DNA of 64,000 bases from Arthrobacter beigongshangensis (lineage in GTDB: Bacteria; Bacillota; Bacilli; Bacillales_A; Planococcaceae). The stretch spans positions 62,001 through 126,000 of the forward strand of contig NZ_JADHDX010000003.1 of NCBI RefSeq assembly GCF_016820585.1, read 5' to 3'. Below are positions 1 to 64,000 of the stretch, one piece after another (position 1 is the first letter of the stretch; each line of letters starts with the position of its first letter). Both the position numbers and the translations under genes were made by a program. The notes beneath the pieces were generated by a model, which was not told where the DNA came from, did no database searches, and saw only the letters and a program-made list of their open reading frames with translations.

Positions 1-51
1 GTAAATGGACAATATGAGCATGAATATTATATGGCAAAGCTTATTGGTTAG
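1..51 (+). CDS. C-terminal tail of an upstream gene (partial)
   Basis: The first 16 codons of the window read open in frame 1 and end at a TAG at 49-51. The residues are VNGQYEHEYYMAKLIG. This is compatible with the end of a gene that starts before the window. It is too short to assign a family, and it could be chance open frame. Confidence 0.3.
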   Translation, partial: VNGQYEHEYYMAKLIG

Positions 52-101
52 TAGGATTGAATGGTATTATTTTTTTGAAGAAAAGAAAAGGTGAAATGAA
101 A

Positions 102-617
102 ATGAAGCGAATTGCAATTGTAATCACGCATTTTAGCGCGAGTTGTCTAGAATTATTCAATAAAGAATTTAACGAGAATTATACAATAGAAGACTTACAA
201 GGGAAATTGTTAGTAGAGTTAGATGTTAGATTTGCAGACAGAGTAGATTATTATTTAGCAAATGAATCATTTTTTCTAGATCTACAAGTAATCAAAGATA
301 GTCAAGATGTAATCCGAAAGTTAAGTGCTCACTATGATATTTATATCGTAACGGCGGCAATGGAATTTCCAGCATCTTTAGCTCCAAAATATCAATGGTT
401 AAAACAGCATTTTAGTTTTTTGGATGACAAGAACTTCGTTTTTTGTGGAGATAAAAGTATTATTCATGCAGATTATTTAATTGATGATACGCCGAGTCAT
501 TTAGACACATTTTCGGGACAGGGCATACTATTTACAGCACCGCATAATCGCGATCTAACGGGCTATACTCGCCTCGACAATTGGCAAGAGATTGCAGCTT
601 ATTTTATGAAAATATAA
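102..617 (+). CDS. 5'(3')-deoxyribonucleotidase family protein lacking catalytic motif I
   Basis: The protein resembles the NT5C/YorS-type HAD nucleotidases that dephosphorylate nucleoside monophosphates. Later family motifs are present: the Thr-bearing strand IVTAAMEFP near residue 85 and the acidic motif ADYLIDDTPSH near residue 125. The first motif, normally DxDxV/T right after the first strand, is absent: the N-terminus runs MKRIAIVITHFSAS, whereas relatives read roughly IAI-DMDD-VxADF. The gap equals four codons in frame. Without the nucleophilic Asp it should not catalyse the family reaction. I chose ATG 102 because AGGTG lies 8 bases upstream; an earlier TTG at 57 has no ribosome site. 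It converges on the ferritin gene across a shared terminator. Confidence 0.75.
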   Translation: MKRIAIVITHFSASCLELFNKEFNENYTIEDLQGKLLVELDVRFADRVDYYLANESFFLDLQVIKDSQDVIRKLSAHYDIYIVTAAMEFPASLAPKYQWLKQHFSFLDDKNFVFCGDKSIIHADYLIDDTPSHLDTFSGQGILFTAPHNRDLTGYTRLDNWQEIAAYFMKI

Positions 618-643
618 AAAACCACCCAAGTCGAGTGGTTTTT
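616..643. terminator. Bidirectional terminator between nucleotidase and ferritin genes
   Basis: AAAACCAC and GTGGTTTT form an 8-bp stem with A and T runs on either side, so it can end transcription from both convergent genes. Confidence 0.75.
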
Positions 644-651
644 AGCATGTC

Positions 652-1161
652 TTATTCGCCAGTTTCAGGAGAAAATTGACGTTGACCAAGTTCTTTTTCA
701 TAAATGAATAATGCGTTTTTATCTTCACCGATACGTTTCAAATACTCGATATGTGTATCAAAGGATGCTTCTTCTTCGACTTGCTCGTCCAAGAACCATC
801 TTAAAAATGAAATTGTCGCATGTTCTTTTTCTTCCCATGCAAGATCAGTAAGCTCGTAGAAGTTTTTAGTCACTGCTTTTTCCTGTAGCAATCCAGACTC
901 GAATGTATCTAAAATTGAGCTGAAATCGATTTTAGGCTCAGATGTAGCCGAAAACTTTGCTTGTATGCCACGGTCATTTAAATAATTATAGATTTTCATG
1001 CCATGAAAGCGTTCTTCTTCTGCTTGTTGGAGATAATAATTGGCAAAGCCACTGTAGTTATTATGTTCACAATAGGCGGCCATCGCCATATAAGATTGAG
1101 CGGCGTCAAATTCATTATTCAATTGTTTGTTAAGTGCGTCTGCTAATCGTTGACTGATCAT
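652..1161 (-). CDS. ftnA: Non-heme ferritin (FtnA type)
   Basis: This 169-residue protein is a bacterial ferritin that oxidises Fe(II) and stores the iron in a 24-subunit cytoplasmic cage. It shows the four-helix bundle with ferroxidase residues: Glu in [10 protein letters not shown], the EEERFHGMK segment with Glu and His, and a later Glu/Gln set around WEEKEHAT and DEQVEEE. I chose the ATG at 1159-1161 because GGAGGAAG sits just upstream on the minus strand; the frame stays open for 27 more codons with no better ribosome site. The gene is monocistronic. The upstream minus-strand region has TTATAAT-like sequence that might be part of a PerR-like or promoter element, but I cannot show that. 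Confidence 0.95.
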
Positions 1162-1269
1162 ATTATTCTTCCTCCATTTCATGGTGTATAACCTACTTTT
1201 ATTATAAGCGATAGGTCTATGACAATCACTTAATATGTTCATGATAGTTGTGCCTATTGCAAGTATGCA

Positions 1270-2054
1270 GATTTTTTCGGAAAGAATAACATTGAATATC
1301 TACCAGGGGGAAGTAGTCCAGAACTACGGAGCATGTTCGCACAATATAGAGATTTGCATCCAGAAGCTGAACTTACATATATGGGCACTACTCCTAGTTT
1401 ATTTATTCAAGAGCCAGATGTCGGTATTCCAGATGGGTATGATCCAAGGAAAATACCATGGTATATAGATGCAATGGCAAAAAAATCGATTTTATTATTT
1501 CCGATCCTTATATCTCCGCTAGTACAAATGAAATGGTTATGACTATTTCCCAGGCAATAAAAGATGGTTCAGGTGTAGTGGCAATAGATATTAACTTGAA
1601 CTTGATTTAGCAAATTCTTTTGTACTGAAAGCGAAGTGTCAGCTACAGAAGTCGCCCATTTTTCCTTAGTGGTGGAATGAATGCCAGAAAAGCATTTCAA
1701 TCAGAGGGAGTTCAAACTCCCTGCTGATTAAGGAGGAATGAAGTTCAATTCCTCCCTGTTAAGCCTCCGACGTACAGGACGTCGCGTTTTTGTTGGCCGG
1801 CGGATGTTAGGGATTTTGAGGAGAGTGGGAAAGGAAACTTAAGTTTGCGACGTTCTGCGGATGCCTTAATTTCTACAAAGTACGCAAAAATACGGCAAAT
1901 CGAACCCTTCTCTGTTCGATTCGCAATTACGCCGAGGCGCAATTGATTTATTTGCAGGCACTAACCAATCAAGTGGAAATTAGTATATCAGCTGAATCTT
2001 TATCCTTTATGGCGGAAGAGTTGAAGGGACTAATCTCTAAGTTTAACTATTGAC
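1270..2054 (+). pseudogene. Remains of a methyl-accepting chemotaxis protein gene interrupted by a repeat element
   Basis: Three pieces of one receptor gene can be read. Bases 1270-1470 encode [20 protein letters not shown] and onward through PDGYDPRKIPWYIDAMAKK, typical of a dCache sensor domain. After a frameshift, 1500-1609 continue as SDPYISASTNEMV and AIKDGSGVVAIDINLN, ending at a TAG. After about 300 bases of repeat, 1965-2054 encode the end of a receptor, VEISISAESLSFMAEELKG, with its natural stop. The transmembrane, HAMP and most of the signalling domain are missing. The gene is dead; small open frames across it are meaningless. Confidence 0.8.
1656..1950 (+). repeat. Long copy of a structured repeat family (copy 1)
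   Basis: This segment matches 26974-27327 over nearly its whole length. Shared blocks include GGCGGGATGAATGCC-like sequence near the left end, the palindrome AGGAATGAAGTTCAATTCCT, GCCTCCGACGTACAGGACGT, CGGCGGATGTTAGGGATTTT, and a right-end hairpin CAATTACGCCGAGGCGCAATTG. It lacks a transposase. It lies inside the remains of a chemotaxis receptor gene, which fits insertion. Open frames inside it, such as one on the minus strand at 1745-1942, are also partly present in copy 2 but look non-genic. Confidence 0.8.
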
Positions 2055-2076
2055 AATCAATATGACAGACTAAGTA

Positions 2077-2100
2077 ACCATCCATAATTATGGATGGTTA
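2077..2100 (+). terminator. Hairpin after the chemotaxis receptor remnant
   Basis: AACCATCCATAATTATGGATGGTT is a perfect 24-base palindrome directly after the old receptor stop codon and before the coat genes. The following sequence is AT-rich but lacks a long T run. Confidence 0.55.
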
Positions 2101-2155
2101 TTTATATATGGTTCATACTACGAATACGTTATGCTGTATGAAAGGAGCCAAGCAA

Positions 2156-2713
2156 ATGGATCCAGAAAAACTACTTCAAGGACAACAATTACAACAACAA
2201 CTACGACAATTAGAATTACAATTAGAAATCCATCAACAGCAGCTAGAGGAGCATCGGAAACCAAAGTCAAATTCGCAGGAGATGGAACAAAAACCAGCAC
2301 AACCAGTACTGCAACAACAGGAGCCGGCACAACCAGAATCGCAACAACAGGAGCCGGTACAACCAGAATCGCAACAACAGGAGCCGGCACAACCAGAATC
2401 GCAGCAACAGGAGCCAGCACAACCAGAATCGCAGCAACAGGAGCCAGCACAACCAGAATCACAGCAACAAAAAGCACAAAAACAGTTGCCCACGTACTAT
2501 ACAGCTCCTGAGATGATATCTACGCAGGACATAGGCTATTTACGTGACATGCTCAGTTCGAATTTACTTGCTGTGAAACAGTATCGCCAAGCAATCAAAG
2601 ACTGTCAACTGCCCGATTTAAAACTTCAATTTAAGGAAGCCAGCCAAATGCATTTGCAGCATTATAATTCTCTGTTGAGTTTCTTGAGTGAAAATGGAGG
2701 AGTGACGAAATGA
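2156..2713 (+). CDS. CotF-like spore coat protein with Pro/Glu/Gln repeat region
   Basis: The 185-residue product begins with a Gln-rich coiled-coil-like segment (about residues 1-45), continues with a ten-residue repeat of the type PAQPESQQQE (about residues 48-107), and ends with a helical domain resembling the first half of Coat_F proteins: DIGYLRDMLSSNLLAVKQYRQ and MHLQHYNSLLSFL. The start ATG 2156 follows AAAGGAG by 8 bases. Its stop overlaps the next gene's start (ATGA at 2710-2713), so the two are translationally coupled. Role in the spore coat is inferred from the Coat_F resemblance. The repeat length is likely to vary between strains. Confidence 0.7.
   Translation: MDPEKLLQGQQLQQQLRQLELQLEIHQQQLEEHRKPKSNSQEMEQKPAQPVLQQQEPAQPESQQQEPVQPESQQQEPAQPESQQQEPAQPESQQQEPAQPESQQQKAQKQLPTYYTAPEMISTQDIGYLRDMLSSNLLAVKQYRQAIKDCQLPDLKLQFKEASQMHLQHYNSLLSFLSENGGVTK
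2297..2476 (+). repeat. Six tandem 30-bp units inside the coat gene
   Basis: The unit begins GCACAACCAGAATCGCAACA and encodes ten residues (AQPESQQQEP). Six units follow without gaps; the first and last are the most diverged. Open frames on the opposite strand here (Cys-rich or hydrophobic) are artefacts of this repeat. Confidence 0.95.
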
Positions 2714-3030
2714 ATTCTTCGAACAAGATTGAAAATCCTCAAACTTCACCACCTGCCAAAAATTCAAAGTTAGATGATCAGGAAATCTTGCGAGCTGCTC
2801 TTGTAATTGAAAAAAACTTATGTAACACCTATACAATGGCCATGCTTAGCGCAAGCCATGAGAAATTATACAAACTTATTTTCGATTTATTCAATAAGAC
2901 ATCCCAACAGCATCAGAAATTAGTAGACTTACAATTCCAGCATGGCTGGGTATCGCTGACGCCGGCCCCTGCGGCAGAAGTTAAAGCACTTGAACAAGAG
3001 TTCACTGCTGCTGGTCAACAGATACAATGA
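2710..3030 (+). CDS. CotF-like spore coat protein
   Basis: This 106-residue protein resembles the C-terminal half of Coat_F proteins: KLDDQEILRAALVIEKNLCN, then helices through FDLFNKTSQQHQKLVDLQFQHGW. The HGW segment corresponds to the family's Gly-Trp-containing end. It starts at ATG 2710 overlapping the stop of the upstream coat gene. Both probably act together in the mother cell or coat. No clear sporulation sigma-factor promoter could be picked out upstream of the pair. Confidence 0.7.
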   Translation: MNSSNKIENPQTSPPAKNSKLDDQEILRAALVIEKNLCNTYTMAMLSASHEKLYKLIFDLFNKTSQQHQKLVDLQFQHGWVSLTPAPAAEVKALEQEFTAAGQQIQ

Positions 3031-3245
3031 TATTTCAATATAGTGATTTAAAAATCGTAAATTGAATTGTCTTATGATACAATAGTGAATGTATAATAAC
3101 ACTTCAATCGATTCACTCGATAATATTATTCTAATATATCAATCTAATTAATCGTAAATCAAATTTGGTTATGCTACAATTATGAAAGTTCAACTAAGCA
3201 TCACAATCAGTTGATTTGGGGATTTCAATTATCTATTCGTTACAC
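3031..3245. other. Intergenic region with an imperfect 38-bp direct repeat
   Basis: Two related stretches, beginning AATCGTAAATTGAATTG near 3050 and AATCGTAAATCAAATTTGG near 3150, both run on to a TACAAT and then a GAA-rich end. No gene is visible between the coat gene and the nirK tail. I see no clear promoter spacing. Confidence 0.5.
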
Positions 3246-3353
3246 ATCAATCACGGCTCGGTGTGATTATATCCGGATTTTTCTAGAAAGCTCAAAAAAG
3301 CTAGCTTGAAAAATCTGTGACATCCGCCGAAGGCATTATCTGGAACCAGATAA
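3246..3353 (-). repeat. Short structured repeat copy, just downstream of nirK
   Basis: Read on the minus strand this copy begins with the palindrome TTATCTGGTTCCAGATAA, then GCCTTCGGCGGATGTCACAG, then a stem GATTTTTC/GAAAAATC around an AT-rich loop, and ends in a hairpin AATCAC/GTGATT closing with ATTGAT. The same order occurs in the copies at 47163 and 51117 with different stem sequences. Confidence 0.8.
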
Positions 3354-3383
3354 AAAACACCCACTCCTCCACGAGTAGGTGCT
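3351..3383 (-). terminator. nirK: nirK terminator
   Basis: On the minus strand CACCTACTC pairs with GAGTGGGTG around a short loop, followed by six T. It lies about 40 bases after the nirK stop, overlapping the first bases of the repeat. Confidence 0.85.
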
Positions 3384-3424
3384 TCAAGTTTAAACTATTT
3401 GCAAATGATACTGGCAACGTATCA

Positions 3425-4459
3425 TTAAGGTATTACTTTTATAACTCCAACAGCGCCTTTTGTAGCATGATTAAACTGGTGTGTAACGAATGGATATTCC
3501 CCTTCTTCTGTAACAATGAATTCAACAACGGCTCCTCCGCTTGCAGGAAGCATAACTGTTTGTAAGCCTTTCATGTGGTTGGCGGGATTTCCATCAATAT
3601 AAACATCGTCTAGAATTGTTCCAATGACGTGGAAAGAGCTTACTTCGTTTGGTCCCACGTTATTGATATAAATACGAACTTTTTCTCCAACTTTCGCGAC
3701 TAGTGGCTGTTCTTTTAAAGTGAATGTATCACCATTTGTACTGCGGTCCCCTTCGTTTAATGCTTTTGTTGAAAAAACGACTTGGCTTGGAACACCGTTT
3801 GTCATATCATCCATATCATTTTCTTTGTACCATTCATTTTGTACAATCACAAATTCCCGATCGACTTCATGGTCAGTCGGATAACCATTTTTGGGTTTGA
3901 CGATGATTACTCCATGCATTCCGTTCGCGATATGTTCCAGAACTGGGGCAGTTGCACAATGGTACATGAAAACGCCAGGTCTGTTGGCAGGGTAAGTAAA
4001 TATACCTTCTTCATTTGGCATAACATCCGCGAACCCTACATTTGGTGCTACATGCATTGAATGGAAATCCATACTATGCGGGACGGCTGGGTCAATGTTG
4101 ACAAGCTTGAAGTTGACAAGATCCCCTTCATTGACAACGAGGAGTGGTCCAGGTGCTTCGCCATTAAAAGTCCACGCCTTATACATTTCACCTTTCGCGA
4201 TTTCAATGTCAGTAATCTGTGAAGTCATCTCAATATTGACTTCATGTTCTCCCACACGTTCAAATTTGACTGGGACAGGCGGTTGATTTAGTCCTTCATG
4301 AGGTGCATACACTTTAACATCCGCTGTAGAATTTCCCGCTTCTGATTTAGCCTCCACTTTGACTTTCTCTACATCCTTGACAGCCGCATTCGATCCACAA
4401 GCCCCCAATATCATAGATACGGATAACATTGCTGCAGTTACTGCCATGCCTTTTTTCAT
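3425..4459 (-). CDS. nirK: Copper-containing nitrite reductase, lipoprotein form
   Basis: NirK reduces nitrite to nitric oxide in denitrification. The 344-residue protein has a lipoprotein signal with lipobox LGAC (Cys21), so it is probably anchored outside the membrane. Two cupredoxin domains follow. Type 1 copper ligands are His128, Cys168, His176 and Met181 (MYHCAT and HIANGM); type 2 ligands are His133, His167 and His327 (THQF). The catalytic Asp131 (SMDFH) and His277 (FHVIG) are present, so it should be active. GGAGGG precedes ATG 4459. It is a single-gene unit with a Crp/Fnr-type operator at about -41.5. The gas it makes would be handled by the heme-copper clusters at 36.6 and 60.8 kb. 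Confidence 0.97.
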   Translation of the reverse strand: MKKGMAVTAAMLSVSMILGACGSNAAVKDVEKVKVEAKSEAGNSTADVKVYAPHEGLNQPPVPVKFERVGEHEVNIEMTSQITDIEIAKGEMYKAWTFNGEAPGPLLVVNEGDLVNFKLVNIDPAVPHSMDFHSMHVAPNVGFADVMPNEEGIFTYPANRPGVFMYHCATAPVLEHIANGMHGVIIVKPKNGYPTDHEVDREFVIVQNEWYKENDMDDMTNGVPSQVVFSTKALNEGDRSTNGDTFTLKEQPLVAKVGEKVRIYINNVGPNEVSSFHVIGTILDDVYIDGNPANHMKGLQTVMLPASGGAVVEFIVTEEGEYPFVTHQFNHATKGAVGVIKVIP

Positions 4460-4512
4460 AATAAGCCCTCCTTGATATTTTTACCAGATACTAGATACTA
4501 TCTGATACTTAC

Positions 4513-4518
4513 ATCATA
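4513..4518 (-). promoter_or_regulatory. nirK: Predicted -10 element of nirK
   Basis: TATGAT on the minus strand puts the transcription start near 4506. That places the operator centre (4547.5) at -41.5, the standard class II activator position. Confidence 0.6.
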
Positions 4519-4539
4519 GGTGGGCGATACAAGTCAAAG

Positions 4540-4555
4540 TGTGATTTTAATCACA
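4540..4555 (-). promoter_or_regulatory. Crp/Fnr-type operator upstream of nirK
   Basis: TGTGATTTTAATCACA matches TGTGA-N6-TCACA perfectly and is identical base for base to the site at 60691-60706. Confidence 0.85.
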
Positions 4556-4706
4556 CTATTTTGCTTGTCAAAAATTGTTCATACTTGAAGCGGTTTACTG
4601 GGGTAAATGATGAACGATTCGTGAATAAAGTGAGTTGTCACAAATTATTCAATATAGAAGCAGGATAAAAAAATAGGTATTTACGATTAGGAAAGGACGT
4701 GCAGTC

Positions 4707-5462
4707 ATGTGTTTGATTAATATTCATTATGGGGGGCATTCAAACTATAAATTGATTATCGCGGCAAACCGGGATGAGTCTTACGATCGGCCAACTGCTC
4801 AGGCAAGCTTTTGGGTGGATAATCCGAACCTATTGGCAGGTCGAGACTTAGTGCATAATGGAACATGGCTTGGTGTCACTAAGTCGGGTCGATTTGCAGC
4901 GTTAACAAATTATCGCGATCCTGCGGAATTTGGCGTAGAAAAAAAGTCGCGTGGGGATATTGTGAAGGACTTTTTGATGGAAAATAGTTCACCCGTCGAG
5001 TTTTTGAAAACATTACAGAATCATAGCAATGAGTATGCAGGTTTTAATTTAATTGTTGGTAATTTAGATGGATTGTTCTATTTTTCTAATAAAAAAGAGG
5101 GGATTAAAGAGATTCCAATGGGAACACATAGCTTGAGCAACGAATTTCTTAATACACCTTGGCCGAAAGTGGTAAAAGGCAAGGAGAGACTTCGTAATTA
5201 TGTACAGCAACATGAAGTGATTGAAACAGATGCGCTATTTGATATTTTACACGATACGGAAATTGCTTCAGACGAGCTGTTACCAGATACAGGTGTAGGA
5301 ATGGATCTTGAACGGATGCTTTCGCCGCTTTTTATTAAGACCCCGAATTATGGAACACGTTGTTCGACTGTAGTTCTAGTTGGTTATGATAATAGTATTA
5401 CTTTCGTGGAACGAAGTTTTTCAAAAGGTGTTGAAGTGGATGAAGTGAGATTTGATTTCTAA
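4707..5462 (+). CDS. NRDE family protein (TANGO2-like)
   Basis: The 251-residue protein begins MCLI and carries the family signature ANRDE (residues about 20-24), followed by LAGRD, GTWLGVTKSGRFAALTNYRDP and SRGDIV blocks, and a C-terminal GTRCSTVVLV. This is the NRDE/TANGO2 family; the eukaryotic member affects metabolism and heme or lipid handling, and the bacterial role is not established. AGGAAAGGA lies upstream of ATG 4707. The upstream 250 bases contain the nirK control region, so the two are divergent, but the operator is far from this start. Confidence 0.9.
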   Translation: MCLINIHYGGHSNYKLIIAANRDESYDRPTAQASFWVDNPNLLAGRDLVHNGTWLGVTKSGRFAALTNYRDPAEFGVEKKSRGDIVKDFLMENSSPVEFLKTLQNHSNEYAGFNLIVGNLDGLFYFSNKKEGIKEIPMGTHSLSNEFLNTPWPKVVKGKERLRNYVQQHEVIETDALFDILHDTEIASDELLPDTGVGMDLERMLSPLFIKTPNYGTRCSTVVLVGYDNSITFVERSFSKGVEVDEVRFDF

Positions 5463-5524
5463 TTATACATCCGGATTAAAATGATCGTTTATGTAGATAA
5501 GGCATATAAATAAAGGGGATATCT

Positions 5525-5674
5525 ATGTTTAGTTTTCTTAGTTCAAAATGCTCGATATGCAAACGGAAAGCAGGACCATATCGTTTATTCAGAAATCCAG
5601 AGGGGAAGAAGGTTAAGCTTTGTGCGCCATGTTCTGAGTATGCGGAACGTAGAGCGTATCGCAGAATGCAGTGA
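5525..5674 (+). CDS. Small protein with two CxxC pairs
   Basis: This 49-residue frame starts at ATG 5525 after AAAGGGGAT and ends at TGA 5672-5674. It contains CSIC (residues 9-12) and CAPC (residues 33-36), a spacing suited to a zinc ribbon, and a basic tail (ERRAYRRMQ). It is short but has a ribosome site and protein-like composition. Function unknown; a nucleic-acid-binding zinc ribbon is a guess. Confidence 0.6.
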   Translation: MFSFLSSKCSICKRKAGPYRLFRNPEGKKVKLCAPCSEYAERRAYRRMQ

Positions 5675-5802
5675 ATGAAAGGTATCGATTAATACAATGT
5701 GAAATTGTATTTGTCGATACTTTTCATTTTATTATAAGTATTAAAATGAAGAACTAAGCCATAGTAATAGGAAACAACATTGTTGGTAAGGGAGGTTTTA
5801 TT

Positions 5803-5973
5803 GTGGGAAAAAGAGAGGAAAAACAAAGTGCGGCGGCTTCAAGGAAAAAAACGAGTAAGATGAAGGAAGAAATCTCCCTGGAGTTAGCTGAACTTGGTAA
5901 TCTAAATCCAAAGCAAGAGCCGATGACTCAAAATGATCGACAAAAAAGTGAATCGGAGCGAACGTATAAATAG
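5803..5973 (+). CDS. Small highly charged protein
   Basis: A 56-residue frame starts at GTG 5803, 6 bases after GGGAGG, and ends at TAG 5971-5973. The product begins MGKREEKQSAAASRKKTSK and is very hydrophilic, with no Cys or membrane segment. It resembles the many small spore or stress proteins of Bacillales in composition only. Family unknown. Confidence 0.55.
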   Translation: MGKREEKQSAAASRKKTSKMKEEISLELAELGNLNPKQEPMTQNDRQKSESERTYK

Positions 5974-6099
5974 AGCTTCTAAAGATGAGCTGCAGTCTTC
6001 GGATAGCAGCTTATTTTTTGTGCAAAATCATAATAATCTCTATACTTACGTATATAACCTGTTCATGGGATAATGTACGGAGAATGTGAGGTAGATACA

Positions 6100-7536
6100 A
6101 TGTCATTTCAAAATTATCGATTAAGTAGTGAGATTATACGAGCGTTAGACGGGCTCGGCTATTCATCTCCAACAGAGGTGCAGGAGAAGGTACTTCCTGC
6201 TGCGTTAGACCGTAGTGATTTAGTTGTAAAATCGCAGACGGGGAGTGGTAAGACGGCGGCATTCGGCATTCCGATTTGTGAAATGGTTAATTGGGATGAG
6301 AATAAACCGCAGGCGCTTATTTTAACACCGACAAGAGAGCTGGCTGATCAGGTTAAAGAAGATATTACGAATATTGGTCGTTTTAAGCGTGTGAAAGCGG
6401 CTGCTGTTTACGGTAAGCATCCCTTTGCTTATCAAAAGGAAGAGTTGAAGCAAAAATGCCATGTCGTTGTTGGCACACCAGGACGTGTATTGGATCATAT
6501 TGAGCGCGGGACGCTAGCATTTGAGAAAATTGAATATCTTGTATTAGATGAAGCCGATGAAATGTTGAATATGGGGTTTATCGATCAGGTCGAGGCGATT
6601 ATTAGTCAGTTGCCGAAAAATAGAACGACTATGTTATTTTCTGCGACACTTCCTGAGAAAATAGCGACATTGAGCAGTAAATATATGGACAATCCGAAAA
6701 GCATTGAGATTGCGTCAACGGTTACGTTAACGGATCAAATTGATCATTCGTTAATTATTGTCAAGGAGCAGCAGAAGTTTGATCTTTTACGCGATGTGAC
6801 AGTTGTTGAGAATCCAGATAGCTGTATAATCTTTTGCAGAACGAAGGATCAGGTGGATACCGTTACAGAACAACTTGAGAAGTTCTTTTACACTTGTGAT
6901 AAACTGCATGGTGGCATGATGCAGGAAGATCGCTTTGCAGTGATGGATGCATTTAAGCGTGGGGAGTTCCGTTATTTAGTAGCGACAGATGTAGCGGCAC
7001 GTGGGATTGATATTGATAGTATTACGCATGTCATTAACTACGATATACCGCTGGAAAATGAAAGTTATGTGCACCGAGTAGGAAGAACGGGGCGTGCGGG
7101 TAAAAGAGGGAAGGCGATTTCATTCGTCACACCTTATGAAGATAAATTCTTAGCGGACATTGAAGCCTATATTGGTTTTGAGATTCCACAACGAAATGCG
7201 CCATCTAAGCAAGCTGTTGAGGCTATGAAGGATGCGTTCATTGAAAAAATGGATCAATTGCCTAAGTTAAAAAGAGATAAAAGTGAGCTTGTCAGTAAAG
7301 ATATTATGAAGTTATATTTTAATGGTGGTAAAAAGAAGAAACTGCGGGCATTTGATTTCGTTGGTACTATTACGAATATTCCTGGTGTGACGGGCGAGGA
7401 TATTGGTATCATTAAAATCCAGGATACGGAGTCGTATGTGGATATTCTAAATGGTAAGGGTAAGCTCGTTTTAGATGCGATGCGCACGACGACGGTGAAA
7501 GGGAAGTTATTGAAGGTGCATAAGGCGAATAAATGA
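6100..7536 (+). CDS. dbpA: DEAD-box ATP-dependent RNA helicase DbpA/YxiN
   Basis: DbpA-type helicases remodel 23S rRNA during large-subunit assembly. The 478-residue protein has the Q motif region ([10 protein letters not shown]), Walker A QTGSGKT (about 46-52), [21 protein letters not shown], and the C-terminal helicase motifs [10 protein letters not shown] and [12 protein letters not shown]. The last 75 residues ([19 protein letters not shown] onward) match the DbpA RNA-binding domain that recognises hairpin 92 of 23S rRNA. I chose ATG 6100 because GAGGT is well spaced; ATG 6073 would add nine unsupported residues. Confidence 0.95.
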
Positions 7537-7546
7537 TTGCAAAGAG

Positions 7547-7598
7547 GAAAACCAGTCTCCCTCCATTTCAGGTTTGAAATGGGGGAAGGCTGGTTTTT
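7547..7598 (+). terminator. dbpA terminator
   Basis: AAAACCAGTCTCCC and a matching GGGGGAAGGCTGGTTTT half form a long stem, with an internal CATTTCA/TGAAATG pair, followed by a T run. It can also serve the convergent metE. Confidence 0.85.
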
Positions 7599-7656
7599 CA
7601 ATGTGAGTTTATGAAAGGATGAGCGCGTTCGTCTGAATTACTCGCGAGTTCATCAA

Positions 7657-9951
7657 TTACTTCTGCAAAATAGCGTAGCGTTCGCGCATTTTATTCGTAG
7701 CAACGACCATATTTTTCAATGCGGCAATTGTTTCCTCATGCTTTCTTGTTTTCAAACCGCAATCGGGGTTAATCCAAAATTGGTTTGGTTCAAGTACACC
7801 TAGTCCTTGTTCGATAACGTCGACCATTTCTTGGACTTCAGGTACCCGTGGGCTATGGATATCATAGACGCCTAGGCCAATGCCTTTGTCGTAGGAGAAG
7901 TCATTGAAGGCAGAAACAAGATCACCGTGGCTTCGTGATGTTTCAATGGAGATAACATCTGCATCAAGTCCGCTAATGGAGTCGATGAAGTCGTTGAATT
8001 CACAGTAGCACATATGCGTATGAATTTGCGTTGTATCCTGTACGGATGCAGTTGCCAGTCTGAAGGCATTGATAGCCCATTCTAGGTAATTGCTCCACTC
8101 CGATTTTTTAAGTGGTAAGCCTTCGCGAAGAGCAGGTTCGTCTACTTGAATGATGTGGATACCGGCAGCTTCCAATGCTTCAACTTCTTTACGAAGTGCA
8201 AGTGCAATCTGATACGTAACTTCTTTACGTGAAATATCATCGCGCACAAATGACCAGTTCAAAATAGTGACAGGCCCTGTCAGCATTCCTTTCATCGGCT
8301 TGTCAGTTAAAGATTGAGCATAGACGGATTCTTCCACAGTCATTGGGTCGATGAATGTCACATCTCCGTAAATCACCGGTGGTTTGACACAGCGCGAGCC
8401 GTAGGAAACAACCCAAGCCTTTTCAGTGAAGACAAAGCCGCCTAATTTTTCCCCGAAATACTCAACCATATCTGTCCGTTCGAATTCACCGTGAACGAAG
8501 ACATCCAGTCCGATTTCTTCTTGAATCGCAACCCACTGTTTGATTTCCTCTTGGACGAAGTCACGGTATTGTGTATCTGTTGACTCGCCTTTACGCCATT
8601 TTGTTCGTGCACGGCGAACTTCCGGTGTTTGTGGGAAGCTCCCGATTGTTGTTGTTGGTAATAGCGGCAAATTGAATGTTTCTTGCTGCTTATCACGACG
8701 TTCTTTAAATGGCGATTTTCGCTTGCTGTCTTGTTCGCTGATGTTTTGCACAGCTTGCTGTAAGTCAGAGTGATTTCTTGCAGGTAAGTCCGCCAGATTT
8801 TGACGTGCTGTTATACTTTCAGTCACTGCATCAGCAATAGCTTGTTTCCCTTCACGCACACCTTTTACTAGTGTTGTCACTTCTACAAGTTTTTCATCTG
8901 CAAAAGCAAGAGCAGCTTTAATCGTTGCGTCTAGCTTTACCTCAGACTGAATCGTAACAGGAACATGGAGTAGACTACTCGAGGGCTGTACACAAATGCG
9001 ATCTGCTGGCACGAGCTGTGTTATTGTATCGAGTAATGCAGCTTTTTCTTGCAAATCCGCACGCCATATATTGCGTCCATCGATTAAACCGGCAGCGAGT
9101 ATTTTGTCCGTTGGGAATCCGTGCGCTTGTAATTGTTCAAGGTTTTTCTCAGTACCTTGTGCAAAATCAAGACCAATTCCGGCAACAGGTAAAGCAACAA
9201 CTTCTTTATAGTGCTCAACGGCATCAAAATACGTTTGTAATAAAATATTGGCATTTGGAGCGGCTACACTTAGCTGTTTGTAAATCTCGATGACAGTTTG
9301 AATGTCTTCTTTTGTTAATGATGTAGATAGAATTGGTTCTTCAAGCTGGATCCACTGAGCTCCGGCATCTGCCAATTCATTAAGAATCTGACTATATAAA
9401 GGAATCAATTGCAAAATGAACGCTGGAATATCCTTTTTCGCATAGCCTTTTGATAGTTTCAAAAATGTATATGGGCCAATTAAAACAGGCTTGCCATCAA
9501 TCGACAACTTCTCTTTTGCTTCGAGATAGGCAGTAAGGGGTTTATTTTCTGTGAGTACTAGTTTTTTCTGACTATATTCTGGCACAATATAGTGGTAGTT
9601 CGCGTTGAACCATTTCGTCATTTCTGATGCAACGGCTTGGTCATTACCCCGTGCAATCGAGAAATAGGTTGCGAGCGATACATCGCCGCCAGACCAATTG
9701 AAGCGTTCAGGGATCATGCCGAACATGACAGCTGTATCGAGCATCCTATCGTACAAAGTAAAATCACCGACAGGAATAAGATCAATGCCCGCATCTTTTT
9801 GTTTTTGAAGGCGTTCTAACCGAAGTTTTTCAATTTCCTCTAGGAATAGGCTTTCCTCTAACTTCCCAGCCCAAAAGGCCTCAAGCGCTTTTTTCCATTC
9901 CCTGTTACCCCCGATATATGGGTATCCGATCGTACTGCTGACAATTGACAA
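7657..9951 (-). CDS. metE: Cobalamin-independent methionine synthase
   Basis: MetE transfers the methyl group of 5-methyltetrahydropteroyl-triglutamate to homocysteine, making methionine without B12. The 764 residues cover the full two-barrel family length. Zinc ligands are in the C-terminal barrel: His and Cys of HTHMCYCEF near 650 and the Cys of NPDCGLKTR near 735. The linker KRKSPFKERRDKQQ and the LPLLPTTTIGSFPQT block mark the second domain. The start is TTG 9951, with GGAGAGG 7 bases upstream. A cobalamin riboswitch and terminator precede the gene, so B12 should shut it off, implying that a B12-dependent MetH exists elsewhere. Confidence 0.97.
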   Translation of the reverse strand: MSIVSSTIGYPYIGGNREWKKALEAFWAGKLEESLFLEEIEKLRLERLQKQKDAGIDLIPVGDFTLYDRMLDTAVMFGMIPERFNWSGGDVSLATYFSIARGNDQAVASEMTKWFNANYHYIVPEYSQKKLVLTENKPLTAYLEAKEKLSIDGKPVLIGPYTFLKLSKGYAKKDIPAFILQLIPLYSQILNELADAGAQWIQLEEPILSTSLTKEDIQTVIEIYKQLSVAAPNANILLQTYFDAVEHYKEVVALPVAGIGLDFAQGTEKNLEQLQAHGFPTDKILAAGLIDGRNIWRADLQEKAALLDTITQLVPADRICVQPSSSLLHVPVTIQSEVKLDATIKAALAFADEKLVEVTTLVKGVREGKQAIADAVTESITARQNLADLPARNHSDLQQAVQNISEQDSKRKSPFKERRDKQQETFNLPLLPTTTIGSFPQTPEVRRARTKWRKGESTDTQYRDFVQEEIKQWVAIQEEIGLDVFVHGEFERTDMVEYFGEKLGGFVFTEKAWVVSYGSRCVKPPVIYGDVTFIDPMTVEESVYAQSLTDKPMKGMLTGPVTILNWSFVRDDISRKEVTYQIALALRKEVEALEAAGIHIIQVDEPALREGLPLKKSEWSNYLEWAINAFRLATASVQDTTQIHTHMCYCEFNDFIDSISGLDADVISIETSRSHGDLVSAFNDFSYDKGIGLGVYDIHSPRVPEVQEMVDVIEQGLGVLEPNQFWINPDCGLKTRKHEETIAALKNMVVATNKMRERYAILQK

Positions 9952-9999
9952 ATCGTTTCCTCTCCTCTTTTTATGAAGTAAAGAAGTGTTATTAAGGAA

Positions 10000-10033
10000 T
10001 AAAAAAACACTTCTAACGAAAGTTAGAAATGTT
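10000..10033 (-). terminator. Expression-platform terminator of the metE riboswitch
   Basis: On the minus strand CATTTCTAAC pairs with GTTAGAAGTG around TTTC, followed by seven T. It lies between the cobalamin aptamer and metE, as expected for ligand-dependent termination. Confidence 0.8.
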
Positions 10034-10061
10034 TACGCGCAGAAATAAAATAGATGCGTTG

Positions 10062-10212
10062 TCATCCTAACACTCCCTATCGACCGTAGGGTAGAGCGTT
10101 GCAAAAAGAGGCAGTTATCTGGCTTCAGCAAAATTGCTGTTACAGTGGCGGGACCGCGCCGGATTATCGTTTCACCGGCTTCACTTTTAAGATCTGGCAA
10201 ATGTACAAATTA
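10062..10212 (-). ncRNA. Cobalamin riboswitch upstream of metE
   Basis: On the minus strand the conserved cobalamin aptamer blocks appear in order: GTGAAGCCGGTGAAAC, CGCGGTCCCGC, the B12-box-like CACTGTAACAGC, and GAAGCCAGATAACTGCC. A further stem (AACGCTCTACCCTA with TAGGGAGTGTT) follows, then the terminator. A 79-codon open frame on the plus strand across this region is not a gene. Confidence 0.93.
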
Positions 10213-10493
10213 CCAGACCACCTATTTCTATTGCTTTACTATATGATTGTCGATGTGTTCAAAGCTATCATGTATCTATTGTTCTGTCAAACAGAATATA
10301 AAGAATCATCAGATGGTTCAAATGTATTAACATATTGACAGGTCAAGTAGCAGATTAGGAGCATCATTCTACAGTGAATTTATATTTGTGGTCTCTTCTG
10401 TTGGATAAATATATTAATTAATTTATTAAAAAATATCATGCCTTTCCATATTGATTTTAACTGTTTTATTAATAAAAAATTGTGGAAGTGAGT
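10213..10493. other. Divergent intergenic region between metE riboswitch and importer operon
   Basis: No gene is visible. On the minus strand a TTGACA box near 10285 may belong to the metE promoter, but I could not find a convincing -10 at standard spacing. The rest is very AT-rich. Confidence 0.4.
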
Positions 10494-10522
10494 TTGCAAT
10501 GACTTGGAAACTCCTGTATTAT
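10494..10522 (+). promoter_or_regulatory. Vegetative promoter of the glycine betaine-type importer operon
   Basis: TTGCAA at 10494-10499 and TATTAT at 10517-10522 are separated by 17 bases, a good sigma-A promoter. The start would be near 10529, leaving a leader of about 140 bases that contains an imperfect hairpin with ATAGGTAGA and a TATCTATTCT arm. Confidence 0.65.
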
Positions 10523-10668
10523 TAAAAACTATAAATTAGATAGGTAGATTTTTTGTGGTTTATCTATTCTATTTGAAGGAATAGGAACCAAAATAAATTG
10601 AACAATTAGGAGGGAAGTGTATTTACACCGTCTAATTTAAAAAAGATGAAAAGGGGTAACAATTTCTT

Positions 10669-11664
10669 ATGAAAAAAATTACTATCTTTCTCTCGTTTTG
10701 TATGCTTTTAATTCTTTCTGCGTGTAGTGGAGAGGCAAGTAAAGACAGCATTAAAGTTATTAAGTTTGCTGATGCTGGTTGGGATAGCATTCGTGTCCAC
10801 AATAGTATTGCGCAACTCATTATTGAGGAAGGCTATGGTTATGATACGGAAGTAACAAGTGGTACGACGGCTGCAACGGTTCAGTCATTGGAAAAAGGAG
10901 ATATTAACGTCTATATGGAATTATGGACAGATAATATTAAAGAAGTTTATGAAGCTGCAATTGAAAAAGGAAACATTGTTAATGTCTCTACTAACTTCGC
11001 TGACAATTCACAGGGGTTATACGTACCAACATATGTAATTGAAGGAGATGCAGAAAGAGGGATTGAGGCAATCGCGCCAGATTTGGAAACGGTTGAAGAT
11101 TTAGCGAAGTATCCCGGGATTTTCGAAGATCCGGAAGATAAGACTAAAGGTCGTATTATTGGTGCTCCTTCTAGCTGGGCGGTTAGTGAACATTTAGAAA
11201 CCAAGCTACAAGCATATGGCTTGGACGAGCAATATAATTACCTAGCACCAGGATCAGATTCTGCAATTGTGGCATCACTAGCAGGCGCATACAAAAATGG
11301 TGAGCCCTGGGTAGGGTATTATTGGTCGCCAACCTGGGTGACTGCAAGTTATGACTTAACATTACTTGCTGATAATGCGTACGATGAAACGATTTGGGAA
11401 GAAACAAAGGGAACTGAATTCCCGCCAAATGATGTTGTCGTTGCGGTCCATAAAGATTTACCAACTCAGGCAAAGGATGTTGTTGACTTCCTAAGTAACT
11501 ACCAAACAAGCAATGAATTGACTGAGAATGCTCTTGATTATATGAATGAAAATGAAGCTGAACCGGTAGAAGCGGCTAAATGGTGGATGAAAGAACATGA
11601 AGATCTTTGGACAACATGGGTGCCAGATGATGTGGCAGAAAAAGTGAAAAAAGCTTTACAGTAA
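10669..11664 (+). CDS. Glycine betaine/choline-type ABC transporter substrate-binding lipoprotein
   Basis: The 331-residue protein has a lipoprotein signal (lipobox LSAC, Cys19) and a type II periplasmic-binding fold of the OpuAC family. The FADAGWDSIRVHN opening, GYYWSPTWV segment and Trp-rich C-terminus (AKWWMKEHEDLWTTWVP) supply aromatic residues that would box a quaternary ammonium group. It captures an osmoprotectant outside the membrane for the permease and ATPase that follow. AAAAGGGG lies before ATG 10669. The exact ligand (glycine betaine, proline betaine, carnitine or choline) cannot be read from sequence alone. Confidence 0.9.
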   Translation: MKKITIFLSFCMLLILSACSGEASKDSIKVIKFADAGWDSIRVHNSIAQLIIEEGYGYDTEVTSGTTAATVQSLEKGDINVYMELWTDNIKEVYEAAIEKGNIVNVSTNFADNSQGLYVPTYVIEGDAERGIEAIAPDLETVEDLAKYPGIFEDPEDKTKGRIIGAPSSWAVSEHLETKLQAYGLDEQYNYLAPGSDSAIVASLAGAYKNGEPWVGYYWSPTWVTASYDLTLLADNAYDETIWEETKGTEFPPNDVVVAVHKDLPTQAKDVVDFLSNYQTSNELTENALDYMNENEAEPVEAAKWWMKEHEDLWTTWVPDDVAEKVKKALQ

Positions 11665-11713
11665 TGATATTTTACTCAACGTAAAAAGAAAGAGGTGAGG
11701 AAGCGGCTGTCTG

Positions 11714-12592
11714 TTGAACAGTCCCAACCTTATGATTGAATTTCCCGATATACGTATACCAATAGGTAATGGTGTGGAAAAGTTCATAGATTTTTTAGCA
11801 CAAAACTTTAGTGCATTTTTTGATTTTATTTTTGTCATTGCTTCAACTACAATTAAGGGGCTTGAATCAGCGCTCCTTTCAATTCCGTGGTGGGTATTTA
11901 TCATCATCATCTTTGTATTGGGATGGTATTTTACTTCTATATACGGGGGACTACTATTCTCCTTTTTTATTTTCCTTATTGGTACATTTGATCTGTGGCC
12001 GGAAACGATGACTACAATATCAATTGTGTTAATCTCCGTATTGCTCTCCCTTGCAATTGGTATACCACTGGGCATTTTGACTGCCTTCAGTAAAGTGATG
12101 TCTGCCTTTATGCGTCCGATATTAGATGCGATGCAGACTATGCCAAGTTTTGTTTATTTGATCCCTGTTATTTTCTTTTTTCCATTGGGAAATGTACCAG
12201 CAGTGATTGCAACAATTATTTATGCCCTTCCTCCTGTCATTCGATTGACAGAGTTGGGAATTCGTAATGTTGATGAGGAAGTAGTGGAATCCGCACAATC
12301 ATTTGGCTCATCGACTATGCAGATGTTAGTCAAAGTACAGTTACCGCAAGCGCTTCCAACGATTATGGCAGGCATTAACCAAACGACAATGATGGCCTTA
12401 GCAATGGCGGTTGTTGGATCGATGGTTGGCGCACAAGGACTTGGTGAACGAGTACTTTATGCGATTAATCGAATTGATATTTCACTAGGCTTTGAGGCAG
12501 GAATTAGTATTGTTTTCCTAGCTATTATTATCGACCGAATTACTGCGGGAATTGCTGAACGCCTTCAGAGACATGGGAGGAATGTGGCATGA
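11714..12592 (+). CDS. opuAB: Glycine betaine-type ABC transporter permease (OpuAB/ProW-like)
   Basis: This 292-residue membrane protein forms the channel of the importer. It has several hydrophobic segments and the permease coupling region EEVVESAQSFGSSTMQMLVKVQLPQALPTIMAG near residues 190-220, the EAA loop that contacts the ATPase. The start is uncertain: TTG 11714 has GAGG about 13 bases upstream, while ATG 11732 has none nearby. Its stop overlaps the ATPase start (ATGA), showing coupling. The operon order is binding protein, permease, ATPase, the reverse of B. subtilis opuA. Confidence 0.9.
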   Translation: MNSPNLMIEFPDIRIPIGNGVEKFIDFLAQNFSAFFDFIFVIASTTIKGLESALLSIPWWVFIIIIFVLGWYFTSIYGGLLFSFFIFLIGTFDLWPETMTTISIVLISVLLSLAIGIPLGILTAFSKVMSAFMRPILDAMQTMPSFVYLIPVIFFFPLGNVPAVIATIIYALPPVIRLTELGIRNVDEEVVESAQSFGSSTMQMLVKVQLPQALPTIMAGINQTTMMALAMAVVGSMVGAQGLGERVLYAINRIDISLGFEAGISIVFLAIIIDRITAGIAERLQRHGRNVA

Positions 12593-13794
12593 CTGTGAAA
12601 TTAAAAGTTGAAAACGTCTCAAAGATTTTTGGATTAAGACCTAAACGAGCGATTCCTTTAATAGAGGCAGGTGTCTCAAAGGAACAAATATTGGCAGATA
12701 CAGGTCATACTGTTGGGGTTTATGATGCATCGATGGAAATTATGGAAGGTGAAACATTTGTCATTATGGGTCTGTCGGGAAGTGGGAAATCGACCTTGAT
12801 TCGCTGCTTGAATTTATTAAACAAGCCGACATCTGGAGCCATTTATGTGGATGGTGAAAATGTTGTAGACTATAACAAACAACAATTGAAATATTACCGC
12901 CAGAAAAAAATCGCCATGGTGTTTCAGCACTTCGGGTTATTTAGTCATCGGACTGTTTTAGAAAATATCGAGTATGGTTTAGAAATAAGAGGAATTGACA
13001 AAACGGAACGTAGACAAATTGCGCAGAAACATTTAGAAACAGTAGGGCTTAAAGGGTATGAGCATCAATATCCAGAGGAGTTATCTGGAGGAATGCGCCA
13101 GCGTGTAGGCATTGCAAGAGCACTTGCAAATGATCCAGACATCTTATTGATGGACGAGCCGTTTAGCGCGCTTGACCCACTAATTCGCCGTGAAATGCAG
13201 TTGGAGCTGCTTGATATTCAAAATAGGCTACAAAAAACGATTATTTTCATCACTCACGATGTGAATGAAGCATTTAAAATTGGTGATCGTGTCGCTGTGA
13301 TGAAGGATGGAAAAGTTGAACAAATTGGTACACCTGAAGAGATTTTAGAAAGTCCAGCAAATGACTATATTTCAGAGTTTATAAGAGATATCGATCGCTC
13401 AAAAATTTTACAAGCCAATCATATTATGGTGAAGCCTTATGGTTTGGTTTCATTAAAAGATGGGCTAAATATGGCGATAAAGGTGATGCGTGAAAATGGT
13501 ATTTCCAGTGTTTTTGTAACGGATCGGAAACGCCATTTGCATGGCTTGTTGACAATTGACCAGGCAATCGACGGGCTAAAAGAAAAAAAGACATTGCAAG
13601 ATGTAATGTTCAAAGAGGTAAAAATAGTTAGCCCAGATGATTATGTACAAGATATTATTCCATTTGTACTAGATTCAAAATATCCACTTGTTGTTGTTAA
13701 TGAAGACAATCAGATAGCCGGAATCATTTTAAGGGTTCATGTTTTGGCGAGTTTGATTAGTGATAATGTGGATGATTTTGACGCAAGTGAATAA
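12589..13794 (+). CDS. opuAA: Glycine betaine-type ABC transporter ATP-binding protein with CBS domains (OpuAA/ProV-like)
   Basis: The 401-residue ATPase powers the importer. Walker A GLSGSGKST is near residue 62, the Q loop at VFQHFGLF, the signature LSGGMRQRVGIARAL near 165, Walker B ILLMDEPFSALDP and the switch ITHDVNEA follow. Two CBS motifs occupy the last 120 residues (ISSVFVTDRKRHLHGLLT and YPLVVVNEDNQIAGII); in OpuA these sense ionic strength. The start ATG overlaps the permease stop by four bases. A strong terminator follows. Confidence 0.95.
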   Translation: MTVKLKVENVSKIFGLRPKRAIPLIEAGVSKEQILADTGHTVGVYDASMEIMEGETFVIMGLSGSGKSTLIRCLNLLNKPTSGAIYVDGENVVDYNKQQLKYYRQKKIAMVFQHFGLFSHRTVLENIEYGLEIRGIDKTERRQIAQKHLETVGLKGYEHQYPEELSGGMRQRVGIARALANDPDILLMDEPFSALDPLIRREMQLELLDIQNRLQKTIIFITHDVNEAFKIGDRVAVMKDGKVEQIGTPEEILESPANDYISEFIRDIDRSKILQANHIMVKPYGLVSLKDGLNMAIKVMRENGISSVFVTDRKRHLHGLLTIDQAIDGLKEKKTLQDVMFKEVKIVSPDDYVQDIIPFVLDSKYPLVVVNEDNQIAGIILRVHVLASLISDNVDDFDASE

Positions 13795-13802
13795 ATAGGA
13801 GC

Positions 13803-13846
13803 AAAAAATCGGCTGAGGAATAATCACTATTCCCTAGCCGTTTTTT
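13803..13846 (+). terminator. Terminator of the importer operon
   Basis: AAAAATCGGCT pairs with AGCCGTTTTT, with an inner GGAATA/TATTCC stem, followed by a T run. Confidence 0.85.
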
Positions 13847-13849
13847 CTA

Positions 13850-13988
13850 TTTTTGCATGTTTAAACATCATTGATAAGTGCAATAGAGTAAGAATGGGAT
13901 ACTATGTCTTCTATACTAATAACACCAACTTTAGTCATGGCAACAATGAAGGTGACAGAATAGGGTTTAGATTAGATTGATTATAGAA
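13850..13988. other. Intergenic stretch before the mannitol operon
   Basis: A 25-codon open frame on the minus strand (MTKVGVISIEDIVSHSYSIA) is visible but has no neighbour or good ribosome site, so I do not call it a gene. The mannitol promoter must lie near its right end. Confidence 0.35.
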
Positions 13989-14002
13989 TGAAAACGCTTT
14001 AT
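13989..14002 (+). promoter_or_regulatory. Likely catabolite-responsive element (cre) of mtlA
   Basis: TGAAAACGCTTTAT matches 12 of 14 positions of TGWNANCGNTNWCA, 46 bases before the mtlA start, a good position for CcpA repression. Confidence 0.55.
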
Positions 14003-14047
14003 TGTTGTTGTTAACACCAATTAATGGGGAGAAGGGAGTTAGTAACG

Positions 14048-15478
14048 ATGACAAACGAACAACAAAATTCTGGTTTCAAAGTCAAGGTTCAGCGTTTCGG
14101 AAGTTTTTTAAGTGGCATGATTATGCCGAATATCGGTGCATTTATCGCTTGGGGTATCATTACGGCATTATTTATTCCAACAGGTTGGTTTCCAAGAGCA
14201 GATTTTGCAGAACTTGTAGGACCAATGATCAATTACTTATTACCAATTTTAATCGGGTTTACGGGCGGACGCCTTGTCCATGATATTCGCGGAGGGGTCG
14301 TTGGTGCAATTGTCACAATGGGGGTTATTGTTGGGGCAGAAATTCCAATGTTCCTCGGTGCAATGATTGTAGGACCTTTAGGTGGAGTTGCTATTAAGTG
14401 GTTCGATAAATTAGTAGAAGGAAAAATTAAGTCAGGCTTTGAAATGCTTGTCAATAACTTTTCATCAGGCATTATTGGTTTCATTTTAGCTTTAGTTGCT
14501 TTTAAAGGAATTGGCCCAGTTGTAGAGGCGTTGAATAAAGCGCTTGGATCAGGTGTGCAAGCGATTGTCGATGCTAATCTATTACCATTTGCAAGTATAT
14601 TGGTTGAGCCAGCAAAAGTATTATTTTTAAATAATGCCATTAACCATGGTGTGTTAGGTCCGCTTGGGCTTGAGCAAGCTGCAGAAACAGGTAAATCGAT
14701 TCTCTTTCTATTAGAGGCTAATCCGGGACCTGGTTTTGGGATATTGCTTGCCTATATGATTTTTGGTAAAGGTATGGCGAGGCAAACGGCATCAGGGGCG
14801 GGAGTCATCCATTTCCTTGGAGGGATTCATGAAATTTACTTCCCGTACATTTTAATGAGACCATTGCTGTTGGTAGCTGCAATTGCAGGGGGCGCTACGG
14901 GCGTATTTACACTTCAATTATTCGGAGGCGGCTTGGTTGCCACTGCATCGCCAGGTAGTATTTTTGCCATCCTTGCGATGACGCCAAAAGGTAGCTTTGG
15001 AGCTGTTATCGCAGGCGTGTTCTTTGCAACACTCGTATCATTTGTTGTCGCATCTGTTATATTGAAAACAGGAAAACAAACTGATGAGGATGATCTTGCA
15101 AAAGCAACTGAAAAAACATCTGCACTTAAAGGAAAAGAAAGCCATGCAGCTGGCCTTCTACACCAATCAGCTGAAGGAGCAGTTCAGGAAGCATCACTTG
15201 CAAATGTCAAAGGAATTATTTTTGCCTGTGACGCGGGGATGGGTTCTAGTGCCATGGGTGCAGGCATTTTACGTAATAAAGTCAAGAAAGCTGGTATTGA
15301 TGTGGCCGTTACAAATATGGCGATTGCTAATTTACCGGCAGATGCGGAAGTCATAATAACGCATAAAGATTTAACAGATCGGGCGAAAGAAAAAGCACCA
15401 AACGCCTATCATGTTTCAGTGGAAAACTTTCTAAATAGCCCGAAATACGATGAGTTACTTGAAAAGTTAGGGCAATAA
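14048..15478 (+). CDS. mtlA: Mannitol-specific PTS enzyme IICB
   Basis: MtlA imports mannitol and phosphorylates it to mannitol-1-phosphate. The N-terminal IIC domain (about residues 15-340) is membrane-embedded, with conserved NNAINHG near 200 and GGIHEIYFPYI near 268. A linker follows, then the IIB domain with active Cys in IIFACDAGMGSSAMG near 396. IIA is a separate gene (mtlF), as in many Bacillales. I chose ATG 14048 with GAAGGGAG about 9 bases upstream; ATG 14024 overlaps that ribosome site. First gene of mtlA-mtlR-mtlF-mtlD. Confidence 0.96.
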   Translation: MTNEQQNSGFKVKVQRFGSFLSGMIMPNIGAFIAWGIITALFIPTGWFPRADFAELVGPMINYLLPILIGFTGGRLVHDIRGGVVGAIVTMGVIVGAEIPMFLGAMIVGPLGGVAIKWFDKLVEGKIKSGFEMLVNNFSSGIIGFILALVAFKGIGPVVEALNKALGSGVQAIVDANLLPFASILVEPAKVLFLNNAINHGVLGPLGLEQAAETGKSILFLLEANPGPGFGILLAYMIFGKGMARQTASGAGVIHFLGGIHEIYFPYILMRPLLLVAAIAGGATGVFTLQLFGGGLVATASPGSIFAILAMTPKGSFGAVIAGVFFATLVSFVVASVILKTGKQTDEDDLAKATEKTSALKGKESHAAGLLHQSAEGAVQEASLANVKGIIFACDAGMGSSAMGAGILRNKVKKAGIDVAVTNMAIANLPADAEVIITHKDLTDRAKEKAPNAYHVSVENFLNSPKYDELLEKLGQ

Positions 15479-15559
15479 TAAGGAACAGCAGAACTCGGCC
15501 TAATTATGGGCTGAGTTTTGCTAATGGTAAGAAAATGCAACATCAATGGGGTGTTTACG

Positions 15560-17650
15560 ATGTATATTTCAGCTCGTGAAAAAGCAATCATTGAGATGTT
15601 GATCGACAGACAGCAAGAAGTAACTATTAAAGAGTTATCTGAGGATATCGACGTTAGCTCTCGAACGATTCATCGTGATTTAGATAGAATCGAAGAGCTT
15701 TTACAAAGTGCTCACCTGGAATTGTCGAGAAAAGCTGGGGTAGGCATTCTGATAATCGGCTCACAGCAAAATAAGGAAGACTTAAAAAAAGAGTTAAACA
15801 CGTTTACTTTTCGTGAATATACAGTAGATGAAAGACAAACAATGATACTTTGTATATTGTTCGAATCGTCCGAACCCGTGAAGCTTTTTGCTCTTGCCAA
15901 TGAATTGAGAGTGACGATTGCAACGATTAGTTCAGATTTACTCAAGTTAGAGGAGCTAGTGAAACCATTTGAACTGTCGATTGTGAAAAGAAGAGGCTAT
16001 GGTATTGAAATAAGTGGATCAGAGAAAGCGAAACGAAGGGCCATGAGCTATCTGATTGCCAAAACCCTCAAGGAAGACGAATTTTTATCACTGATTAAAG
16101 AGCGCATTGAAAAAAATTCTGTCAGTCAGGAAAATTCCATTTCAGAACGATTATTGCACTTGGTCGATCGGGAAAAATTATTAATTATCGAAAATGTTAT
16201 GCAGGACTTACAGCGGGTGCTTCCATTTCCCATTACGGACAGCGCATATGTTGGCCTGCTTGTTCACCTAGCATTGGCTATTGAGCGGATTCTAGTAGGT
16301 GAAAATATTGAGATGGATCAGATGTATTTGCAGCAGTTAAAAATGGAGCCAGAATTTAGTATTGCACAGGAAATTATCGAAAAAATGGCAGTACGTTTTC
16401 AAATTGACATACCGGAAGCTGAAATTGGTTATATAACGATGCATCTTCAAGGAGCTAAACTTCGTCATCATAAGGGGGAGCTACTTGAAGCGTCCAATTT
16501 GCAAACGGTTATGCAAGCGAATAAATTGATGCACTTCATTGAAGAAGCAACAGGTTTCGAATTGTTGAACGACGAGCCTCTTTTAGAAGGGCTTGTTGCA
16601 CATTTGAAACCAGCAATTTATCGAATCCGACAAAACATGGGTATTGCGAACCCGTTATTGCCAAGTATTCGCAAAGATTATGAGGACTTGTTTCAGCTTG
16701 TTAAAGAGGCAGTAGAAAAAGTGTTTCCGGAGTTACAAATTCCAGATGAAGAGATCGGCTTCTTAGTCATGCATTTCGGATCTGCATTGCTTAGCTCGAA
16801 AGGCGAAAGGGATTTAAAAGCATATGTTGTTTGTTCGAGTGGTATCGGAACTTCAAAAATGCTGATATCTCGACTTCAACGTGAAATTCCTGAAATTGTC
16901 GAAACCAAAAACGTTTCTTTATTCGAATTGAAAGAACTTCAAATTGAGGAAAGGGATTTGGTTCTTTCAACGATTTATTTGCATGACTTCCCAAGAGAGT
17001 ATATGATTATTAGTCCATTTATGACACCAGAAGAAATTAAGAAAGTACAGCTGTATGCGAGAAGACAGATGCTGATTAAAAAAGTAGCTCCCGCATCGAT
17101 AGAAAGTGATTCAACGATTGAAGAAATCATGAAGAAAATGAGCAAGATTCACTTATATTCAGGGGCTGCGTCTGTGTTATTGTCGAATTTTTTTCTGTCA
17201 TCTTATTCAGAAGCAATGACTGCAAAACAGTGCATCGGTGAAGCATGTATAGAATTGGAAAAGCAAGAAATCCTAACAGATGCTGAAATGATTGTAAATG
17301 CCGTATTTGAAAGGGAAGCAATCGGAGGGATTGGTATCCCAGGAACAAAACTGGCTTTGTTCCATACTCGTCATGAGCAAGTGTTGAAGCCTTCTTTCAC
17401 AATGCATTCACTTCAAAAGCCAGTTACTTTAAAAGCAATGGACGGGACAGATATTGAAGTGGACCAATTATTACTTTTGCTATCCCCCTCGCCTTATCAT
17501 GAACCTGGCTTGGAAGTACTTAGTTTAATTAGTACAATGATTATTGAAAATGAAAAGAGTATTGAGTTGTTTGAAGTTGGCGAAGAAGCTATAATTCATA
17601 CGTATATAGCTAAGAAATTTGAACAATTTCTATATGAAAAAACAAACTAA
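15560..17650 (+). CDS. mtlR: Mannitol operon activator MtlR (PRD regulator)
   Basis: MtlR activates the mannitol genes under control of PTS phosphorylation. The 696-residue protein has an N-terminal helix-turn-helix (ELSEDIDVSSRTIHRDLDRI, about 22-41), a second winged helix, two PRD domains with phosphorylatable His (LLVHLALAIERI; MHLQGAKL; LVAHLKPAIYR; LVMHFGSAL), a IIB-Gat-like domain with Cys in VVCSSGIGTSK near 420, and a IIA-Mtl-like domain with His in ALFHTRHEQ near 600. ATG 15560 follows GGGGTG by 7 bases. It sits between mtlA and mtlF. Confidence 0.95.
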   Translation: MYISAREKAIIEMLIDRQQEVTIKELSEDIDVSSRTIHRDLDRIEELLQSAHLELSRKAGVGILIIGSQQNKEDLKKELNTFTFREYTVDERQTMILCILFESSEPVKLFALANELRVTIATISSDLLKLEELVKPFELSIVKRRGYGIEISGSEKAKRRAMSYLIAKTLKEDEFLSLIKERIEKNSVSQENSISERLLHLVDREKLLIIENVMQDLQRVLPFPITDSAYVGLLVHLALAIERILVGENIEMDQMYLQQLKMEPEFSIAQEIIEKMAVRFQIDIPEAEIGYITMHLQGAKLRHHKGELLEASNLQTVMQANKLMHFIEEATGFELLNDEPLLEGLVAHLKPAIYRIRQNMGIANPLLPSIRKDYEDLFQLVKEAVEKVFPELQIPDEEIGFLVMHFGSALLSSKGERDLKAYVVCSSGIGTSKMLISRLQREIPEIVETKNVSLFELKELQIEERDLVLSTIYLHDFPREYMIISPFMTPEEIKKVQLYARRQMLIKKVAPASIESDSTIEEIMKKMSKIHLYSGAASVLLSNFFLSSYSEAMTAKQCIGEACIELEKQEILTDAEMIVNAVFEREAIGGIGIPGTKLALFHTRHEQVLKPSFTMHSLQKPVTLKAMDGTDIEVDQLLLLLSPSPYHEPGLEVLSLISTMIIENEKSIELFEVGEEAIIHTYIAKKFEQFLYEKTN

Positions 17651-17666
17651 TCGAGGAGCGTTTACA

Positions 17667-18104
17667 ATGACTTTACCTATTTTATCAACTGACAATATTG
17701 TGTTAAATAAAGGACTTGCAACAAAGGAGGAGGCGATTCGTTTTACAGGCGAACTCCTTGTTGAGAGAGGCTATGTAGAATCAAGTTATGTAGAAAAAAT
17801 GTTGGAACGCGAAGCGATGACATCGACGTATATGGGCAATTTTGTAGCAATCCCTCACGGAACAGATGATGCAAAGGAGCAAGTAAAGACATCAGGCATT
17901 GCCATTATTCAAGTGCCAGAGGGCGTTGACTTTGGAGATGGCAATATCGTGAAATTGATTTTCGGCATTGCTGGAAAAGGTGATGAGCATTTGGATATAC
18001 TTTCAAATATTGCCATCGTTGTTTCTGAAGAGGAGAATGTCGAAGCGATCGTTAAAGCAACTTCAAAAGAAGATATCCTGGCGTTCTTTGAAGGAGTGAA
18101 CTAA
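17667..18104 (+). CDS. mtlF: Mannitol-specific PTS enzyme IIA
   Basis: This 145-residue cytoplasmic protein passes phosphate from HPr to the MtlA IIB domain. The active His is in AIPHGTDDAK near residue 65. ATG 17667 follows GAGGAGCG; the coding frame stays open upstream into mtlR's end, where the two frames overlap without function. Two bases separate its stop from mtlD, implying one transcript. Confidence 0.96.
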   Translation: MTLPILSTDNIVLNKGLATKEEAIRFTGELLVERGYVESSYVEKMLEREAMTSTYMGNFVAIPHGTDDAKEQVKTSGIAIIQVPEGVDFGDGNIVKLIFGIAGKGDEHLDILSNIAIVVSEEENVEAIVKATSKEDILAFFEGVN

Positions 18105-18106
18105 TT

Positions 18107-19255
18107 ATGAAGGCAGTTCACTTTGGGGCGGGGAATATTGGAAGAGGATTTATCGGTAGTCTATTGTATCAATCCGGATTTGAAACTTGCTTTATCGATG
18201 TGAATAGCGAGCTCGTTGATTTGATTAATGAAAAACAGCAATATCGTGTGCAACTTGCGAATGAGTCGCAGGAGGAATACCTTGTTAAAAATGTGCGAGC
18301 TATTAACAGTGCAACGAATCCTGATCTTGTTGTCGAAGCGATTGCCGAAGCGGATTTTGTGTCGGCAGCAGTTGGACCGAATGTGTTGCCTCATATCGCA
18401 GTTTTATTGGCAAAAGGGCTGAAGGAACGCCTTGTTCAATCAGATAAGCCATTAACGATTATTGCTTGTGAAAATATGATTGGTGGTAGTGCTTTGCTCA
18501 AGGAGAAAGTCTATGAGCAGTTAGATGAGGCGGAAAAAGTTTCATTTGATGAACGTTTTAGCTTCCCAAATGCGGCGGTAGACCGTATTGTTCCGAATCA
18601 AACGAATGAAGATAAACTATTGGTCAAAGTCGAACCGTTTTATGAGTGGGTTGTGGATGAATCACAGATTAAGGGAGAAAATCCCCCAATTGAAGGGATA
18701 CTTTTTGTAAAGGATCTACAGCCGTATATTGAAAGAAAGCTGTATACCGTCAATACAGGTCACACGATGGCTGCTTATTTGGGCTATTTAGCAGGGATTG
18801 AGACCATTCATGGGACGTTGGCGAATGAAGAAATTAGAAGTTTTACGAAGAGTGCTCTGCAAGAAACAGGGAAGTTACTCATTGCCAAATATGATTTTAA
18901 TGAGCAAGCGCATGAGGAGTATATTCAAAAAATCATTGGCCGTTTCGCTAATCCGTTTATCGTAGATGATACAACGCGCGTGGGTCGTTCGCCTGTTCGA
19001 AAACTACAAGCAAATGACCGATTTGTCGGACCTGCTCAGCAATATGTAGATTTGTTTAAGGAAACTCCGAAGTATTTGGTCATCGGCATTGCCGCTGCAT
19101 TGCGCTACGATTATATGGAGGATCCAGATGCGAAAGTTGTACAAGAGGTCATTCAACAACAAGGTCTTCACCAGGCGATTGAAAGGTTTACAGGATTGAA
19201 ACCGGGATCAATGTTATTTGAAGCGATTGTTGAACAATATGAGCGTTTGAAGTGA
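18107..19255 (+). CDS. mtlD: Mannitol-1-phosphate 5-dehydrogenase
   Basis: MtlD oxidises mannitol-1-phosphate to fructose-6-phosphate with NAD. The 382 residues match the family length. The Rossmann motif AVHFGAGNIGRGFIG opens the protein; the polyol dehydrogenase signature region lies around FPNAAVDRIVPNQ near 160, and the catalytic Lys is in ERKLYTVNTGHTMAAYLGY near 210. It ends the mannitol operon and is followed by a terminator. Confidence 0.97.
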   Translation: MKAVHFGAGNIGRGFIGSLLYQSGFETCFIDVNSELVDLINEKQQYRVQLANESQEEYLVKNVRAINSATNPDLVVEAIAEADFVSAAVGPNVLPHIAVLLAKGLKERLVQSDKPLTIIACENMIGGSALLKEKVYEQLDEAEKVSFDERFSFPNAAVDRIVPNQTNEDKLLVKVEPFYEWVVDESQIKGENPPIEGILFVKDLQPYIERKLYTVNTGHTMAAYLGYLAGIETIHGTLANEEIRSFTKSALQETGKLLIAKYDFNEQAHEEYIQKIIGRFANPFIVDDTTRVGRSPVRKLQANDRFVGPAQQYVDLFKETPKYLVIGIAAALRYDYMEDPDAKVVQEVIQQQGLHQAIERFTGLKPGSMLFEAIVEQYERLK

Positions 19256-19270
19256 ATAAAGGGTAAATGA

Positions 19271-19300
19271 AAGCCGGGAGATTTTTCTTCCGGCTTTTTT
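19271..19300 (+). terminator. Terminator of the mannitol operon
   Basis: AAGCCGG pairs with CCGGCTT around an AT-rich loop, followed by TTTT. Confidence 0.85.
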
Positions 19301-19358
19301 GAGGAGCAGTAAAGTCATGAATTGCTAATAACTTTAAATTACAAGGAAAAGTTAAGAC

Positions 19359-19622
19359 CTAATTACGTTTAAATCGACTTGTTCTTTTTGATTTTAATCG
19401 TTGCATACGATCTTCAATGTCTTGCGAAATAGTCTGTGTTTTGTCCACATCTATCTGTAAAGCAATGATGCTATTGTCTTGAATATCGACCAAAAACCAA
19501 GTTCCCACACGACTGTCAACTGGCAGTAAAGCAGCTGGAACATGGAATTGCTGTTGCAATGCGTCAACGAGTATAAGTGCATCATTCGAATCTGTAAATC
19601 GATCGAGATAACCTGAATACAT
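19359..19622 (-). CDS. DUF3006 family protein
   Basis: The 87-residue protein starts MYSGYLDRFTDSNDALILVD and has a small beta-rich body, matching DUF3006 proteins. Its molecular role is not known. It starts 4 bases after the stop of the ComEC-like gene upstream, and these two families are often adjacent in Bacillales, which suggests shared function. The C-terminus is basic (RLKSKRTSRFKRN). Confidence 0.75.
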   Translation of the reverse strand: MYSGYLDRFTDSNDALILVDALQQQFHVPAALLPVDSRVGTWFLVDIQDNSIIALQIDVDKTQTISQDIEDRMQRLKSKRTSRFKRN

Positions 19623-19625
19623 GCT

Positions 19626-20756
19626 TTAACCTCCTACGCAGGCCAGTCCCTGCGATTTAATATCATGCAAGCGTCCGGGACCAATGCCTTTAATATTGGA
19701 GAGTTCATCGACGGTACGATAAGGTCTCAGCTTGATTAATGCATTTGCAAGGGCGGGTCCGATATGTGTGATTTCTTGAAGCTCTTCCGCATTGGCTGTG
19801 TTAATATCCAGACAGGATTTTCCTGCTGATGGAAAAGGAAGCGTACCTTGTTTTTGCGTCATAACCGTATAGGTTTCTCCATCTGTTTCCACGATAATCG
19901 TGCCATGTGTATCTGTCCCATAAAGCGGAATATTACTCACATTGAAGCGATCAATAACTTCAACATCGGGATGTCCATAAGAGTTATCTACGCCGGCAGA
20001 ATAAATCGCGATTTCGGGATTAACTGCTTGTACAAATTCAGGTGTACTTGATGTATTCGAACCGTGATGTCCGAGATGTAAAATCTTTGCTTGGATGTTT
20101 GCCCCGCTACTGAGGATCGCGTTTTCAGCCAATTGCTCAGCATCCCCAGTGAAGAGGAACGAAACTTCTCCATATTGTAACCGCATCGCGAGTGAATTAT
20201 TATTGGTATTGGCTGATAAAGCGTCGGGATGAAGAATTGTTATTTCGAGTGGTCCGATATCAAAGATTTCACCAATTTCAGGTTCATAATAATCGACATC
20301 GTGTTTTTCGATGGCCTCCAATGACTTCGCAAACACTTGTGAATTAGCAGTTTCCCCATTCATCCACACTTCAGTAACAGAAAAGTTTTCAATAATTTTA
20401 TCCAATTGACCGATATGATCTGCATGAGGATGGGTCACGGCAACGATGTCAATGTCTTTGATCTGTTGTGAATGTAGATAAGTGACCACATCAGAGGCGT
20501 TCCAATCTCCTGTATCAATGAGCAAATTGATGGTTTCATCTTGATCAATGAGCTGGAGCAAGGTTGCGTCTGCTTGTCCAACGTCTATGTAATGTACTTT
20601 CATTGTATCAGTTGGTTGTGAGACCTCTGTCGTGTCGCCAGTGTCTATCTCTACGTTGTCTAATTTAGATGCAGGTTCGATGTTGTTAGTTGAACAGCCA
20701 GAAAAAATAAGCAAACCAATAACTAGCGTAAGATAGGCGACTATGTTTTTGCACAT
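19626..20756 (-). CDS. ComEC/Rec2-like metallo-beta-lactamase lipoprotein with helix-hairpin-helix domain
   Basis: The 376-residue protein has a lipobox (FSGC, Cys21), a metallo-beta-lactamase fold related to the ComEC hydrolase domain (MKVHYIDVGQADATLL, HxHxDH in THPHADHIGQ near 109, GDAEQ, HHGSNTSS), and a ComEA-like helix-hairpin-helix pair at the end (DINTANAEELQEITHIGPALA). It is probably an extracellular DNA- or nucleotide-acting hydrolase tethered to the membrane. It lacks ComEC's membrane channel, so it is not the competence channel itself. Substrate is inferred only. Confidence 0.88.
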   Translation of the reverse strand: MCKNIVAYLTLVIGLLIFSGCSTNNIEPASKLDNVEIDTGDTTEVSQPTDTMKVHYIDVGQADATLLQLIDQDETINLLIDTGDWNASDVVTYLHSQQIKDIDIVAVTHPHADHIGQLDKIIENFSVTEVWMNGETANSQVFAKSLEAIEKHDVDYYEPEIGEIFDIGPLEITILHPDALSANTNNNSLAMRLQYGEVSFLFTGDAEQLAENAILSSGANIQAKILHLGHHGSNTSSTPEFVQAVNPEIAIYSAGVDNSYGHPDVEVIDRFNVSNIPLYGTDTHGTIIVETDGETYTVMTQKQGTLPFPSAGKSCLDINTANAEELQEITHIGPALANALIKLRPYRTVDELSNIKGIGPGRLHDIKSQGLACVGG

Positions 20757-20879
20757 AATAATAGTCCCCCTAAGTCATGATGTATTTTCTTCATTGTAAC
20801 AGATAGGGGATAGTACGTTCCATTAATGTTGTGTTAAAGTTAATAGACAATTGAAAAGTCTGGGATTGGAGGGAGATGC

Positions 20880-21398
20880 GTGAATAACAAGTTGTTTATC
20901 ATAGGAATCTTAAGCATTATTATCTTATTAAGTGGCTGCTTCAACAATGAAAAAACAAACGCCATCTATTTAATTCCTGAAGGCTATACGGGGCATGCAA
21001 TGGCATTTTATGATGTCAAGGGTGCGCCACAACTGACGTATGAAGGAGATTTTGCAGTTCATATCATCAATGAAGAAGGCTATTTTGCAACCTCGAAAAG
21101 TGATATGACATATGGCACTGTGACAGATCAGTATTATTTTGTTGATGAAAATGGGACAAGGACGCTTGCGGATAATCGTTGCATTCGGGTCCTTGGGACA
21201 GGTGGCTATGAGTCTTATGGCGAGGGTGATGAAGCGTTGGTAGATATTAAATACACGGGTATTGTTATTACTGAAGATTGTTCTGACGAATTTCCGTATG
21301 CGGTTGACAATTTTGAGGATGAGAAAAAACAAGCTACTTTGAATCGGGTATTGGACAAATATTATTCGATTCAGGATGAAAATAGTGGGAGTGAATAA
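20880..21398 (+). CDS. Lipoprotein of unknown function (possibly DUF6843)
   Basis: The 172-residue protein has a lipobox (LSGC, Cys20) and a beta-rich body starting AIYLIPEGYTGHAMAFYDVKG, which resembles DUF6843 proteins. No catalytic motif is evident. Start is GTG 20880 after GGAGGGAG. The stop is 2 bases before the aldehyde dehydrogenase, so they may be cotranscribed, though no functional link is apparent. Confidence 0.7.
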   Translation: MNNKLFIIGILSIIILLSGCFNNEKTNAIYLIPEGYTGHAMAFYDVKGAPQLTYEGDFAVHIINEEGYFATSKSDMTYGTVTDQYYFVDENGTRTLADNRCIRVLGTGGYESYGEGDEALVDIKYTGIVITEDCSDEFPYAVDNFEDEKKQATLNRVLDKYYSIQDENSGSE

Positions 21399-21400
21399 AT

Positions 21401-22819
21401 ATGAAAACCTATCACATGATCATTAATGGCGAAGAAGTTGGCGATGAGCTACCGGCTATCGAAGTAAGTAACCCTGCGACAGGACAAGTATTTGCGACTG
21501 TTCCGAAAGGAAGTAGCCAAGAAGCGACTTTAGCTGTTGATGCTGCTTATGCAGCATTTGAGGAGTGGTCGTGTTTGTCGGCTTATGAGCGAAGTGAATT
21601 GATTCGCAACTGGTATGATTTGATTAAGGAACAGACAGAAGACTTGGCAAGAACGATGACACAAGAGCAAGGGAAGCCACTTTCTGAAGCGCGTGGTGAA
21701 ATCAATTACGCCAATGGATTTATGGCCTGGTATGCAGAGGAAGGTAAACGAATTTACGGTGAGATTATACCTGCTACACAGCGCAATAAGCGTCTTTTTG
21801 TTCATAAACAGCCAGTTGGAGTGGCGGCAGTGATTACACCTTGGAACTTTCCAGCGGCGATGATTACGAGGAAAGTAGGGCCGGCATTGGCGGCGGGTTG
21901 CACGGTTGTCATTAAGCCGGCAGGGCAAACACCACTGACAGCCATCAAATTAGTCCAATTGGCTAAGCAAGCAGGTATACCGGATGGGGTCGTTAATATG
22001 GTGACGGGGGATTCCAAAGCAATTGGGGAAGCATGGTTGAAGGATTCGCGTGTCCGCAAACTAACATTTACAGGTTCAACGGAAGTCGGAAAGACATTAA
22101 TGCAAGGTGCGGCGGAAACCGTGAAAAAAGTATCGCTGGAACTCGGTGGGCATGCGCCGGCGATTGTTATGGAAGATTGCGATATGGATAAGGCGGTTGC
22201 AGGTGTGTTGGCAGCGAAATTCCGCAATGCGGGTCAAACCTGCGTTTGTATTAATCGCGTTTATGTGCAGGAATCAATTGCCGCGCTGTTTATTGACAAG
22301 CTTGTGGAAGCGACGAAGAAGCTGAAGGTAGGCAATGGATTAGATGCAGGTGTGGATATTGGTCCACTCATTGATGCTTCTGCGGTTGAAAAAGTACAAC
22401 AGCATGTCGATGATGCACAAGAAAAAGGGGCAGCCGTTGAACTAGGTGGCAGTGGGAAAGGTGGTCTGTTCTTTGAACCAACGATTTTGACAAACGTCAC
22501 GGATGACATGGTTTGTATGCAGGAGGAAACATTCGGTCCCGTACTGCCCATTAGTACGTTTGCGACGGAAGAGGAAGCCATCAGTCGGGCTAATGATTCG
22601 ATTTATGGGCTGGCAGCTTATGTCTTTACAGAAAATATTACGCGAGGTATCCGAATAACTGAGAAGTTGGAATACGGTATTATTGGTTTGAATGACGGAT
22701 TGCCCTCGACACCACAAGCTCCATTTGGAGGTTTTAAACAAAGCGGCCTAGGTCGTGAAGGTGGTCATCATGGCATCGATGAGTATGTAGAAGTAAAGTA
22801 TGTTTCGCTTGGTTTATAG
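21401..22819 (+). CDS. gabD: NAD(P)-dependent succinate-semialdehyde dehydrogenase type aldehyde dehydrogenase
   Basis: The 472 residues match the aldehyde dehydrogenase superfamily, closest in style to GabD (oxidises succinic semialdehyde to succinate). Cofactor-binding FTGSTEVGKTLM near 225, catalytic Glu in LELGGHAP near 249 and catalytic Cys in NAGQTCVCINR near 283 are present, as are ITPWNFPAAMI and QEETFGPVLPI. The second Cys two residues after the catalytic one matches redox-controlled GabD enzymes. The true substrate could be another semialdehyde; no GABA transaminase is nearby. Confidence 0.88.
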   Translation: MKTYHMIINGEEVGDELPAIEVSNPATGQVFATVPKGSSQEATLAVDAAYAAFEEWSCLSAYERSELIRNWYDLIKEQTEDLARTMTQEQGKPLSEARGEINYANGFMAWYAEEGKRIYGEIIPATQRNKRLFVHKQPVGVAAVITPWNFPAAMITRKVGPALAAGCTVVIKPAGQTPLTAIKLVQLAKQAGIPDGVVNMVTGDSKAIGEAWLKDSRVRKLTFTGSTEVGKTLMQGAAETVKKVSLELGGHAPAIVMEDCDMDKAVAGVLAAKFRNAGQTCVCINRVYVQESIAALFIDKLVEATKKLKVGNGLDAGVDIGPLIDASAVEKVQQHVDDAQEKGAAVELGGSGKGGLFFEPTILTNVTDDMVCMQEETFGPVLPISTFATEEEAISRANDSIYGLAAYVFTENITRGIRITEKLEYGIIGLNDGLPSTPQAPFGGFKQSGLGREGGHHGIDEYVEVKYVSLGL

Positions 22820-22827
22820 GCAACAAG

Positions 22828-22860
22828 AAAACCGGTCCAGCTCAATGGATCGGTTTTTTT
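22828..22860 (+). terminator. Terminator after gabD
   Basis: AAACCGGTCCA and TGGATCGGTTT form a stem followed by TTTT. Confidence 0.8.
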
Positions 22861-23008
22861 GTCGTTGAATACTGTTCGAGAGCAGGTTGAAAGTTAGCCA
22901 TAAGTATGATTGAAAATGGTATAGGGGCTGTCTTGAATTTCAGTTGGAGGTATAGATTGTCTTTTTTAAGTCAATTTTAGAAACAAAGTTAGTGATGAGG
23001 TGAATAAT

Positions 23009-24565
23009 GTGTTTCGCAAAAGATTCAATTCGACTTTTACAAGAAAACAGTCAGCAGTATCAGGTAAAGAAAATAAAGAAAGTGAAGAGAAAATGGGGAG
23101 CACAGCCCCCCTCTCAAAGAATGATTTCACTCAGATGGTGAGTAACGCTGTTCATCACACAGCTGATTTAAATATTAAATCAATACCTCCGAATGTAACG
23201 CTTATTTATATAGATACTTTAGTGGATGGTGAAGTGTTAAAAAATCACATTATTCAGGATTTAACTAAAAGTGAGGATCCCTCACCTGAAAGTATCCTAT
23301 CAAGCTTAGCTATTGCTCAAGTTAAGTTATCTTCCGACTTTGATAAAATCATTTCTGCAATGATGGACGGGAATGTGCTTATTCATGTTGAAGGGAACTC
23401 GGAAGTCGTATTAGCAAGTATCCCTACCAATGAATCTCGGGCTTTATCAGCACCAGAAAATGAGTCACAGGTAATTGGTTCGCAAGTCGCATTCAATGAA
23501 AGTCTGTCCACGAATGTTTCCTTGATTCGAAGGTATATAAAAAATCCGAATCTTTGCAATGAAAAAGTAGAAATCGGCAAGCGATCGAAGACAACGATTT
23601 CCATGCTATACATTAAAGATATTGCTTCTGAGGAAATGGTTAATACACTACGTCAAAGGATTACAGATCTTAATGTCGATTCTGTAGTAGATAGTGCAAT
23701 TCTAGAACAGTTGATAAACGACAACACTCTTTCAATTTTTCCGCAAATGCTACTAACAGAAAGACCGGATAAGCTTTGTGCTGAACTATTGAACGGTAAA
23801 TTAGGCGTCATCGTAGATGGAAGTTCCTTTGCAATTGTTTGCCCGCACTCATTTGTTGAGTTCTTCCAAAGTCAGGAAGATCTGAATCTTCGATGGCAGA
23901 ATGCTTCATTTGTCCGGTTATTAAGATTCAGTGCTGTCGTCCTATCTGTATTCTTAACCCCTTTATATGTGGCAGCTTTAACATTTCATTATGAAGTCAT
24001 TCCAGAAACGCTTGTAGTTCCACTAAGTGAATCAAGGGCTTTGGTTCCCTTCCCACCTTTACTAGAGGCACTGCTTATAGAAATTATTATTGAGCTCCTT
24101 AGAGAAGCTGGAGTTAGATTGCCGACAAAGGTTGGCCAAACTATTGGTATTGTTGGCGGTATTGTCATTGGGACGGCGGCTGTACAGGCCGGGATAACGA
24201 GCAATATTTTAATTATTATTGTTGCATTAGGGGCATTGTCATCCTTCACAACACCCAGTTACATGATGGGAAATGTCATCAGAATTATTCGATTTCCGTT
24301 AATATTATTAGCAGGATTTTGGGGCTTTTATGGCATTATGCTGGGGCTTTCTTTTATTTTAATTCACCTTTTGCGGCAATCCAGTTTGGGCTCTCCGTAT
24401 ACAGCACCATTTTATCCACCCCGACTACTTGATTGGCGGGATAGTCTTGTCAGATTACCGTTACCATTTACATTTAAGAGACCTTCAAATACCAGACCGA
24501 AAAATGAGGATAAATATGAGCCCGAACCGGTAAATCCTGAAAAAATTGAACAGAAGGTGAAATAA
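23009..24565 (+). CDS. Spore germinant receptor A subunit (GerA family)
   Basis: GerA-type A subunits sit in the spore inner membrane and bind germinants together with B and C subunits. The product has a hydrophilic N-terminal half (about 300 residues, with LIYIDTLVDGEVL and a second related lobe), a family-typical segment FVRLLRFSAVVLSVFLTPLYVA, then several membrane segments, a PFPPLLEALLIEIIIELLREAG block and a Pro-rich C-terminal tail. GTG 23009 lies 6 bases after GATGAGGTG; GTG 23000 is possible but overlaps it. Expression by sigma-G in the forespore is expected, not shown. First gene of a three-gene operon. Confidence 0.93.
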   Translation: MFRKRFNSTFTRKQSAVSGKENKESEEKMGSTAPLSKNDFTQMVSNAVHHTADLNIKSIPPNVTLIYIDTLVDGEVLKNHIIQDLTKSEDPSPESILSSLAIAQVKLSSDFDKIISAMMDGNVLIHVEGNSEVVLASIPTNESRALSAPENESQVIGSQVAFNESLSTNVSLIRRYIKNPNLCNEKVEIGKRSKTTISMLYIKDIASEEMVNTLRQRITDLNVDSVVDSAILEQLINDNTLSIFPQMLLTERPDKLCAELLNGKLGVIVDGSSFAIVCPHSFVEFFQSQEDLNLRWQNASFVRLLRFSAVVLSVFLTPLYVAALTFHYEVIPETLVVPLSESRALVPFPPLLEALLIEIIIELLREAGVRLPTKVGQTIGIVGGIVIGTAAVQAGITSNILIIIVALGALSSFTTPSYMMGNVIRIIRFPLILLAGFWGFYGIMLGLSFILIHLLRQSSLGSPYTAPFYPPRLLDWRDSLVRLPLPFTFKRPSNTRPKNEDKYEPEPVNPEKIEQKVK

Positions 24566-25678
24566 GTGAAAAGCTCTATGCAAATTAGTCCAAATGATAC
24601 GATTAACGCTTTTCTACTTTTTTTTATCATTCAAGCGATTCAAATTGGGGTTGGTCTACATGGTTTTCAGCGAATTATATACGAGGATGCCAAACAAGAT
24701 GCATGGATTTCTGTACTTCTTGCAGGTCTTGCCACAAATGTTATTGCTTTTTTTATGATTAAAACGTTGCAAATATATGGCTCGAATGATCTATACGGCA
24801 TTCATCAAGATATATTTGGTAAATGGATAGGGAGCTTTTTCAATATACTCTTCATTCTTTATTGTTCAGGTTCATTCTTTACCGTGTTAAGAAACTATAT
24901 TGAAGTCATTCAGACATGGGTTTTTCCTGACTTGAGTACCTGGTTTCTTGCTAGTACATTGCTGTTAATCGTAATTTATACGTTTACGGGTGGCTTGCGA
25001 GTGATTGTGGGTATTTCTTTTTTTAGTGTTGTACTGGCTGTATGGCTTATCCCGTTATTGGCTTTTCCACTAAAGTTTATGGAACCCCGAAATCTCCTTC
25101 CTGTTTTAGAGGCAAACATGGGCGAAATATTGAAAGGTGTGAAATCCATGACGTTTACCGTTATAGGATTTGAAATGATATATGTGATTTATCCCTTTGT
25201 TAAGGATAAAGAAAATACAAAAAAACATATTCATCTGGGCTTGTTCGTGACGACTCTGATTTACCTCACCGTCATGTTAATTTCGTTGACGTACTTCAGC
25301 GGCGAACAATTAACTAAAACTATATGGGGGACTTTGTCTTTATTCAGTATTGTTAAATTACTGTTCGTAGAGCGAATTGAGTATTTAGTAGTTTGCTTTT
25401 GGATGTTGATTATTTTACCGAACCTTTGCTTGTTTGTGTGGGCTGCATTTCGCGGAACGAGGCGCCTGATAAAGATAAGTGCGAATAAATTCGTCTGGAT
25501 ATTCGCTTTCATCATCTTCATGATTAGCTTAACTTTTAAAACTCGCACGCAAATAAATACGTTTAACGATTACTTTAGCCGATTAGCATTTTACATTGTT
25601 TTTGTGTATCCGATCCTCTTGTATGTTATTGCGGCGATAAAAAAGAAATTTAAATCACATAAGGAGCAAAGTGAATGA
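24566..25678 (+). CDS. Spore germinant receptor B subunit (endospore amino-acid permease family)
   Basis: This 370-residue protein has about ten hydrophobic segments and belongs to the APC-like GerAB/Spore_permease family, thought to bind the amino-acid germinant. The early block IQIGVGLHGFQRIIYEDAKQDAW is typical. Start GTG 24566 lies immediately after the A-subunit stop, with AGAAGGTG upstream, and its stop overlaps the C-subunit start (ATGA at 25675-25678). Confidence 0.93.
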   Translation: MKSSMQISPNDTINAFLLFFIIQAIQIGVGLHGFQRIIYEDAKQDAWISVLLAGLATNVIAFFMIKTLQIYGSNDLYGIHQDIFGKWIGSFFNILFILYCSGSFFTVLRNYIEVIQTWVFPDLSTWFLASTLLLIVIYTFTGGLRVIVGISFFSVVLAVWLIPLLAFPLKFMEPRNLLPVLEANMGEILKGVKSMTFTVIGFEMIYVIYPFVKDKENTKKHIHLGLFVTTLIYLTVMLISLTYFSGEQLTKTIWGTLSLFSIVKLLFVERIEYLVVCFWMLIILPNLCLFVWAAFRGTRRLIKISANKFVWIFAFIIFMISLTFKTRTQINTFNDYFSRLAFYIVFVYPILLYVIAAIKKKFKSHKEQSE

Positions 25679-26799
25679 AAAAAAGAAACTTTTTTATACT
25701 ACTGCTCGTACTCTGCGTTAGCTTAGTCGGATGTACAGAAACAAAAATCCTTGAAAGGGTGAGCTTAGTTACTTTGATCGGTTATGACGTGGGAAAAGAG
25801 GAAAGCGTAGAAACGACAGCGGTTGTTCGCCAAGTGGGTACAGAATTACAAAGTAAAGTTGCAATTATAACTACTGAAAACTCAACAAGTCAAGGGACAC
25901 GAGCTAAGATTAACCTCAGGGCAGCTGAAAAATTAATGTCCGGACAATTGAGGGGGACCTTATTCGGAGAAGAGTTTGCCAAAGTTGGTATAGGCCATTA
26001 TATTGACACGCTTATGAAAAATCATACCATAAGTGAAGGGATGCTTTTGGCGGTAGTGGAGGGCGAGACGAGACCACTACTTGAATATCAATACCCAGAA
26101 ATCGATGAAATTGGTGAACATGTCTACAAGCTGTTAGATCAGAACATTAAAAGTGAGCAGGTGGTTTCATCTACGCTTCACGAAATCGCGTTTGATTATT
26201 ATTCCCGAGGCAGAGACATTGCCATGCCGATTATAAAAAGAGATGAAGAGCTTGTAGCCGTTTCTGGCATTGCTTTATTTAGGAAAGACAAAATGATAGG
26301 GAAACTTTCTGTTGAGGATAGTTTTTACGTAAAGCTAAGCCGAGATAACTATCAAAACGGGACACTTGAAATAAAAATTAAAGGGGATGATTTCCCCTCA
26401 AGCTTAGTAGATGGCACTCCAGAAGAAATTGTTTTAGTGTTTGATCCGATTAAAACGCAAAAAGATGTAAAGCTAGTCAATCCGACAACGCCCGAATTTG
26501 ATTTGAATTTCGTAGTACAGGCGAGGTTACTAGAAATAAAGCCGAGCATTGATACAACGAAACCCGAAAATCTTAAAAACTTTGAACAGGCAATTGGAAA
26601 GAACTTGGCGAATGAAATAGCGAGGGTAATTGCCTATTGTCAAGAGGTTGATTCGGATGTTTTTGGATATGGGGAATTTTACAGAAGCGCAGTACGTGAC
26701 TCAAAATTGACGGAAGAGAAATGGCATGAAATGTATAAGGAAATGAAAGTCAACGTCGATGTTGACTTTACTCTCCTTAGAAGTGGGGTCTTTGAATAA
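25675..26799 (+). CDS. Spore germinant receptor C subunit, lipoprotein
   Basis: The 374-residue GerAC-type protein has a lipobox (LVGC, Cys20) and the family's ERVSLVTLIGYDVG start and EGETRPLLEYQ region. C subunits are anchored to the outer face of the spore inner membrane by lipid and complete the receptor. The start overlaps the B-subunit stop by four bases. It ends the operon; downstream is a gene remnant on the other strand. Confidence 0.93.
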   Translation: MKKRNFFILLLVLCVSLVGCTETKILERVSLVTLIGYDVGKEESVETTAVVRQVGTELQSKVAIITTENSTSQGTRAKINLRAAEKLMSGQLRGTLFGEEFAKVGIGHYIDTLMKNHTISEGMLLAVVEGETRPLLEYQYPEIDEIGEHVYKLLDQNIKSEQVVSSTLHEIAFDYYSRGRDIAMPIIKRDEELVAVSGIALFRKDKMIGKLSVEDSFYVKLSRDNYQNGTLEIKIKGDDFPSSLVDGTPEEIVLVFDPIKTQKDVKLVNPTTPEFDLNFVVQARLLEIKPSIDTTKPENLKNFEQAIGKNLANEIARVIAYCQEVDSDVFGYGEFYRSAVRDSKLTEEKWHEMYKEMKVNVDVDFTLLRSGVFE

Positions 26800-26827
26800 C
26801 TACTGTACAGGGAAAGGCCACCTTTTA

Positions 26828-26977
26828 CTATTCCGTACGAGGTTTTGCAGGATTGCTTGTAGGTCGTGGAGTACCGGCTGTTTCAGATAATTTCATTAAG
26901 TAGTAACTTTCCTCCCGAGCTATATGATCAGCCATAAGGGCAGTAAAGGTTCCTAGTGCTTCTTTATTAAGTTCCAT
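26828..26977 (-). pseudogene. Truncated 3' end of a DUF2935-type gene
   Basis: Read on the minus strand these 49 codons give MELNKEALGTFTALMADHIA, then REESYYLMKLSETAG, and stop at TAG. This matches the C-terminus of DUF2935 proteins, which contain repeated four-helix units with His/Glu metal ligands. The rest of the gene is missing: directly upstream on this strand is the long repeat copy. I judge it a remnant. Confidence 0.65.
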
Positions 26978-27327
26978 TTCTCTTTAGTGGCGGGATGAAT
27001 GCCCGAAAAGCATTTTAATCAGAGAGAGTTCAAACTGACTATAGCTGACGCTTCGGTTTCAGTACAAATAGATTTGCTGATTAAGGAGGAATGAAGTTCA
27101 ATTCCTCCCTGTTAAGCCTCCGACGTACAGGACGTACTAGTGCCGACAATGCCACAGGACGTGGCGTTATTGTCGGCCGGCAGATGTTAGGGATTTTGAG
27201 GGGAGTGGGAAAGGAAACTTAAGTTTGCGACGTCTGCGGGTGTCTTAATTTCTTCAAAGTACGCAGAAATACGGCAAATCGAACCCTTCGCTGTTCGATT
27301 CACAATTACGCCGAGGCGCAATTTATT
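26974..27327 (+). repeat. Long copy of the structured repeat family (copy 2)
   Basis: It aligns with 1656-1950 but carries two extra segments: about 45 bases in the loop of its first hairpin (between TTAATCAG and CTGATTAA) and about 28 bases inside the GCCTCCG...CGGCGGATGT block. It ends in CAATTACGCCGAGGCGCAATT. It cuts off the DUF2935 remnant on its left and ends about 50 bases before cotJA. Confidence 0.8.
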
Positions 27328-27377
27328 TGAATCAAATGGGCGGTGCTGTCATAAGATAGCGCAAGGAGTGATTAAAT

Positions 27378-27596
27378 ATGGAACGTCCATTGTTCCGGGG
27401 GAGTTATAGACCTTACGTTTCACCGCTCGATCCTTGCCCACCTATACTGGTAAAGACTTTCGTTTTGCCACCACAAATTTTCATGAATTTTCAACCACCA
27501 GGACTACCGCAAAATTCACCTGAAGAAACACTACGTCAAGGTACACTTTGGCCCTCATTGGCAGATGGATTTTTTCGGGAAGAGGGGATTTCGTGA
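27378..27596 (+). CDS. cotJA: Spore coat-associated protein CotJA
   Basis: The 72-residue Pro-rich protein (RPYVSPLDPCPPILVKTFVLP, then PPQIFMNFQPPGLPQ) matches CotJA. In B. subtilis the cotJ operon is made in the mother cell under sigma-E and contributes to inner coat layers. A CATAAGAT box about 25 bases upstream is compatible with a sigma-E -10, but this is weak. CAAGGAG precedes the start. Its stop overlaps the GTG start of cotJB. Confidence 0.93.
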   Translation: MERPLFRGSYRPYVSPLDPCPPILVKTFVLPPQIFMNFQPPGLPQNSPEETLRQGTLWPSLADGFFREEGIS

Positions 27597-27859
27597 ATGC
27601 GTTTGAAGAAGAAAGAGAAATGATGCTACGCGTACAGCAAGCGGATTTTGTTGTTGTCGAGTTAACCTTGTATACGGATACGCATCCAGAGGACGCGGAG
27701 GCGCTTGGTCAGTGGCGTGAAGCGATTAAAGAAGCAGCCCATGTACGACGTCAATATGAAAAGAGGTATGGCCCCTTATCTCTACTCTCAGTTCCTACTG
27801 AACAAGCGATTGAACTTGGATGGCGCTGGAATTCAACACCGTGGCCATGGCAACGATGA
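27593..27859 (+). CDS. cotJB: Spore coat protein CotJB
   Basis: The 88-residue protein (EEEREMMLRVQQADFVVVEL, YTDTHPEDAEALGQW, ending GWRWNSTPWPWQR) matches CotJB. Start GTG 27593 overlaps the cotJA stop and follows AGAGGGG; a longer frame upstream lies within cotJA. It works with CotJA and CotJC in the spore coat. Confidence 0.93.
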   Translation: MNAFEEEREMMLRVQQADFVVVELTLYTDTHPEDAEALGQWREAIKEAAHVRRQYEKRYGPLSLLSVPTEQAIELGWRWNSTPWPWQR

Positions 27860-27874
27860 GGAGGGAGATACGTA

Positions 27875-28444
27875 ATGTGGGTTTATGAAAAAAAACTGTT
27901 GTATCCAGTTGAGGTGGGTACGTGCAATCCAAAGCTCGCGAAATATCTCATGGAACAATACGGGGGGGCAGACGGGGAACTGGCTGCCGCGCTCCGGTAT
28001 ATGAATCAGCGCTATACGGTCCCAAGTAAAGTTATCGGCGTACTAACAGACATTGCAACAGAAGAATTCTCTCATCTAGAAATGCTAGCGACAATGATTT
28101 ATAAATTAACGAAAGATGCAACGCCCGAACAGCTGGAAGAAGCAGGTCTTGGCGCACATTTCGTCAACCACGGTCATTCTCTTTTTTATGAAAATGCAGG
28201 TGGCGTACCCTTCACCGCAACGTATATTCAGGCGAAAGGTGATCCGATTGCTGATTTGTATGAAGATATCGCAGCCGAAGAAAAAGCGAGAGCGACATAC
28301 CAGTGGCTGATCGATATTTCAGACGATCCGTTAATCAATGATTCTCTAAGGTTTTTAAGAGAAAGGGAAAATATTCATTCACTGCGCTTTAGAGAATCAG
28401 TTGAACTATTAAAAGATGAGCGAGATCGAAAAAAGATATTTTAA
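27875..28444 (+). CDS. cotJC: Spore coat protein CotJC, manganese catalase family
   Basis: CotJC resembles the di-manganese catalases. The 189 residues contain candidate metal ligands: Glu in DGELAAALRYMNQRY, the EEFSHLEMLATMI helix with Glu and His, and the AAEEKARATYQWLI and ERENIHSLRF helices. It is shorter than full manganese catalases, as is normal for CotJC. GAGGAGGGAG precedes ATG 27875. Last gene of the operon. Confidence 0.95.
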   Translation: MWVYEKKLLYPVEVGTCNPKLAKYLMEQYGGADGELAAALRYMNQRYTVPSKVIGVLTDIATEEFSHLEMLATMIYKLTKDATPEQLEEAGLGAHFVNHGHSLFYENAGGVPFTATYIQAKGDPIADLYEDIAAEEKARATYQWLIDISDDPLINDSLRFLRERENIHSLRFRESVELLKDERDRKKIF

Positions 28445-28483
28445 TAGGTTATTCTATTTGTTCTTTGTTCAAAATAACTTCAT

Positions 28484-28523
28484 CAAATATCCCTCGAATT
28501 GAAAGCTAATCGAGGGATATTTG
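28484..28523. terminator. Hairpin between cotJC and the FNT channel gene
   Basis: CAAATATCCCTCGA and TCGAGGGATATTTG form a perfect 14-bp stem around a 12-base loop. It lacks a long T run but lies between two convergent genes. Confidence 0.7.
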
Positions 28524-28537
28524 CTCGTCCGCAAATT

Positions 28538-29320
28538 TTATGAAAGAATCTTGACTTGTTTGCTAGTATTGCTATACCAATAAGCTGCTCCAATGAATAG
28601 GGCACCCCCTATGATATTGCCGATAGTGACGGGTACTAAGTTTGCCGCCAACCCCATCATCGACACTGTTTCAGGGTGGGGAACCATTAGTGAAATAGAG
28701 AGTAGCGTCATGTTGGCAATACTATGCTCAAAACCAGAAGTGATGAAAGCAAATAAGCACCAGAAAATCATAATTAGTTTCGCTGTTTCATCTTTTAATT
28801 TGACAGAGCACCAGGCAGCTAAACAGACAAGAATATTACAAAGAATCCCACGGACAAACAACTCCATAAATGGCGTATTCATCTTACTGCTAGCCGTTGA
28901 TGTGATGAAATCTGCTGTCACACCAGAAGCTAGACCAGAATAAAAAAATAGCGCTGCAACGACAATGGAGCCCGCGAAGTTACCGATATAACTAAAGATC
29001 CATACTTTTACTGTGTCATATTTTGTTGTTTTTTTCATCAATGTTCCAATGGTCATGATCATGTTATTACTCGTAAAAAGATCTGCGCCCGCCATAAGAA
29101 CAAGACTAAGCGCAACCCCGAAAGCCATTCCCATAATAAGCTTTGTACCTGCAAAACCGGAAGCCCCGAGCATTCCGCCAATCGTATAAATGAGAATAAC
29201 CCCTAATCCAACGAAAAATCCTGCCATCATTGTCACAGTGAAATATCTAGCTTTACTCGAGTTCAATAAATTAATTTTTGAAACAGCCATATCACTAAAA
29301 GTCGCGATTGTTTCTTTCAT
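28538..29320 (-). CDS. Formate/nitrite transporter (FNT) family channel, probable nitrite transporter
   Basis: FNT proteins form pentameric channels for formate, nitrite or hydrosulfide. The 260-residue product has six membrane segments and the channel His in SGFEHSIANM near residue 200. I chose the ATG at 29318-29320 with GGAGGG 8 bases upstream; the frame extends upstream to 29407 without a ribosome site. A perfect TGTGA-N6-TCACA operator lies about 120 bases upstream and matches that of nirK, so a nitrite role (NirC-like) is the best guess, not proven. Confidence 0.88.
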   Translation of the reverse strand: MKETIATFSDMAVSKINLLNSSKARYFTVTMMAGFFVGLGVILIYTIGGMLGASGFAGTKLIMGMAFGVALSLVLMAGADLFTSNNMIMTIGTLMKKTTKYDTVKVWIFSYIGNFAGSIVVAALFFYSGLASGVTADFITSTASSKMNTPFMELFVRGILCNILVCLAAWCSVKLKDETAKLIMIFWCLFAFITSGFEHSIANMTLLSISLMVPHPETVSMMGLAANLVPVTIGNIIGGALFIGAAYWYSNTSKQVKILS

Positions 29321-29438
29321 CTCATTTCCCTCCGGCTTTTTATCTTCTAAGTTGTAATCAGGAATACTGGTGAATCGGCTAAAGCTGCCTTTGTTAGATC
29401 GCTTCATGTTATAAGGTGTGAAGAAGTCGTGAAAAGTT

Positions 29439-29454
29439 TGTGAAGACTTTCACA
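29439..29454 (-). promoter_or_regulatory. Crp/Fnr-type operator upstream of the FNT channel gene
   Basis: TGTGAAGACTTTCACA fits TGTGA-N6-TCACA exactly. A TTATAA box at 29409-29414 on the minus strand could be the -10, placing the operator near -44. Confidence 0.7.
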
Positions 29455-29500
29455 TGAGTAACGAAAAAAAAGAGCTGCTCCTGTTGTATTCTCCAAAATT

Positions 29501-29526
29501 ATAGCGCAATTATTAAATTGCGCTAT
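29501..29526. other. Perfect 11-bp hairpin
   Basis: ATAGCGCAATT and AATTGCGCTAT pair around a four-base loop. No T run follows, and its role is unknown. It lies between the FNT operator and the YusW-like gene. Confidence 0.5.
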
Positions 29527-29633
29527 CCCTAAATATTACAAATTAATGAACAGATTGCCGATAAAAAAGATACAAGGCATTCATTTACTAAAGAATCATC
29601 CTACTTCGCTGATTCTCCTTATGCATTCTATTT

Positions 29634-30086
29634 TCACTTCGTCATCATTAACTCTTTAGTATCATGACCTTTAAATGTTACTTTCAATTTCAATGTTTTA
29701 TAATCTAGTACCTCGAATGCTTCCGCGGCTTGTTTGATCAAATCTTCGTCGTCTGTATCAGCGGTCATCTCCATTTCCTGAAAGATTTCATCAAGCTTGT
29801 CCATTGCTTGGTCACCGTGAAAATAGGCATCCTCAATTTTATTCTCATACATCGCTTCAGTCTTATCAGGCTTTTCCTCGTAGTTAGCAATTACTGCTTC
29901 TTTCTTATCCTTCGTATCAATCGCAATATCAAAAGAAGTAAAGCCATATTGTTCACCTAGGGCTTGTTTTTCGTCTTCATCGGGCTTGTCCTTAACGACA
30001 TTCTCATCGCTACAAGCACCGATGATGAATTGGCAAGCTAGTAGGGTGATAAGCAGCTTCCTCCATTTTACTTTCAACTCGCTCAT
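29634..30086 (-). CDS. YusW-like lipoprotein
   Basis: The 150-residue product has a lipobox (IGAC, Cys25) and one YusW-type domain: FDIAIDTKDKKEAVIANYEE, YENKIEDAYFHGDQAMDKLD, and LKLKVTFKGHDTKELMM. It is strongly acidic. The family's function is not known; it is displayed on the outer membrane face. It is a single gene with no clear partner. Confidence 0.75.
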   Translation of the reverse strand: MSELKVKWRKLLITLLACQFIIGACSDENVVKDKPDEDEKQALGEQYGFTSFDIAIDTKDKKEAVIANYEEKPDKTEAMYENKIEDAYFHGDQAMDKLDEIFQEMEMTADTDDEDLIKQAAEAFEVLDYKTLKLKVTFKGHDTKELMMTK

Positions 30087-30290
30087 CCTTTCATCGAAAC
30101 TTATTAGTAACCTAACCGATGAACGAGGAAGTTATACACAAAAGAAATAAAGCACTAAGGGCTCTTCATTACGATTTTGGAATTCATTTAGAAACCACTT
30201 AAAAACTTCATATATGCCACTTATAATTTGAGAGATTATTGGCAATGTTAAAAGTTGGATGCCGATTTTAAATTCTAGTAAAATGGGGGA

Positions 30291-31253
30291 ATGAATTTGT
30301 CGATTAAACGCTTATCTTTTTGGGTGGCAATCATCACTTTCGGTTTAGTTGTATTCGGAGGATATGTGGCTTCATCGCAATCAGGGTTAGGCTGCGGACC
30401 AGAATGGCCTTTATGTAATGGAGAAGTGATTCCAACGTTGCAAGGGGAGACATTGATTGAATTTGCGCATCGAGTTATTGGTGCTTTTCTTGGTGTTCTG
30501 ACTATTATTCTATTTGTAAAAGTTGTCCGTGAAAGGACAAGTCCTGCAATCCGAAAGGCAGCTAACGGGATGGTGGCTTTGCTTGTTTTTCAACTAATAC
30601 TTGGTGCAATCATTGTATGGTTTCATCTTCCTACCTTTATTATTGCCAGTCATTTAATTATAGCGATGCTCTTTCTTGCTTGTGTGTTAGTCATATGGCG
30701 TCGGTCGGAAGGGGTGGTAGTTCATCGTGCGGTGCTTGGCAATGAGCAACAGAAGAAAATAAGTAGGCATATTAAAGTGTTAGTAGGGTTAGTCCTTGCT
30801 ATTCTTTTTGTAGGTGCTTATGTGAAGCATGATTTTATCGGGACGAGCTGTGGCTGGGCGACATGTGGTGACTCCGTTATACCAAGTACTGGTCCTGAAA
30901 TCGTTCAAACGACACATCGACTTTTAGGAATTATTTTAGCGGTTTATAGTGTGTTGTTAACGTATTGGTCCTTTGCAAAACGCTGGGGCGCACCATTACA
31001 GAAACGGTTTACAGCTGTATTAGTGATAGTTGCGCTTCAAGTTATATTGGGTGTTTTAACAATTGTGACAGCAATTGATATTGTCTGGGCAATGCTGCAT
31101 GTCGCTGTAGGAACATTGTTGTTTGCGATTATAACGGAGGCGTCTATTTATATGGCTGCTTTGGTGAAGGAGAAGGGGAGACTGGTTCCTTTTTCGACAA
31201 GACAGTTGTCGGTGAGAAATGGTAAGTCGGGTAGCTATTCTGGGCAACGGTGA
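30291..31253 (+). CDS. ctaA: Heme A synthase CtaA
   Basis: CtaA oxidises heme O to heme A for heme-copper enzymes. The 320-residue membrane protein has eight hydrophobic segments, the Cys35/Cys42 pair (GLGCGPEWPLCNG) of Bacillus-type CtaA, and conserved heme or substrate His in EFAHRVIG, ASHLIIA, QTTHRLLG and MLHVAVG. A second Cys pair (TSCGWATCGDS) lies in the C-terminal half. ATG 30291 is the start. No ctaB is adjacent. Whether the two clusters in this window use heme A is not known. Confidence 0.95.
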   Translation: MNLSIKRLSFWVAIITFGLVVFGGYVASSQSGLGCGPEWPLCNGEVIPTLQGETLIEFAHRVIGAFLGVLTIILFVKVVRERTSPAIRKAANGMVALLVFQLILGAIIVWFHLPTFIIASHLIIAMLFLACVLVIWRRSEGVVVHRAVLGNEQQKKISRHIKVLVGLVLAILFVGAYVKHDFIGTSCGWATCGDSVIPSTGPEIVQTTHRLLGIILAVYSVLLTYWSFAKRWGAPLQKRFTAVLVIVALQVILGVLTIVTAIDIVWAMLHVAVGTLLFAIITEASIYMAALVKEKGRLVPFSTRQLSVRNGKSGSYSGQR

Positions 31254-31278
31254 TAGATCTGAGAAACGCTGGGCATGT

Positions 31279-31662
31279 TTATAAATCAAGTCCAGCGTCA
31301 CTTATATTCCGCTCTAATTCTTCTTTCAGAATGACCGCGTGATTCTGAATAGGATCTTTGGCGGCGAATACAAGTGTTATGGGTGTTGTGCTGGCCAACT
31401 GTCGCAATTCTGATACTTTATTAGTTTTAACAGCATCTGTACGAAGCTCATTTACATACTTTTCTTGAAAGACTAGAAATTTGTCAGGATCATGATCAAA
31501 CCATTTTCGCAGTTCGCTACTAGGTGCAACATCCTTTGCCCAATCTGCTAAATGTGCATGTTCCTTTGAAATCCCACGTGGCCATAGCCTATCTATCAAC
31601 ACCCGATGACCATCTTCCGGTTTAAACGGCTCATAAATTCTTTTCAGCTGAAACCTTTCCAT
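31279..31662 (-). CDS. DUF488 family protein (YeaO-like)
   Basis: The 127-residue protein has DUF488 motifs: RVLIDRLWPRGISKE near 20-35, LADWAKDVAPSSELRKWFDHDP, and TLVFAAKDPIQNHAVILKEEL at the end. The biochemical function is not settled. It converges with ctaA; a stem CGCTGG/CCAGCG overlaps the end of the gene. Confidence 0.88.
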   Translation of the reverse strand: MERFQLKRIYEPFKPEDGHRVLIDRLWPRGISKEHAHLADWAKDVAPSSELRKWFDHDPDKFLVFQEKYVNELRTDAVKTNKVSELRQLASTTPITLVFAAKDPIQNHAVILKEELERNISDAGLDL

Positions 31663-31820
31663 ATAATCTGCCTCCCCTAGTTTGTCTACTACTAGTTTAC
31701 CTTTTTTCTAGTGAATTTAACACTTATTCATTGGGACGCAGCGACTTTTCATGTAGAATGTATAAGTCATCACTTTAAAGATGTAGGGTCTCAAAAAAAA
31801 TATTGGAGTGGAATATTTCT

Positions 31821-32366
31821 ATGAAAAGTAGCACAAATAAGCCGTTTAAAAAACGTAATTACAAACCATTTATCATTGCTCTATCGGTGATTTTAATTGG
31901 TGCAATTGGAGCATTATCAGGAATGCGGGGCGAGAAAAATTTCGAAGCATCCGATTTAGCGATTTTGCCGTTGATGAATGCTATTTTGAACAGCTTTACT
32001 TTTGTATTTTTACTATGTGCGTTAGTTGCGATTTTAAAGCGCAATGTAAAAGTGCATCAGGGCTTCATTTACGCAGCATTTACGACGACGTTTTTGTTCT
32101 TAATCACGTATGTTAGCTATCATTACTTGGCACCTTCGACGTCTTTTGGGGGAGAAGGCTTTCTGGCAGGATTCTATTATTTCATCCTCATTACTCATAT
32201 TGTTTTGGCGGCAGCCATCGTACCACTTGCGCTAACGAGCGTAGCACGTGCGTGGAATCAAGAAAATGCGCGTCATAAGAAAATCGCACGATGGACGATG
32301 CCGATATGGCTGTATGTTAGCTTTACAGGTGTGTTGGTCTATATTTTGATATCTCCTTATTATTGA
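31821..32366 (+). CDS. DUF420 membrane protein (YozB/CtaM-like)
   Basis: The 181-residue protein has five hydrophobic segments and the DUF420 pattern: LPLMNAILNSFTFVFLL, KRNVKVHQGFIYAAF, HIVLAAAIVPLAL and KKIARWTMPIWLYVS. CtaM of Staphylococcus aureus, in this family, is needed for maturation of a heme-copper terminal oxidase. ATG 31821 has GGAGTGG about 10 bases upstream; an earlier TTG at 31803 overlaps that site. It probably aids one of the heme-copper enzymes. Confidence 0.85.
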   Translation: MKSSTNKPFKKRNYKPFIIALSVILIGAIGALSGMRGEKNFEASDLAILPLMNAILNSFTFVFLLCALVAILKRNVKVHQGFIYAAFTTTFLFLITYVSYHYLAPSTSFGGEGFLAGFYYFILITHIVLAAAIVPLALTSVARAWNQENARHKKIARWTMPIWLYVSFTGVLVYILISPYY

Positions 32367-32381
32367 TGAGATTATTATAGG

Positions 32382-32428
32382 AAAAGGTGTCCAGCTGGTC
32401 GGGAAATCGACTAGTTGGACACCTTTTT
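32382..32428 (+). terminator. Terminator after the DUF420 gene
   Basis: AAAAGGTGTCCA and TGGACACCTTTT pair with an inner GTCG/CGAC stem, then T run. Confidence 0.88.
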
Positions 32429-32443
32429 GAGTTAATTAGTGCA

Positions 32444-32523
32444 TGGCGGTGATAAACAGGCCCAAGGCCGGTGATAACTCACCCCGTGCCGGTGATAAAC
32501 CTGTTCAAGGCGGTGATAAAACC
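32444..32523 (+). repeat. Four tandem 21-22 bp units with GGCGGTGATAA core
   Basis: The cores GGCGGTGATAA, GCCGGTGATAA, GCCGGTGATAA and GGCGGTGATAA are spaced by 21-22 bases with variable sequence between them. A related array lies at 34359-34477. It is intergenic. Confidence 0.75.
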
Positions 32524-32544
32524 ACTGTGACAGGGAAACAGCAA

Positions 32545-33261
32545 TTAAGGATTTGTCGACCACAATCCAGCCGATTTCACTAGAATACGTGGGTGCAATT
32601 TCAGCTGCATGACCATCACTTCAGCTAAATCTTCTGGTTGCATCACTTTATCAGGATTGCCATCCGTAAGATTACTTTCGACTGCTAGGTCAGTAGCGAC
32701 TGTACTTGGCGTTAATGCGCTGACGCGGATATTATGCTTTCTTACTTCGAGCATAAGGGATTCTGTCAGACCAAGAACACCGAATTTCGATGCGCTGTAT
32801 GCACTTGTAACAGGTGCGCCTTTTTGTCCAGCTGTTGATGAAATATTAATGATATCACCGGCTTGTCGCTCAATCATTTCAGGAAGCACAGCTCTTGTGA
32901 CATAGTACACGCCCATTAAGTTAACGTCGATAATATTTTTAAATTCCTCTGGAGATAGCTCAAGGAATTTACCGAACTTGCCGATTCCCGCATTGTTAAT
33001 CAAAATATCAATCGGGCCTAGTTCGGCTTTGACATGTTCAACTGCTGAGATGACAGATTCGTTATCCGATACATCGGCAGTCGCCATTGTGACGTTTACC
33101 CCATATTGACTAAGTTCTTTTGCTACTTCCTCAAGATGGGCAGCTGTTCTGCCTACAAGTCCTACATGGATACCTTCTTTAGCGAAAGCAATAGCCGTCG
33201 CACGACCAATACCTCTACCAGCTCCAGTGATTAACGCCGTTTTACCTGTTAGATTTTGCAT
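32545..33261 (-). CDS. Short-chain dehydrogenase/reductase, FabG-like
   Basis: The 238-residue enzyme has the NAD(P)-binding GAGRGIG motif near residue 14, NNAG near 89, catalytic Ser in INISSTAG near 140 and YSASKFG (Tyr/Lys) near 154. The closest style is 3-oxoacyl-ACP reductase homologs, such as the YqjQ/FabG-like group. No fatty-acid genes are nearby, so the substrate is unknown. GGAG lies just upstream of ATG 33261 on the minus strand. Confidence 0.9.
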
Positions 33262-33389
33262 GTTTTTTGCTCCTTTGTCGATAAGTATTTACCTTGATAA
33301 GTATAGCAAATGGAATGACTGTGACCTATTGAAAGAACTTCGCAAAATGAACAAACTATTGCGGGATCTGGACTAGGCAGTGTACAATG

Positions 33390-33409
33390 TTTCCCTGATT
33401 TCAGGGAAA
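33390..33409. promoter_or_regulatory. Perfect 20-bp palindrome, possible operator
   Basis: TTTCCCTGATTTCAGGGAAA (with one central mismatch) lies 80 bases before the ABC ATPase gene. It may be an operator or hairpin. No regulator can be named. Confidence 0.35.
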
Positions 33410-33489
33410 TGTTGAAAAGCTTGATTGTTCAAATAACCCAAACAATGCTATTATCATAGTTATCTGATTATTCGAAGGGGATTTTAGCT

Positions 33490-34275
33490 ATGGAAAGTAT
33501 CGTTTCATTGAAAAATGTTTCATTACATAGAGGAAATAAGGAAATCGTTCGCGATATCAATTGGTCTATTCGACCAAATGAGCATTGGGGCATACTTGGT
33601 CTGAATGGTTCGGGGAAAACGTCTTTGCTCAATATTGTGTCGGGCTATCATTTTCCATCATTGGGTGAAGTGACTGTGCTAGGGAATCGATTTGGTCGAA
33701 CGAGTTTACCAGAGTTACGAAAAAAAATCGGCTTTGTTAGTAGTTCATTGGAGCGTTTTGCTGAGTTTTTTAATCGTGAAACGGTGGAGCGAGTAGTAGT
33801 TAGCGGTAAATTTGCGAGTTTTGGGATTTATGAGCAAGTGGTCCAAGAGGAATGGGACAAGGCAGATGCATTACTGGAAAGTTTGCGTTTGGCATTTTTG
33901 AAGGGCAAGCAGTACCATCAGTTGTCCGAGGGAGAGAAAAGGAGAGTACTCATTGCACGTTCTTTAATGAGTGATCCGAAAATGCTTATTTTGGATGAAC
34001 CGTGTTCGGGATTGGATGTTTTGTCGCGCGAACAATTTCTTGGAGTGATGGAAGAGGTCGTCAACAATGGCTGTCATATTATTTATGTCACACATCATAT
34101 TGAAGAGTTGGTGGAAGCCATGACGCATGTACTTCTATTGAAAGATGGAGAGATTGTGGCGGCTGGGCCGAAGCAAGACGTGTTGACGAATGATTATCTT
34201 TCGATAACCTATCAAGTTCCCGTCACAATTCGTTGGGAAGATGGGCGCCCCTGGCTTGCGATACATAAAGAATAA
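33490..34275 (+). CDS. ABC transporter ATP-binding protein (YlmA-like)
   Basis: The 261-residue protein is a single ABC ATPase: Walker A GLNGSGKTS near 36-44, signature QLSEGEKRRVLIARSL near 145, Walker B MLILDEPCSGLD and the switch VTHHIEEL. It lacks a permease neighbour, as is common for the YlmA group, whose function is unclear. A role in metal or anion import, or as a free-standing ATPase, is possible. A terminator follows. Confidence 0.85.
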   Translation: MESIVSLKNVSLHRGNKEIVRDINWSIRPNEHWGILGLNGSGKTSLLNIVSGYHFPSLGEVTVLGNRFGRTSLPELRKKIGFVSSSLERFAEFFNRETVERVVVSGKFASFGIYEQVVQEEWDKADALLESLRLAFLKGKQYHQLSEGEKRRVLIARSLMSDPKMLILDEPCSGLDVLSREQFLGVMEEVVNNGCHIIYVTHHIEELVEAMTHVLLLKDGEIVAAGPKQDVLTNDYLSITYQVPVTIRWEDGRPWLAIHKE

Positions 34276-34282
34276 GTTCACA

Positions 34283-34312
34283 GAAAAGTGCCGTCATTAG
34301 AAGCACTTTTTT
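34283..34312 (+). terminator. Terminator after the YlmA-like gene
   Basis: AAAAGTGC pairs with GCACTTTT, followed by T. Confidence 0.8.
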
Positions 34313-34358
34313 GTGTGGCTGGTATACAATTAGTATATAAGTCGAACATAATAAGGCT

Positions 34359-34477
34359 GATGGCGGTCATAAAGTCATTCATGCCGAGCATAACGGGGCT
34401 CAAGGCGGTCATAATCTCCTCTATGCCGAGCATAACACGGTCCATGGCGGTCATAACACGTCGTATGCCGGTCACAA
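34359..34477 (+). repeat. Tandem ~21-bp units with GGCGGTCATAA / GCCGAGCATAA cores
   Basis: Units alternate between GGCGGTCATAA and GCCGAGCATAAC with 21-22 base spacing, about six units. It is related to the array at 32444-32523 and lies directly before the SLC13 gene, where it creates a spurious open extension (MAVIKSFMPSITG repeated style). Confidence 0.75.
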
Positions 34478-34497
34478 ATAGAAAGGACTCGAGTCCA

Positions 34498-36342
34498 TTG
34501 CAATTGATCATCACTTTTATTATTTTGGGGATTAGTATTATTTTGTTTATGAGCAATCGCGTACGCGCAGATCTTGTTGCTGTGCTGGCGTTATTGGCAT
34601 TCGTTTTAACAGGAATATTAGATGCGACAGAAGCACTTGTCGGCTTCTCTAACTCTGTCGTCATTATGATTGCGGGTTTATTTATTGTTGGAGCAGGTAT
34701 TTTACGAACGGGCTTGGCTCAGATGGCGGGTAATGTCTTGTTACGTTCGTCGGGAGACAGCGAGAAGAAATTATTCATTCTGTTGCTCGTTATTGTAGCA
34801 GCTGTCGGAGCTTTCATGAGCAATACGGGGACGGTTGCGTTAATGCTGCCGATCGTCGTCAGTGTAGCGATTAGTATGAAGAGCAGTCCGTCGAAATTTT
34901 TAATTCCCCTATCATATATGGCGAGTTTTTCGGGTTTGTTGACACTGATTGCCTCACCACCGAACTTAATTGTCAGTCAACAGTTAGTGGACAATGGTTT
35001 TGAAAAGTTAGGCTTTTTTGAGATTACACCGATTGGAATTATCGGTGTCGTTGTCGGTATCATTTATTTATATGCTGTGCGAAATATTTTATTGCCTAAT
35101 GAAAAACGAAGAAATAATTCGAAGGACGAGCATCAGTTGTCGCCGAAACAGCTGGCATCTGATTATCAATTAGGCGGCAATTTATTTCGCGTAAGCGTGC
35201 CGGAGGATTCGGAAATGATTGGTAAGCGGTTGGCACAATTAAAGATTCCAGGAGCTTACCAATTATGCATTTTGACAATTGAACGTAAATCAACAGAAGG
35301 TATCAATTTGCTGCCGATGACGTATCAGGAAATGGCGGGTCCGACGAGTGTTATTCAAGCGAAGGATATATTACGGATTCAAGGTTCATGGAGCAGTATG
35401 GAAAAGTTTGTAGCGGATTTTTTACTTGTGATTGAAGAGGAAGATTCAGAAGCCGATGAGTTAGTGTCAAAGCAGTTTGGTATCGCGGAAGTGCTGTTGA
35501 CACCTCATTCCAGTTTAATTGGTGAAACGGTTCGGGGCATTAGCTTTCGAGAAAAATATAACTTGAACATTTTAGGTATTAATCGTCGGGGAGAATATGT
35601 GTTAAAAGAAATGTCGAAGGAACGTTTGCGTTTTGGTGATGCGTTACTCGTGCAAGGTTCGTGGGATGAAATTGAATTATTGGCAAGAGAAACGAGAGAT
35701 GTTGTCGTTGTTGGCCAACCGAAAGAACATGCTAGTATGGCAGCAGCAAATGGTAAAGCGCCGATTGCTGGCGGTATTATGCTGTTGATGGTGTTATTGA
35801 TGATTTTTGAAGTATTCCCGGTTGTTATTTCGGTGCTAATCGGTGCTGTATTGATGATTGTGACAGGCTGCGTGCGCAATATGGATGATGCGTATAGTAA
35901 AATTAACTGGGAAAGTATAGTGCTCATTGCGGCGATGCTACCCATGGCGACGGCTTTGGAAAAAACGGGCGGTATGGTCATGCTGTCAGAAGGCATTATT
36001 ACTATGCTCGGCGGCTTTGGTGCAATTGGTGTACTCGCGGGTATTTATTTCATCACGATGGTGTTCGGGCAATTTATTAGTAATACGGCAACGGCTGTGT
36101 TATTTGCTCCTATTGCTATGAATGCGGCAATTAGCCTAGATGCTAGCCCGTATACATTTTTAATCGCCGTGGCAGTTGCTTCGAGTATGGCATTTGCAAC
36201 ACCTGTTGCATCTCCTACTAATGCGCTTGTCATGACGGCAGGTGGCTATAAGTTTTTCGATTTCGTTAAGATCGGCGTTCCATTACAAATTGTGATGTTT
36301 ATCGTTATGATGATTGCGATTCCGATTGTATTTCCGTTTTAG
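34498..36342 (+). CDS. SLC13/DASS-type anion permease with two TrkA-C domains
   Basis: This membrane protein has two sets of hydrophobic segments around two RCK_C/TrkA-C lobes (about residues 135-220 and 225-300 of this start). The DASS-like motifs SNTGTVALMLPIV and SPPNLIVSQ lie in the first half, and SNTATAVLFAPIAMNAA and VASPTNALVM in the second. Such proteins carry sulfate or di/tricarboxylates; the ligand is not determinable. I chose TTG 34498, with GAAAGGA about 10 bases upstream, because earlier ATGs (34288, 34465) fall in the tandem repeat without ribosome sites. Confidence 0.82.
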   Translation: MQLIITFIILGISIILFMSNRVRADLVAVLALLAFVLTGILDATEALVGFSNSVVIMIAGLFIVGAGILRTGLAQMAGNVLLRSSGDSEKKLFILLLVIVAAVGAFMSNTGTVALMLPIVVSVAISMKSSPSKFLIPLSYMASFSGLLTLIASPPNLIVSQQLVDNGFEKLGFFEITPIGIIGVVVGIIYLYAVRNILLPNEKRRNNSKDEHQLSPKQLASDYQLGGNLFRVSVPEDSEMIGKRLAQLKIPGAYQLCILTIERKSTEGINLLPMTYQEMAGPTSVIQAKDILRIQGSWSSMEKFVADFLLVIEEEDSEADELVSKQFGIAEVLLTPHSSLIGETVRGISFREKYNLNILGINRRGEYVLKEMSKERLRFGDALLVQGSWDEIELLARETRDVVVVGQPKEHASMAAANGKAPIAGGIMLLMVLLMIFEVFPVVISVLIGAVLMIVTGCVRNMDDAYSKINWESIVLIAAMLPMATALEKTGGMVMLSEGIITMLGGFGAIGVLAGIYFITMVFGQFISNTATAVLFAPIAMNAAISLDASPYTFLIAVAVASSMAFATPVASPTNALVMTAGGYKFFDFVKIGVPLQIVMFIVMMIAIPIVFPF

Positions 36343-36347
36343 AGATT

Positions 36348-36400
36348 GCCTACGTGCGTGCTACTCATTTGTTAAGAGTAGTATGTACGTAGGCTTTTTT
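36348..36400 (+). terminator. Terminator after the SLC13 gene
   Basis: GCCTACGT pairs with ACGTAGGC, with an inner CTACTC/GAGTAG stem, followed by six T. Confidence 0.88.
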
Positions 36401-36520
36401 GCTGTTTGTATCATTGGATTATTCGTCAACAAATATCACTCGGCTTTGTCTATCAAATTCATCTCATCCGACATACCGTTCACTAATTGTCCACAATTAT
36501 GAGGTGGAAATTGGAAAGTG

Positions 36521-36536
36521 AGTGATTTTTATCACA
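36521..36536 (+). promoter_or_regulatory. Crp/Fnr-type operator upstream of heme-copper cluster 1
   Basis: AGTGATTTTTATCACA differs from TGTGA-N6-TCACA only at its first base. It lies 102 bases before the CuA subunit gene. A -10 at the exact class II distance is not obvious. Confidence 0.7.
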
Positions 36537-36637
36537 GTCTGGCTAGGTGGAAAATCGTTAACTAGAGGAAGTCGGGCTTAATTAGCCGTTCAGTATAGAA
36601 TGTGTTTTTTATGTGAAAATGTGAAGGAGGATTTACA

Positions 36638-37159
36638 ATGGTCCAAACAGTGGCGTGGGTAGTAAGTTTAGTGTTCATTTTAATCATTGCATTTGTTTTC
36701 GGTTTCGTTGCATTAAAGTCAACACAAAAACAAGACTATGATCCTATCGTAAAAAAATGGTACAAAATCCGTAAAGTGTATGGGACTTTTATTGTTGTTT
36801 TAATGATAGTCGTTATGGTTTATACGCTAAGAGAGTTGCCTTTTAATCAGCCTGTGTACAGCGAAGGCAATGAGCCAGTCATTGTAGATGTTGAAGCCTT
36901 TCAATTTGGCTGGGCAATCAGTGATAAAGAGTTTGATGTAGGTCAGTCTATTGAATTTCATGTGACGACTGCAGATGTAACACATGGCTTCGGTATTTAT
37001 GATGAAGAGATGAATTTAATAGCTCAAACACAAGCGATGCCGGAATATACGAATGTTGTCTACATAACGTTTGATAAGCCCGGTACTTATAAGATTCTAT
37101 GTTTGGAGTATTGCGGTTTGGCGCACCATATCATGATGGATCAAATTGTAGTGAACTAG
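36638..37159 (+). CDS. CuA-containing subunit II of heme-copper enzyme, cluster 1
   Basis: This 173-residue membrane protein accepts electrons and passes them to the catalytic subunit. Two N-terminal hydrophobic helices (about 4-26 and 48-64) precede a cupredoxin domain facing outward. CuA ligands are His116 (THGFGI), Cys155, Cys159, His163 and Met166 in CLEYCGLAHHIM, plus Glu157 by backbone. AAGGAGG precedes ATG 36638. It is the first gene of a three-gene operon under a Crp/Fnr-type operator. The partner subunit suggests nitric oxide reduction rather than oxygen reduction. Confidence 0.9.
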   Translation: MVQTVAWVVSLVFILIIAFVFGFVALKSTQKQDYDPIVKKWYKIRKVYGTFIVVLMIVVMVYTLRELPFNQPVYSEGNEPVIVDVEAFQFGWAISDKEFDVGQSIEFHVTTADVTHGFGIYDEEMNLIAQTQAMPEYTNVVYITFDKPGTYKILCLEYCGLAHHIMMDQIVVN

Positions 37160-37177
37160 AAAGGGAGTGTATTAGAA

Positions 37178-38665
37178 ATGGCTACTATTCATAAATATAT
37201 GCCGTTAAAATCAAGAGACGATAAAGTTGTGACACAAATGATTATTTCAGGTGTCGTTGTCATTGTAGGAATGATTTTTGGAGTCCTGATGTTGGCGTCT
37301 CAAGGTGGGCTTATTGAACTATCGGGGGCATCTTTTTATCAATTTTTAACGATACATGGTACAGCCATGATTGGTTCGGCGGCACTTGCGACATCTGCAA
37401 TCATGTGGTATTTCCTCAGCCATTATGTAGAGTTATCGAAGAAAATATTCAATCTTAATCTTGTGTTATTTTTAATAGGTGTTGTTATGACGATTATCGG
37501 GATATTCTCATTTGAATATGCCAGCGCATGGACATTCTTGTATCCGCTTCCAGCACTATCAGCAGGAGCTTGGGGTACGACAGGTGCTTTGCTTTATCTT
37601 GGGGGTATGCTTATTTTAGGAGTTGGCTTCCTGCTACTTTATATTGATACAGGTCGAGCAATTATTAAAAAGTATGGTAGCCTTGGAAAAGGTCTTGGCT
37701 GGGATGTTATTTCGGGAAAGAAAGCTGAAAAGGATGCACCACCTGCAACAGTTGTGGCGAGCACCATGGTAACAATCGTGAATATTTCAGCACTGACTGC
37801 TGGCGCAACGGTGCTTATTGTTAACATGATTAGTGTCGTCAATCCTGCCTTTACATTTAACCCGTTACTAGCTAAAAACTTAACATACGCATTCGGACAT
37901 ATTTTCGCCAACGCTACGATTTATATGGCAGTAATTGCAGTCTATGAAATTTTGGCCCGTTATACAAATAGACCTTGGAAGGCGAATAAACCATTTTTAA
38001 TCGCGTGGACAATGTCAACGGTATTTACAATGATTGTTTACCCTCACCATCTTCTTATGGACGGTGTAATGCCGAAATGGATATTAATTCTTGGGCAAAT
38101 CTTATCGTATGCGAATGGTTTACCAGTACTAATCATTACAGCTTATGGTGCTTTGATGATTGTTTATAAATCAGGCATCAAGTGGGATATGGGTTCATCT
38201 TTAATCTTTTTATCAATGTTTGGCTGGACGGCTGGTGTTGTTCCAGCACTTGTTGACTCAGCAATTGTCGTCAATCATGTCATGCACAATACGAAATGGG
38301 TTCCTGGACATTTCCATATGTATATGGGACTTGGCGTAATCGCGATGATGTTTGGTTTCATGTATTTCTTAGCCAAAAATGATAGTCAACTGAAAACAAA
38401 TGGCTTGGATAAGTTTGCATTCGTCCTCTATGCATTGTCGATGTTTGGCGTTTGTGTATCATTCCTCGTTTCAGGAGCTATTAGTACACCAAGACGCTTC
38501 GCGACACATATTCCTGAATGGATGGGACCAGCACAGGTCGGAGCAGTTACAGGCGTATTTGTTGTCATTGGTATTTTGATATTTGTCATTCATTTTGTTC
38601 GCTATATTGTCGGAAGAAATAAAACATCGGTTAGTAGTGTAGCACAGCAAACAGAAGTTATCTAA
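37178..38665 (+). CDS. Catalytic subunit I of a B-family heme-copper enzyme, probable CuA-type nitric oxide reductase, cluster 1
   Basis: The 495-residue membrane protein has about 12-13 helices. Low-spin heme ligands are His60 (TIHG) and His380, the high-spin heme ligand is His378 (PGHFHMYMG), and CuB ligands are His241 (AFGHIFAN), His290 and His291 (YPHHLLMD). At His241+4, where oxygen-reducing B-family oxidases carry the crosslinked Tyr, this protein has Asn245. That loss, the CuA partner, the Fnr-type operator and the nirK elsewhere favour NO reductase (sNOR-like). It is only distantly similar to the cluster 2 subunit I and could form a separate subgroup. Automated tools may call it cytochrome c oxidase. 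Confidence 0.85.
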   Translation: MATIHKYMPLKSRDDKVVTQMIISGVVVIVGMIFGVLMLASQGGLIELSGASFYQFLTIHGTAMIGSAALATSAIMWYFLSHYVELSKKIFNLNLVLFLIGVVMTIIGIFSFEYASAWTFLYPLPALSAGAWGTTGALLYLGGMLILGVGFLLLYIDTGRAIIKKYGSLGKGLGWDVISGKKAEKDAPPATVVASTMVTIVNISALTAGATVLIVNMISVVNPAFTFNPLLAKNLTYAFGHIFANATIYMAVIAVYEILARYTNRPWKANKPFLIAWTMSTVFTMIVYPHHLLMDGVMPKWILILGQILSYANGLPVLIITAYGALMIVYKSGIKWDMGSSLIFLSMFGWTAGVVPALVDSAIVVNHVMHNTKWVPGHFHMYMGLGVIAMMFGFMYFLAKNDSQLKTNGLDKFAFVLYALSMFGVCVSFLVSGAISTPRRFATHIPEWMGPAQVGAVTGVFVVIGILIFVIHFVRYIVGRNKTSVSSVAQQTEVI

Positions 38666-38700
38666 ATGGAAATTAAAGAAACGAAGTGGGGGATAAAGTG

Positions 38701-39258
38701 ATGAAACAAACAATCGGCGGCATTGTTTTGTATATACTATTACTGATTCCCCCTATCGTTTCTATCCTGGAATCTATTATGATTTTGCATATGCTCGTTC
38801 AAATACCTTTACTAATCATTACAGGCTGGTTAGTCGGTCAGTTTGTGGTGGACAAGTACCGTTCCTTTTTTACAAAGTGGAATGATGACGGTGTGCCAGG
38901 TGTTTTAATCTTCGTCTTTATTACAATGTATTGGATGCTTCCAAGAGCGATGGATGAAGCATTAGGAATTTGGTATATCGAGCTGTTTAAATTTGTGAGC
39001 CTACCCTTGGCGGGATTAGTTTTCCATGATAGCTGGAGAAAGCTACAAATACCCGGGAAAAGTTTTATCTTTTTGAATTATATTTCGATGTTTGGCTTAA
39101 TGGGCTGGTTGTATGTAGATTCTCCGATTCAATTATGTAATAACTACTTGGCGTTGGAGCAAAAAATACTAGGATGGGGTTTTTTATTCATCACTGCAGG
39201 AATGATTATTTACATTGTTCAACTAACCTTTATGGATCATTCAGAAGAAGTCGTCTAA
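38701..39258 (+). CDS. Membrane protein of unknown function, cluster 1 accessory
   Basis: The 185-residue protein has about five hydrophobic segments and no recognised catalytic motif. Its N-terminus (GIVLYILLLIPPIVSILESI, then MILHMLVQIPLL) is clearly paralogous to the protein starting at 63839 in cluster 2. A distant resemblance to CtaG-type copper-assembly proteins (HMxxQxPLL pattern) is possible but unproven. ATG 38701 follows GTGGGGG. It is last in the operon and ends before a terminator. Role as assembly factor or extra subunit is inferred from position in both clusters. Confidence 0.8.
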   Translation: MKQTIGGIVLYILLLIPPIVSILESIMILHMLVQIPLLIITGWLVGQFVVDKYRSFFTKWNDDGVPGVLIFVFITMYWMLPRAMDEALGIWYIELFKFVSLPLAGLVFHDSWRKLQIPGKSFIFLNYISMFGLMGWLYVDSPIQLCNNYLALEQKILGWGFLFITAGMIIYIVQLTFMDHSEEVV

Positions 39259-39264
39259 CAAATG

Positions 39265-39309
39265 TATTCCTTCCATGCGCTAGAAAAGCGAGGGGAAGGA
39301 ATATTTTTG
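39265..39309 (+). terminator. Terminator of cluster 1
   Basis: ATTCCTTCC pairs with GGAAGGAAT, followed by TTTTTG. Confidence 0.85.
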
Positions 39310-39359
39310 TTTCCTTGGTCCCAGATACGGTAGGTTTACTAGATAGTTAATCTGCCATG

Positions 39360-39478
39360 GCTGTTGACTACCCATTTACTTGAATAAATCGTAGGTAGGC
39401 AAAGGCTCGAAAGTTACCTTTTTCACTAGATCATTTTCGGTTCGCTTTCGGCGAACTATTCAAGACGATTTGTACGGA
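39360..39478 (-). repeat. Left arm of a ~110-bp inverted repeat around a chemotaxis receptor gene
   Basis: Reverse-complemented, this segment aligns with 41950-42067 at roughly three-quarters identity. Shared blocks are GCGAACCG, TAGTGAAAAA, AGCCTTT, CGATTTAT, CAAGTAAATGG and TCAACAG. No open frame of useful length is seen. Confidence 0.75.
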
Positions 39479-39638
39479 CCATTAAATAGGGCTTTTTCCG
39501 TGTTTTTATTATACTTTTTTGATAATTCGGGTAAATTTTAATCATTAGTTTTTTAAAATGCAACCTTGGTGATATAGTTGTAAGTAATTAGTTCTATTTA
39601 ATGTAGTTAAGAATATTATGAGATGGAGTGAATTTCAA

Positions 39639-41321
39639 ATGAAATTATTTGGAAAAATGCTACTTGCATTTGGTAGTGTTATTGTAGTGTTTGTTTCATT
39701 AAATATCTATAACTTAGTTCAAATAAAACAATTAAATGAAAATAGTGAAACGATGTACACGAATGGAATGGTTCCTTCTACATATCTTATTAAAATTGGT
39801 AAGGATGCAGAAAATATACGTACTCAAATGGTAACAACTCTAGCATTTAAAGATACTAACATGCTGGAAAGAGCAGTGACTAATTTGGAAAAAATGAAGA
39901 CATGGATTCAGAAGTATGAAGAAACCAATATGAATTCGGAAGAATTGGAAGCGTTTGAAGGATTTAATCGTAATTGGTTGTTATTTGATGAACGCGCTTA
40001 CAAAAATATTCAACTAATGAGAGATGGCAACTGGATAGAGGCTGAACAAGGCATTAAAGAAGAAAAAATTATTTTTGATGAGTCTATGAGGTATTTCAAT
40101 GAATTAGTAGTGCTGAATGAGCAACTTGCGGAGAAAATAAAGGAAGAGAATCAGCAAGTGTATGCGAGCACTCTTCTTTTGAGTGGTATTTTAATTGCGG
40201 TGAGTATTATCATCGCAGTGCTCATTACTTATCTTTTCAGCAAATCAATTATTCGACGATTAACAGCTGTTGTTGACCGGATGAGGGAATTTGAAGATGG
40301 TGATTTGCGTAGTGAGCCACTTGTGAGCACTGGGCAAGATGAAATTACAACACTTTCTGTTGGATTAAATAATATGCACAAGACACTTCGTGAAGTTGTA
40401 GACGGTGCTCAAAATTCTGGTGAGCAAGTGTCAGCTAGCTCTGAGGAATTATCCGCTAGTGCCCAGCAAAGTATGGCAGCAGCTGAATCAGTAGCCAATC
40501 TCTCGCAGCAATCAGCAGATGGCGCAGAAGATCAGCTCCGCAGTGTCAATGAAATATCACTCTCTATTGAAGAGATGATGTCGAATATACAGGGCATTTC
40601 TAAGAGCAGTGAGCAGATGAATGTCCAATCGCAAGGTGCATTTGATAAAACACAAGTTGGCGCAACTGCGGTTATGTCAGTAACCAGCCAAATGCTTTCC
40701 ATCGCCGATGCTGTAAAATTAACGGCAGATTCAGTGCATAACTTAGATGAAAAATCAAAAGAGATTGGTAACATTGTTCAGATGATTACGGGTATTGCTG
40801 ACCAAACCAATTTGCTAGCATTGAATGCGGCTATTGAAGCAGCACGTGCAGGAGAAGCGGGTAAGGGGTTTGCCGTTGTAGCAGATGAAGTTCGTAAACT
40901 GGCAGAAGAATCGCGTGTTTCAGCAGAACAAATTTATACTATGGTCAATGAAATTCAACATGAAATTCAACAGGTAACCATTTCTATGCAACAAGGGACA
41001 GAGCGAGTTCAAGACGGGCTTGTTAAAACTGAAGAGGTTAGTCAACTATTTGAAGAAATTGAAACGATGGTTGGGCAAGTGACAGGGAATGCAACAGAAG
41101 TAAATCGTTCCGTAGAGGTAATATCGTCCATTAGCGAAGCGATTTCTAGTGCTGCAGTCAATGTACATGGAGTTGCTGAATCTAGTGTATTGGCGTCACA
41201 GGAAAACAGTGCAGCCTCAGAGGAGCAACTGGCGACGATAGAAGAGATTTCAGCTGCCAGTGAATCTCTTGCACATCTAGCGGAGGATTTGCAAAGAATT
41301 ATTCAGCAATTTAAGTTGTAA
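39639..41321 (+). CDS. Methyl-accepting chemotaxis protein with 4-helix-bundle sensor
   Basis: The 560-residue receptor has an N-terminal membrane helix, an outer four-helix-bundle sensor domain (about residues 30-175), a second membrane helix near 180-205, HAMP (about 205-260), and the cytoplasmic signalling domain with hairpin tip [20 protein letters not shown] near 390. It relays a ligand signal to CheA/CheW. ATG 39639 follows GGAGTG by about 10 bases. The ligand is unknown. The gene is flanked by an inverted repeat pair, which is unusual. Confidence 0.93.
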
Positions 41322-41457
41322 ATAGCTAAAAGACTATAAAGGTCATGCCTGTTGATTAACCAAAAAATAACTTAATCAAACACTAGGTACTTTGTGTAAA
41401 GTTTTCTTTTGTTTCGCTCTGGATTGAACGATTTCTATACAATAGCCGTGATAGTTT

Positions 41458-41494
41458 ATGTATAGGGATGCGACGAAGTCGCATCCCTATACAT
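41458..41494. repeat. Perfect 37-base hairpin A
   Basis: ATGTATAGGGATGCGAC pairs perfectly with GTCGCATCCCTATACAT around loop GAA. The same architecture recurs at 41877. Confidence 0.85.
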
Positions 41495-41876
41495 TCTGTT
41501 CGGTAATCGTATGGTGGTCGTTCATTCGTCACTCTACAAAAACGCAGATACACAAAGTGCTAATGCTTTTGGGGACGAGGAAATAGAGGGCTTCTTAACT
41601 GGAGAGGGCCGCCAAAGATACAATTTTGGCGGCTGAAGCTTCTACCATGGTCTTTTCCACTGTTATTTTAGGTAGTGTCACTTTCTGATAAAACTTGCTA
41701 AAAAGTAAAGTGAGAATACCTTGTTCAACGTGTAAGAGTGCCCGAAATTTCATCTTCGGGCACTTACAGCCTCTATAGAAAGTCATCTATTCTTATCTCC
41801 CCATACAACTGCATTTTTTACTTAAACATTGTAGGTACGCGACAGGCAACTATTAACAACAAAATGACCGAAAATA

Positions 41877-41913
41877 ATGTATCTAGAAATGACTTCGTCA
41901 TTTCTAGATACAT
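41877..41913. repeat. Perfect 37-base hairpin B
   Basis: ATGTATCTAGAAATGAC pairs perfectly with GTCATTTCTAGATACAT around loop TTC. It shares with hairpin A the outer ATGTAT, the inner GAC and the 17+3+17 geometry, but the middle differs. It is followed by AACCTCCGCGG, similar to the core of the structured repeat family. Confidence 0.85.
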
Positions 41914-41949
41914 TAACCTCCGCGGGGGAGGAATGAACTGCAATTCCTC

Positions 41950-42067
41950 CTTGGTAATGATGTCGAGAATAGTTAGCCGAGAGCGAACCGGAAACGACTT
42001 AGTGAAAAAAGTGGTTTTCAAGCCTTTATTTACTTTCGATTTATGCAAGTAAATGGTTAATCAACAG
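41950..42067 (+). repeat. Right arm of the ~110-bp inverted repeat
   Basis: Pairs with 39360-39478 in opposite orientation. It ends GGTTAATCAACAG; the outer end of the left arm is the matching CTGTTGACTACC. Confidence 0.75.
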
Positions 42068-42075
42068 ACGTGATA

Positions 42076-42134
42076 AAACGTCTATATATCTAAGTCTCTT
42101 AAACGAGCTAGGATATGTAGACGTTTATTTGTTT
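42076..42134 (+). terminator. Terminator-like hairpin before nhaC
   Basis: AAACGTCTA pairs with TAGACGTTT around a 33-base loop, followed by ATTTGTTTG. Confidence 0.5.
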
Positions 42135-42158
42135 GTTGCTGATAGTAAATACTAAATC

Positions 42159-42172
42159 TGAAAACGCTTACA
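42159..42172 (+). promoter_or_regulatory. Perfect cre-like site upstream of nhaC
   Basis: TGAAAACGCTTACA matches all fixed positions of TGWNANCGNTNWCA, 113 bases before the nhaC start. Confidence 0.6.
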
Positions 42173-42284
42173 GAAAAAGTGGAAATGATATTGACTTTGA
42201 ATGTGCAAACGTATATTATGCTAATAACGACTATATAGCGACACTCTGCAATAGTATTTCTATTCAGACTTGGGGGGGATATAA

Positions 42285-43727
42285 ATGGAACAACAACAAG
42301 AGAAGAAAATTGGTTTTTTAATGGCTTTATTGCCGTTAGCTGTGATGATTTTCGTCATGATTTTTACAGTTGTTAAATTAGAGCAAGGACCACACATCCC
42401 ATTGATTATTGGGACTTCAACTGCGGCATTAGTCGCTTGGAAATCGGGTTATACGTGGAAAGATATTGAGGAGATGATGTATAAGGGGATTCGGTTGGCG
42501 CTTCCAGCAGTCGTTATTATCATTTTGGTTGGTTTAACGATTGGCGCTTGGATGGGTGGCGGAATTGTTGCAACGATGATTTATTATGGCTTACAAATTA
42601 TTACGCCAGCTTGGTTCCTTGTGACCATTTGTATCATTTGCTCCATTGTTTCGTTAGCGATTGGTAGTTCATGGTCGACGATGGGAACGATTGGTGTTGC
42701 AGGGATGGGTATTGGTTTAAGTATGGGTATTCCAGCAGGCATGATTGCAGGAGCAATTATTTCTGGTGCCTACTTTGGCGACAAAATGTCACCGCTTTCA
42801 GATACAACGAACTTAGCAGCGGGATTGACGGGGACGGATTTATTTGATCATATTAAGCATATGTTATACACGACGATTCCAGGGTTAACGATTGCGCTGG
42901 TGGCATATGGCTATTTAGGCAATAAGTTTGCAACCAATCAAATTGAAGCAGTTGAAATTGCTCAAACAGCAAAAGTATTACAGGAAAGCTTTCTCATTAC
43001 ACCATGGTTATTACTTGTACCACTTGCGGTAATCATGATGGTCGCTTTTAAAGTGCCAGCGATTCCTGCTTTGGTTATTGGAATTGTGCTTGGCTTCTTG
43101 TCACAAATTTTCATACAAGGCGGTTCGTTAATTGGGGGGCTTGAGGCATTACAAAGTGGATTTACTATTGCAACAGGTAACGAGATGGTGGATGCTCTCT
43201 TTAATGGCGGTGGACTGGATTCCATGATGTATACGGTTTCCATGACAATTGTTGCGATGACTTTTGGAGGGATTTTAGAATTCTCAGGGATGCTGAGAGC
43301 GATTATGAACCAGTTACTAAAAGTTGTTAAAACGACAGGTTCATTGGTTGCGTCGACGATTGCAGCTTGCTTTATGACCAATGCATCTTGTTCAGAGCAG
43401 TATATTTCAATAGTAGTACCTTCTCGGATGTTTAGTAAGGCGTACAAGGATATGGGATTGCATTCGAAGAACTTATCGCGTGCATTAGAAGATGGAGGAA
43501 CATTAACGTCTGTTTTCATCCCATGGAATACATGTGGTGTGTTTATTTTGGGGACACTTGGCGTTGGGGTCGTTGAATATGGTCCATATGCAATTTTAAA
43601 CTTGGTCATTCCGTTTATTTCAATTTTGTACGCGGTTACAGGATTTTCAATTGTGAAGCTAACAGAGCAGGAAAAGCTGGCACATGCTAAAGAAGAGTTA
43701 AAGAAAGAAGAGTTAAGTGTAGGGTAA
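42285..43727 (+). CDS. nhaC: NhaC family Na+/H+ antiporter
   Basis: NhaC antiporters expel Na+ in exchange for protons. The 480-residue protein has about 11-12 membrane segments and the family's conserved GDKMSPLSDTTNLAAG near 165-180, with later GTLTSVFIPWNTCGVF near 405. GGGGGGGAT lies before ATG 42285. It is a single gene ended by a terminator. Some NhaC proteins exchange malate and lactate (MleN), so ion specificity is not certain; the cre-like site makes a carbon-linked substrate worth considering. Confidence 0.9.
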   Translation: MEQQQEKKIGFLMALLPLAVMIFVMIFTVVKLEQGPHIPLIIGTSTAALVAWKSGYTWKDIEEMMYKGIRLALPAVVIIILVGLTIGAWMGGGIVATMIYYGLQIITPAWFLVTICIICSIVSLAIGSSWSTMGTIGVAGMGIGLSMGIPAGMIAGAIISGAYFGDKMSPLSDTTNLAAGLTGTDLFDHIKHMLYTTIPGLTIALVAYGYLGNKFATNQIEAVEIAQTAKVLQESFLITPWLLLVPLAVIMMVAFKVPAIPALVIGIVLGFLSQIFIQGGSLIGGLEALQSGFTIATGNEMVDALFNGGGLDSMMYTVSMTIVAMTFGGILEFSGMLRAIMNQLLKVVKTTGSLVASTIAACFMTNASCSEQYISIVVPSRMFSKAYKDMGLHSKNLSRALEDGGTLTSVFIPWNTCGVFILGTLGVGVVEYGPYAILNLVIPFISILYAVTGFSIVKLTEQEKLAHAKEELKKEELSVG

Positions 43728-43732
43728 TAAAA

Positions 43733-43769
43733 AGGAAAGCTCATGCTAGAAATATGAGCTTTTCTTTTT
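43733..43769. terminator. Terminator between nhaC and the convergent regulator
   Basis: GAAAGCTCAT pairs with ATGAGCTTTTC, followed by TTTTT. Confidence 0.85.
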
Positions 43770-43775
43770 GTAGAA

Positions 43776-45026
43776 TTAGTAAATGGTAGGGAAGTTGAAC
43801 TCGTAAAGGGCTCGTGGCCTACCTTGCCGATAAGTCATTTCTTCACCGACGATTGTTATATAATTAAATTCCACCATCTTTTTGAGTGTGCGCTCGGCTG
43901 TTCTTCTTGTCACATTTAGATGAAGTGCTAAGTCGGTTGCTGTAAATTGTTTGGCGTGTCGAGACTGGCTAAATTGAAGTAGCTTTGAAATATTTGCAGG
44001 ACTCAATTTTGTTTTATCAGCCATTTCTACAAGAACCGGCTCATTAATTTTCATCGAAATTGCAGTGTTCGTTTGCGGAAATGGGCCATGTAACTTTTTG
44101 TTTGCATCTAATATATAAAATGAATGGGCATCACTTTCATGAATAAGATTAAGTGCAAAGCGTGCATTTTCAGTAGCATCTACAATCGTTTCACCACAAC
44201 CAAATGCCATTTTAGCTTCCTTATCGAAACTTTGAAACAGTTTTAGGAATTCATTATTTTTTAATGAAAACTCGATGTTGCCCATCGTTGTGAATAATTT
44301 ATATTCCCCATTATGTTCATTCAATTGTGCCTTCATGATGGTAGCCATCTTTTCGATGGATGTTTTAAGGTTATGGGGACGAGGAATTACCTTAATAAGT
44401 CCAACTGCAATTTGTGAGGCATTACTTTTTTGTAAAATAGCCTGTTGCCTTGCGGTTTCGATTGTACGTAAAATTGTACTTTCTGAGTCCATCATTTTAT
44501 AGGCAACGATTTGCTGTTGCTGAAGCTGTTCGTAGACAGCATGAACGCTTGTAATCGCAATATCAGTCTTTCCTTCCATGGATAGCAGCTTATGATAGGT
44601 GACGATATCCTGAAGCTTATCATCGTCATTTAACGTATGAATAAATGGCAATTCGAGTACTTCGTTCAAATCATTTAAAACATTATCAATAAGTGATTTT
44701 TCACGTACATCAATGGAAATACGATGCAAGTCTACATGTTCCTTTGCAATTATATGAAGTAATGTAATGGCGATAGCTGTTTCGTCTTGTTTTAAGTAAA
44801 GTACTGGAATTGAAAAATCTACAAGTCGCTCTTTTGCATACAAATAAGGTAATGAGCCAGAAAACAGAATAGCATCGCATGGTTTGAGCGATTGTAAAAG
44901 ACTAGGGGCGGCTTTTGGTTCGGAATACTCGTACCAATGGAACTCGATATCTTGTCGATTAGCAACAAGTAATTCGATTTTTTTGCAAAAATCATGTGAG
45001 CCGATGATAGCGATTTTAATTTTCAT
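43776..45026 (-). CDS. Transcriptional regulator with C-terminal helix-turn-helix
   Basis: The 416-residue protein starts with a receiver-like alpha/beta domain (KIAIIGSHDFCKKIELL), followed by a mid region with GNIEFSLKNNEF and AFGCGETIVDATENARFALN that recalls degenerate GGDEF or GTP-cyclohydrolase-III-like folds, and ends with a helix-turn-helix (FTATDLALHLNVTRRTAERTLKKMV, about 365-390). It reads divergently from the dipeptide-epimerase gene 85 bases away and so probably controls it. No named family could be assigned with confidence. Confidence 0.75.
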   Translation of the reverse strand: MKIKIAIIGSHDFCKKIELLVANRQDIEFHWYEYSEPKAAPSLLQSLKPCDAILFSGSLPYLYAKERLVDFSIPVLYLKQDETAIAITLLHIIAKEHVDLHRISIDVREKSLIDNVLNDLNEVLELPFIHTLNDDDKLQDIVTYHKLLSMEGKTDIAITSVHAVYEQLQQQQIVAYKMMDSESTILRTIETARQQAILQKSNASQIAVGLIKVIPRPHNLKTSIEKMATIMKAQLNEHNGEYKLFTTMGNIEFSLKNNEFLKLFQSFDKEAKMAFGCGETIVDATENARFALNLIHESDAHSFYILDANKKLHGPFPQTNTAISMKINEPVLVEMADKTKLSPANISKLLQFSQSRHAKQFTATDLALHLNVTRRTAERTLKKMVEFNYITIVGEEMTYRQGRPRALYEFNFPTIY

Positions 45027-45111
45027 AATCTGGAGTCTCCTTAATAGCGACTATTTAACGACAATGATACAATGAATAAAAGTATTTGCCAATCGAAAGG
45101 ACTTGATAACA

Positions 45112-46224
45112 ATGAAAATTACTGAAATTGAGATTTATGCAATCCACTTACCTTTACACGAACCGTTTGTGATTAGCTATGCTAGTTACGATTATATGCC
45201 GTCTATCATTGTCAAAATGACGATGGATACTGGTCATGTAGGCTTTGGAGAAAGTGTTGCGGATGATCATGTGACAGGTGAAAGCTGGGCAGGAACTTTT
45301 GCCGTGCTGAAAAATACATTAGCACCTAAGCTCATTGGAGAAAATCCAAAAAATATGGAACGTATTCACGAATTGATGGACTCGGAAATTTATGGGGTGC
45401 CAACTGCTAAGGCAGCAATCGACATTGCTTGCTATGATGCGGTGGGAAAAGCGTTAGGCGTTCCAGTCTATGACCTTCTTGGGGGGAGATACCACGAGGA
45501 ATTCCCAATTACACATGTGTTAAGCATTGGATCACCGGAAAAGATGGCGCAAGAGGCAGAAGACCGAGTAGCGGCTGGTTATCGTTCGTTGAAAATGAAA
45601 GTCGGCACGCAGGTGAGTGAGGACGTTAAACGCATCGAGGCAGTTCGTGCACGTGTAGGAGAAGATATTGCGATTCGGGTCGACGTCAACCAAGGATGGA
45701 AAAATAGTGCGAATACATTGCAAGGGCTTCAAAAGCTTGAGCATTGTTCCCTTGACTGGCTCGAGCAACCGGTGTTGGCAGATGATTTTGACGGAATGGT
45801 GGAAGTGAAATCTAAGTCCTCTGTTCCAATGATGATTGACGAAGGTTTGCGCGGTGTGCGTGATATGAGAGAGATTATTGCTAAGCGAGCAGCTGATAAA
45901 GTGAATATTAAGCTGATGAAGTGTGGCGGTATTTATCCGGCAACAAAGCTTGCACATATGGCGGAAATGGCAGGCATTGAGTGTCAGGTTGGTTCGATGG
46001 TGGAATCGTCAATTGGTTCGGCGGCGGGATTCCACGTGTCATTTTCCAAAAAAGTAATCACAAGTGTTGAATTGACAGGGCCGCTGAAGTTCAGCAAGGA
46101 TGTCGGAAATTTACACTATGATGTGCCGTACATTCGCTTGACGGACAAGCCTGGATTAGGCATTGACATTGATGAACAGGTACTTCAAGAACTAACGGTG
46201 TTTTCAGAGAAGGTTAGCGGATGA
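45112..46224 (+). CDS. Enolase-superfamily dipeptide epimerase (L-Ala-D/L-Glu epimerase type)
   Basis: The 370-residue protein belongs to the muconate lactonizing subgroup. Catalytic Lys is in SLKMKVG near 161-165, metal ligands Asp/Glu/Asp in RVDVNQG, WLEQPV and MIDEGL, and the second Lys in KVNIKLMKCGG near 265. It would epimerise dipeptides from peptidoglycan turnover. AAAGGA precedes ATG 45112. It overlaps the acetyltransferase gene by four bases. Substrate assignment within the superfamily is inference; o-succinylbenzoate synthase and other racemases share the fold. Confidence 0.85.
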   Translation: MKITEIEIYAIHLPLHEPFVISYASYDYMPSIIVKMTMDTGHVGFGESVADDHVTGESWAGTFAVLKNTLAPKLIGENPKNMERIHELMDSEIYGVPTAKAAIDIACYDAVGKALGVPVYDLLGGRYHEEFPITHVLSIGSPEKMAQEAEDRVAAGYRSLKMKVGTQVSEDVKRIEAVRARVGEDIAIRVDVNQGWKNSANTLQGLQKLEHCSLDWLEQPVLADDFDGMVEVKSKSSVPMMIDEGLRGVRDMREIIAKRAADKVNIKLMKCGGIYPATKLAHMAEMAGIECQVGSMVESSIGSAAGFHVSFSKKVITSVELTGPLKFSKDVGNLHYDVPYIRLTDKPGLGIDIDEQVLQELTVFSEKVSG

Positions 46225-46910
46225 ATCCACGACAAATAGTGTTGAAAAATGGTGAAGCAATTGACGTTATTCAACTAGCGGTGAGCCATCTCAATGAAAT
46301 TTTAGTACTGCAACAAAAAGTAATTGCATCATTGAAAACAGGCGCTTTTTTACAGCCATTGACGGAGGAAGAATTTCTTTATATTTTAAACGGTAAAGGA
46401 ATGATGATTGGTGCTTATTATGAAGGCCAACTAATTGCATTTCGTGCGATGTTAGAACCTGAAGTGAATGAGGAAGGTCATTTAGGCATTGATGCAGGTG
46501 TACCAATAACCGAGTTATCTACCGTTATCTATTCAGAAATTTCGAATGTGGATCCTCATTTTCGAGGAAATAATTTGCAGGTATTGTTAGGGGAAATACT
46601 TATGCAAGAAGTCGATCGACAGCGATTTCGCTATGTATGTACAACCGTTGCTCCATTTAATATTGCTAGTTTGAAGGATAAATTTGCCCATGGTATGGAA
46701 ATTGTTGCGCTCAAAGTGAAATATGGCGACTTACTAAGATATATTTTAATGAAAGATTTAACACAGAATCCACAAGAGAAATCCACACAAAGTTATGAAA
46801 TCTTAATGGCTGATACAGCCCTGCAACAGCGTTATCTTCAAAATGGCTGGCGTGGGACAGCGATGAAACAAGTAGATGATCAGTGGATAGTCCACTTTGA
46901 AAAGAAATGA
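46221..46910 (+). CDS. GNAT-like acetyltransferase coupled to the epimerase
   Basis: The 229-residue protein has a GNAT-like core: MMIGAYYEGQLIAFRAML, then a strand with YSEISNVDPHFRGNNLQVLLGEIL (acetyl-CoA loop of the type RxxxxQ/L), and TTVAPFNIASLKDKF. It begins within the epimerase stop (ATGA). Acting on the epimerised dipeptide or its amino acid is a reasonable guess based only on coupling. The C-terminal 50 residues are not recognised. Confidence 0.75.
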   Translation: MNPRQIVLKNGEAIDVIQLAVSHLNEILVLQQKVIASLKTGAFLQPLTEEEFLYILNGKGMMIGAYYEGQLIAFRAMLEPEVNEEGHLGIDAGVPITELSTVIYSEISNVDPHFRGNNLQVLLGEILMQEVDRQRFRYVCTTVAPFNIASLKDKFAHGMEIVALKVKYGDLLRYILMKDLTQNPQEKSTQSYEILMADTALQQRYLQNGWRGTAMKQVDDQWIVHFEKK

Positions 46911-47162
46911 TTTTATTTTCAGATAATAGTCTCAGCTTGCAGAAATATGCATGGTGGGATTATTTTTTTGTCGAAACAATCGTCTAAAACCACTCTATAT
47001 ACATGTTTTAGATATTAATGCCTATATGCGAAGAGCTATTTTTAAGAGAATATGACTATGATAGATATTGGATTTAAGTTATACTGATAAATGGATTTAT
47101 TTTCATTCAGCGGAAGACGCTCACTTCTATAGGTGGTAAGAAGAATGCGATTTTGTTTTCCT
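46911..47162. other. Intergenic region upstream of repeat and receptor gene
   Basis: No gene, RNA or clear terminator is visible. Sequence is AT-rich; a possible promoter for the receptor gene should lie here but I could not define it. Confidence 0.4.
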
Positions 47163-47283
47163 GTTCAGCGTGTGTTCAAACGCCCACTGAACGAAGATAA
47201 AGCCTCCGGCGGATGTCACAGATTTTGAATTGAGTTTTGCTCAATTCAAAATCTGGACGCAATTATGTCGGGTCGTAATTGAT
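47163..47283 (+). repeat. Short structured repeat copy in the leader of a chemotaxis receptor gene
   Basis: Order of parts: stem GTTCAG/CTGAAC; core AGCCTCCGGCGGATGTCACA at 47201-47220; perfect 16-bp stem CAGATTTTGAATTGAG with CTCAATTCAAAATCTG; end hairpin CAATTATG with CGTAATTG; end ATTGAT. It stops 18 bases before the start codon, next to the ribosome site. Confidence 0.85.
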
Positions 47284-47301
47284 TATGTAGGAGGTAAAAT
47301 A

Positions 47302-48990
47302 ATGAAGTTTACAGTAGGCAGAAAGTTATGGAGCGGTTATGCTGCCGTTCTACTTTTATTGGTCATTGTTGGGGCGGTTGGTTTTTGGTCACAAACTAAA
47401 ATGAGTAATGAGTACCGATCTATGATAGATAATCAGCTTGCAAAGACGGTCCTGCTTGAGAAGATGGGTTCTATACAGTATAGGATGTCAAACGATGTTC
47501 GAGGATTATTGTTATTTGAATCTATTTCCTATCAGAAAAATCTAGAAAAACTAGGTGAGGATTTTGGGGAGCAATGGGGAATAATTGACCAAATGTCTAG
47601 TACGCCAGCTGAAAGAGAGTTACTAAATGAATTAAATTCATCACGAGATATTTATGTTCAAAGTATTAATACAATCATTCAGGAATTTAATAGTGCCAAT
47701 GATGAAAGAGCGTTTAATATTGCAATTGACGCGGCAATCTTTCAAGAACAAATGGAAAAAAGTATACATAAATTGATTGAATATCAAACGGAAGAAACGA
47801 AGCGAGTGGAAGCTGCAATTACTAATTTAAAACAAAGTTCAAACATGTTAACGTTTGTTCTAATTGCTGCAGCTATTTTGATAAGTATCGCTGTAGCTGT
47901 AGTCATTAGCCGAAGTATTGCACGTCCAGTTAGAAAAGTGACGGATGCACTTGAAGAAATCGCGGAGGGCAATTTTTCAATTGAACCAGTAGTAATTGGC
48001 AATAAAGATGAGATTGGGGATATGGCAGCTGCATTCAATGTGATGACGAAAGACCTTCGTGTGATTATTTCAAATGCGCATGAATCTGCGCTGCAGCTTG
48101 CTGCTCAAGCAGAAGAATTGTCTGCGAGCTCTGAGGAAAGTCTCGCTGCATCCGAGATGGTTGCGGAAACGACGGAAAAGAATCTACTGGGAAGTGAGTC
48201 TCAAGCGGCAATTGTTAGTGAGACAAATCGTGCCATTGGGGAAGTGGTTTCGGGTATTAACCAGATTACGGAAGATAATGAAGCGATGCTGTTATCCTCA
48301 GAGGACGTTGCACGCCTTGTTAAAGAGGGTGCCTCTCTTATGGAGGATGTTAACGGTCAAATGACAGTGATTAGTTCTGCGATTGGGCAATCAGCTGGCA
48401 TTATGAGTGGCATGGCGAATTATTCAGAAGAAATCCGAAAAGTTACGTCATTGATTACGGATATTGCTGAACAGACGAACTTATTGGCATTGAACGCGGC
48501 GATTGAAGCAGCTCGTGCTGGAGAGCATGGTAAAGGCTTTGCGGTCGTAGCAGAAGAAGTGAGACATCTTGCAGAACAATCAAAACGTTCGGCAGGAGAA
48601 ATTGGTAATATGATTGACACGATGATTAGTAATGTTGCGCAGGCTGTGACCAGCACAGAAGATGGCAGTCAGCGTGTAGAAGAAGGGCTTGTCGTGACAG
48701 AGCGTACTCGCGATGTTTTCAATCGTATTGAGCAAGCGGCGGGTGATGTCAGTGATAAAGTGACCACCGTTTCTGCTGCGATTGAGCAGATCCGGACAAT
48801 GACGGACGAAGTATTAGCAGGTGCTGGAAAAGTACAAGACCTAGCTGTAGAATCATCAGAAGCCGCTCAGTCAACAAGTGCGGCGACAGAGCAACAGTTG
48901 GCTGCCAACCAAGAAATTTCTTCTAGCGCACAATTGCTAGCAGAGCTTTCTGAAAAACTACAAAGTGATATGGGACGATTTAACGTGTAA
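47302..48990 (+). CDS. Methyl-accepting chemotaxis protein with 4-helix-bundle sensor
   Basis: The 562-residue receptor has a membrane helix at about 10-32, an outer four-helix-bundle sensor, a second helix near 180-205, HAMP ([19 protein letters not shown] onward) and a signalling domain with tip [21 protein letters not shown] near 390. ATG 47302 follows GTAGGAGG; the longer open frame upstream reads through the repeat and is not real. It is not a close copy of the receptor at 39639. A terminator follows. Confidence 0.93.
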
Positions 48991-49004
48991 TAATCAAGTG
49001 AACG

Positions 49005-49050
49005 AAGACATCCTTTAGCTCTAGTTTTAGTGGCGAAAGGGTGTCTTTTT
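49005..49050 (+). terminator. Terminator after the second chemotaxis receptor gene
   Basis: AAGACATCCTTT pairs with AAAGGGTGTCTT, followed by T. Confidence 0.8.
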
Positions 49051-49199
49051 ACTGACTGTATTTTGTTGAATCAGTATAATAGTTATAGTTATTTACAAAG
49101 TATTTACGTGAACATTACATACTCTTCACATAGATGTTGCATTTATCCTATAAAATGAATGTAATGATCTATTTATTGAATGGAGAGAACTTTTTGATT

Positions 49200-50948
49200 A
49201 TGTTGGAAGAAAATCATTTGGAAACATTACTTTTTACGATTCTGCGAAATAAAGATATTCAAACAGTCTTTCAACCGATTCTTTCCTTGGAAACGGGGAA
49301 GGTGTTTGGGTACGAAGCGCTAAGTCGAGGTCCGATCAATACGCCATTACAAAATCCGGAAAAGTTATTTACATATGCAATGGAAAGTGGCCAGCTTTGG
49401 GAGTTAGAATCTCTTTGTCGCACAAAGGCTTTAGAGTCAGCTCATAGACTTCATATAGAAGCTAAATTATTTTTAAACGTAAATCCAAATATCATGAGTG
49501 ACGCGAAATTCAGACAAGGGTTTACAAAAGACTATTTAAGTCGGTTTAATATAGATGCCGAAACAATCGTTTTCGAAATTACTGAGAAAGAGGCAATTGG
49601 AAACTTAGCACATTTTAAGCAGACGGTCACTCATTATAAAGAGCAGCTTTATCAAATTGCAATTGATGATGTAGGGTCGGGCTACTCAGGCTTGAATATT
49701 TTAACAGATATTCATCCTCATTTTATGAAGCTGGATATGCAATTAATTCGAAATATTGATCGTGATCAAACGAAGCAATCGCTAGTGAAAAGCTTATGTG
49801 AATTTGCCGCGCATTCTCATATTCATATCATTGCAGAAGGGATTGAGACTGACAAGGAATTGGGAAAGCTCATTGAATTAGGCGTTCGTTTTGGACAAGG
49901 CTACTATATTCAAAAACCGAATTCGAACCTGCTACCGATTAAGGAAGAGGTCATTGCATTGATTGTAAATGAAAACAAGCATAAACAAAACCATATTTCC
50001 AATCGAAACACGGATAAGCTGGTAAAAAAAATGTCGACTGCTTTACAAACAATTGATGGTACGACGTTAGTCGACGAAGTAAAACTAATGATGAACCAAG
50101 ACCATAATATACCAGGGTTTTGTATTGTTCAGCAAAATCAAGTGATTGGCGTCATTACCCGCAACCAGTTACATGTGAAAATTAGTGGTCTTTATGGATA
50201 CAGTTTGCTCAGTAAAAAAGTGATAACAGAAATTATGGATACGGACTTTTTACAGGTAGACGTAAGTACGCCGATCCACACGGTGGCGAAACTTGCGATG
50301 ATGAGAGATTCAAATCACTTGTATGACTTTATTACGGTGACGGAAGATGGCCGTTATTACGGGATTGTGACTGTAAAGGAACTGTTGGAGAAGACAATGG
50401 AAATTGAGGTTAATTTTGCGAAGCATATGAACCCGTTGACAGAGTTACCGGGTAATGTTCTGATTGAACAACAATTGCAACATTGTGTGGAGACGCATGG
50501 AGGATACGGTGTGCTCTATTTGGATTTGGATAATTTCAAGCCCTACAATGATGTATATGGTTTTGAAAAAGGGGATCAAGTATTAATGCATCTCGCAGAG
50601 CTGTTAAAAGAAATAGTGTCTCCGAATGATTTTATCGGTCATATTGGTGGGGATGATTTTATCATCGTAGCCACATCAGCACAAAGTGTTTTGTATTGTA
50701 AACAGATCATAGAACGGTTTGATGCATCCATCGAGCAATTTTATAAGAAACAGGACGTGGAGAACGGTTGGATTGCATCGAAAAATAGACATGGAAAAGA
50801 TGAGTTGTTTCCGTTATTGACGATTTCCATCGCGGGTATTATGAATAATCATTTTCAGTCTACCTATGATTTGACGAGGAAAGCGACTGAAGTGAAGAAG
50901 CAATGTAAGCAGTTGGTTGGCAGCAATTATATATTCCTCGAAAGCTGA
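49200..50948 (+). CDS. c-di-GMP phosphodiesterase with EAL, CBS pair and GGDEF domains
   Basis: The 582-residue cytoplasmic protein has an EAL domain first (about 1-240) with intact active-site motifs YEALSR, FLNVNP, FEITEKE, DDVGSGYSG, KLDMQLI, AEGIET and GQGYYIQKP. A CBS pair follows (about 270-400), then a GGDEF domain with HIGGDDF near 485. The inhibitory-site Arg that precedes GGDEF (RxxD) is replaced (SPND). EAL should degrade c-di-GMP; CBS may bind a nucleotide. ATG 49200 is chosen; TTG 49194 with GGAGAG upstream is an alternative. Confidence 0.88.
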   Translation: MLEENHLETLLFTILRNKDIQTVFQPILSLETGKVFGYEALSRGPINTPLQNPEKLFTYAMESGQLWELESLCRTKALESAHRLHIEAKLFLNVNPNIMSDAKFRQGFTKDYLSRFNIDAETIVFEITEKEAIGNLAHFKQTVTHYKEQLYQIAIDDVGSGYSGLNILTDIHPHFMKLDMQLIRNIDRDQTKQSLVKSLCEFAAHSHIHIIAEGIETDKELGKLIELGVRFGQGYYIQKPNSNLLPIKEEVIALIVNENKHKQNHISNRNTDKLVKKMSTALQTIDGTTLVDEVKLMMNQDHNIPGFCIVQQNQVIGVITRNQLHVKISGLYGYSLLSKKVITEIMDTDFLQVDVSTPIHTVAKLAMMRDSNHLYDFITVTEDGRYYGIVTVKELLEKTMEIEVNFAKHMNPLTELPGNVLIEQQLQHCVETHGGYGVLYLDLDNFKPYNDVYGFEKGDQVLMHLAELLKEIVSPNDFIGHIGGDDFIIVATSAQSVLYCKQIIERFDASIEQFYKKQDVENGWIASKNRHGKDELFPLLTISIAGIMNNHFQSTYDLTRKATEVKKQCKQLVGSNYIFLES

Positions 50949-50997
50949 GCGGCGTTTAAAGAAGTCTTTGGATTCGGTAAATAAAAACGGTTAAGAA

Positions 50998-51030
50998 TAA
51001 AGCTGTTTGCCTTTGGGCATTCGGCTTTTT
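50998..51030 (+). terminator. Terminator after the EAL-GGDEF gene
   Basis: AAAGCTGTTTGCC and GGCATTCGGCTTT form an imperfect stem followed by T. Confidence 0.7.
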
Positions 51031-51116
51031 ATGGTTTAACGAAATAATTGGGGGAAACTGAATTATTCTACTATTATAGTTGCTACTATTCAGACTGAAT
51101 GGTAAAATTCAATTCT

Positions 51117-51252
51117 GTCTAATTTGATTCAACAGGGGAAGCCCCCTGTTGAATCAAATTAGACCTCCGGTGGATGTCACAAATTTTGAAGGGAGTTAAT
51201 TGCGCAAGCGCAATTCAAAATTTGGACGCAATTACGCCGAAGCGTAATTGAT
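51117..51252 (+). repeat. Short structured repeat copy upstream of helD
   Basis: It opens with a perfect 22-bp stem (GTCTAATTTGATTCAACAGG and the following GG on the left arm), then CTCCGGTGGATGTCACA, a stem CAAATTTTGAA/TTCAAAATTTG enclosing AATTGCGCAAGCGCAATT, then GGACG and the end hairpin CAATTACGC/GCGTAATTG, ending ATTGAT. Confidence 0.88.
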
Positions 51253-51319
51253 AAAAACCCCAACATCTCCTTGTCTAGTCATGCAGGACGCAAAATACGA
51301 TAAATGGAGGATCTGTCTC

Positions 51320-53527
51320 ATGCAGCAACATCCTGATTTTGAGTTTGAATTAGAGCGCCTTGACTACACCAAACACTACATGCAGCAATTATTAGTAGAA
51401 TCACGACGTGACGTAAAATCCTCACAAGATGAAATTCGTAAATCGATGGCGGACTTGGAGTATTTGGACTCGAGTTTAAGCTACATCAATATTTTAACCA
51501 ATGCCCGCTTTTTTGAAATGGCTCGTTCTCAAAAAGAAGGGCTAGAAGCGATTCAGATGAAACCTTATTTTGCCCGGATTCATTTCCAAAAGGAGGATGA
51601 GGAGGCGGAATTGCTCTATATCGGCAAGACGTCTTTATTCCACAGGGAAACGCAAGAACCGATCATTGTTGATTGGCGTTCGCCTGTGGCAAATGTCTAT
51701 TACGATGGAAGGCTTGGTGACCTAACCTATCAAGTGCGGGAAGAAGAGTTTGAGGGTCATCTTTACTCCAAGCGGCAGTACCGAATTGAAGAGGGAGAGC
51801 TTCTGGATATTCGCGATATTGACCTGACAACGAATGACGAGTTACTTCAGGAAGCATTAGCTGGTAAAGCAGACACTCGTTTAACTGAAATTGTATCGAC
51901 CATTCAAGCTGAACAGAATGCTATTATTCGGGCTAATTTGAAGCAACCGATTATTGTGCAAGGAGCGGCGGGCAGTGGGAAGACAACGATTGCACTGCAT
52001 CGTATTTCCTATTTTTTATATACGATGGGTGAACATTTCCCGGCCAATAAATTGATGATTTTAGCACCAAGTAAATTGTTTATGGACTATATTGCAGACG
52101 TACTGCCCGAGCTTGGAGTGGGGCAAATTTGTCAGACGACGTATGCGGAATATGTTCTGGGTGCGACAGGTTTGAAGCTGAAGCTGACAGATCCCGATGC
52201 AAAGCTGGCGCAATTGGCACAATCCGCGACTTTGGACGTGGACAAGCTTTTTGTGACACGGGTCAAGGGGACACTCGACTATCGTGAAATTATGCAGCGT
52301 TATGTGTCGAAATTGGAACAAGATATGGCGGAGCTGTTTGAAGATGTCTTCATTGAAAAGTATCGGATTATAAAAGCTTCCCAACTGAAGAAGCTATTTC
52401 TTCAGGAGTTTGCCTATATGCCAGTTGAAAAAAGGTTGGAGCGTATTAAAATAGTTGTACAAAGTGATGTGAAGCGTAAGCATAAAAAATTGCTTGCTAC
52501 TTTAACGACCAAATATGAGGAAGCGCTTGATAAAGCCTTATATGGTATCCGAGATGATGAACGACGGAAAGCTAAGCTGACGAGAATTTTAGACGAACGT
52601 GACGAGAGAATGCCAGCCATAGAAAAAGAAGGCAAGTCGACGACTTCTGTCTATATGCGTAGGTTTAAAAAATTCAATGTCAAGAAAGTGTATCGAGAAT
52701 GGTTGACGAATGAACAGCTGCAAACAGCAATTGCCAGTCACTGGTCTGATCAGGAGAGAACTACTTTTTGGGAGTCGCATCAAAAGGAAACGTGGGAAAT
52801 AGAGGATTTAGCAGCCATTTATTTTTTACAGGCCAAGTTAAAGGGTATTGCAGATGCCTGGAAAATGCGCGTGGTTTTCATTGATGAAGTACAGGATTAC
52901 AGTGAATTTCAGCTGGCTGCATTGCAGGACGGACTGGAGACGGATATGTTTACGATGGTTGGTGATTTGGCGCAGGGAATTCATAGTTATCGCGCGTTAA
53001 CGTCTTGGGAGCCAATCAAAGAAATGTTTCCAAGAGCAACCTATACAACCCTTCAAAAAAGCTATCGAACGACAATTGAAATAATGGATTTAGCCAATCA
53101 GGTGCTTGCCCAAATGGACGAGAATCTGCCTTTAGTAGAGCCGGTTGTTCGTCATGGGAGAGAGCCAAACTTTTACGACATGCCGACGTTTGATGCACAT
53201 ACAATTGCCCAGATTTATAATAAAATTACTGGACGTGGTCATAAGTCGGTAGCGTTGATTTGTAAAACGACAGCGGAGGCTACAAGAATTCATAAGAAAC
53301 TGCGAGATTTCAATGTGCCTGTGCAATTATTAGGGGAGCAAACGGATATGAATGGGGCGTGCCTACTAATTGTTCCAAGTCATTTAGCAAAAGGACTGGA
53401 ATTCGATGCAGTACTAGTTGTTGCGGTGGACGAGCCATTCCGGGACCATCCAATTGATCGGAAGTTGCTATACGTTGCCATGACAAGGCCGATGCATGAG
53501 CTACATATGGTTGGTGTGAATGTGTAA
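51320..53527 (+). CDS. helD: HelD-type UvrD-like helicase (RNA polymerase recycling factor)
   Basis: HelD removes stalled RNA polymerase from DNA. The 735-residue protein has the long coiled-coil N-terminus (about 1-70), the VDWRSPVANVYYDG block, Walker A GAAGSGKTT near 217, Walker B VVFIDEVQDYSEFQ near 515, motifs TLQKSYRTT and the C-terminal LYVAMTRPMHEL. Length and motif order match Bacillus HelD. ATG 51320 follows GGAGG by 8 bases. The 5' leader contains a structured repeat copy. Confidence 0.93.
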   Translation: MQQHPDFEFELERLDYTKHYMQQLLVESRRDVKSSQDEIRKSMADLEYLDSSLSYINILTNARFFEMARSQKEGLEAIQMKPYFARIHFQKEDEEAELLYIGKTSLFHRETQEPIIVDWRSPVANVYYDGRLGDLTYQVREEEFEGHLYSKRQYRIEEGELLDIRDIDLTTNDELLQEALAGKADTRLTEIVSTIQAEQNAIIRANLKQPIIVQGAAGSGKTTIALHRISYFLYTMGEHFPANKLMILAPSKLFMDYIADVLPELGVGQICQTTYAEYVLGATGLKLKLTDPDAKLAQLAQSATLDVDKLFVTRVKGTLDYREIMQRYVSKLEQDMAELFEDVFIEKYRIIKASQLKKLFLQEFAYMPVEKRLERIKIVVQSDVKRKHKKLLATLTTKYEEALDKALYGIRDDERRKAKLTRILDERDERMPAIEKEGKSTTSVYMRRFKKFNVKKVYREWLTNEQLQTAIASHWSDQERTTFWESHQKETWEIEDLAAIYFLQAKLKGIADAWKMRVVFIDEVQDYSEFQLAALQDGLETDMFTMVGDLAQGIHSYRALTSWEPIKEMFPRATYTTLQKSYRTTIEIMDLANQVLAQMDENLPLVEPVVRHGREPNFYDMPTFDAHTIAQIYNKITGRGHKSVALICKTTAEATRIHKKLRDFNVPVQLLGEQTDMNGACLLIVPSHLAKGLEFDAVLVVAVDEPFRDHPIDRKLLYVAMTRPMHELHMVGVNV

Positions 53528-53548
53528 ATTTAAGGGGGATTGGATGCG

Positions 53549-53989
53549 ATGTTAACCTATAAGTCCTTTTGGGGAATACCTGATGGGGAAGTAGTGGTTG
53601 GCATTTTGAAGCTGCATGAAAGTGTCTTTGAAGAATCGGCTACGCTAGTCGATAAAATAAAGTCAAAACCGAAAGTCTTGATGAATATAGCCTTCGATCA
53701 ATCGGTAGTAGTGGGCTATAAAATTGGGTATGAGATGGATGCGCATAAGTATTATAGTTGGTATGGGGCCGTTCATGAGGCGTATCGAGGGCAAGGAATT
53801 GCGGCAGAGCTAATGAAACAGCAACATTGTTTAATAGAGGAAGCCGGCTATACAATTGTTCAAACAAAGACTAGAAATAAGTGGCGTAGCATGCTGATTC
53901 TCAATATAAAAAACGGTTTCGATGTGATGGAAGTATTCACAGACGATGATGGCATTCATAGAATTGTGTTGGAGAAAAAACTAGTATAA
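53549..53989 (+). CDS. GNAT family N-acetyltransferase
   Basis: The 146-residue protein has the GNAT core: strand VVVGYKIGYEM, SWYGAVHEAYRGQGIAAELM with the acetyl-CoA loop RGQGIA, and TKTRNKWRSMLILNIKNGF, ending in short strands. ATG 53549 has GGGGGATT upstream; TTG 53540 is an alternative. It starts 20 bases after helD and may be cotranscribed. Substrate unknown. Confidence 0.88.
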   Translation: MLTYKSFWGIPDGEVVVGILKLHESVFEESATLVDKIKSKPKVLMNIAFDQSVVVGYKIGYEMDAHKYYSWYGAVHEAYRGQGIAAELMKQQHCLIEEAGYTIVQTKTRNKWRSMLILNIKNGFDVMEVFTDDDGIHRIVLEKKLV

Positions 53990-54017
53990 GCGATGAAAAG
54001 CTTATACTAGTTTTTCT
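53980..54017. terminator. Terminator between the acetyltransferase and CPBP genes
   Basis: ACTAGTATAAGC pairs perfectly with GCTTATACTAGT around GATGAAAA; A and T runs on both sides. Confidence 0.88.
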
Positions 54018-54020
54018 ATA

Positions 54021-54671
54021 CTATAAAATATAATTCAAGTACACCAACATAATTCCTAAATCAGCAAGGATATGACTAAGGATAGGGGCGGTGATGGAAT
54101 TTAATTTGTATCTGAAATAGCCCCATAAGAGACCTGCTATAAACACGGGAATAACTGCGATGAAATTGAATGGAAATATGAAAATGAAAATGAGTGACAC
54201 TAAGTGATAAAGACTATAAAAAAAGGAAGTAATGACAACAGTTTTTGCGATACTTACTTTATTTTCAAGGTGCTTGTACATAAAGTTTCTCCAGTATAGC
54301 TCTTCTAAAAAAGGATTGATGAAAATAAGAACTAAGACTAGCCAAATAACATTATCTCCAGTGAAATTCCAATCCATTAATAATTGACGCAGTGCAGTCA
54401 GATCGAATACCGTATCTTTCAGTACAGTCACCGCACCAAAAATAGCTAGTAAAGAAATAACTCCACTAATTAGGCCAACTACAATAGATTGACGACTGAA
54501 TTGGTATTTTAGATTAAATTTGTGTTGTTTATTTCTAATCGAGCTGAACAGTGGAATAAAAAACAGCCAGCCATAAAAGAGCGCAAAAGTAATGAGGACA
54601 CTTTTGAAGATGATTAAACCTATGTAAATCATAATTGTGGGTCCTACTAATAAGAGTGAGAGTTTCTTCAT
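54021..54671 (-). CDS. CPBP family intramembrane metalloprotease
   Basis: The 216-residue membrane protein has CPBP (Abi) motifs: FLEELYWRNFMY near 126 (EExxxR), FFYSLYHL near 155 and ILSHILADLG near 200, each supplying active-site Glu or His. It has about seven hydrophobic segments. Such enzymes process prenylated or signal peptides or provide bacteriocin immunity; the role here is unknown. TGGAGG is just upstream of the start on the minus strand. Confidence 0.87.
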   Translation of the reverse strand: MKKLSLLLVGPTIMIYIGLIIFKSVLITFALFYGWLFFIPLFSSIRNKQHKFNLKYQFSRQSIVVGLISGVISLLAIFGAVTVLKDTVFDLTALRQLLMDWNFTGDNVIWLVLVLIFINPFLEELYWRNFMYKHLENKVSIAKTVVITSFFYSLYHLVSLIFIFIFPFNFIAVIPVFIAGLLWGYFRYKLNSITAPILSHILADLGIMLVYLNYIL

Positions 54672-54757
54672 AATTCCTCCATTTACTTGATTCGCAAAAA
54701 TGATGTTAGAAATAACTTCCTATTGTTAGTTATAATAGTAGTGGAAAATTGTGAGGA

Positions 54758-54792
54758 AAACAAGCCGACTGCTAAATGCAATCGGCTTGTTG
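54758..54792 (-). terminator. Terminator of the KtrB-type gene
   Basis: On the minus strand AACAAGCCGATTGC pairs with GCAGTCGGCTTGTT, followed by T. Confidence 0.85.
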
Positions 54793-56124
54793 TTAACCTG
54801 TGTGAACTTGGTCGTATGGAAAACGAAAGGACTCTTTTCTTTTTTTCAATAATAAAAAGAACAAGGTCAAAGGGCCAATTCTTCCGATAAACATAACGAT
54901 GCACAGAAGTATTTTTCCGACATCACTCAGTTCAGCAGTGATGCCAACCGATAATCCAACAGTTCCGAAAGCGGAAAACACTTCAACGGCTAAGGCCAAG
55001 AGTGGAAGATTTTCAGAAATAGTCAATAGGAATAGTGAGCCCATCACCACAAAAATACTTAAAGTTGTGATAGCTAATGATCGAGTGAGCACATCGGTTT
55101 TAACAGACCTTCCAAATAGATGAGGCTCGGGTATACCTCTTACATATTGAATCGTAGCAAAAATAACGACTATAAATGTTGTCAGCTTAATGCCAGAGGC
55201 TGTCGAAGCACTTCCTCCCCCAATGAACATTAAAAGCATATTAAAGAGTAAAGAAGAATCTTCCATTTCACCGATCGAAACGGCATTAAACCCAGCAGTT
55301 CGCGGTGAAACAGCTTGAAAATAAGAAACAAGAAGCTTTTTAGCTAATGAAAAATCTCCAATCGTATGTGGGTTATGATATTCAAGAATGAACAACACAA
55401 GAGTCGCAACGGCATTGATGAGTAATGTCCCACTTATCATTATCTTCGTGTGTAACGTCCACTTACGAAAGGATTTCTTTGTGAAAATATCTGTAATAAC
55501 GACAAAACCAATACCCCCTACGATAAATAAGGATGATAAAGTAAGGAGCACAACCGGGTCTCCAGAGAACTGGATTAGATTATCTGGAAATAGTGAAAAC
55601 CCAGCATTGTTAAAAGCGGAAATAACATGAAAAACACTGTAATAAATTCCTTTGCCCCAGCCAAAATCAGCCGACCAGTAGACGGATAATAGACTGATCG
55701 CTACCCCCTCAGCAATAGCTACGAAAAGTAAGATCTGCTTAACGAGCTTTACCATGCCACCAATTGATTGTTCGTTGAACGATTCTTGAATGTAAATTCG
55801 GTTTTGCATGCCCACTTTTCTTCCGAACATGATGAGAATAGCAACTGCAAAGGTCATCAGACCAACGCCACCAAATTGAATAAGGATAAGCATAACGATT
55901 TGTCCAAACGATGTTAATGTAGTACCGATATCAAAAACGCTAAGTCCAGTCACGGTCGTCGCCGATGTAGCGGTAAATAAAGCGTCCGTCCATGTAATGG
56001 ACTCAGTCGTTGCAAACGGTAATTTTAATAATAAAGTCCCCATGATAATAAGCAGAAGAAAACTCCCTGCAATCACAATAGGTGGAGATAATCGACGTCT
56101 TGAATGTTCTCTTGAATGCATCAC
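54793..56124 (-). CDS. ktrB: TrkH/KtrB family potassium transporter subunit
   Basis: KtrB-type proteins conduct K+ driven by Na+ or proton gradient, gated by the soluble KtrA/KtrC subunit. The 443-residue protein has the four repeats with filter Gly: TATSATTVTGLSVF, ISAFNNAGFSLF, FQAVSPRTAGFNAV and FSAFGTVGLSVGIT. The N-terminus is basic and short. No KtrA partner is adjacent, as in the B. subtilis ktrD arrangement. Upstream 250 bases contain no obvious c-di-AMP riboswitch. Confidence 0.92.
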   Translation of the reverse strand: MMHSREHSRRRLSPPIVIAGSFLLLIIMGTLLLKLPFATTESITWTDALFTATSATTVTGLSVFDIGTTLTSFGQIVMLILIQFGGVGLMTFAVAILIMFGRKVGMQNRIYIQESFNEQSIGGMVKLVKQILLFVAIAEGVAISLLSVYWSADFGWGKGIYYSVFHVISAFNNAGFSLFPDNLIQFSGDPVVLLTLSSLFIVGGIGFVVITDIFTKKSFRKWTLHTKIMISGTLLINAVATLVLFILEYHNPHTIGDFSLAKKLLVSYFQAVSPRTAGFNAVSIGEMEDSSLLFNMLLMFIGGGSASTASGIKLTTFIVVIFATIQYVRGIPEPHLFGRSVKTDVLTRSLAITTLSIFVVMGSLFLLTISENLPLLALAVEVFSAFGTVGLSVGITAELSDVGKILLCIVMFIGRIGPLTLFFLLLKKRKESFRFPYDQVHTG

Positions 56125-56376
56125 GTATCTCCCCCATCTTTTTTATCCTATAAAATTCCCTTTTTACTAAAGAGTAAACATTGATTATCCAGAAGTTACA
56201 TAACTAGACTAGGCGAAGGGGCTTTAACAAGGGGAGCGAATCATAAAAGTGATAGGATAGTATATGACGGTTACCAGCTTAGATGATTAGTATCACACAA
56301 AGGAACGTTTATTCGATATAATAGAATGTACAAAACCTAATTTATTTCACTTCAAATAGAAAGGAGGTTGAACGGA

Positions 56377-59300
56377 TTGATAACCCAAAAGCAAATCCTA
56401 GACATGTGTGGAAACAGTTCGTTTAAAAGGGGAGAAGCTTTTCATCGTTCGGGAAAAGTGAAGATTAAACAATATAACGGCTCACACTGTCAAGCGGTCG
56501 TGATGGGAACGGAAAACTTTAATGTCACGATAGATGACGATGGAGAAGGGGGGATTCAGACGGAATGCAGTTGTCCTTCGCTACCTTACTATCCGTATAA
56601 ATGCCAGCATGTGGCCGCAGCCATGCATGCCATCTCTAGGCTTGAGGAACCAACGGTGACTGACGGTCTGCTATCCCTTTTCAATGATAAACCTAAAAGG
56701 TCAACTGGACATCAACTTCATTTCGAGGACCGGGAAGTGCTTGACCTGCAGTTCACATGGATGCCTGTTGCCGTCAAGGGCGGGCATATGCTCGGTATCG
56801 AAATTCAAATCGCTTCAGTTCCAGTGGAGCATATTCGAAGCTTTTTGGGTCAGATAAATGAAGGAAAACCTATTCGCCTTTCGCCAACTTATACGTTTGA
56901 TTCGAACCTCCATTGTTTTCCGAATGAAGCGGATGCTGTTCTTCAACAGCTCATTCTTATGAATCATGAGGAAAAGATGTACATAGTTGACGACTCAATC
57001 AGTCCGCAAACTTTACTCATCTCGCCAACGGCATGGGAAGGTCTACTGCCATTTTTAAATAACGCACCGTTAGTCAGATTAGGATATAACGGCAAATATA
57101 TTGTAGGTATGCCTCTATCGCATGAAAGATTACCCGTAAAATTCCGTTTTGACAGGCTGGAAGGCAAGGGGCATTATTTAGAAATCAACGGATTGGCCAA
57201 TATTCTTATCCTCCGGGATTATCAGTCTGTCCTATGCAATGGTCAATTGTTTCAGCTAGACCATGAGGATTGCAAACGTCTCGCTAATCTTAGGCAGATG
57301 GTCGAAGCTTCGGGGACTCGTCAACTACCAATTTCCAATGAACAAATTGGTTTTTTCCTAGAAAAGGTCGTCCCGGGGCTGCGGAGGATTGGTGAAGTTC
57401 AACTTGCCGAAACCATTTTGGACCAACTAGTGAAATCCCCGTTGCAAGCAATGCTTTACGTCGATCGTGTCAATAATCGCCTTTTAGCAAGCTTGGAGTT
57501 CCATTATGAACATATCGTTATTAATCCATTAACAGAAGACGACTTGCCGACGGGCTCTGTACTGGTTCGTGATTTAGAACAAGAAGAAAACATCCTTGCG
57601 TTAATGAAAGAAAGCTCATTTACGGAATACGATGAAGGTTATTTATTGCACAATGAACAATTGGAATATGAATTTCTACAGCATGTCCTGCCTAAATTGC
57701 AAAAGATTGTGAAGGTATATGCGACAACAGCGATCAAGAATCGGATTTTTAGAGGGAATGCCCGTCCGCGGATTCGCGTAAAGTCGCCGGAAGAGCGCAC
57801 AAACTGGCTTGAGTTCAAATTTGAGCTGGACGGTATACCGGACAAGCAAATACGTGAAGTCCTTGAGGCATTGGAGGAGAAAAAAAAGTATTATCGTTTG
57901 CGCAATGGAGCACTTCTTTCATTAGAAACAAAGGAATTTGAAGAAATTCAACGTTTTTTGAATGAAATTCCTGCTGGGCTGGATGATTTGGAGAAAGGTT
58001 TGTCCGTTCCGATAGGGCGTGGAATCCGCATTCTCGCTGGTGCTGATGAGGAGGGAATGTTTTCTGTTGAAGCATCAGCACGTCAGTTCTTTGAACACCT
58101 CCTGAATCCAAGCAGCACAGGAATTGAGGTGCCACAGCAATTGGCAACGGTTCTACGTGATTATCAGAAACAAGGCTACCAGTGGATGAAAACCCTGGCA
58201 TCCCATAGCTTAGGGGGTGTGCTGGCGGATGATATGGGGCTTGGCAAAACACTGCAGAGCATTGCGTTTATCTTGTCCATGCTGCCTGAAATTCGTGAGA
58301 AAAAGCGGCGGGTGTTAATTGTTTGTCCCTCTTCTTTAACATATAACTGGCTGAGTGAGTTTCAGACATTCACACCTGATATTTCTGCAGTAGTCATGGA
58401 CGGACCAAAAAAGGTGAGGACAAAGCGGCGAACTGAATTAGAAGGCGTAGATGTTTTGATTACTTCTTATCCATTGATTCGCCAGGATATTCAGTGGTTT
58501 GAGAAACTAGACTTCCTGACAATCTTTTTTGACGAGGCACAGGCGTTCAAAAATCCATTTACGCAGACAGCACGAGCAATGAAAAAATTGCAGGCTGACA
58601 ATCGATTTGCACTGACGGGGACACCTGTTGAAAATTCAGTGGAAGAACTGTGGTCCATCTTTCATGTCGTATTTCCTGAGTTGTTCATGGGCTTACGGGA
58701 ATATAGTGAACTTACACCAAAAGCAATAGCCCGCCGGATTCGGCCGTTTTTGCTACGGCGGCTAAAAGAAGATGTTCTCGCGGAGCTACCGGGAAAAATC
58801 GAGTCAATAGAGACGACGGAATTGCTGCCAGAACAGAAGGAGCTCTACGCCGCCTATTTAGCAAAGCTGCGCCACGATACATTAAGACACTTGGATAAAA
58901 ACACACTCCAGAAGAATAAAATCCAAATACTTGCTGGATTGACCCGATTACGACAAATTTGTTGTCACCCTGCATTGTTCGTGGACGGTTATCAAGGGAG
59001 TTCTGCGAAGTTTGAGCAGTTGAAACAGCTAATTGAGGAATCCAGGCTCGCCGGAAGAAGGGTATTGATCTTTTCCCAATTCACAAAAATGCTTGGCATT
59101 ATTGGCAAGGAGTTAGCGGTGAGCGGGACTCCATTTTTCTATTTGGATGGAAAAACACCTTCAGAGGATCGGTTGGAAATATGCAATCGATTTAATGAGG
59201 GGGAGCGTGACTTGTTTTTAATTTCATTGAAAGCGGGCGGAGCCGGTCTCAATTTGACAGGAGCTGATACGGTTATTTTGTACGATCTTTGGTGGAATCC

Positions 59301-59514
59301 GGCAGTGGAGGAACAAGCTGCGGACCGTGCTCATCGCATGGGGCAGAAACGGGTTGTCCATGTCGTCAAACTAGTTGCCCGAGGGACGATTGAGGATAAA
59401 ATGAATGAATTGCAGGAGAAGAAAAGAGATTTGATTGAAGAAATCATTGAGCCAAAAAATACGACCAGTACATTGCTAACTGAGGATGATATTCGGGAGC
59501 TGTTGGAAATATAA
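56377..59514 (+). CDS. SWIM zinc-finger SNF2 family helicase
   Basis: The 1045-residue protein has a SWIM finger (CSCPSLPYYPYKCQHVA, about 65-81), a long central region of the bacterial SNF2-associated type, and the Snf2 ATPase with ADDMGLGKT near 620, DEAQ box in IFFDEAQAFKNP near 720, and the helicase C part with LISLKAGGAGLNLTGAD and WWNPAVEEQAADRAHRMGQ. It remodels protein-DNA or transcription complexes, as RapA-related proteins do. TTG 56377 lies 9 bases after AGGAGG; TTG 56368 touches the ribosome site and is unlikely. It is similar in layout to B. subtilis YwqA. Confidence 0.9.
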   Translation: MITQKQILDMCGNSSFKRGEAFHRSGKVKIKQYNGSHCQAVVMGTENFNVTIDDDGEGGIQTECSCPSLPYYPYKCQHVAAAMHAISRLEEPTVTDGLLSLFNDKPKRSTGHQLHFEDREVLDLQFTWMPVAVKGGHMLGIEIQIASVPVEHIRSFLGQINEGKPIRLSPTYTFDSNLHCFPNEADAVLQQLILMNHEEKMYIVDDSISPQTLLISPTAWEGLLPFLNNAPLVRLGYNGKYIVGMPLSHERLPVKFRFDRLEGKGHYLEINGLANILILRDYQSVLCNGQLFQLDHEDCKRLANLRQMVEASGTRQLPISNEQIGFFLEKVVPGLRRIGEVQLAETILDQLVKSPLQAMLYVDRVNNRLLASLEFHYEHIVINPLTEDDLPTGSVLVRDLEQEENILALMKESSFTEYDEGYLLHNEQLEYEFLQHVLPKLQKIVKVYATTAIKNRIFRGNARPRIRVKSPEERTNWLEFKFELDGIPDKQIREVLEALEEKKKYYRLRNGALLSLETKEFEEIQRFLNEIPAGLDDLEKGLSVPIGRGIRILAGADEEGMFSVEASARQFFEHLLNPSSTGIEVPQQLATVLRDYQKQGYQWMKTLASHSLGGVLADDMGLGKTLQSIAFILSMLPEIREKKRRVLIVCPSSLTYNWLSEFQTFTPDISAVVMDGPKKVRTKRRTELEGVDVLITSYPLIRQDIQWFEKLDFLTIFFDEAQAFKNPFTQTARAMKKLQADNRFALTGTPVENSVEELWSIFHVVFPELFMGLREYSELTPKAIARRIRPFLLRRLKEDVLAELPGKIESIETTELLPEQKELYAAYLAKLRHDTLRHLDKNTLQKNKIQILAGLTRLRQICCHPALFVDGYQGSSAKFEQLKQLIEESRLAGRRVLIFSQFTKMLGIIGKELAVSGTPFFYLDGKTPSEDRLEICNRFNEGERDLFLISLKAGGAGLNLTGADTVILYDLWWNPAVEEQAADRAHRMGQKRVVHVVKLVARGTIEDKMNELQEKKRDLIEEIIEPKNTTSTLLTEDDIRELLEI

Positions 59515-59515
59515 A

Positions 59516-59548
59516 GGCCGCTGTAGTCAATACGACTGCAGCGGTTTT
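59516..59548 (+). terminator. Terminator after the SNF2 gene
   Basis: CCGCTGTAGTC pairs with GACTGCAGCGG, followed by TTTT. Confidence 0.85.
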
Positions 59549-59678
59549 GTGATTTACGAGTTATCAATCATTTCTATTCATATTTCACAAAATTGAAAGA
59601 TGTAATTTCATAAATGAACGTGCTGTGTGATAAGATAGATATATAATGTATATTAGAAATTCTAAGGAGTGAATTCCT

Positions 59679-60365
59679 TTGGAGCAGTTAAAAGAGACGA
59701 TTAGACAGTTTAGGATTTTTAAAGACTTATGTGATAAAGAAATTGCACCGTTCCTTGAAATCATCAAAAAGAAAAAACTCGACGATAAAAGCATGGTTTT
59801 CATGCATGATAATCCCATCACGCATGTCTATTTTGTTAGCACTGGAAAAGTGAAAGTATTCCGAAATGACATGTCGGGTAAAGAACAGATTGTTTGTGTC
59901 AAGCAGCCAGGTGATATGTTTCCGCATGTTGGTTTTTTCCGTAAAGGCGACTATCCTGCACATGCGCAAGTCATTGAGGATACTGAACTGTATTTTATTT
60001 CGATTCAAGATTTTGAAGAAGTGCTAATGGCGAATCCCCATTTGGCGATTAAATTATTTAGTGTTTTGGGCGATCAGATTGTGGATGTTCAGCAAAGGCT
60101 TGAAGAAATGGCGTTGCGTAGTACGAATGAAAGGATTTTATTGCTTCTTTTACGTCTTAGTGAGACACATAGAGAAGAGCAGGCGGATGGCTGGATTAAG
60201 TTAAATACAAAATTTACGAATTCAGACCTTGCCAATATGATTGGAACGACGCGGGAGTCCGTCAATCGGATGATTTCACATTTACGAAAAGAACAAGCGA
60301 TTAAGTTAGTAGAAGGTAGTTACTTCATTTATCCTGAAAAGGTACAAGAGGAATTATCGATATAA
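59679..60365 (+). CDS. Crp/Fnr family transcriptional regulator
   Basis: The 228-residue regulator has an N-terminal cyclic-nucleotide-binding-like barrel (about 10-125), a long dimer helix and a C-terminal winged helix (FTNSDLANMIGTTRESVNRMI, about 180-200). The recognition helix reads R192-E193-x-x-x-R197, the pattern CRP uses for TGTGA half-sites, matching the operators at nirK, FNT and both clusters. Only Cys18 and Cys73 are present, with no Fe-S Cys cluster like B. subtilis Fnr, so the signal is not a standard 4Fe-4S; NO or redox sensing is speculation. Start TTG 59679 follows AAGGAG by 9 bases. Confidence 0.88.
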   Translation: MEQLKETIRQFRIFKDLCDKEIAPFLEIIKKKKLDDKSMVFMHDNPITHVYFVSTGKVKVFRNDMSGKEQIVCVKQPGDMFPHVGFFRKGDYPAHAQVIEDTELYFISIQDFEEVLMANPHLAIKLFSVLGDQIVDVQQRLEEMALRSTNERILLLLLRLSETHREEQADGWIKLNTKFTNSDLANMIGTTRESVNRMISHLRKEQAIKLVEGSYFIYPEKVQEELSI

Positions 60366-60418
60366 TTGTGTTCGAATTTTGAGGAGAGGAAAACATAGCT
60401 CTCTATTGAATGAAGTTT

Positions 60419-60478
60419 AAAAGCTATCTCCATTTTGTTTGCATGATTTAGATGCAAATCGAATGGAGATAGCTTTTT
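60419..60478 (+). terminator. Terminator after the Crp/Fnr gene
   Basis: AAAAGCTATCTCCATT pairs with AATGGAGATAGCTTTT, with an inner TTGCAT/ATGCAA stem, followed by T. Confidence 0.9.
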
Positions 60479-60690
60479 CTAATTGAGAATTGAAATAGGA
60501 GATTTAGCCGGAAAATGACTATGTTCGATAAGTTGTCACTATTTCAAAAGACCAAGTAATCCGCTTACTTTATATATGGAAAAATAATATAAAATGCGAT
60601 ACCTATGGGCTTTAAGGGGGTTAAATAATTAGTGCAAACATGTTTGATTAGTAACGAAAATATGAGCCTTTTACGAGATTTATCTGGGTG

Positions 60691-60706
60691 TGTGATTTTA
60701 ATCACA
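60691..60706 (+). promoter_or_regulatory. Crp/Fnr-type operator of heme-copper cluster 2
   Basis: TGTGATTTTAATCACA is identical to the nirK operator at 4540-4555. A TAGAGT box at 60728-60733 gives a start at 60740 and an operator centre at -41.5, but the -10 match is only moderate. Confidence 0.85.
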
Positions 60707-60766
60707 AATGTGAGAAGCATTATCAACTAGAGTGAAGTTAAGGAAAAACACAGGAGGTGAAGTTGG

Positions 60767-60916
60767 ATGGGAGCTCAAAAAGTGAACATCGAAGATAAGG
60801 AGAAGTTTGAACAAGAACATTCACTAAAAGGAACAGTATTTTCCGTAGGTGTTGTAGGGGCAGTTATTCTCGCAATGTGGGTTTTACTATTCGTATTATA
60901 CATGGGAAGAGTATAG
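60767..60916 (+). CDS. Small single-helix subunit (subunit IIa-like), cluster 2
   Basis: This 49-residue frame starts at ATG 60767, 6 bases after AGGAGGTGA, and ends at TAG 60914-60916. A charged N-terminus (MGAQKVNIEDKEKFEQEHS) is followed by one membrane helix (about residues 23-45). It resembles the small subunit IIa of ba3-type enzymes that completes the transmembrane part of a short CuA subunit. It lies 13 bases before the CuA gene. Cluster 1 has no such gene; its CuA protein has two helices of its own. Confidence 0.8.
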   Translation: MGAQKVNIEDKEKFEQEHSLKGTVFSVGVVGAVILAMWVLLFVLYMGRV

Positions 60917-60929
60917 GGAGGGAAAAGAC

Positions 60930-61397
60930 ATGAAAATGCACCGTTATGAAGAATTATGGCTCATCATAAGTGGCGGCATGTTGGTTATCTTCATGTTGAT
61001 CACGGGATATCAAACATTCGCACTAGGCATGGGACCACCAAGTCATAAAGAAACACTAGATCCACAAAAGGTTGATCAAACAGCGCCGTTCGATAACCCA
61101 GGTGTTTACGATCGGGGGAACAATGAATACGAAGTGATTATGACGTTACAAACATTCGGCTTTACACCAAGTAATATTGAAGTACCTGTGGGTGCAAATG
61201 TGACATTCACAATGACTTCTAAAGATGTGGTTCATGGATTCCAAGTAGTAGGTACTAACTTGAACGCGATGGTTATGCCAGGCTATATTCAAAAAATTAC
61301 ACAGAAGTTTGATGAACCTGGTGAATATTTAGTGTTATGTAATGAATACTGCGGAATCGGTCACCAGATGATGAGTACGACAATTACGGTTAAATAA
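60930..61397 (+). CDS. CuA-containing subunit II, cluster 2
   Basis: The 155-residue protein has one N-terminal membrane helix (about 9-33) and an outward cupredoxin domain. CuA ligands are His102 (DVVHGFQV), Cys137, Cys141, His145 and Met148 in CNEYCGIGHQMM. It receives electrons from cytochrome c or another donor for the adjoining catalytic subunit. GGGAGGG precedes ATG 60930. It has a one-helix form, typical of ba3-type and CuA NOR enzymes, consistent with the separate small helix protein just upstream. Confidence 0.92.
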   Translation: MKMHRYEELWLIISGGMLVIFMLITGYQTFALGMGPPSHKETLDPQKVDQTAPFDNPGVYDRGNNEYEVIMTLQTFGFTPSNIEVPVGANVTFTMTSKDVVHGFQVVGTNLNAMVMPGYIQKITQKFDEPGEYLVLCNEYCGIGHQMMSTTITVK

Positions 61398-61411
61398 AGG
61401 AGGGAAGGAAA

Positions 61412-63085
61412 ATGGCAACAGCACAGTCACTAAGTCAAAAAACGAATAAAATATTAGGCGTTAACTCTCAAGATGCGAAGCTATCGAAATCATATATGTT
61501 TGTAGCATTTACAGCGTTATTAATTGGTGGATTTCTAGGATTAGCACAAGGTCTGGAACGCGCAGGACTAATCCAATTACCATCATGGTTTACCTATTAC
61601 CAAGTGCTCACAGCACACGGAGTATTACTCGTTCTCGTATTAACAGCGTTCTTCACAATTGGTTACTTTTATGCAGGGCTTTCCCACACTTTAGGGGGAC
61701 TTCTCCCGAAAGTAAGAACCATGGGCTGGATTGGCTTCTGGATGAAAATCGTGGGATTTGTTATTGCAGTTATACCTATCTTGTTGAATAAAGCAACAGT
61801 GCTCTATACATTTTACCCACCAATGGCAGCTTCTCCATTCTTCTATATTGGTTTAGCGTTCATTGTATTAGGAGTCTGGGTTTGTGCGTTTGGAGCATTT
61901 ATCAACGTAGCAACTTGGAGAAAGCAGAATCCAGGACAAAGTATTCCAATTCTAGCCTTCTTCGCAACAGGTGTATTTGTACTTTTATTCTTCGGAAGTA
62001 TCGGCGTTACAATTGAAGTCGTTATGCTGATTTTCTGGTCTGCAGGCTTCCTTGAAACAATCAACGTCATGGTCAGCCGAACACTATTTTGGGCTTTTGG
62101 CCATACACTGGTAAATATTTGGTATCTAACAGCCGTATCTGCTTGGTACGTCATTGTACCAAAAGTTATTGGTGGCAGACGCTTTAGTGATACGCTAACA
62201 CGTATCGTTGTCATCATGCTGGTCATTACAAATATTCCTGGTGGGTTCCACCACCAAATTGTTGACCCAGGAATGGCGGAAACATTGAAATTCTTGCATG
62301 TCTTTATGAGTTTATCAATCGGTTTACCATCTCTTATGACAGCGTTCGCGATGTTCTCAGTATTTGAACGCACAGGTAGAAGAAAAGGCGGTAAAGGGCT
62401 ACTTGGTTGGTATAAAAAATTGCCATGGGGAGATGTTCGCTTCCTCGCACCGATGATTGCGATGATTGCATTCATCCCAGCAGGAGCAGGTGGTATTGCA
62501 CAAACAACAAACCAATTGAACCAAGTTGTTCACAATACATTATGGGTTGTTGGACACTTCCACTTAACAGTAGGTACATCCGTTATTCTAACATTCTTTG
62601 GAATTAGTTATTGGTTAGTGCCTTACTTATCCAAACGGGTATTAACACCGGCGATGAATAAATTAGGGGTTATCCAAACGATTATTTGGACAGCAGGTAT
62701 GCTGTTCATGTCGGGTTCGATGCACTGGGTTGGCTTACTCGGCTCACCACGTCGAACATCTTATACAACATACGGCGATAACGCAACCGCGCTTGGTTGG
62801 GATCCATACATGATCCTACTCGCTATTGGTGGAACACTACTAATCATCGGTGTTGTAATCCAAGTATACGCAGTTTTCAATATGATGTTCCTAGCACCAA
62901 AAGGCGTAACAGAATTCCCAATTGCTGAGCCAGAGGAAAACGAAACAAAAACACCGCTTTGGACAGATCGCTGGGGACTATGGATTATCATTATGCTGTT
63001 AGTCGTATCAATGGGCTATGTCGTTCCGTTAGTAGACTTAATTGTAAATGCACCACCAGGTTCGCCGCCAATTAAAACTTGGTAA
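61412..63085 (+). CDS. Catalytic subunit I of ba3-like heme-copper enzyme, probable CuA-type nitric oxide reductase, cluster 2
   Basis: The 557-residue membrane protein aligns with B-family oxidases. Ligands: low-spin heme His69 (TAHGV) and His384, high-spin heme His382 (VGHFHLTVG), CuB His231 (AFGHTLVN), His280 and His281 (GGFHHQIVDPG). The residue at His231+4, the crosslinked Tyr of oxygen reductases, is Asn235. With the CuA subunit, a CRP/Fnr-type operator and nirK in the same genome, I favour NO reduction (sNOR-type, as for CuANOR of Bacillus azotoformans). GGAGGG precedes ATG 61412. Automated annotation as cytochrome ba3 oxidase would be misleading. Confidence 0.87.
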   Translation: MATAQSLSQKTNKILGVNSQDAKLSKSYMFVAFTALLIGGFLGLAQGLERAGLIQLPSWFTYYQVLTAHGVLLVLVLTAFFTIGYFYAGLSHTLGGLLPKVRTMGWIGFWMKIVGFVIAVIPILLNKATVLYTFYPPMAASPFFYIGLAFIVLGVWVCAFGAFINVATWRKQNPGQSIPILAFFATGVFVLLFFGSIGVTIEVVMLIFWSAGFLETINVMVSRTLFWAFGHTLVNIWYLTAVSAWYVIVPKVIGGRRFSDTLTRIVVIMLVITNIPGGFHHQIVDPGMAETLKFLHVFMSLSIGLPSLMTAFAMFSVFERTGRRKGGKGLLGWYKKLPWGDVRFLAPMIAMIAFIPAGAGGIAQTTNQLNQVVHNTLWVVGHFHLTVGTSVILTFFGISYWLVPYLSKRVLTPAMNKLGVIQTIIWTAGMLFMSGSMHWVGLLGSPRRTSYTTYGDNATALGWDPYMILLAIGGTLLIIGVVIQVYAVFNMMFLAPKGVTEFPIAEPEENETKTPLWTDRWGLWIIIMLLVVSMGYVVPLVDLIVNAPPGSPPIKTW

Positions 63086-63097
63086 CGGACTAAACGG

Positions 63098-63132
63098 AGA
63101 GATAGCCAGTACCAAAGGGGCTATCTCTTTTC
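63098..63132 (+). terminator. Terminator after the cluster 2 catalytic subunit
   Basis: AGAGATAGCC pairs with GGCTATCTCT, followed by TTTTCG. It separates the catalytic genes from the Sco and accessory genes. Confidence 0.85.
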
Positions 63133-63134
63133 GT

Positions 63135-63176
63135 TTATCTAAATTCAGATAAAGCCTCCGGCGGATGTCACAGATT
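63135..63176 (+). repeat. Truncated structured repeat copy in the leader of the Sco gene
   Basis: Stem TTATCT/AGATAA, then core AGCCTCCGGCGGATGTCACA, then GATT. It lacks the second and third hairpins. It ends 24 bases before the Sco start codon. Confidence 0.8.
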
Positions 63177-63199
63177 AAACCATGAGGGAGTGATCGATT

Positions 63200-63835
63200 A
63201 TGATCCACAAGCGACATAATGTACTAGCGACAATCATCGTTCTACTCTTTGGCTTTGTTCTATTTTATGTAGGAACTGATCAGTTCAGTGCATTTACTGC
63301 GGAAACGGCGCGGGTGAATAAGTTAGTGGAGGAAAAACCGCAATTTCCTGATGTTACATTTGAAGATAGTAAGGGGCGCACTTATTCAATTGATGAATTT
63401 AAAGGAAAATATGTTTTCATTACATTTATTTATTCGATGTGCACAACAGTTTGTATTGATTTGGAAATGAATATGGACCAGGTATATGATTTAATTCCAA
63501 AAGAGTATATCGGAAAAGACATACAGTTTTTAAGTATTAGCTTTGACCCTGAACGCGATGATCCCGAAAGATTAGATATTTATAAAAATCTATTTACGAA
63601 TAGTGATGGAGAACTATGGCGAATGGCAAGGATTAAGGATCAGAAGGAACTACAATTCTTGTTGGATGAGTTTGGGGTTATTGTAATTCCCGATGAATAT
63701 GGAAACTTCGCGCATAATTCAGCATTCTATTTAGTTGACAGGCAAGGTACTTTAGCGGAGGTCTTAGATTATAAGAAGATTGAGGAAGCAGCGAATGCAG
63801 TCATCAAAATCCTTGATGAAGAAGCAGGTGTGTAG
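63200..63835 (+). CDS. Sco1/SenC family copper chaperone
   Basis: The 211-residue membrane-anchored thioredoxin-fold protein delivers copper or reduces cysteines of CuA. An N-terminal helix (about 8-26) is followed by the Sco domain with copper ligands Cys and Cys in MCTTVCID near 80 and His in FAHNSAFYLVD near 171. ATG 63200 follows GAGGGAG. It lies between the catalytic gene and the accessory membrane-protein gene, so it likely matures the cluster 2 CuA site. Another Sco for cluster 1 is not seen in the window. Confidence 0.94.
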   Translation: MIHKRHNVLATIIVLLFGFVLFYVGTDQFSAFTAETARVNKLVEEKPQFPDVTFEDSKGRTYSIDEFKGKYVFITFIYSMCTTVCIDLEMNMDQVYDLIPKEYIGKDIQFLSISFDPERDDPERLDIYKNLFTNSDGELWRMARIKDQKELQFLLDEFGVIVIPDEYGNFAHNSAFYLVDRQGTLAEVLDYKKIEEAANAVIKILDEEAGV

Positions 63836-63838
63836 GCT

Positions 63839-64000
63839 ATGAAACAATTTAAGTACGGTTTGGTACTCTATCTATTTTTAGTCCTTCCTCCGGTCGCAAA
63901 TGTGTTGGAGTCAATTATGATTATGCATATGCATATGCAAATGCCGTTATTTGTTATGGCAGGTTTTTTAATGGCGAAGCTATTCCAACAAAAGTTTCCA
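63839..64000 (+). CDS. Accessory membrane protein of cluster 2 (partial at window end)
   Basis: The first 54 codons are present (GLVLYLFLVLPPVANVLESI, then MIMHMHMQMPLF). They match the start of the cluster 1 protein at 38701 closely in hydrophobicity and residues (VLY, LPP, LESIMI, HM, Q, PL). The stop lies beyond the window. It starts 3 bases after the Sco stop, so it is cotranscribed. Function unknown; perhaps assembly or extra subunit. Confidence 0.8.
   Translation, partial: MKQFKYGLVLYLFLVLPPVANVLESIMIMHMHMQMPLFVMAGFLMAKLFQQKFP

Follow-up and report, generated by a model that had tools for sequence, protein, structure and literature searches.

A putative CuA-type nitric oxide reductase of the qCuANOR type II group in Arthrobacter beigongshangensis and its probable membrane partner protein

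The window analysed here is a stretch of 64,000 nucleotides from Arthrobacter beigongshangensis, a member of the Planococcaceae according to its GTDB lineage (assembly GCF_016820585.1, contig NZ_JADHDX010000003.1, positions 62,001 to 126,000). It contains two gene clusters for heme-copper enzymes, as well as genes related to nitrogen oxides (Table 1). Cluster 1 comprises the genes of a two-helix CuA subunit, subunit I, and a membrane protein, in this order, and the third gene may truly start at the ATG at position 38701. Subunit I matches the Pfam COX1 family with 160 bits (cut-off 34.8). A SenC/SCO gene is missing from the operon, and it is also missing beside several relatives, so that this trait is not constant in the family.

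Table 1. Genes and sequence features of the window
Feature	Position	Strand	Remarks
NirK-like copper nitrite reductase	3425..4459	-	TIGR02376, 184.8 bits (E 2.5e-54), below its curated cut-off (296.3)
Exact box before nirK	4540..4555	.	81 bp
Formate/nitrite transporter	28538..29407	-	PF01226, E 3.4e-70
Exact box before formate/nitrite transporter	29439..29454	.	32 bp
Crp/Fnr-type box AGTGATTTTTATCACA	36521..36536	+	About 100 bp 5' of cluster 1; differs from TGTGA-N6-TCACA at one position
Cluster 1 subunit II, CuA protein, cbaB2/norS type	36638..37159	+	173 aa, 522 bp
Cluster 1 subunit I, Asn-type heme-copper enzyme, cbaA2/norY type, putative sNOR	37178..38665	+	495 aa, 1488 bp
Cluster 1 third protein, membrane protein, cbaC2/cbaD1 family	38686..39258	+	190 aa, 573 bp
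Terminator-like inverted repeat, then T-rich stretch, 3' of cluster 1	39263..39315	+	Identified by eye
Crp/Fnr-family regulator, candidate reader of the boxes	59679..60365	+
Exact TGTGA-N6-TCACA box before cluster 2	60691..60706	+	60 bp before the first gene
49-aa membrane peptide gene heading cluster 2	60767..60916	+	Position and size of cbaC1 (PMC3475470)
Cluster 2 subunit II, CuA protein, cbaB1 type	60930..61397	+
Cluster 2 subunit I, Asn-type, putative type I CuANOR/bNOR	61412..63085	+	557 aa; FGHTLVN
Cluster 2 SCO/SenC protein, possible copper donor to both clusters	63200..63835	+
Start of cluster 2 third-protein homologue, cbaD1 type	63836..64000	+	Continues past the window end

The first-pass annotation had read cluster 1 as a nitric oxide (NO) reductase, based on the active-site residues of subunit I, and the residues are as it described them. 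The six histidines that bind the hemes and CuB (His60, His241, His290, His291, His378, and His380) are in place, and the position four residues after the CuB histidine is taken by Asn245, which aligns to the cross-link tyrosine of Thermus ba3 (4gp8) and of the Aquifex enzyme (7deg). This site is Tyr in all five sampled Tyr-type B-family oxidases and in all three sampled enzymes of the aa3/bo3 type. The ba3 oxygen reductases of Thermus and Aquifex share the fold and the six histidines with cluster 1, but they have tyrosines at positions +4 and +11 from the CuB histidine, the latter being Val252 here. The structural contrast with cluster 2 also stands: subunit I is short (495 aa, compared to 557 aa in cluster 2) and 23-26% identical to its counterpart, and the N-terminal part of subunit II contains two hydrophobic stretches (8-26 and 46-64) instead of one. 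What fails is the reading of this contrast as an oxidase against an NO reductase, because the cluster 2 subunit I also has Asn at CuB-His +4, which rules out an oxidase; judged by its sequence, cluster 2 belongs with the type I CuANOR/bNOR operons. The corresponding residues of eNOR and gNOR, Gln and Asp, are not those of cluster 1, which excludes both as its identity (PMC8756737 Table A4).

Relatives of cluster 1, called type II here, were collected by a profile search of genome contigs with an alignment of five relatives. The best 80 of 114 were kept, and they belong to Bacillota and to Alpha-, Gamma-, and Zetaproteobacteria. A Cytobacillus-like type II gene in a record titled Pseudomonas sp. 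ISL-84 (L081), which may be mislabelled or contaminated, was not counted as proteobacterial. In Mesobacillus maritimus, the type I and type II operons are adjacent and divergent (L079:3362-9398). A search of plasmids added three more relatives (3 of 72,556 records at E 1e-30), from Parasedimentitalea marina, Thermomicrobium roseum, and Ruegeria pomeroyi, the last of which we take to be the organism formerly called Silicibacter. The T. roseum protein, which is absent from the subunit I tree, is 31% identical and has the Asn, and its gene is followed by those of a transporter and CtaG. The R. pomeroyi operon encodes an Rrf2 regulator, subunit II, subunit I (49% identical), SCO, the third protein, and a transporter. 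Annotation labels the type II enzyme a cytochrome oxidase.

Conservation was assessed in 77 full-length subunit I sequences, composed of the window protein and those of 76 of the 80 loci (L056, L068, L085, and L089 were omitted because of short frames). Asn245 and all six histidines are invariant in the 77 sequences, so the Asn is no chance variant. Tyr249, Tyr256, Glu257, and Asp360 are likewise invariant; Tyr256 is common to type II, the sampled ba3 oxidases, and the type I proteins, whereas the other three are found in type II only within the sample and differ in both of these groups. The presumed CuA ligands of subunit II, H116, C155, E157, C159, H163, and M166, are the same in all 77 sequences aligned. 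Glu257 might be suggested as a candidate proton-path residue; in Table A4 of PMC8756737, no proton channel is predicted for sNOR.

In the 53-row subunit I tree, type II is a single clade of 33 rows with a support of 100/100, and a 32-row tree agrees with it. Cluster 1 lies within this clade of Asn enzymes and outside the oxygen-reducing B-family clade, so that the grouping among oxidases that the first-pass annotation had named as evidence against its own proposal was not found. It shares the clade with the published type II locus of N. bataviensis (BABA_18502), which is our locus L059 (LMG 21833 contig126, which carries the published type II genes; subunit I 55-57% identical). It is outside the type I clade (BABA_00225; 557-560 aa, one-helix CuA subunit), to which cluster 2 belongs, grouping with the N. 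bataviensis type I protein beside the Tyr oxidases. Type I, represented by the B. azotoformans enzyme and cluster 2, resembles cluster 1 in the Asn, the CuA subunit, the third-protein family, and the upstream box, and differs from it in clade, length, and the number of helices in subunit II. The clade also rules out cNOR and qNOR as the identity of cluster 1; their absence among the best 50 matches listed by VIA-align and Foldseek carries no weight.

A single common origin of all Asn enzymes was weakly rejected (p-AU 0.030, 32 rows) in a test affected by long branches and with a group named after the first tree had been seen. It is likely, although not certain, that the Tyr site changed twice, separately in type II and type I. 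The window subunit I nests among Bacillaceae in the 53-row tree, and type II is present in one of the 19 genera of the host's order (5 of 261 genomes), which suggests that the host acquired it by transfer. Two further carriers were detected among 398 sampled genomes of the class, and in one of them the gene is split in two frames. Subunit I frames split in two were observed in G040 (L011, L017) and G480 (L019, L020).

The first-pass annotation had proposed a possible separate subgroup. The subgroup is real as a clade, but it is not a new one, as cluster 1 matches the putative qCuANOR type II, described in Bacillus azotoformans, B. bataviensis, and Geobacillus (PMC3475470). The type II subunit I is one helix shorter, with a length of about 493 aa and Asn in place of Tyr, and its CuA subunit has two helices; the B. 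azotoformans operon consists of cbaB2 (519 bp), cbaA2 (1482 bp), senC2, and cbaC2 (582 bp) (PMC3475470). Cluster 1 agrees with these published loci in gene order, gene sizes, the short subunit I, the two-helix CuA subunit, and the Asn, but no SenC/SCO gene separates its genes for subunit I and the third protein, and the latter protein belongs to a bNOR-like branch.

The name sNOR for cluster 1 is less sure than its assignment to type II. Table A4 of PMC8756737 gives N for sNOR in Betaproteobacteria, Silicibacter, Deinococcus, and Geobacillus, and for CuANor in Bacillus. Since qNOR, bNOR (formerly CuANOR), and sNOR are reported together in Neobacillus (PMC11388526), type II would by elimination be sNOR, and type I bNOR. 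The likening of the nitrifier sNOR to type I (PMC3475470) runs against this equation, and the nitrifier enzyme was compared with cluster 1 by its published description. The sNOR of Proteobacteria (Silicibacter/Ruegeria and nitrifiers) shares with cluster 1 the Asn and the architecture of a two-subunit CuA enzyme (PMC8756737). In contrast, proteobacterial third proteins are just 27-36% identical to that of cluster 1, and cluster 1 adjoins no transporter gene, with one lying 7 kb upstream in the window. sNOR is counted among the proposed, not the characterised, families (PMC11388526).

The surroundings of cluster 1 connect it to the metabolism of nitrogen oxides. Within the fetched stretches, whose flank lengths vary and to which no formal null was applied, NirK is near 6 of the 80 type II loci; a formate/nitrite transporter is near 13 of the 80, all within the 16 proteobacterial loci, with a partial match in L080. 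In the genus, 5 of 68 genomes carry type II, 19 have type I (E up to 1e-190; Asn confirmed in the seven checked), and 7 have NirK matches with E under 1e-50, three of these with a stop inside the match. Weaker multicopper matches alone were obtained in 24 further genomes, and none of the 68 passes the curated NirK cut-off. NirK and type I accompany type II in all five of its genomes, compared to NirK in 2 of the 63 others (Fisher p 2.0e-6, kinship ignored). The host's own genome has NarG and three heme-copper enzymes with the cross-link Tyr; no NosZ exceeds the cut-off, and neither qNOR nor cNOR is among its six PF00115 matches. From the presence of NarG and from these absences, the predicted range of reduction is nitrate to N2O, which would make the host a net source of N2O.

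Regulation points in the same direction. Four TGTGA-N6-TCACA sites with at most one mismatch are present in the window, and all four precede N-oxide genes, namely nirK, the transporter, cluster 1, and cluster 2. Their number is unremarkable (shuffle mean 2.65; 26 of 100 shuffles reach four), but the three exact sites exceed chance (shuffle mean 0.07; 0 of 100 reach three). The whole genome has 16 exact sites, compared to one in a backward control. Fifteen were inspected, of which three are those of the window, before nirK, the transporter, and cluster 2. Others precede, one each, a ScdA-type repair gene beside narG, DUF2249 genes, a radical SAM-SPASM gene, and a PAS_10 gene, and the remaining ones are near desaturase, nitronate monooxygenase, NERD, or spore lipoprotein genes, or near no clear gene. 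The repair gene encodes a ScdA_N/hemerythrin protein directly 5' of narG (L148; C34 of the own genome, about 202.9-207.7 kb). The DUF2249 box heads an ORF row (L155:1767-4502; C3 of the own genome, about 85.3-88.0 kb) with, among others, a 430-aa membrane protein that weakly matches COX1 (23.4 bits, under the cut-off) and then a small ORF; it is possibly an N-oxide or low-oxygen operon.

Boxes of relatives were scored in the 300 bp before each operon with at most one mismatch, in groups drawn after the loci had been seen and with 4 of the 80 loci unscored. They precede 24 of 31 operons of Bacillota group A (expected 0.40), 2 of 30 of Bacillota group B (expected 0.30), and 0 of 15 proteobacterial operons (expected 0.13). 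Group B and the Proteobacteria are taken to show no excess, which speaks against the NO reading. Two other motifs gave no clear excess in Bacillota A, Bacillota B, and Proteobacteria, with 0, 3, and 1 matches for TTGAT-N4-ATCAA and 1, 0, and 0 for TTGAC-N4-GTCAA. The TGTGA-N6-TCACA boxes also fit low-oxygen control of oxidases, which counts against an NO reading, as do the boxes of this genome that precede unrelated genes or none, the mismatch in the cluster 1 box, and the score of NirK below its cut-off.

The third protein provides a further link between the two enzyme types. Its family has 17 matches in 12 of the 68 genomes of the genus, each of them at most 754 bp from a type I or type II subunit I gene, and it is found beside all 5 type II and 12 of the 19 type I genes. 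The window protein is 51% identical to its own type I partner and 45% to the type I partner of N. bataviensis, but only 27-41% to the sampled type II partners of Proteobacteria, the Fredinandcohnia group, and the Calidifontibacillus group. For subunit I the identities are reversed, with 44-60% to the same type II relatives and 23-26% to type I. A branch with support 100 in the third-protein tree sets the type I rows, together with 22 type II rows from Bacillota, apart from the rest, and the SCO tree has a like grouping with support 91. The nesting of the type I rows depends on midpoint rooting, and the argument rests on the identities instead. These reversed identities and the branch groupings would be explained by an accessory module of SCO and third protein swapped between type I and type II; no account of such a swap was found in the CuANOR/sNOR literature consulted. 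We give about even chances to the broader proposal that sNOR and bNOR, having lost the Tyr separately, need the same dedicated membrane partner, and that the SCO/third-protein module was exchanged in Bacillota. Pfam DUF1404 is detected in 18 of 38 family members, with the window protein under the cut-off. Against solved structures, the third protein has no sequence match to E 1 and no Foldseek match under E 0.001. The CtaG gene after the transporter in Thermomicrobium raised the idea of a CtaG relative, which found no support (hhalign probability 0.14%).

Taken together, these findings make it likely that the product of cluster 1 is an sNOR (qCuANOR type II), which would be a heme-copper NO reductase with a CuA entry subunit, and we hold this reading with good confidence. 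Reduction of NO as its substrate activity is favoured by the convergence of regulation, neighbourhood, co-occurrence, and the shared partner. Electrons would enter at CuA on the outer face, and the low-spin heme would relay them to the heme/CuB site in subunit I, where two NO would be converted to N2O. Asn245 stands there in the place of the cross-linked Tyr with which oxygen reductases split O2. The third protein probably helps to assemble or stabilise CuA-type NO reductases and would be specific to them. Cluster 1 lacks an SCO gene of its own, and the SCO of cluster 2 may serve in its copper loading. A Crp/Fnr-family regulator probably induces the operon along with nirK, bNOR, and the nitrite transporter in response to low oxygen or N-oxides, in a host that would reduce nitrate as far as N2O.

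An oxidase role, perhaps with high affinity, has been argued for sNOR in Nitrosomonas, where it is induced under oxygen limitation (PMC6967387). This argument and the oxidase fold would fit a rival reading in which cluster 1 reduces O2 with high affinity when oxygen is low, tolerates NO, and does not need the cross-linked Tyr. We regard this as improbable and set it aside as the main reading, given the clade, the absence of the Tyr in every full-length relative, the three Tyr-bearing enzymes already in the genome, and the ties to NirK, the transporter, and bNOR. Considerably less probable is a dual enzyme that reduces both NO and O2 and mainly removes NO at low oxygen instead of serving denitrification; the ScdA-type repair gene in the box regulon and the bNOR already present would fit it, but the genes for NarG, the NirK-like protein, and the transporter suggest respiration. 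That cluster 1 was transferred, is now decaying, and no longer functions in this strain, as its presence in just five of 68 genomes, the split subunit I of G040, and the lack of an SCO gene could indicate, is scarcely credible for an intact copy that has all ligands and the box and whose subunit I is 94-96% identical to two others.

The reading of cluster 1 as an sNOR bears on the question of whether this family reduces NO or O2 (PMC6967387; PMC11388526). Closely related species of the genus with and without sNOR, NirK, and bNOR make the question approachable by gene removal. If the shared-partner proposal is true, CuA-type NO reductases would have in the third protein both a maturation factor and a genomic marker. 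If the enzyme is an NO reductase, as is probable, it would convert nitric oxide, which is toxic, to nitrous oxide, a greenhouse gas.
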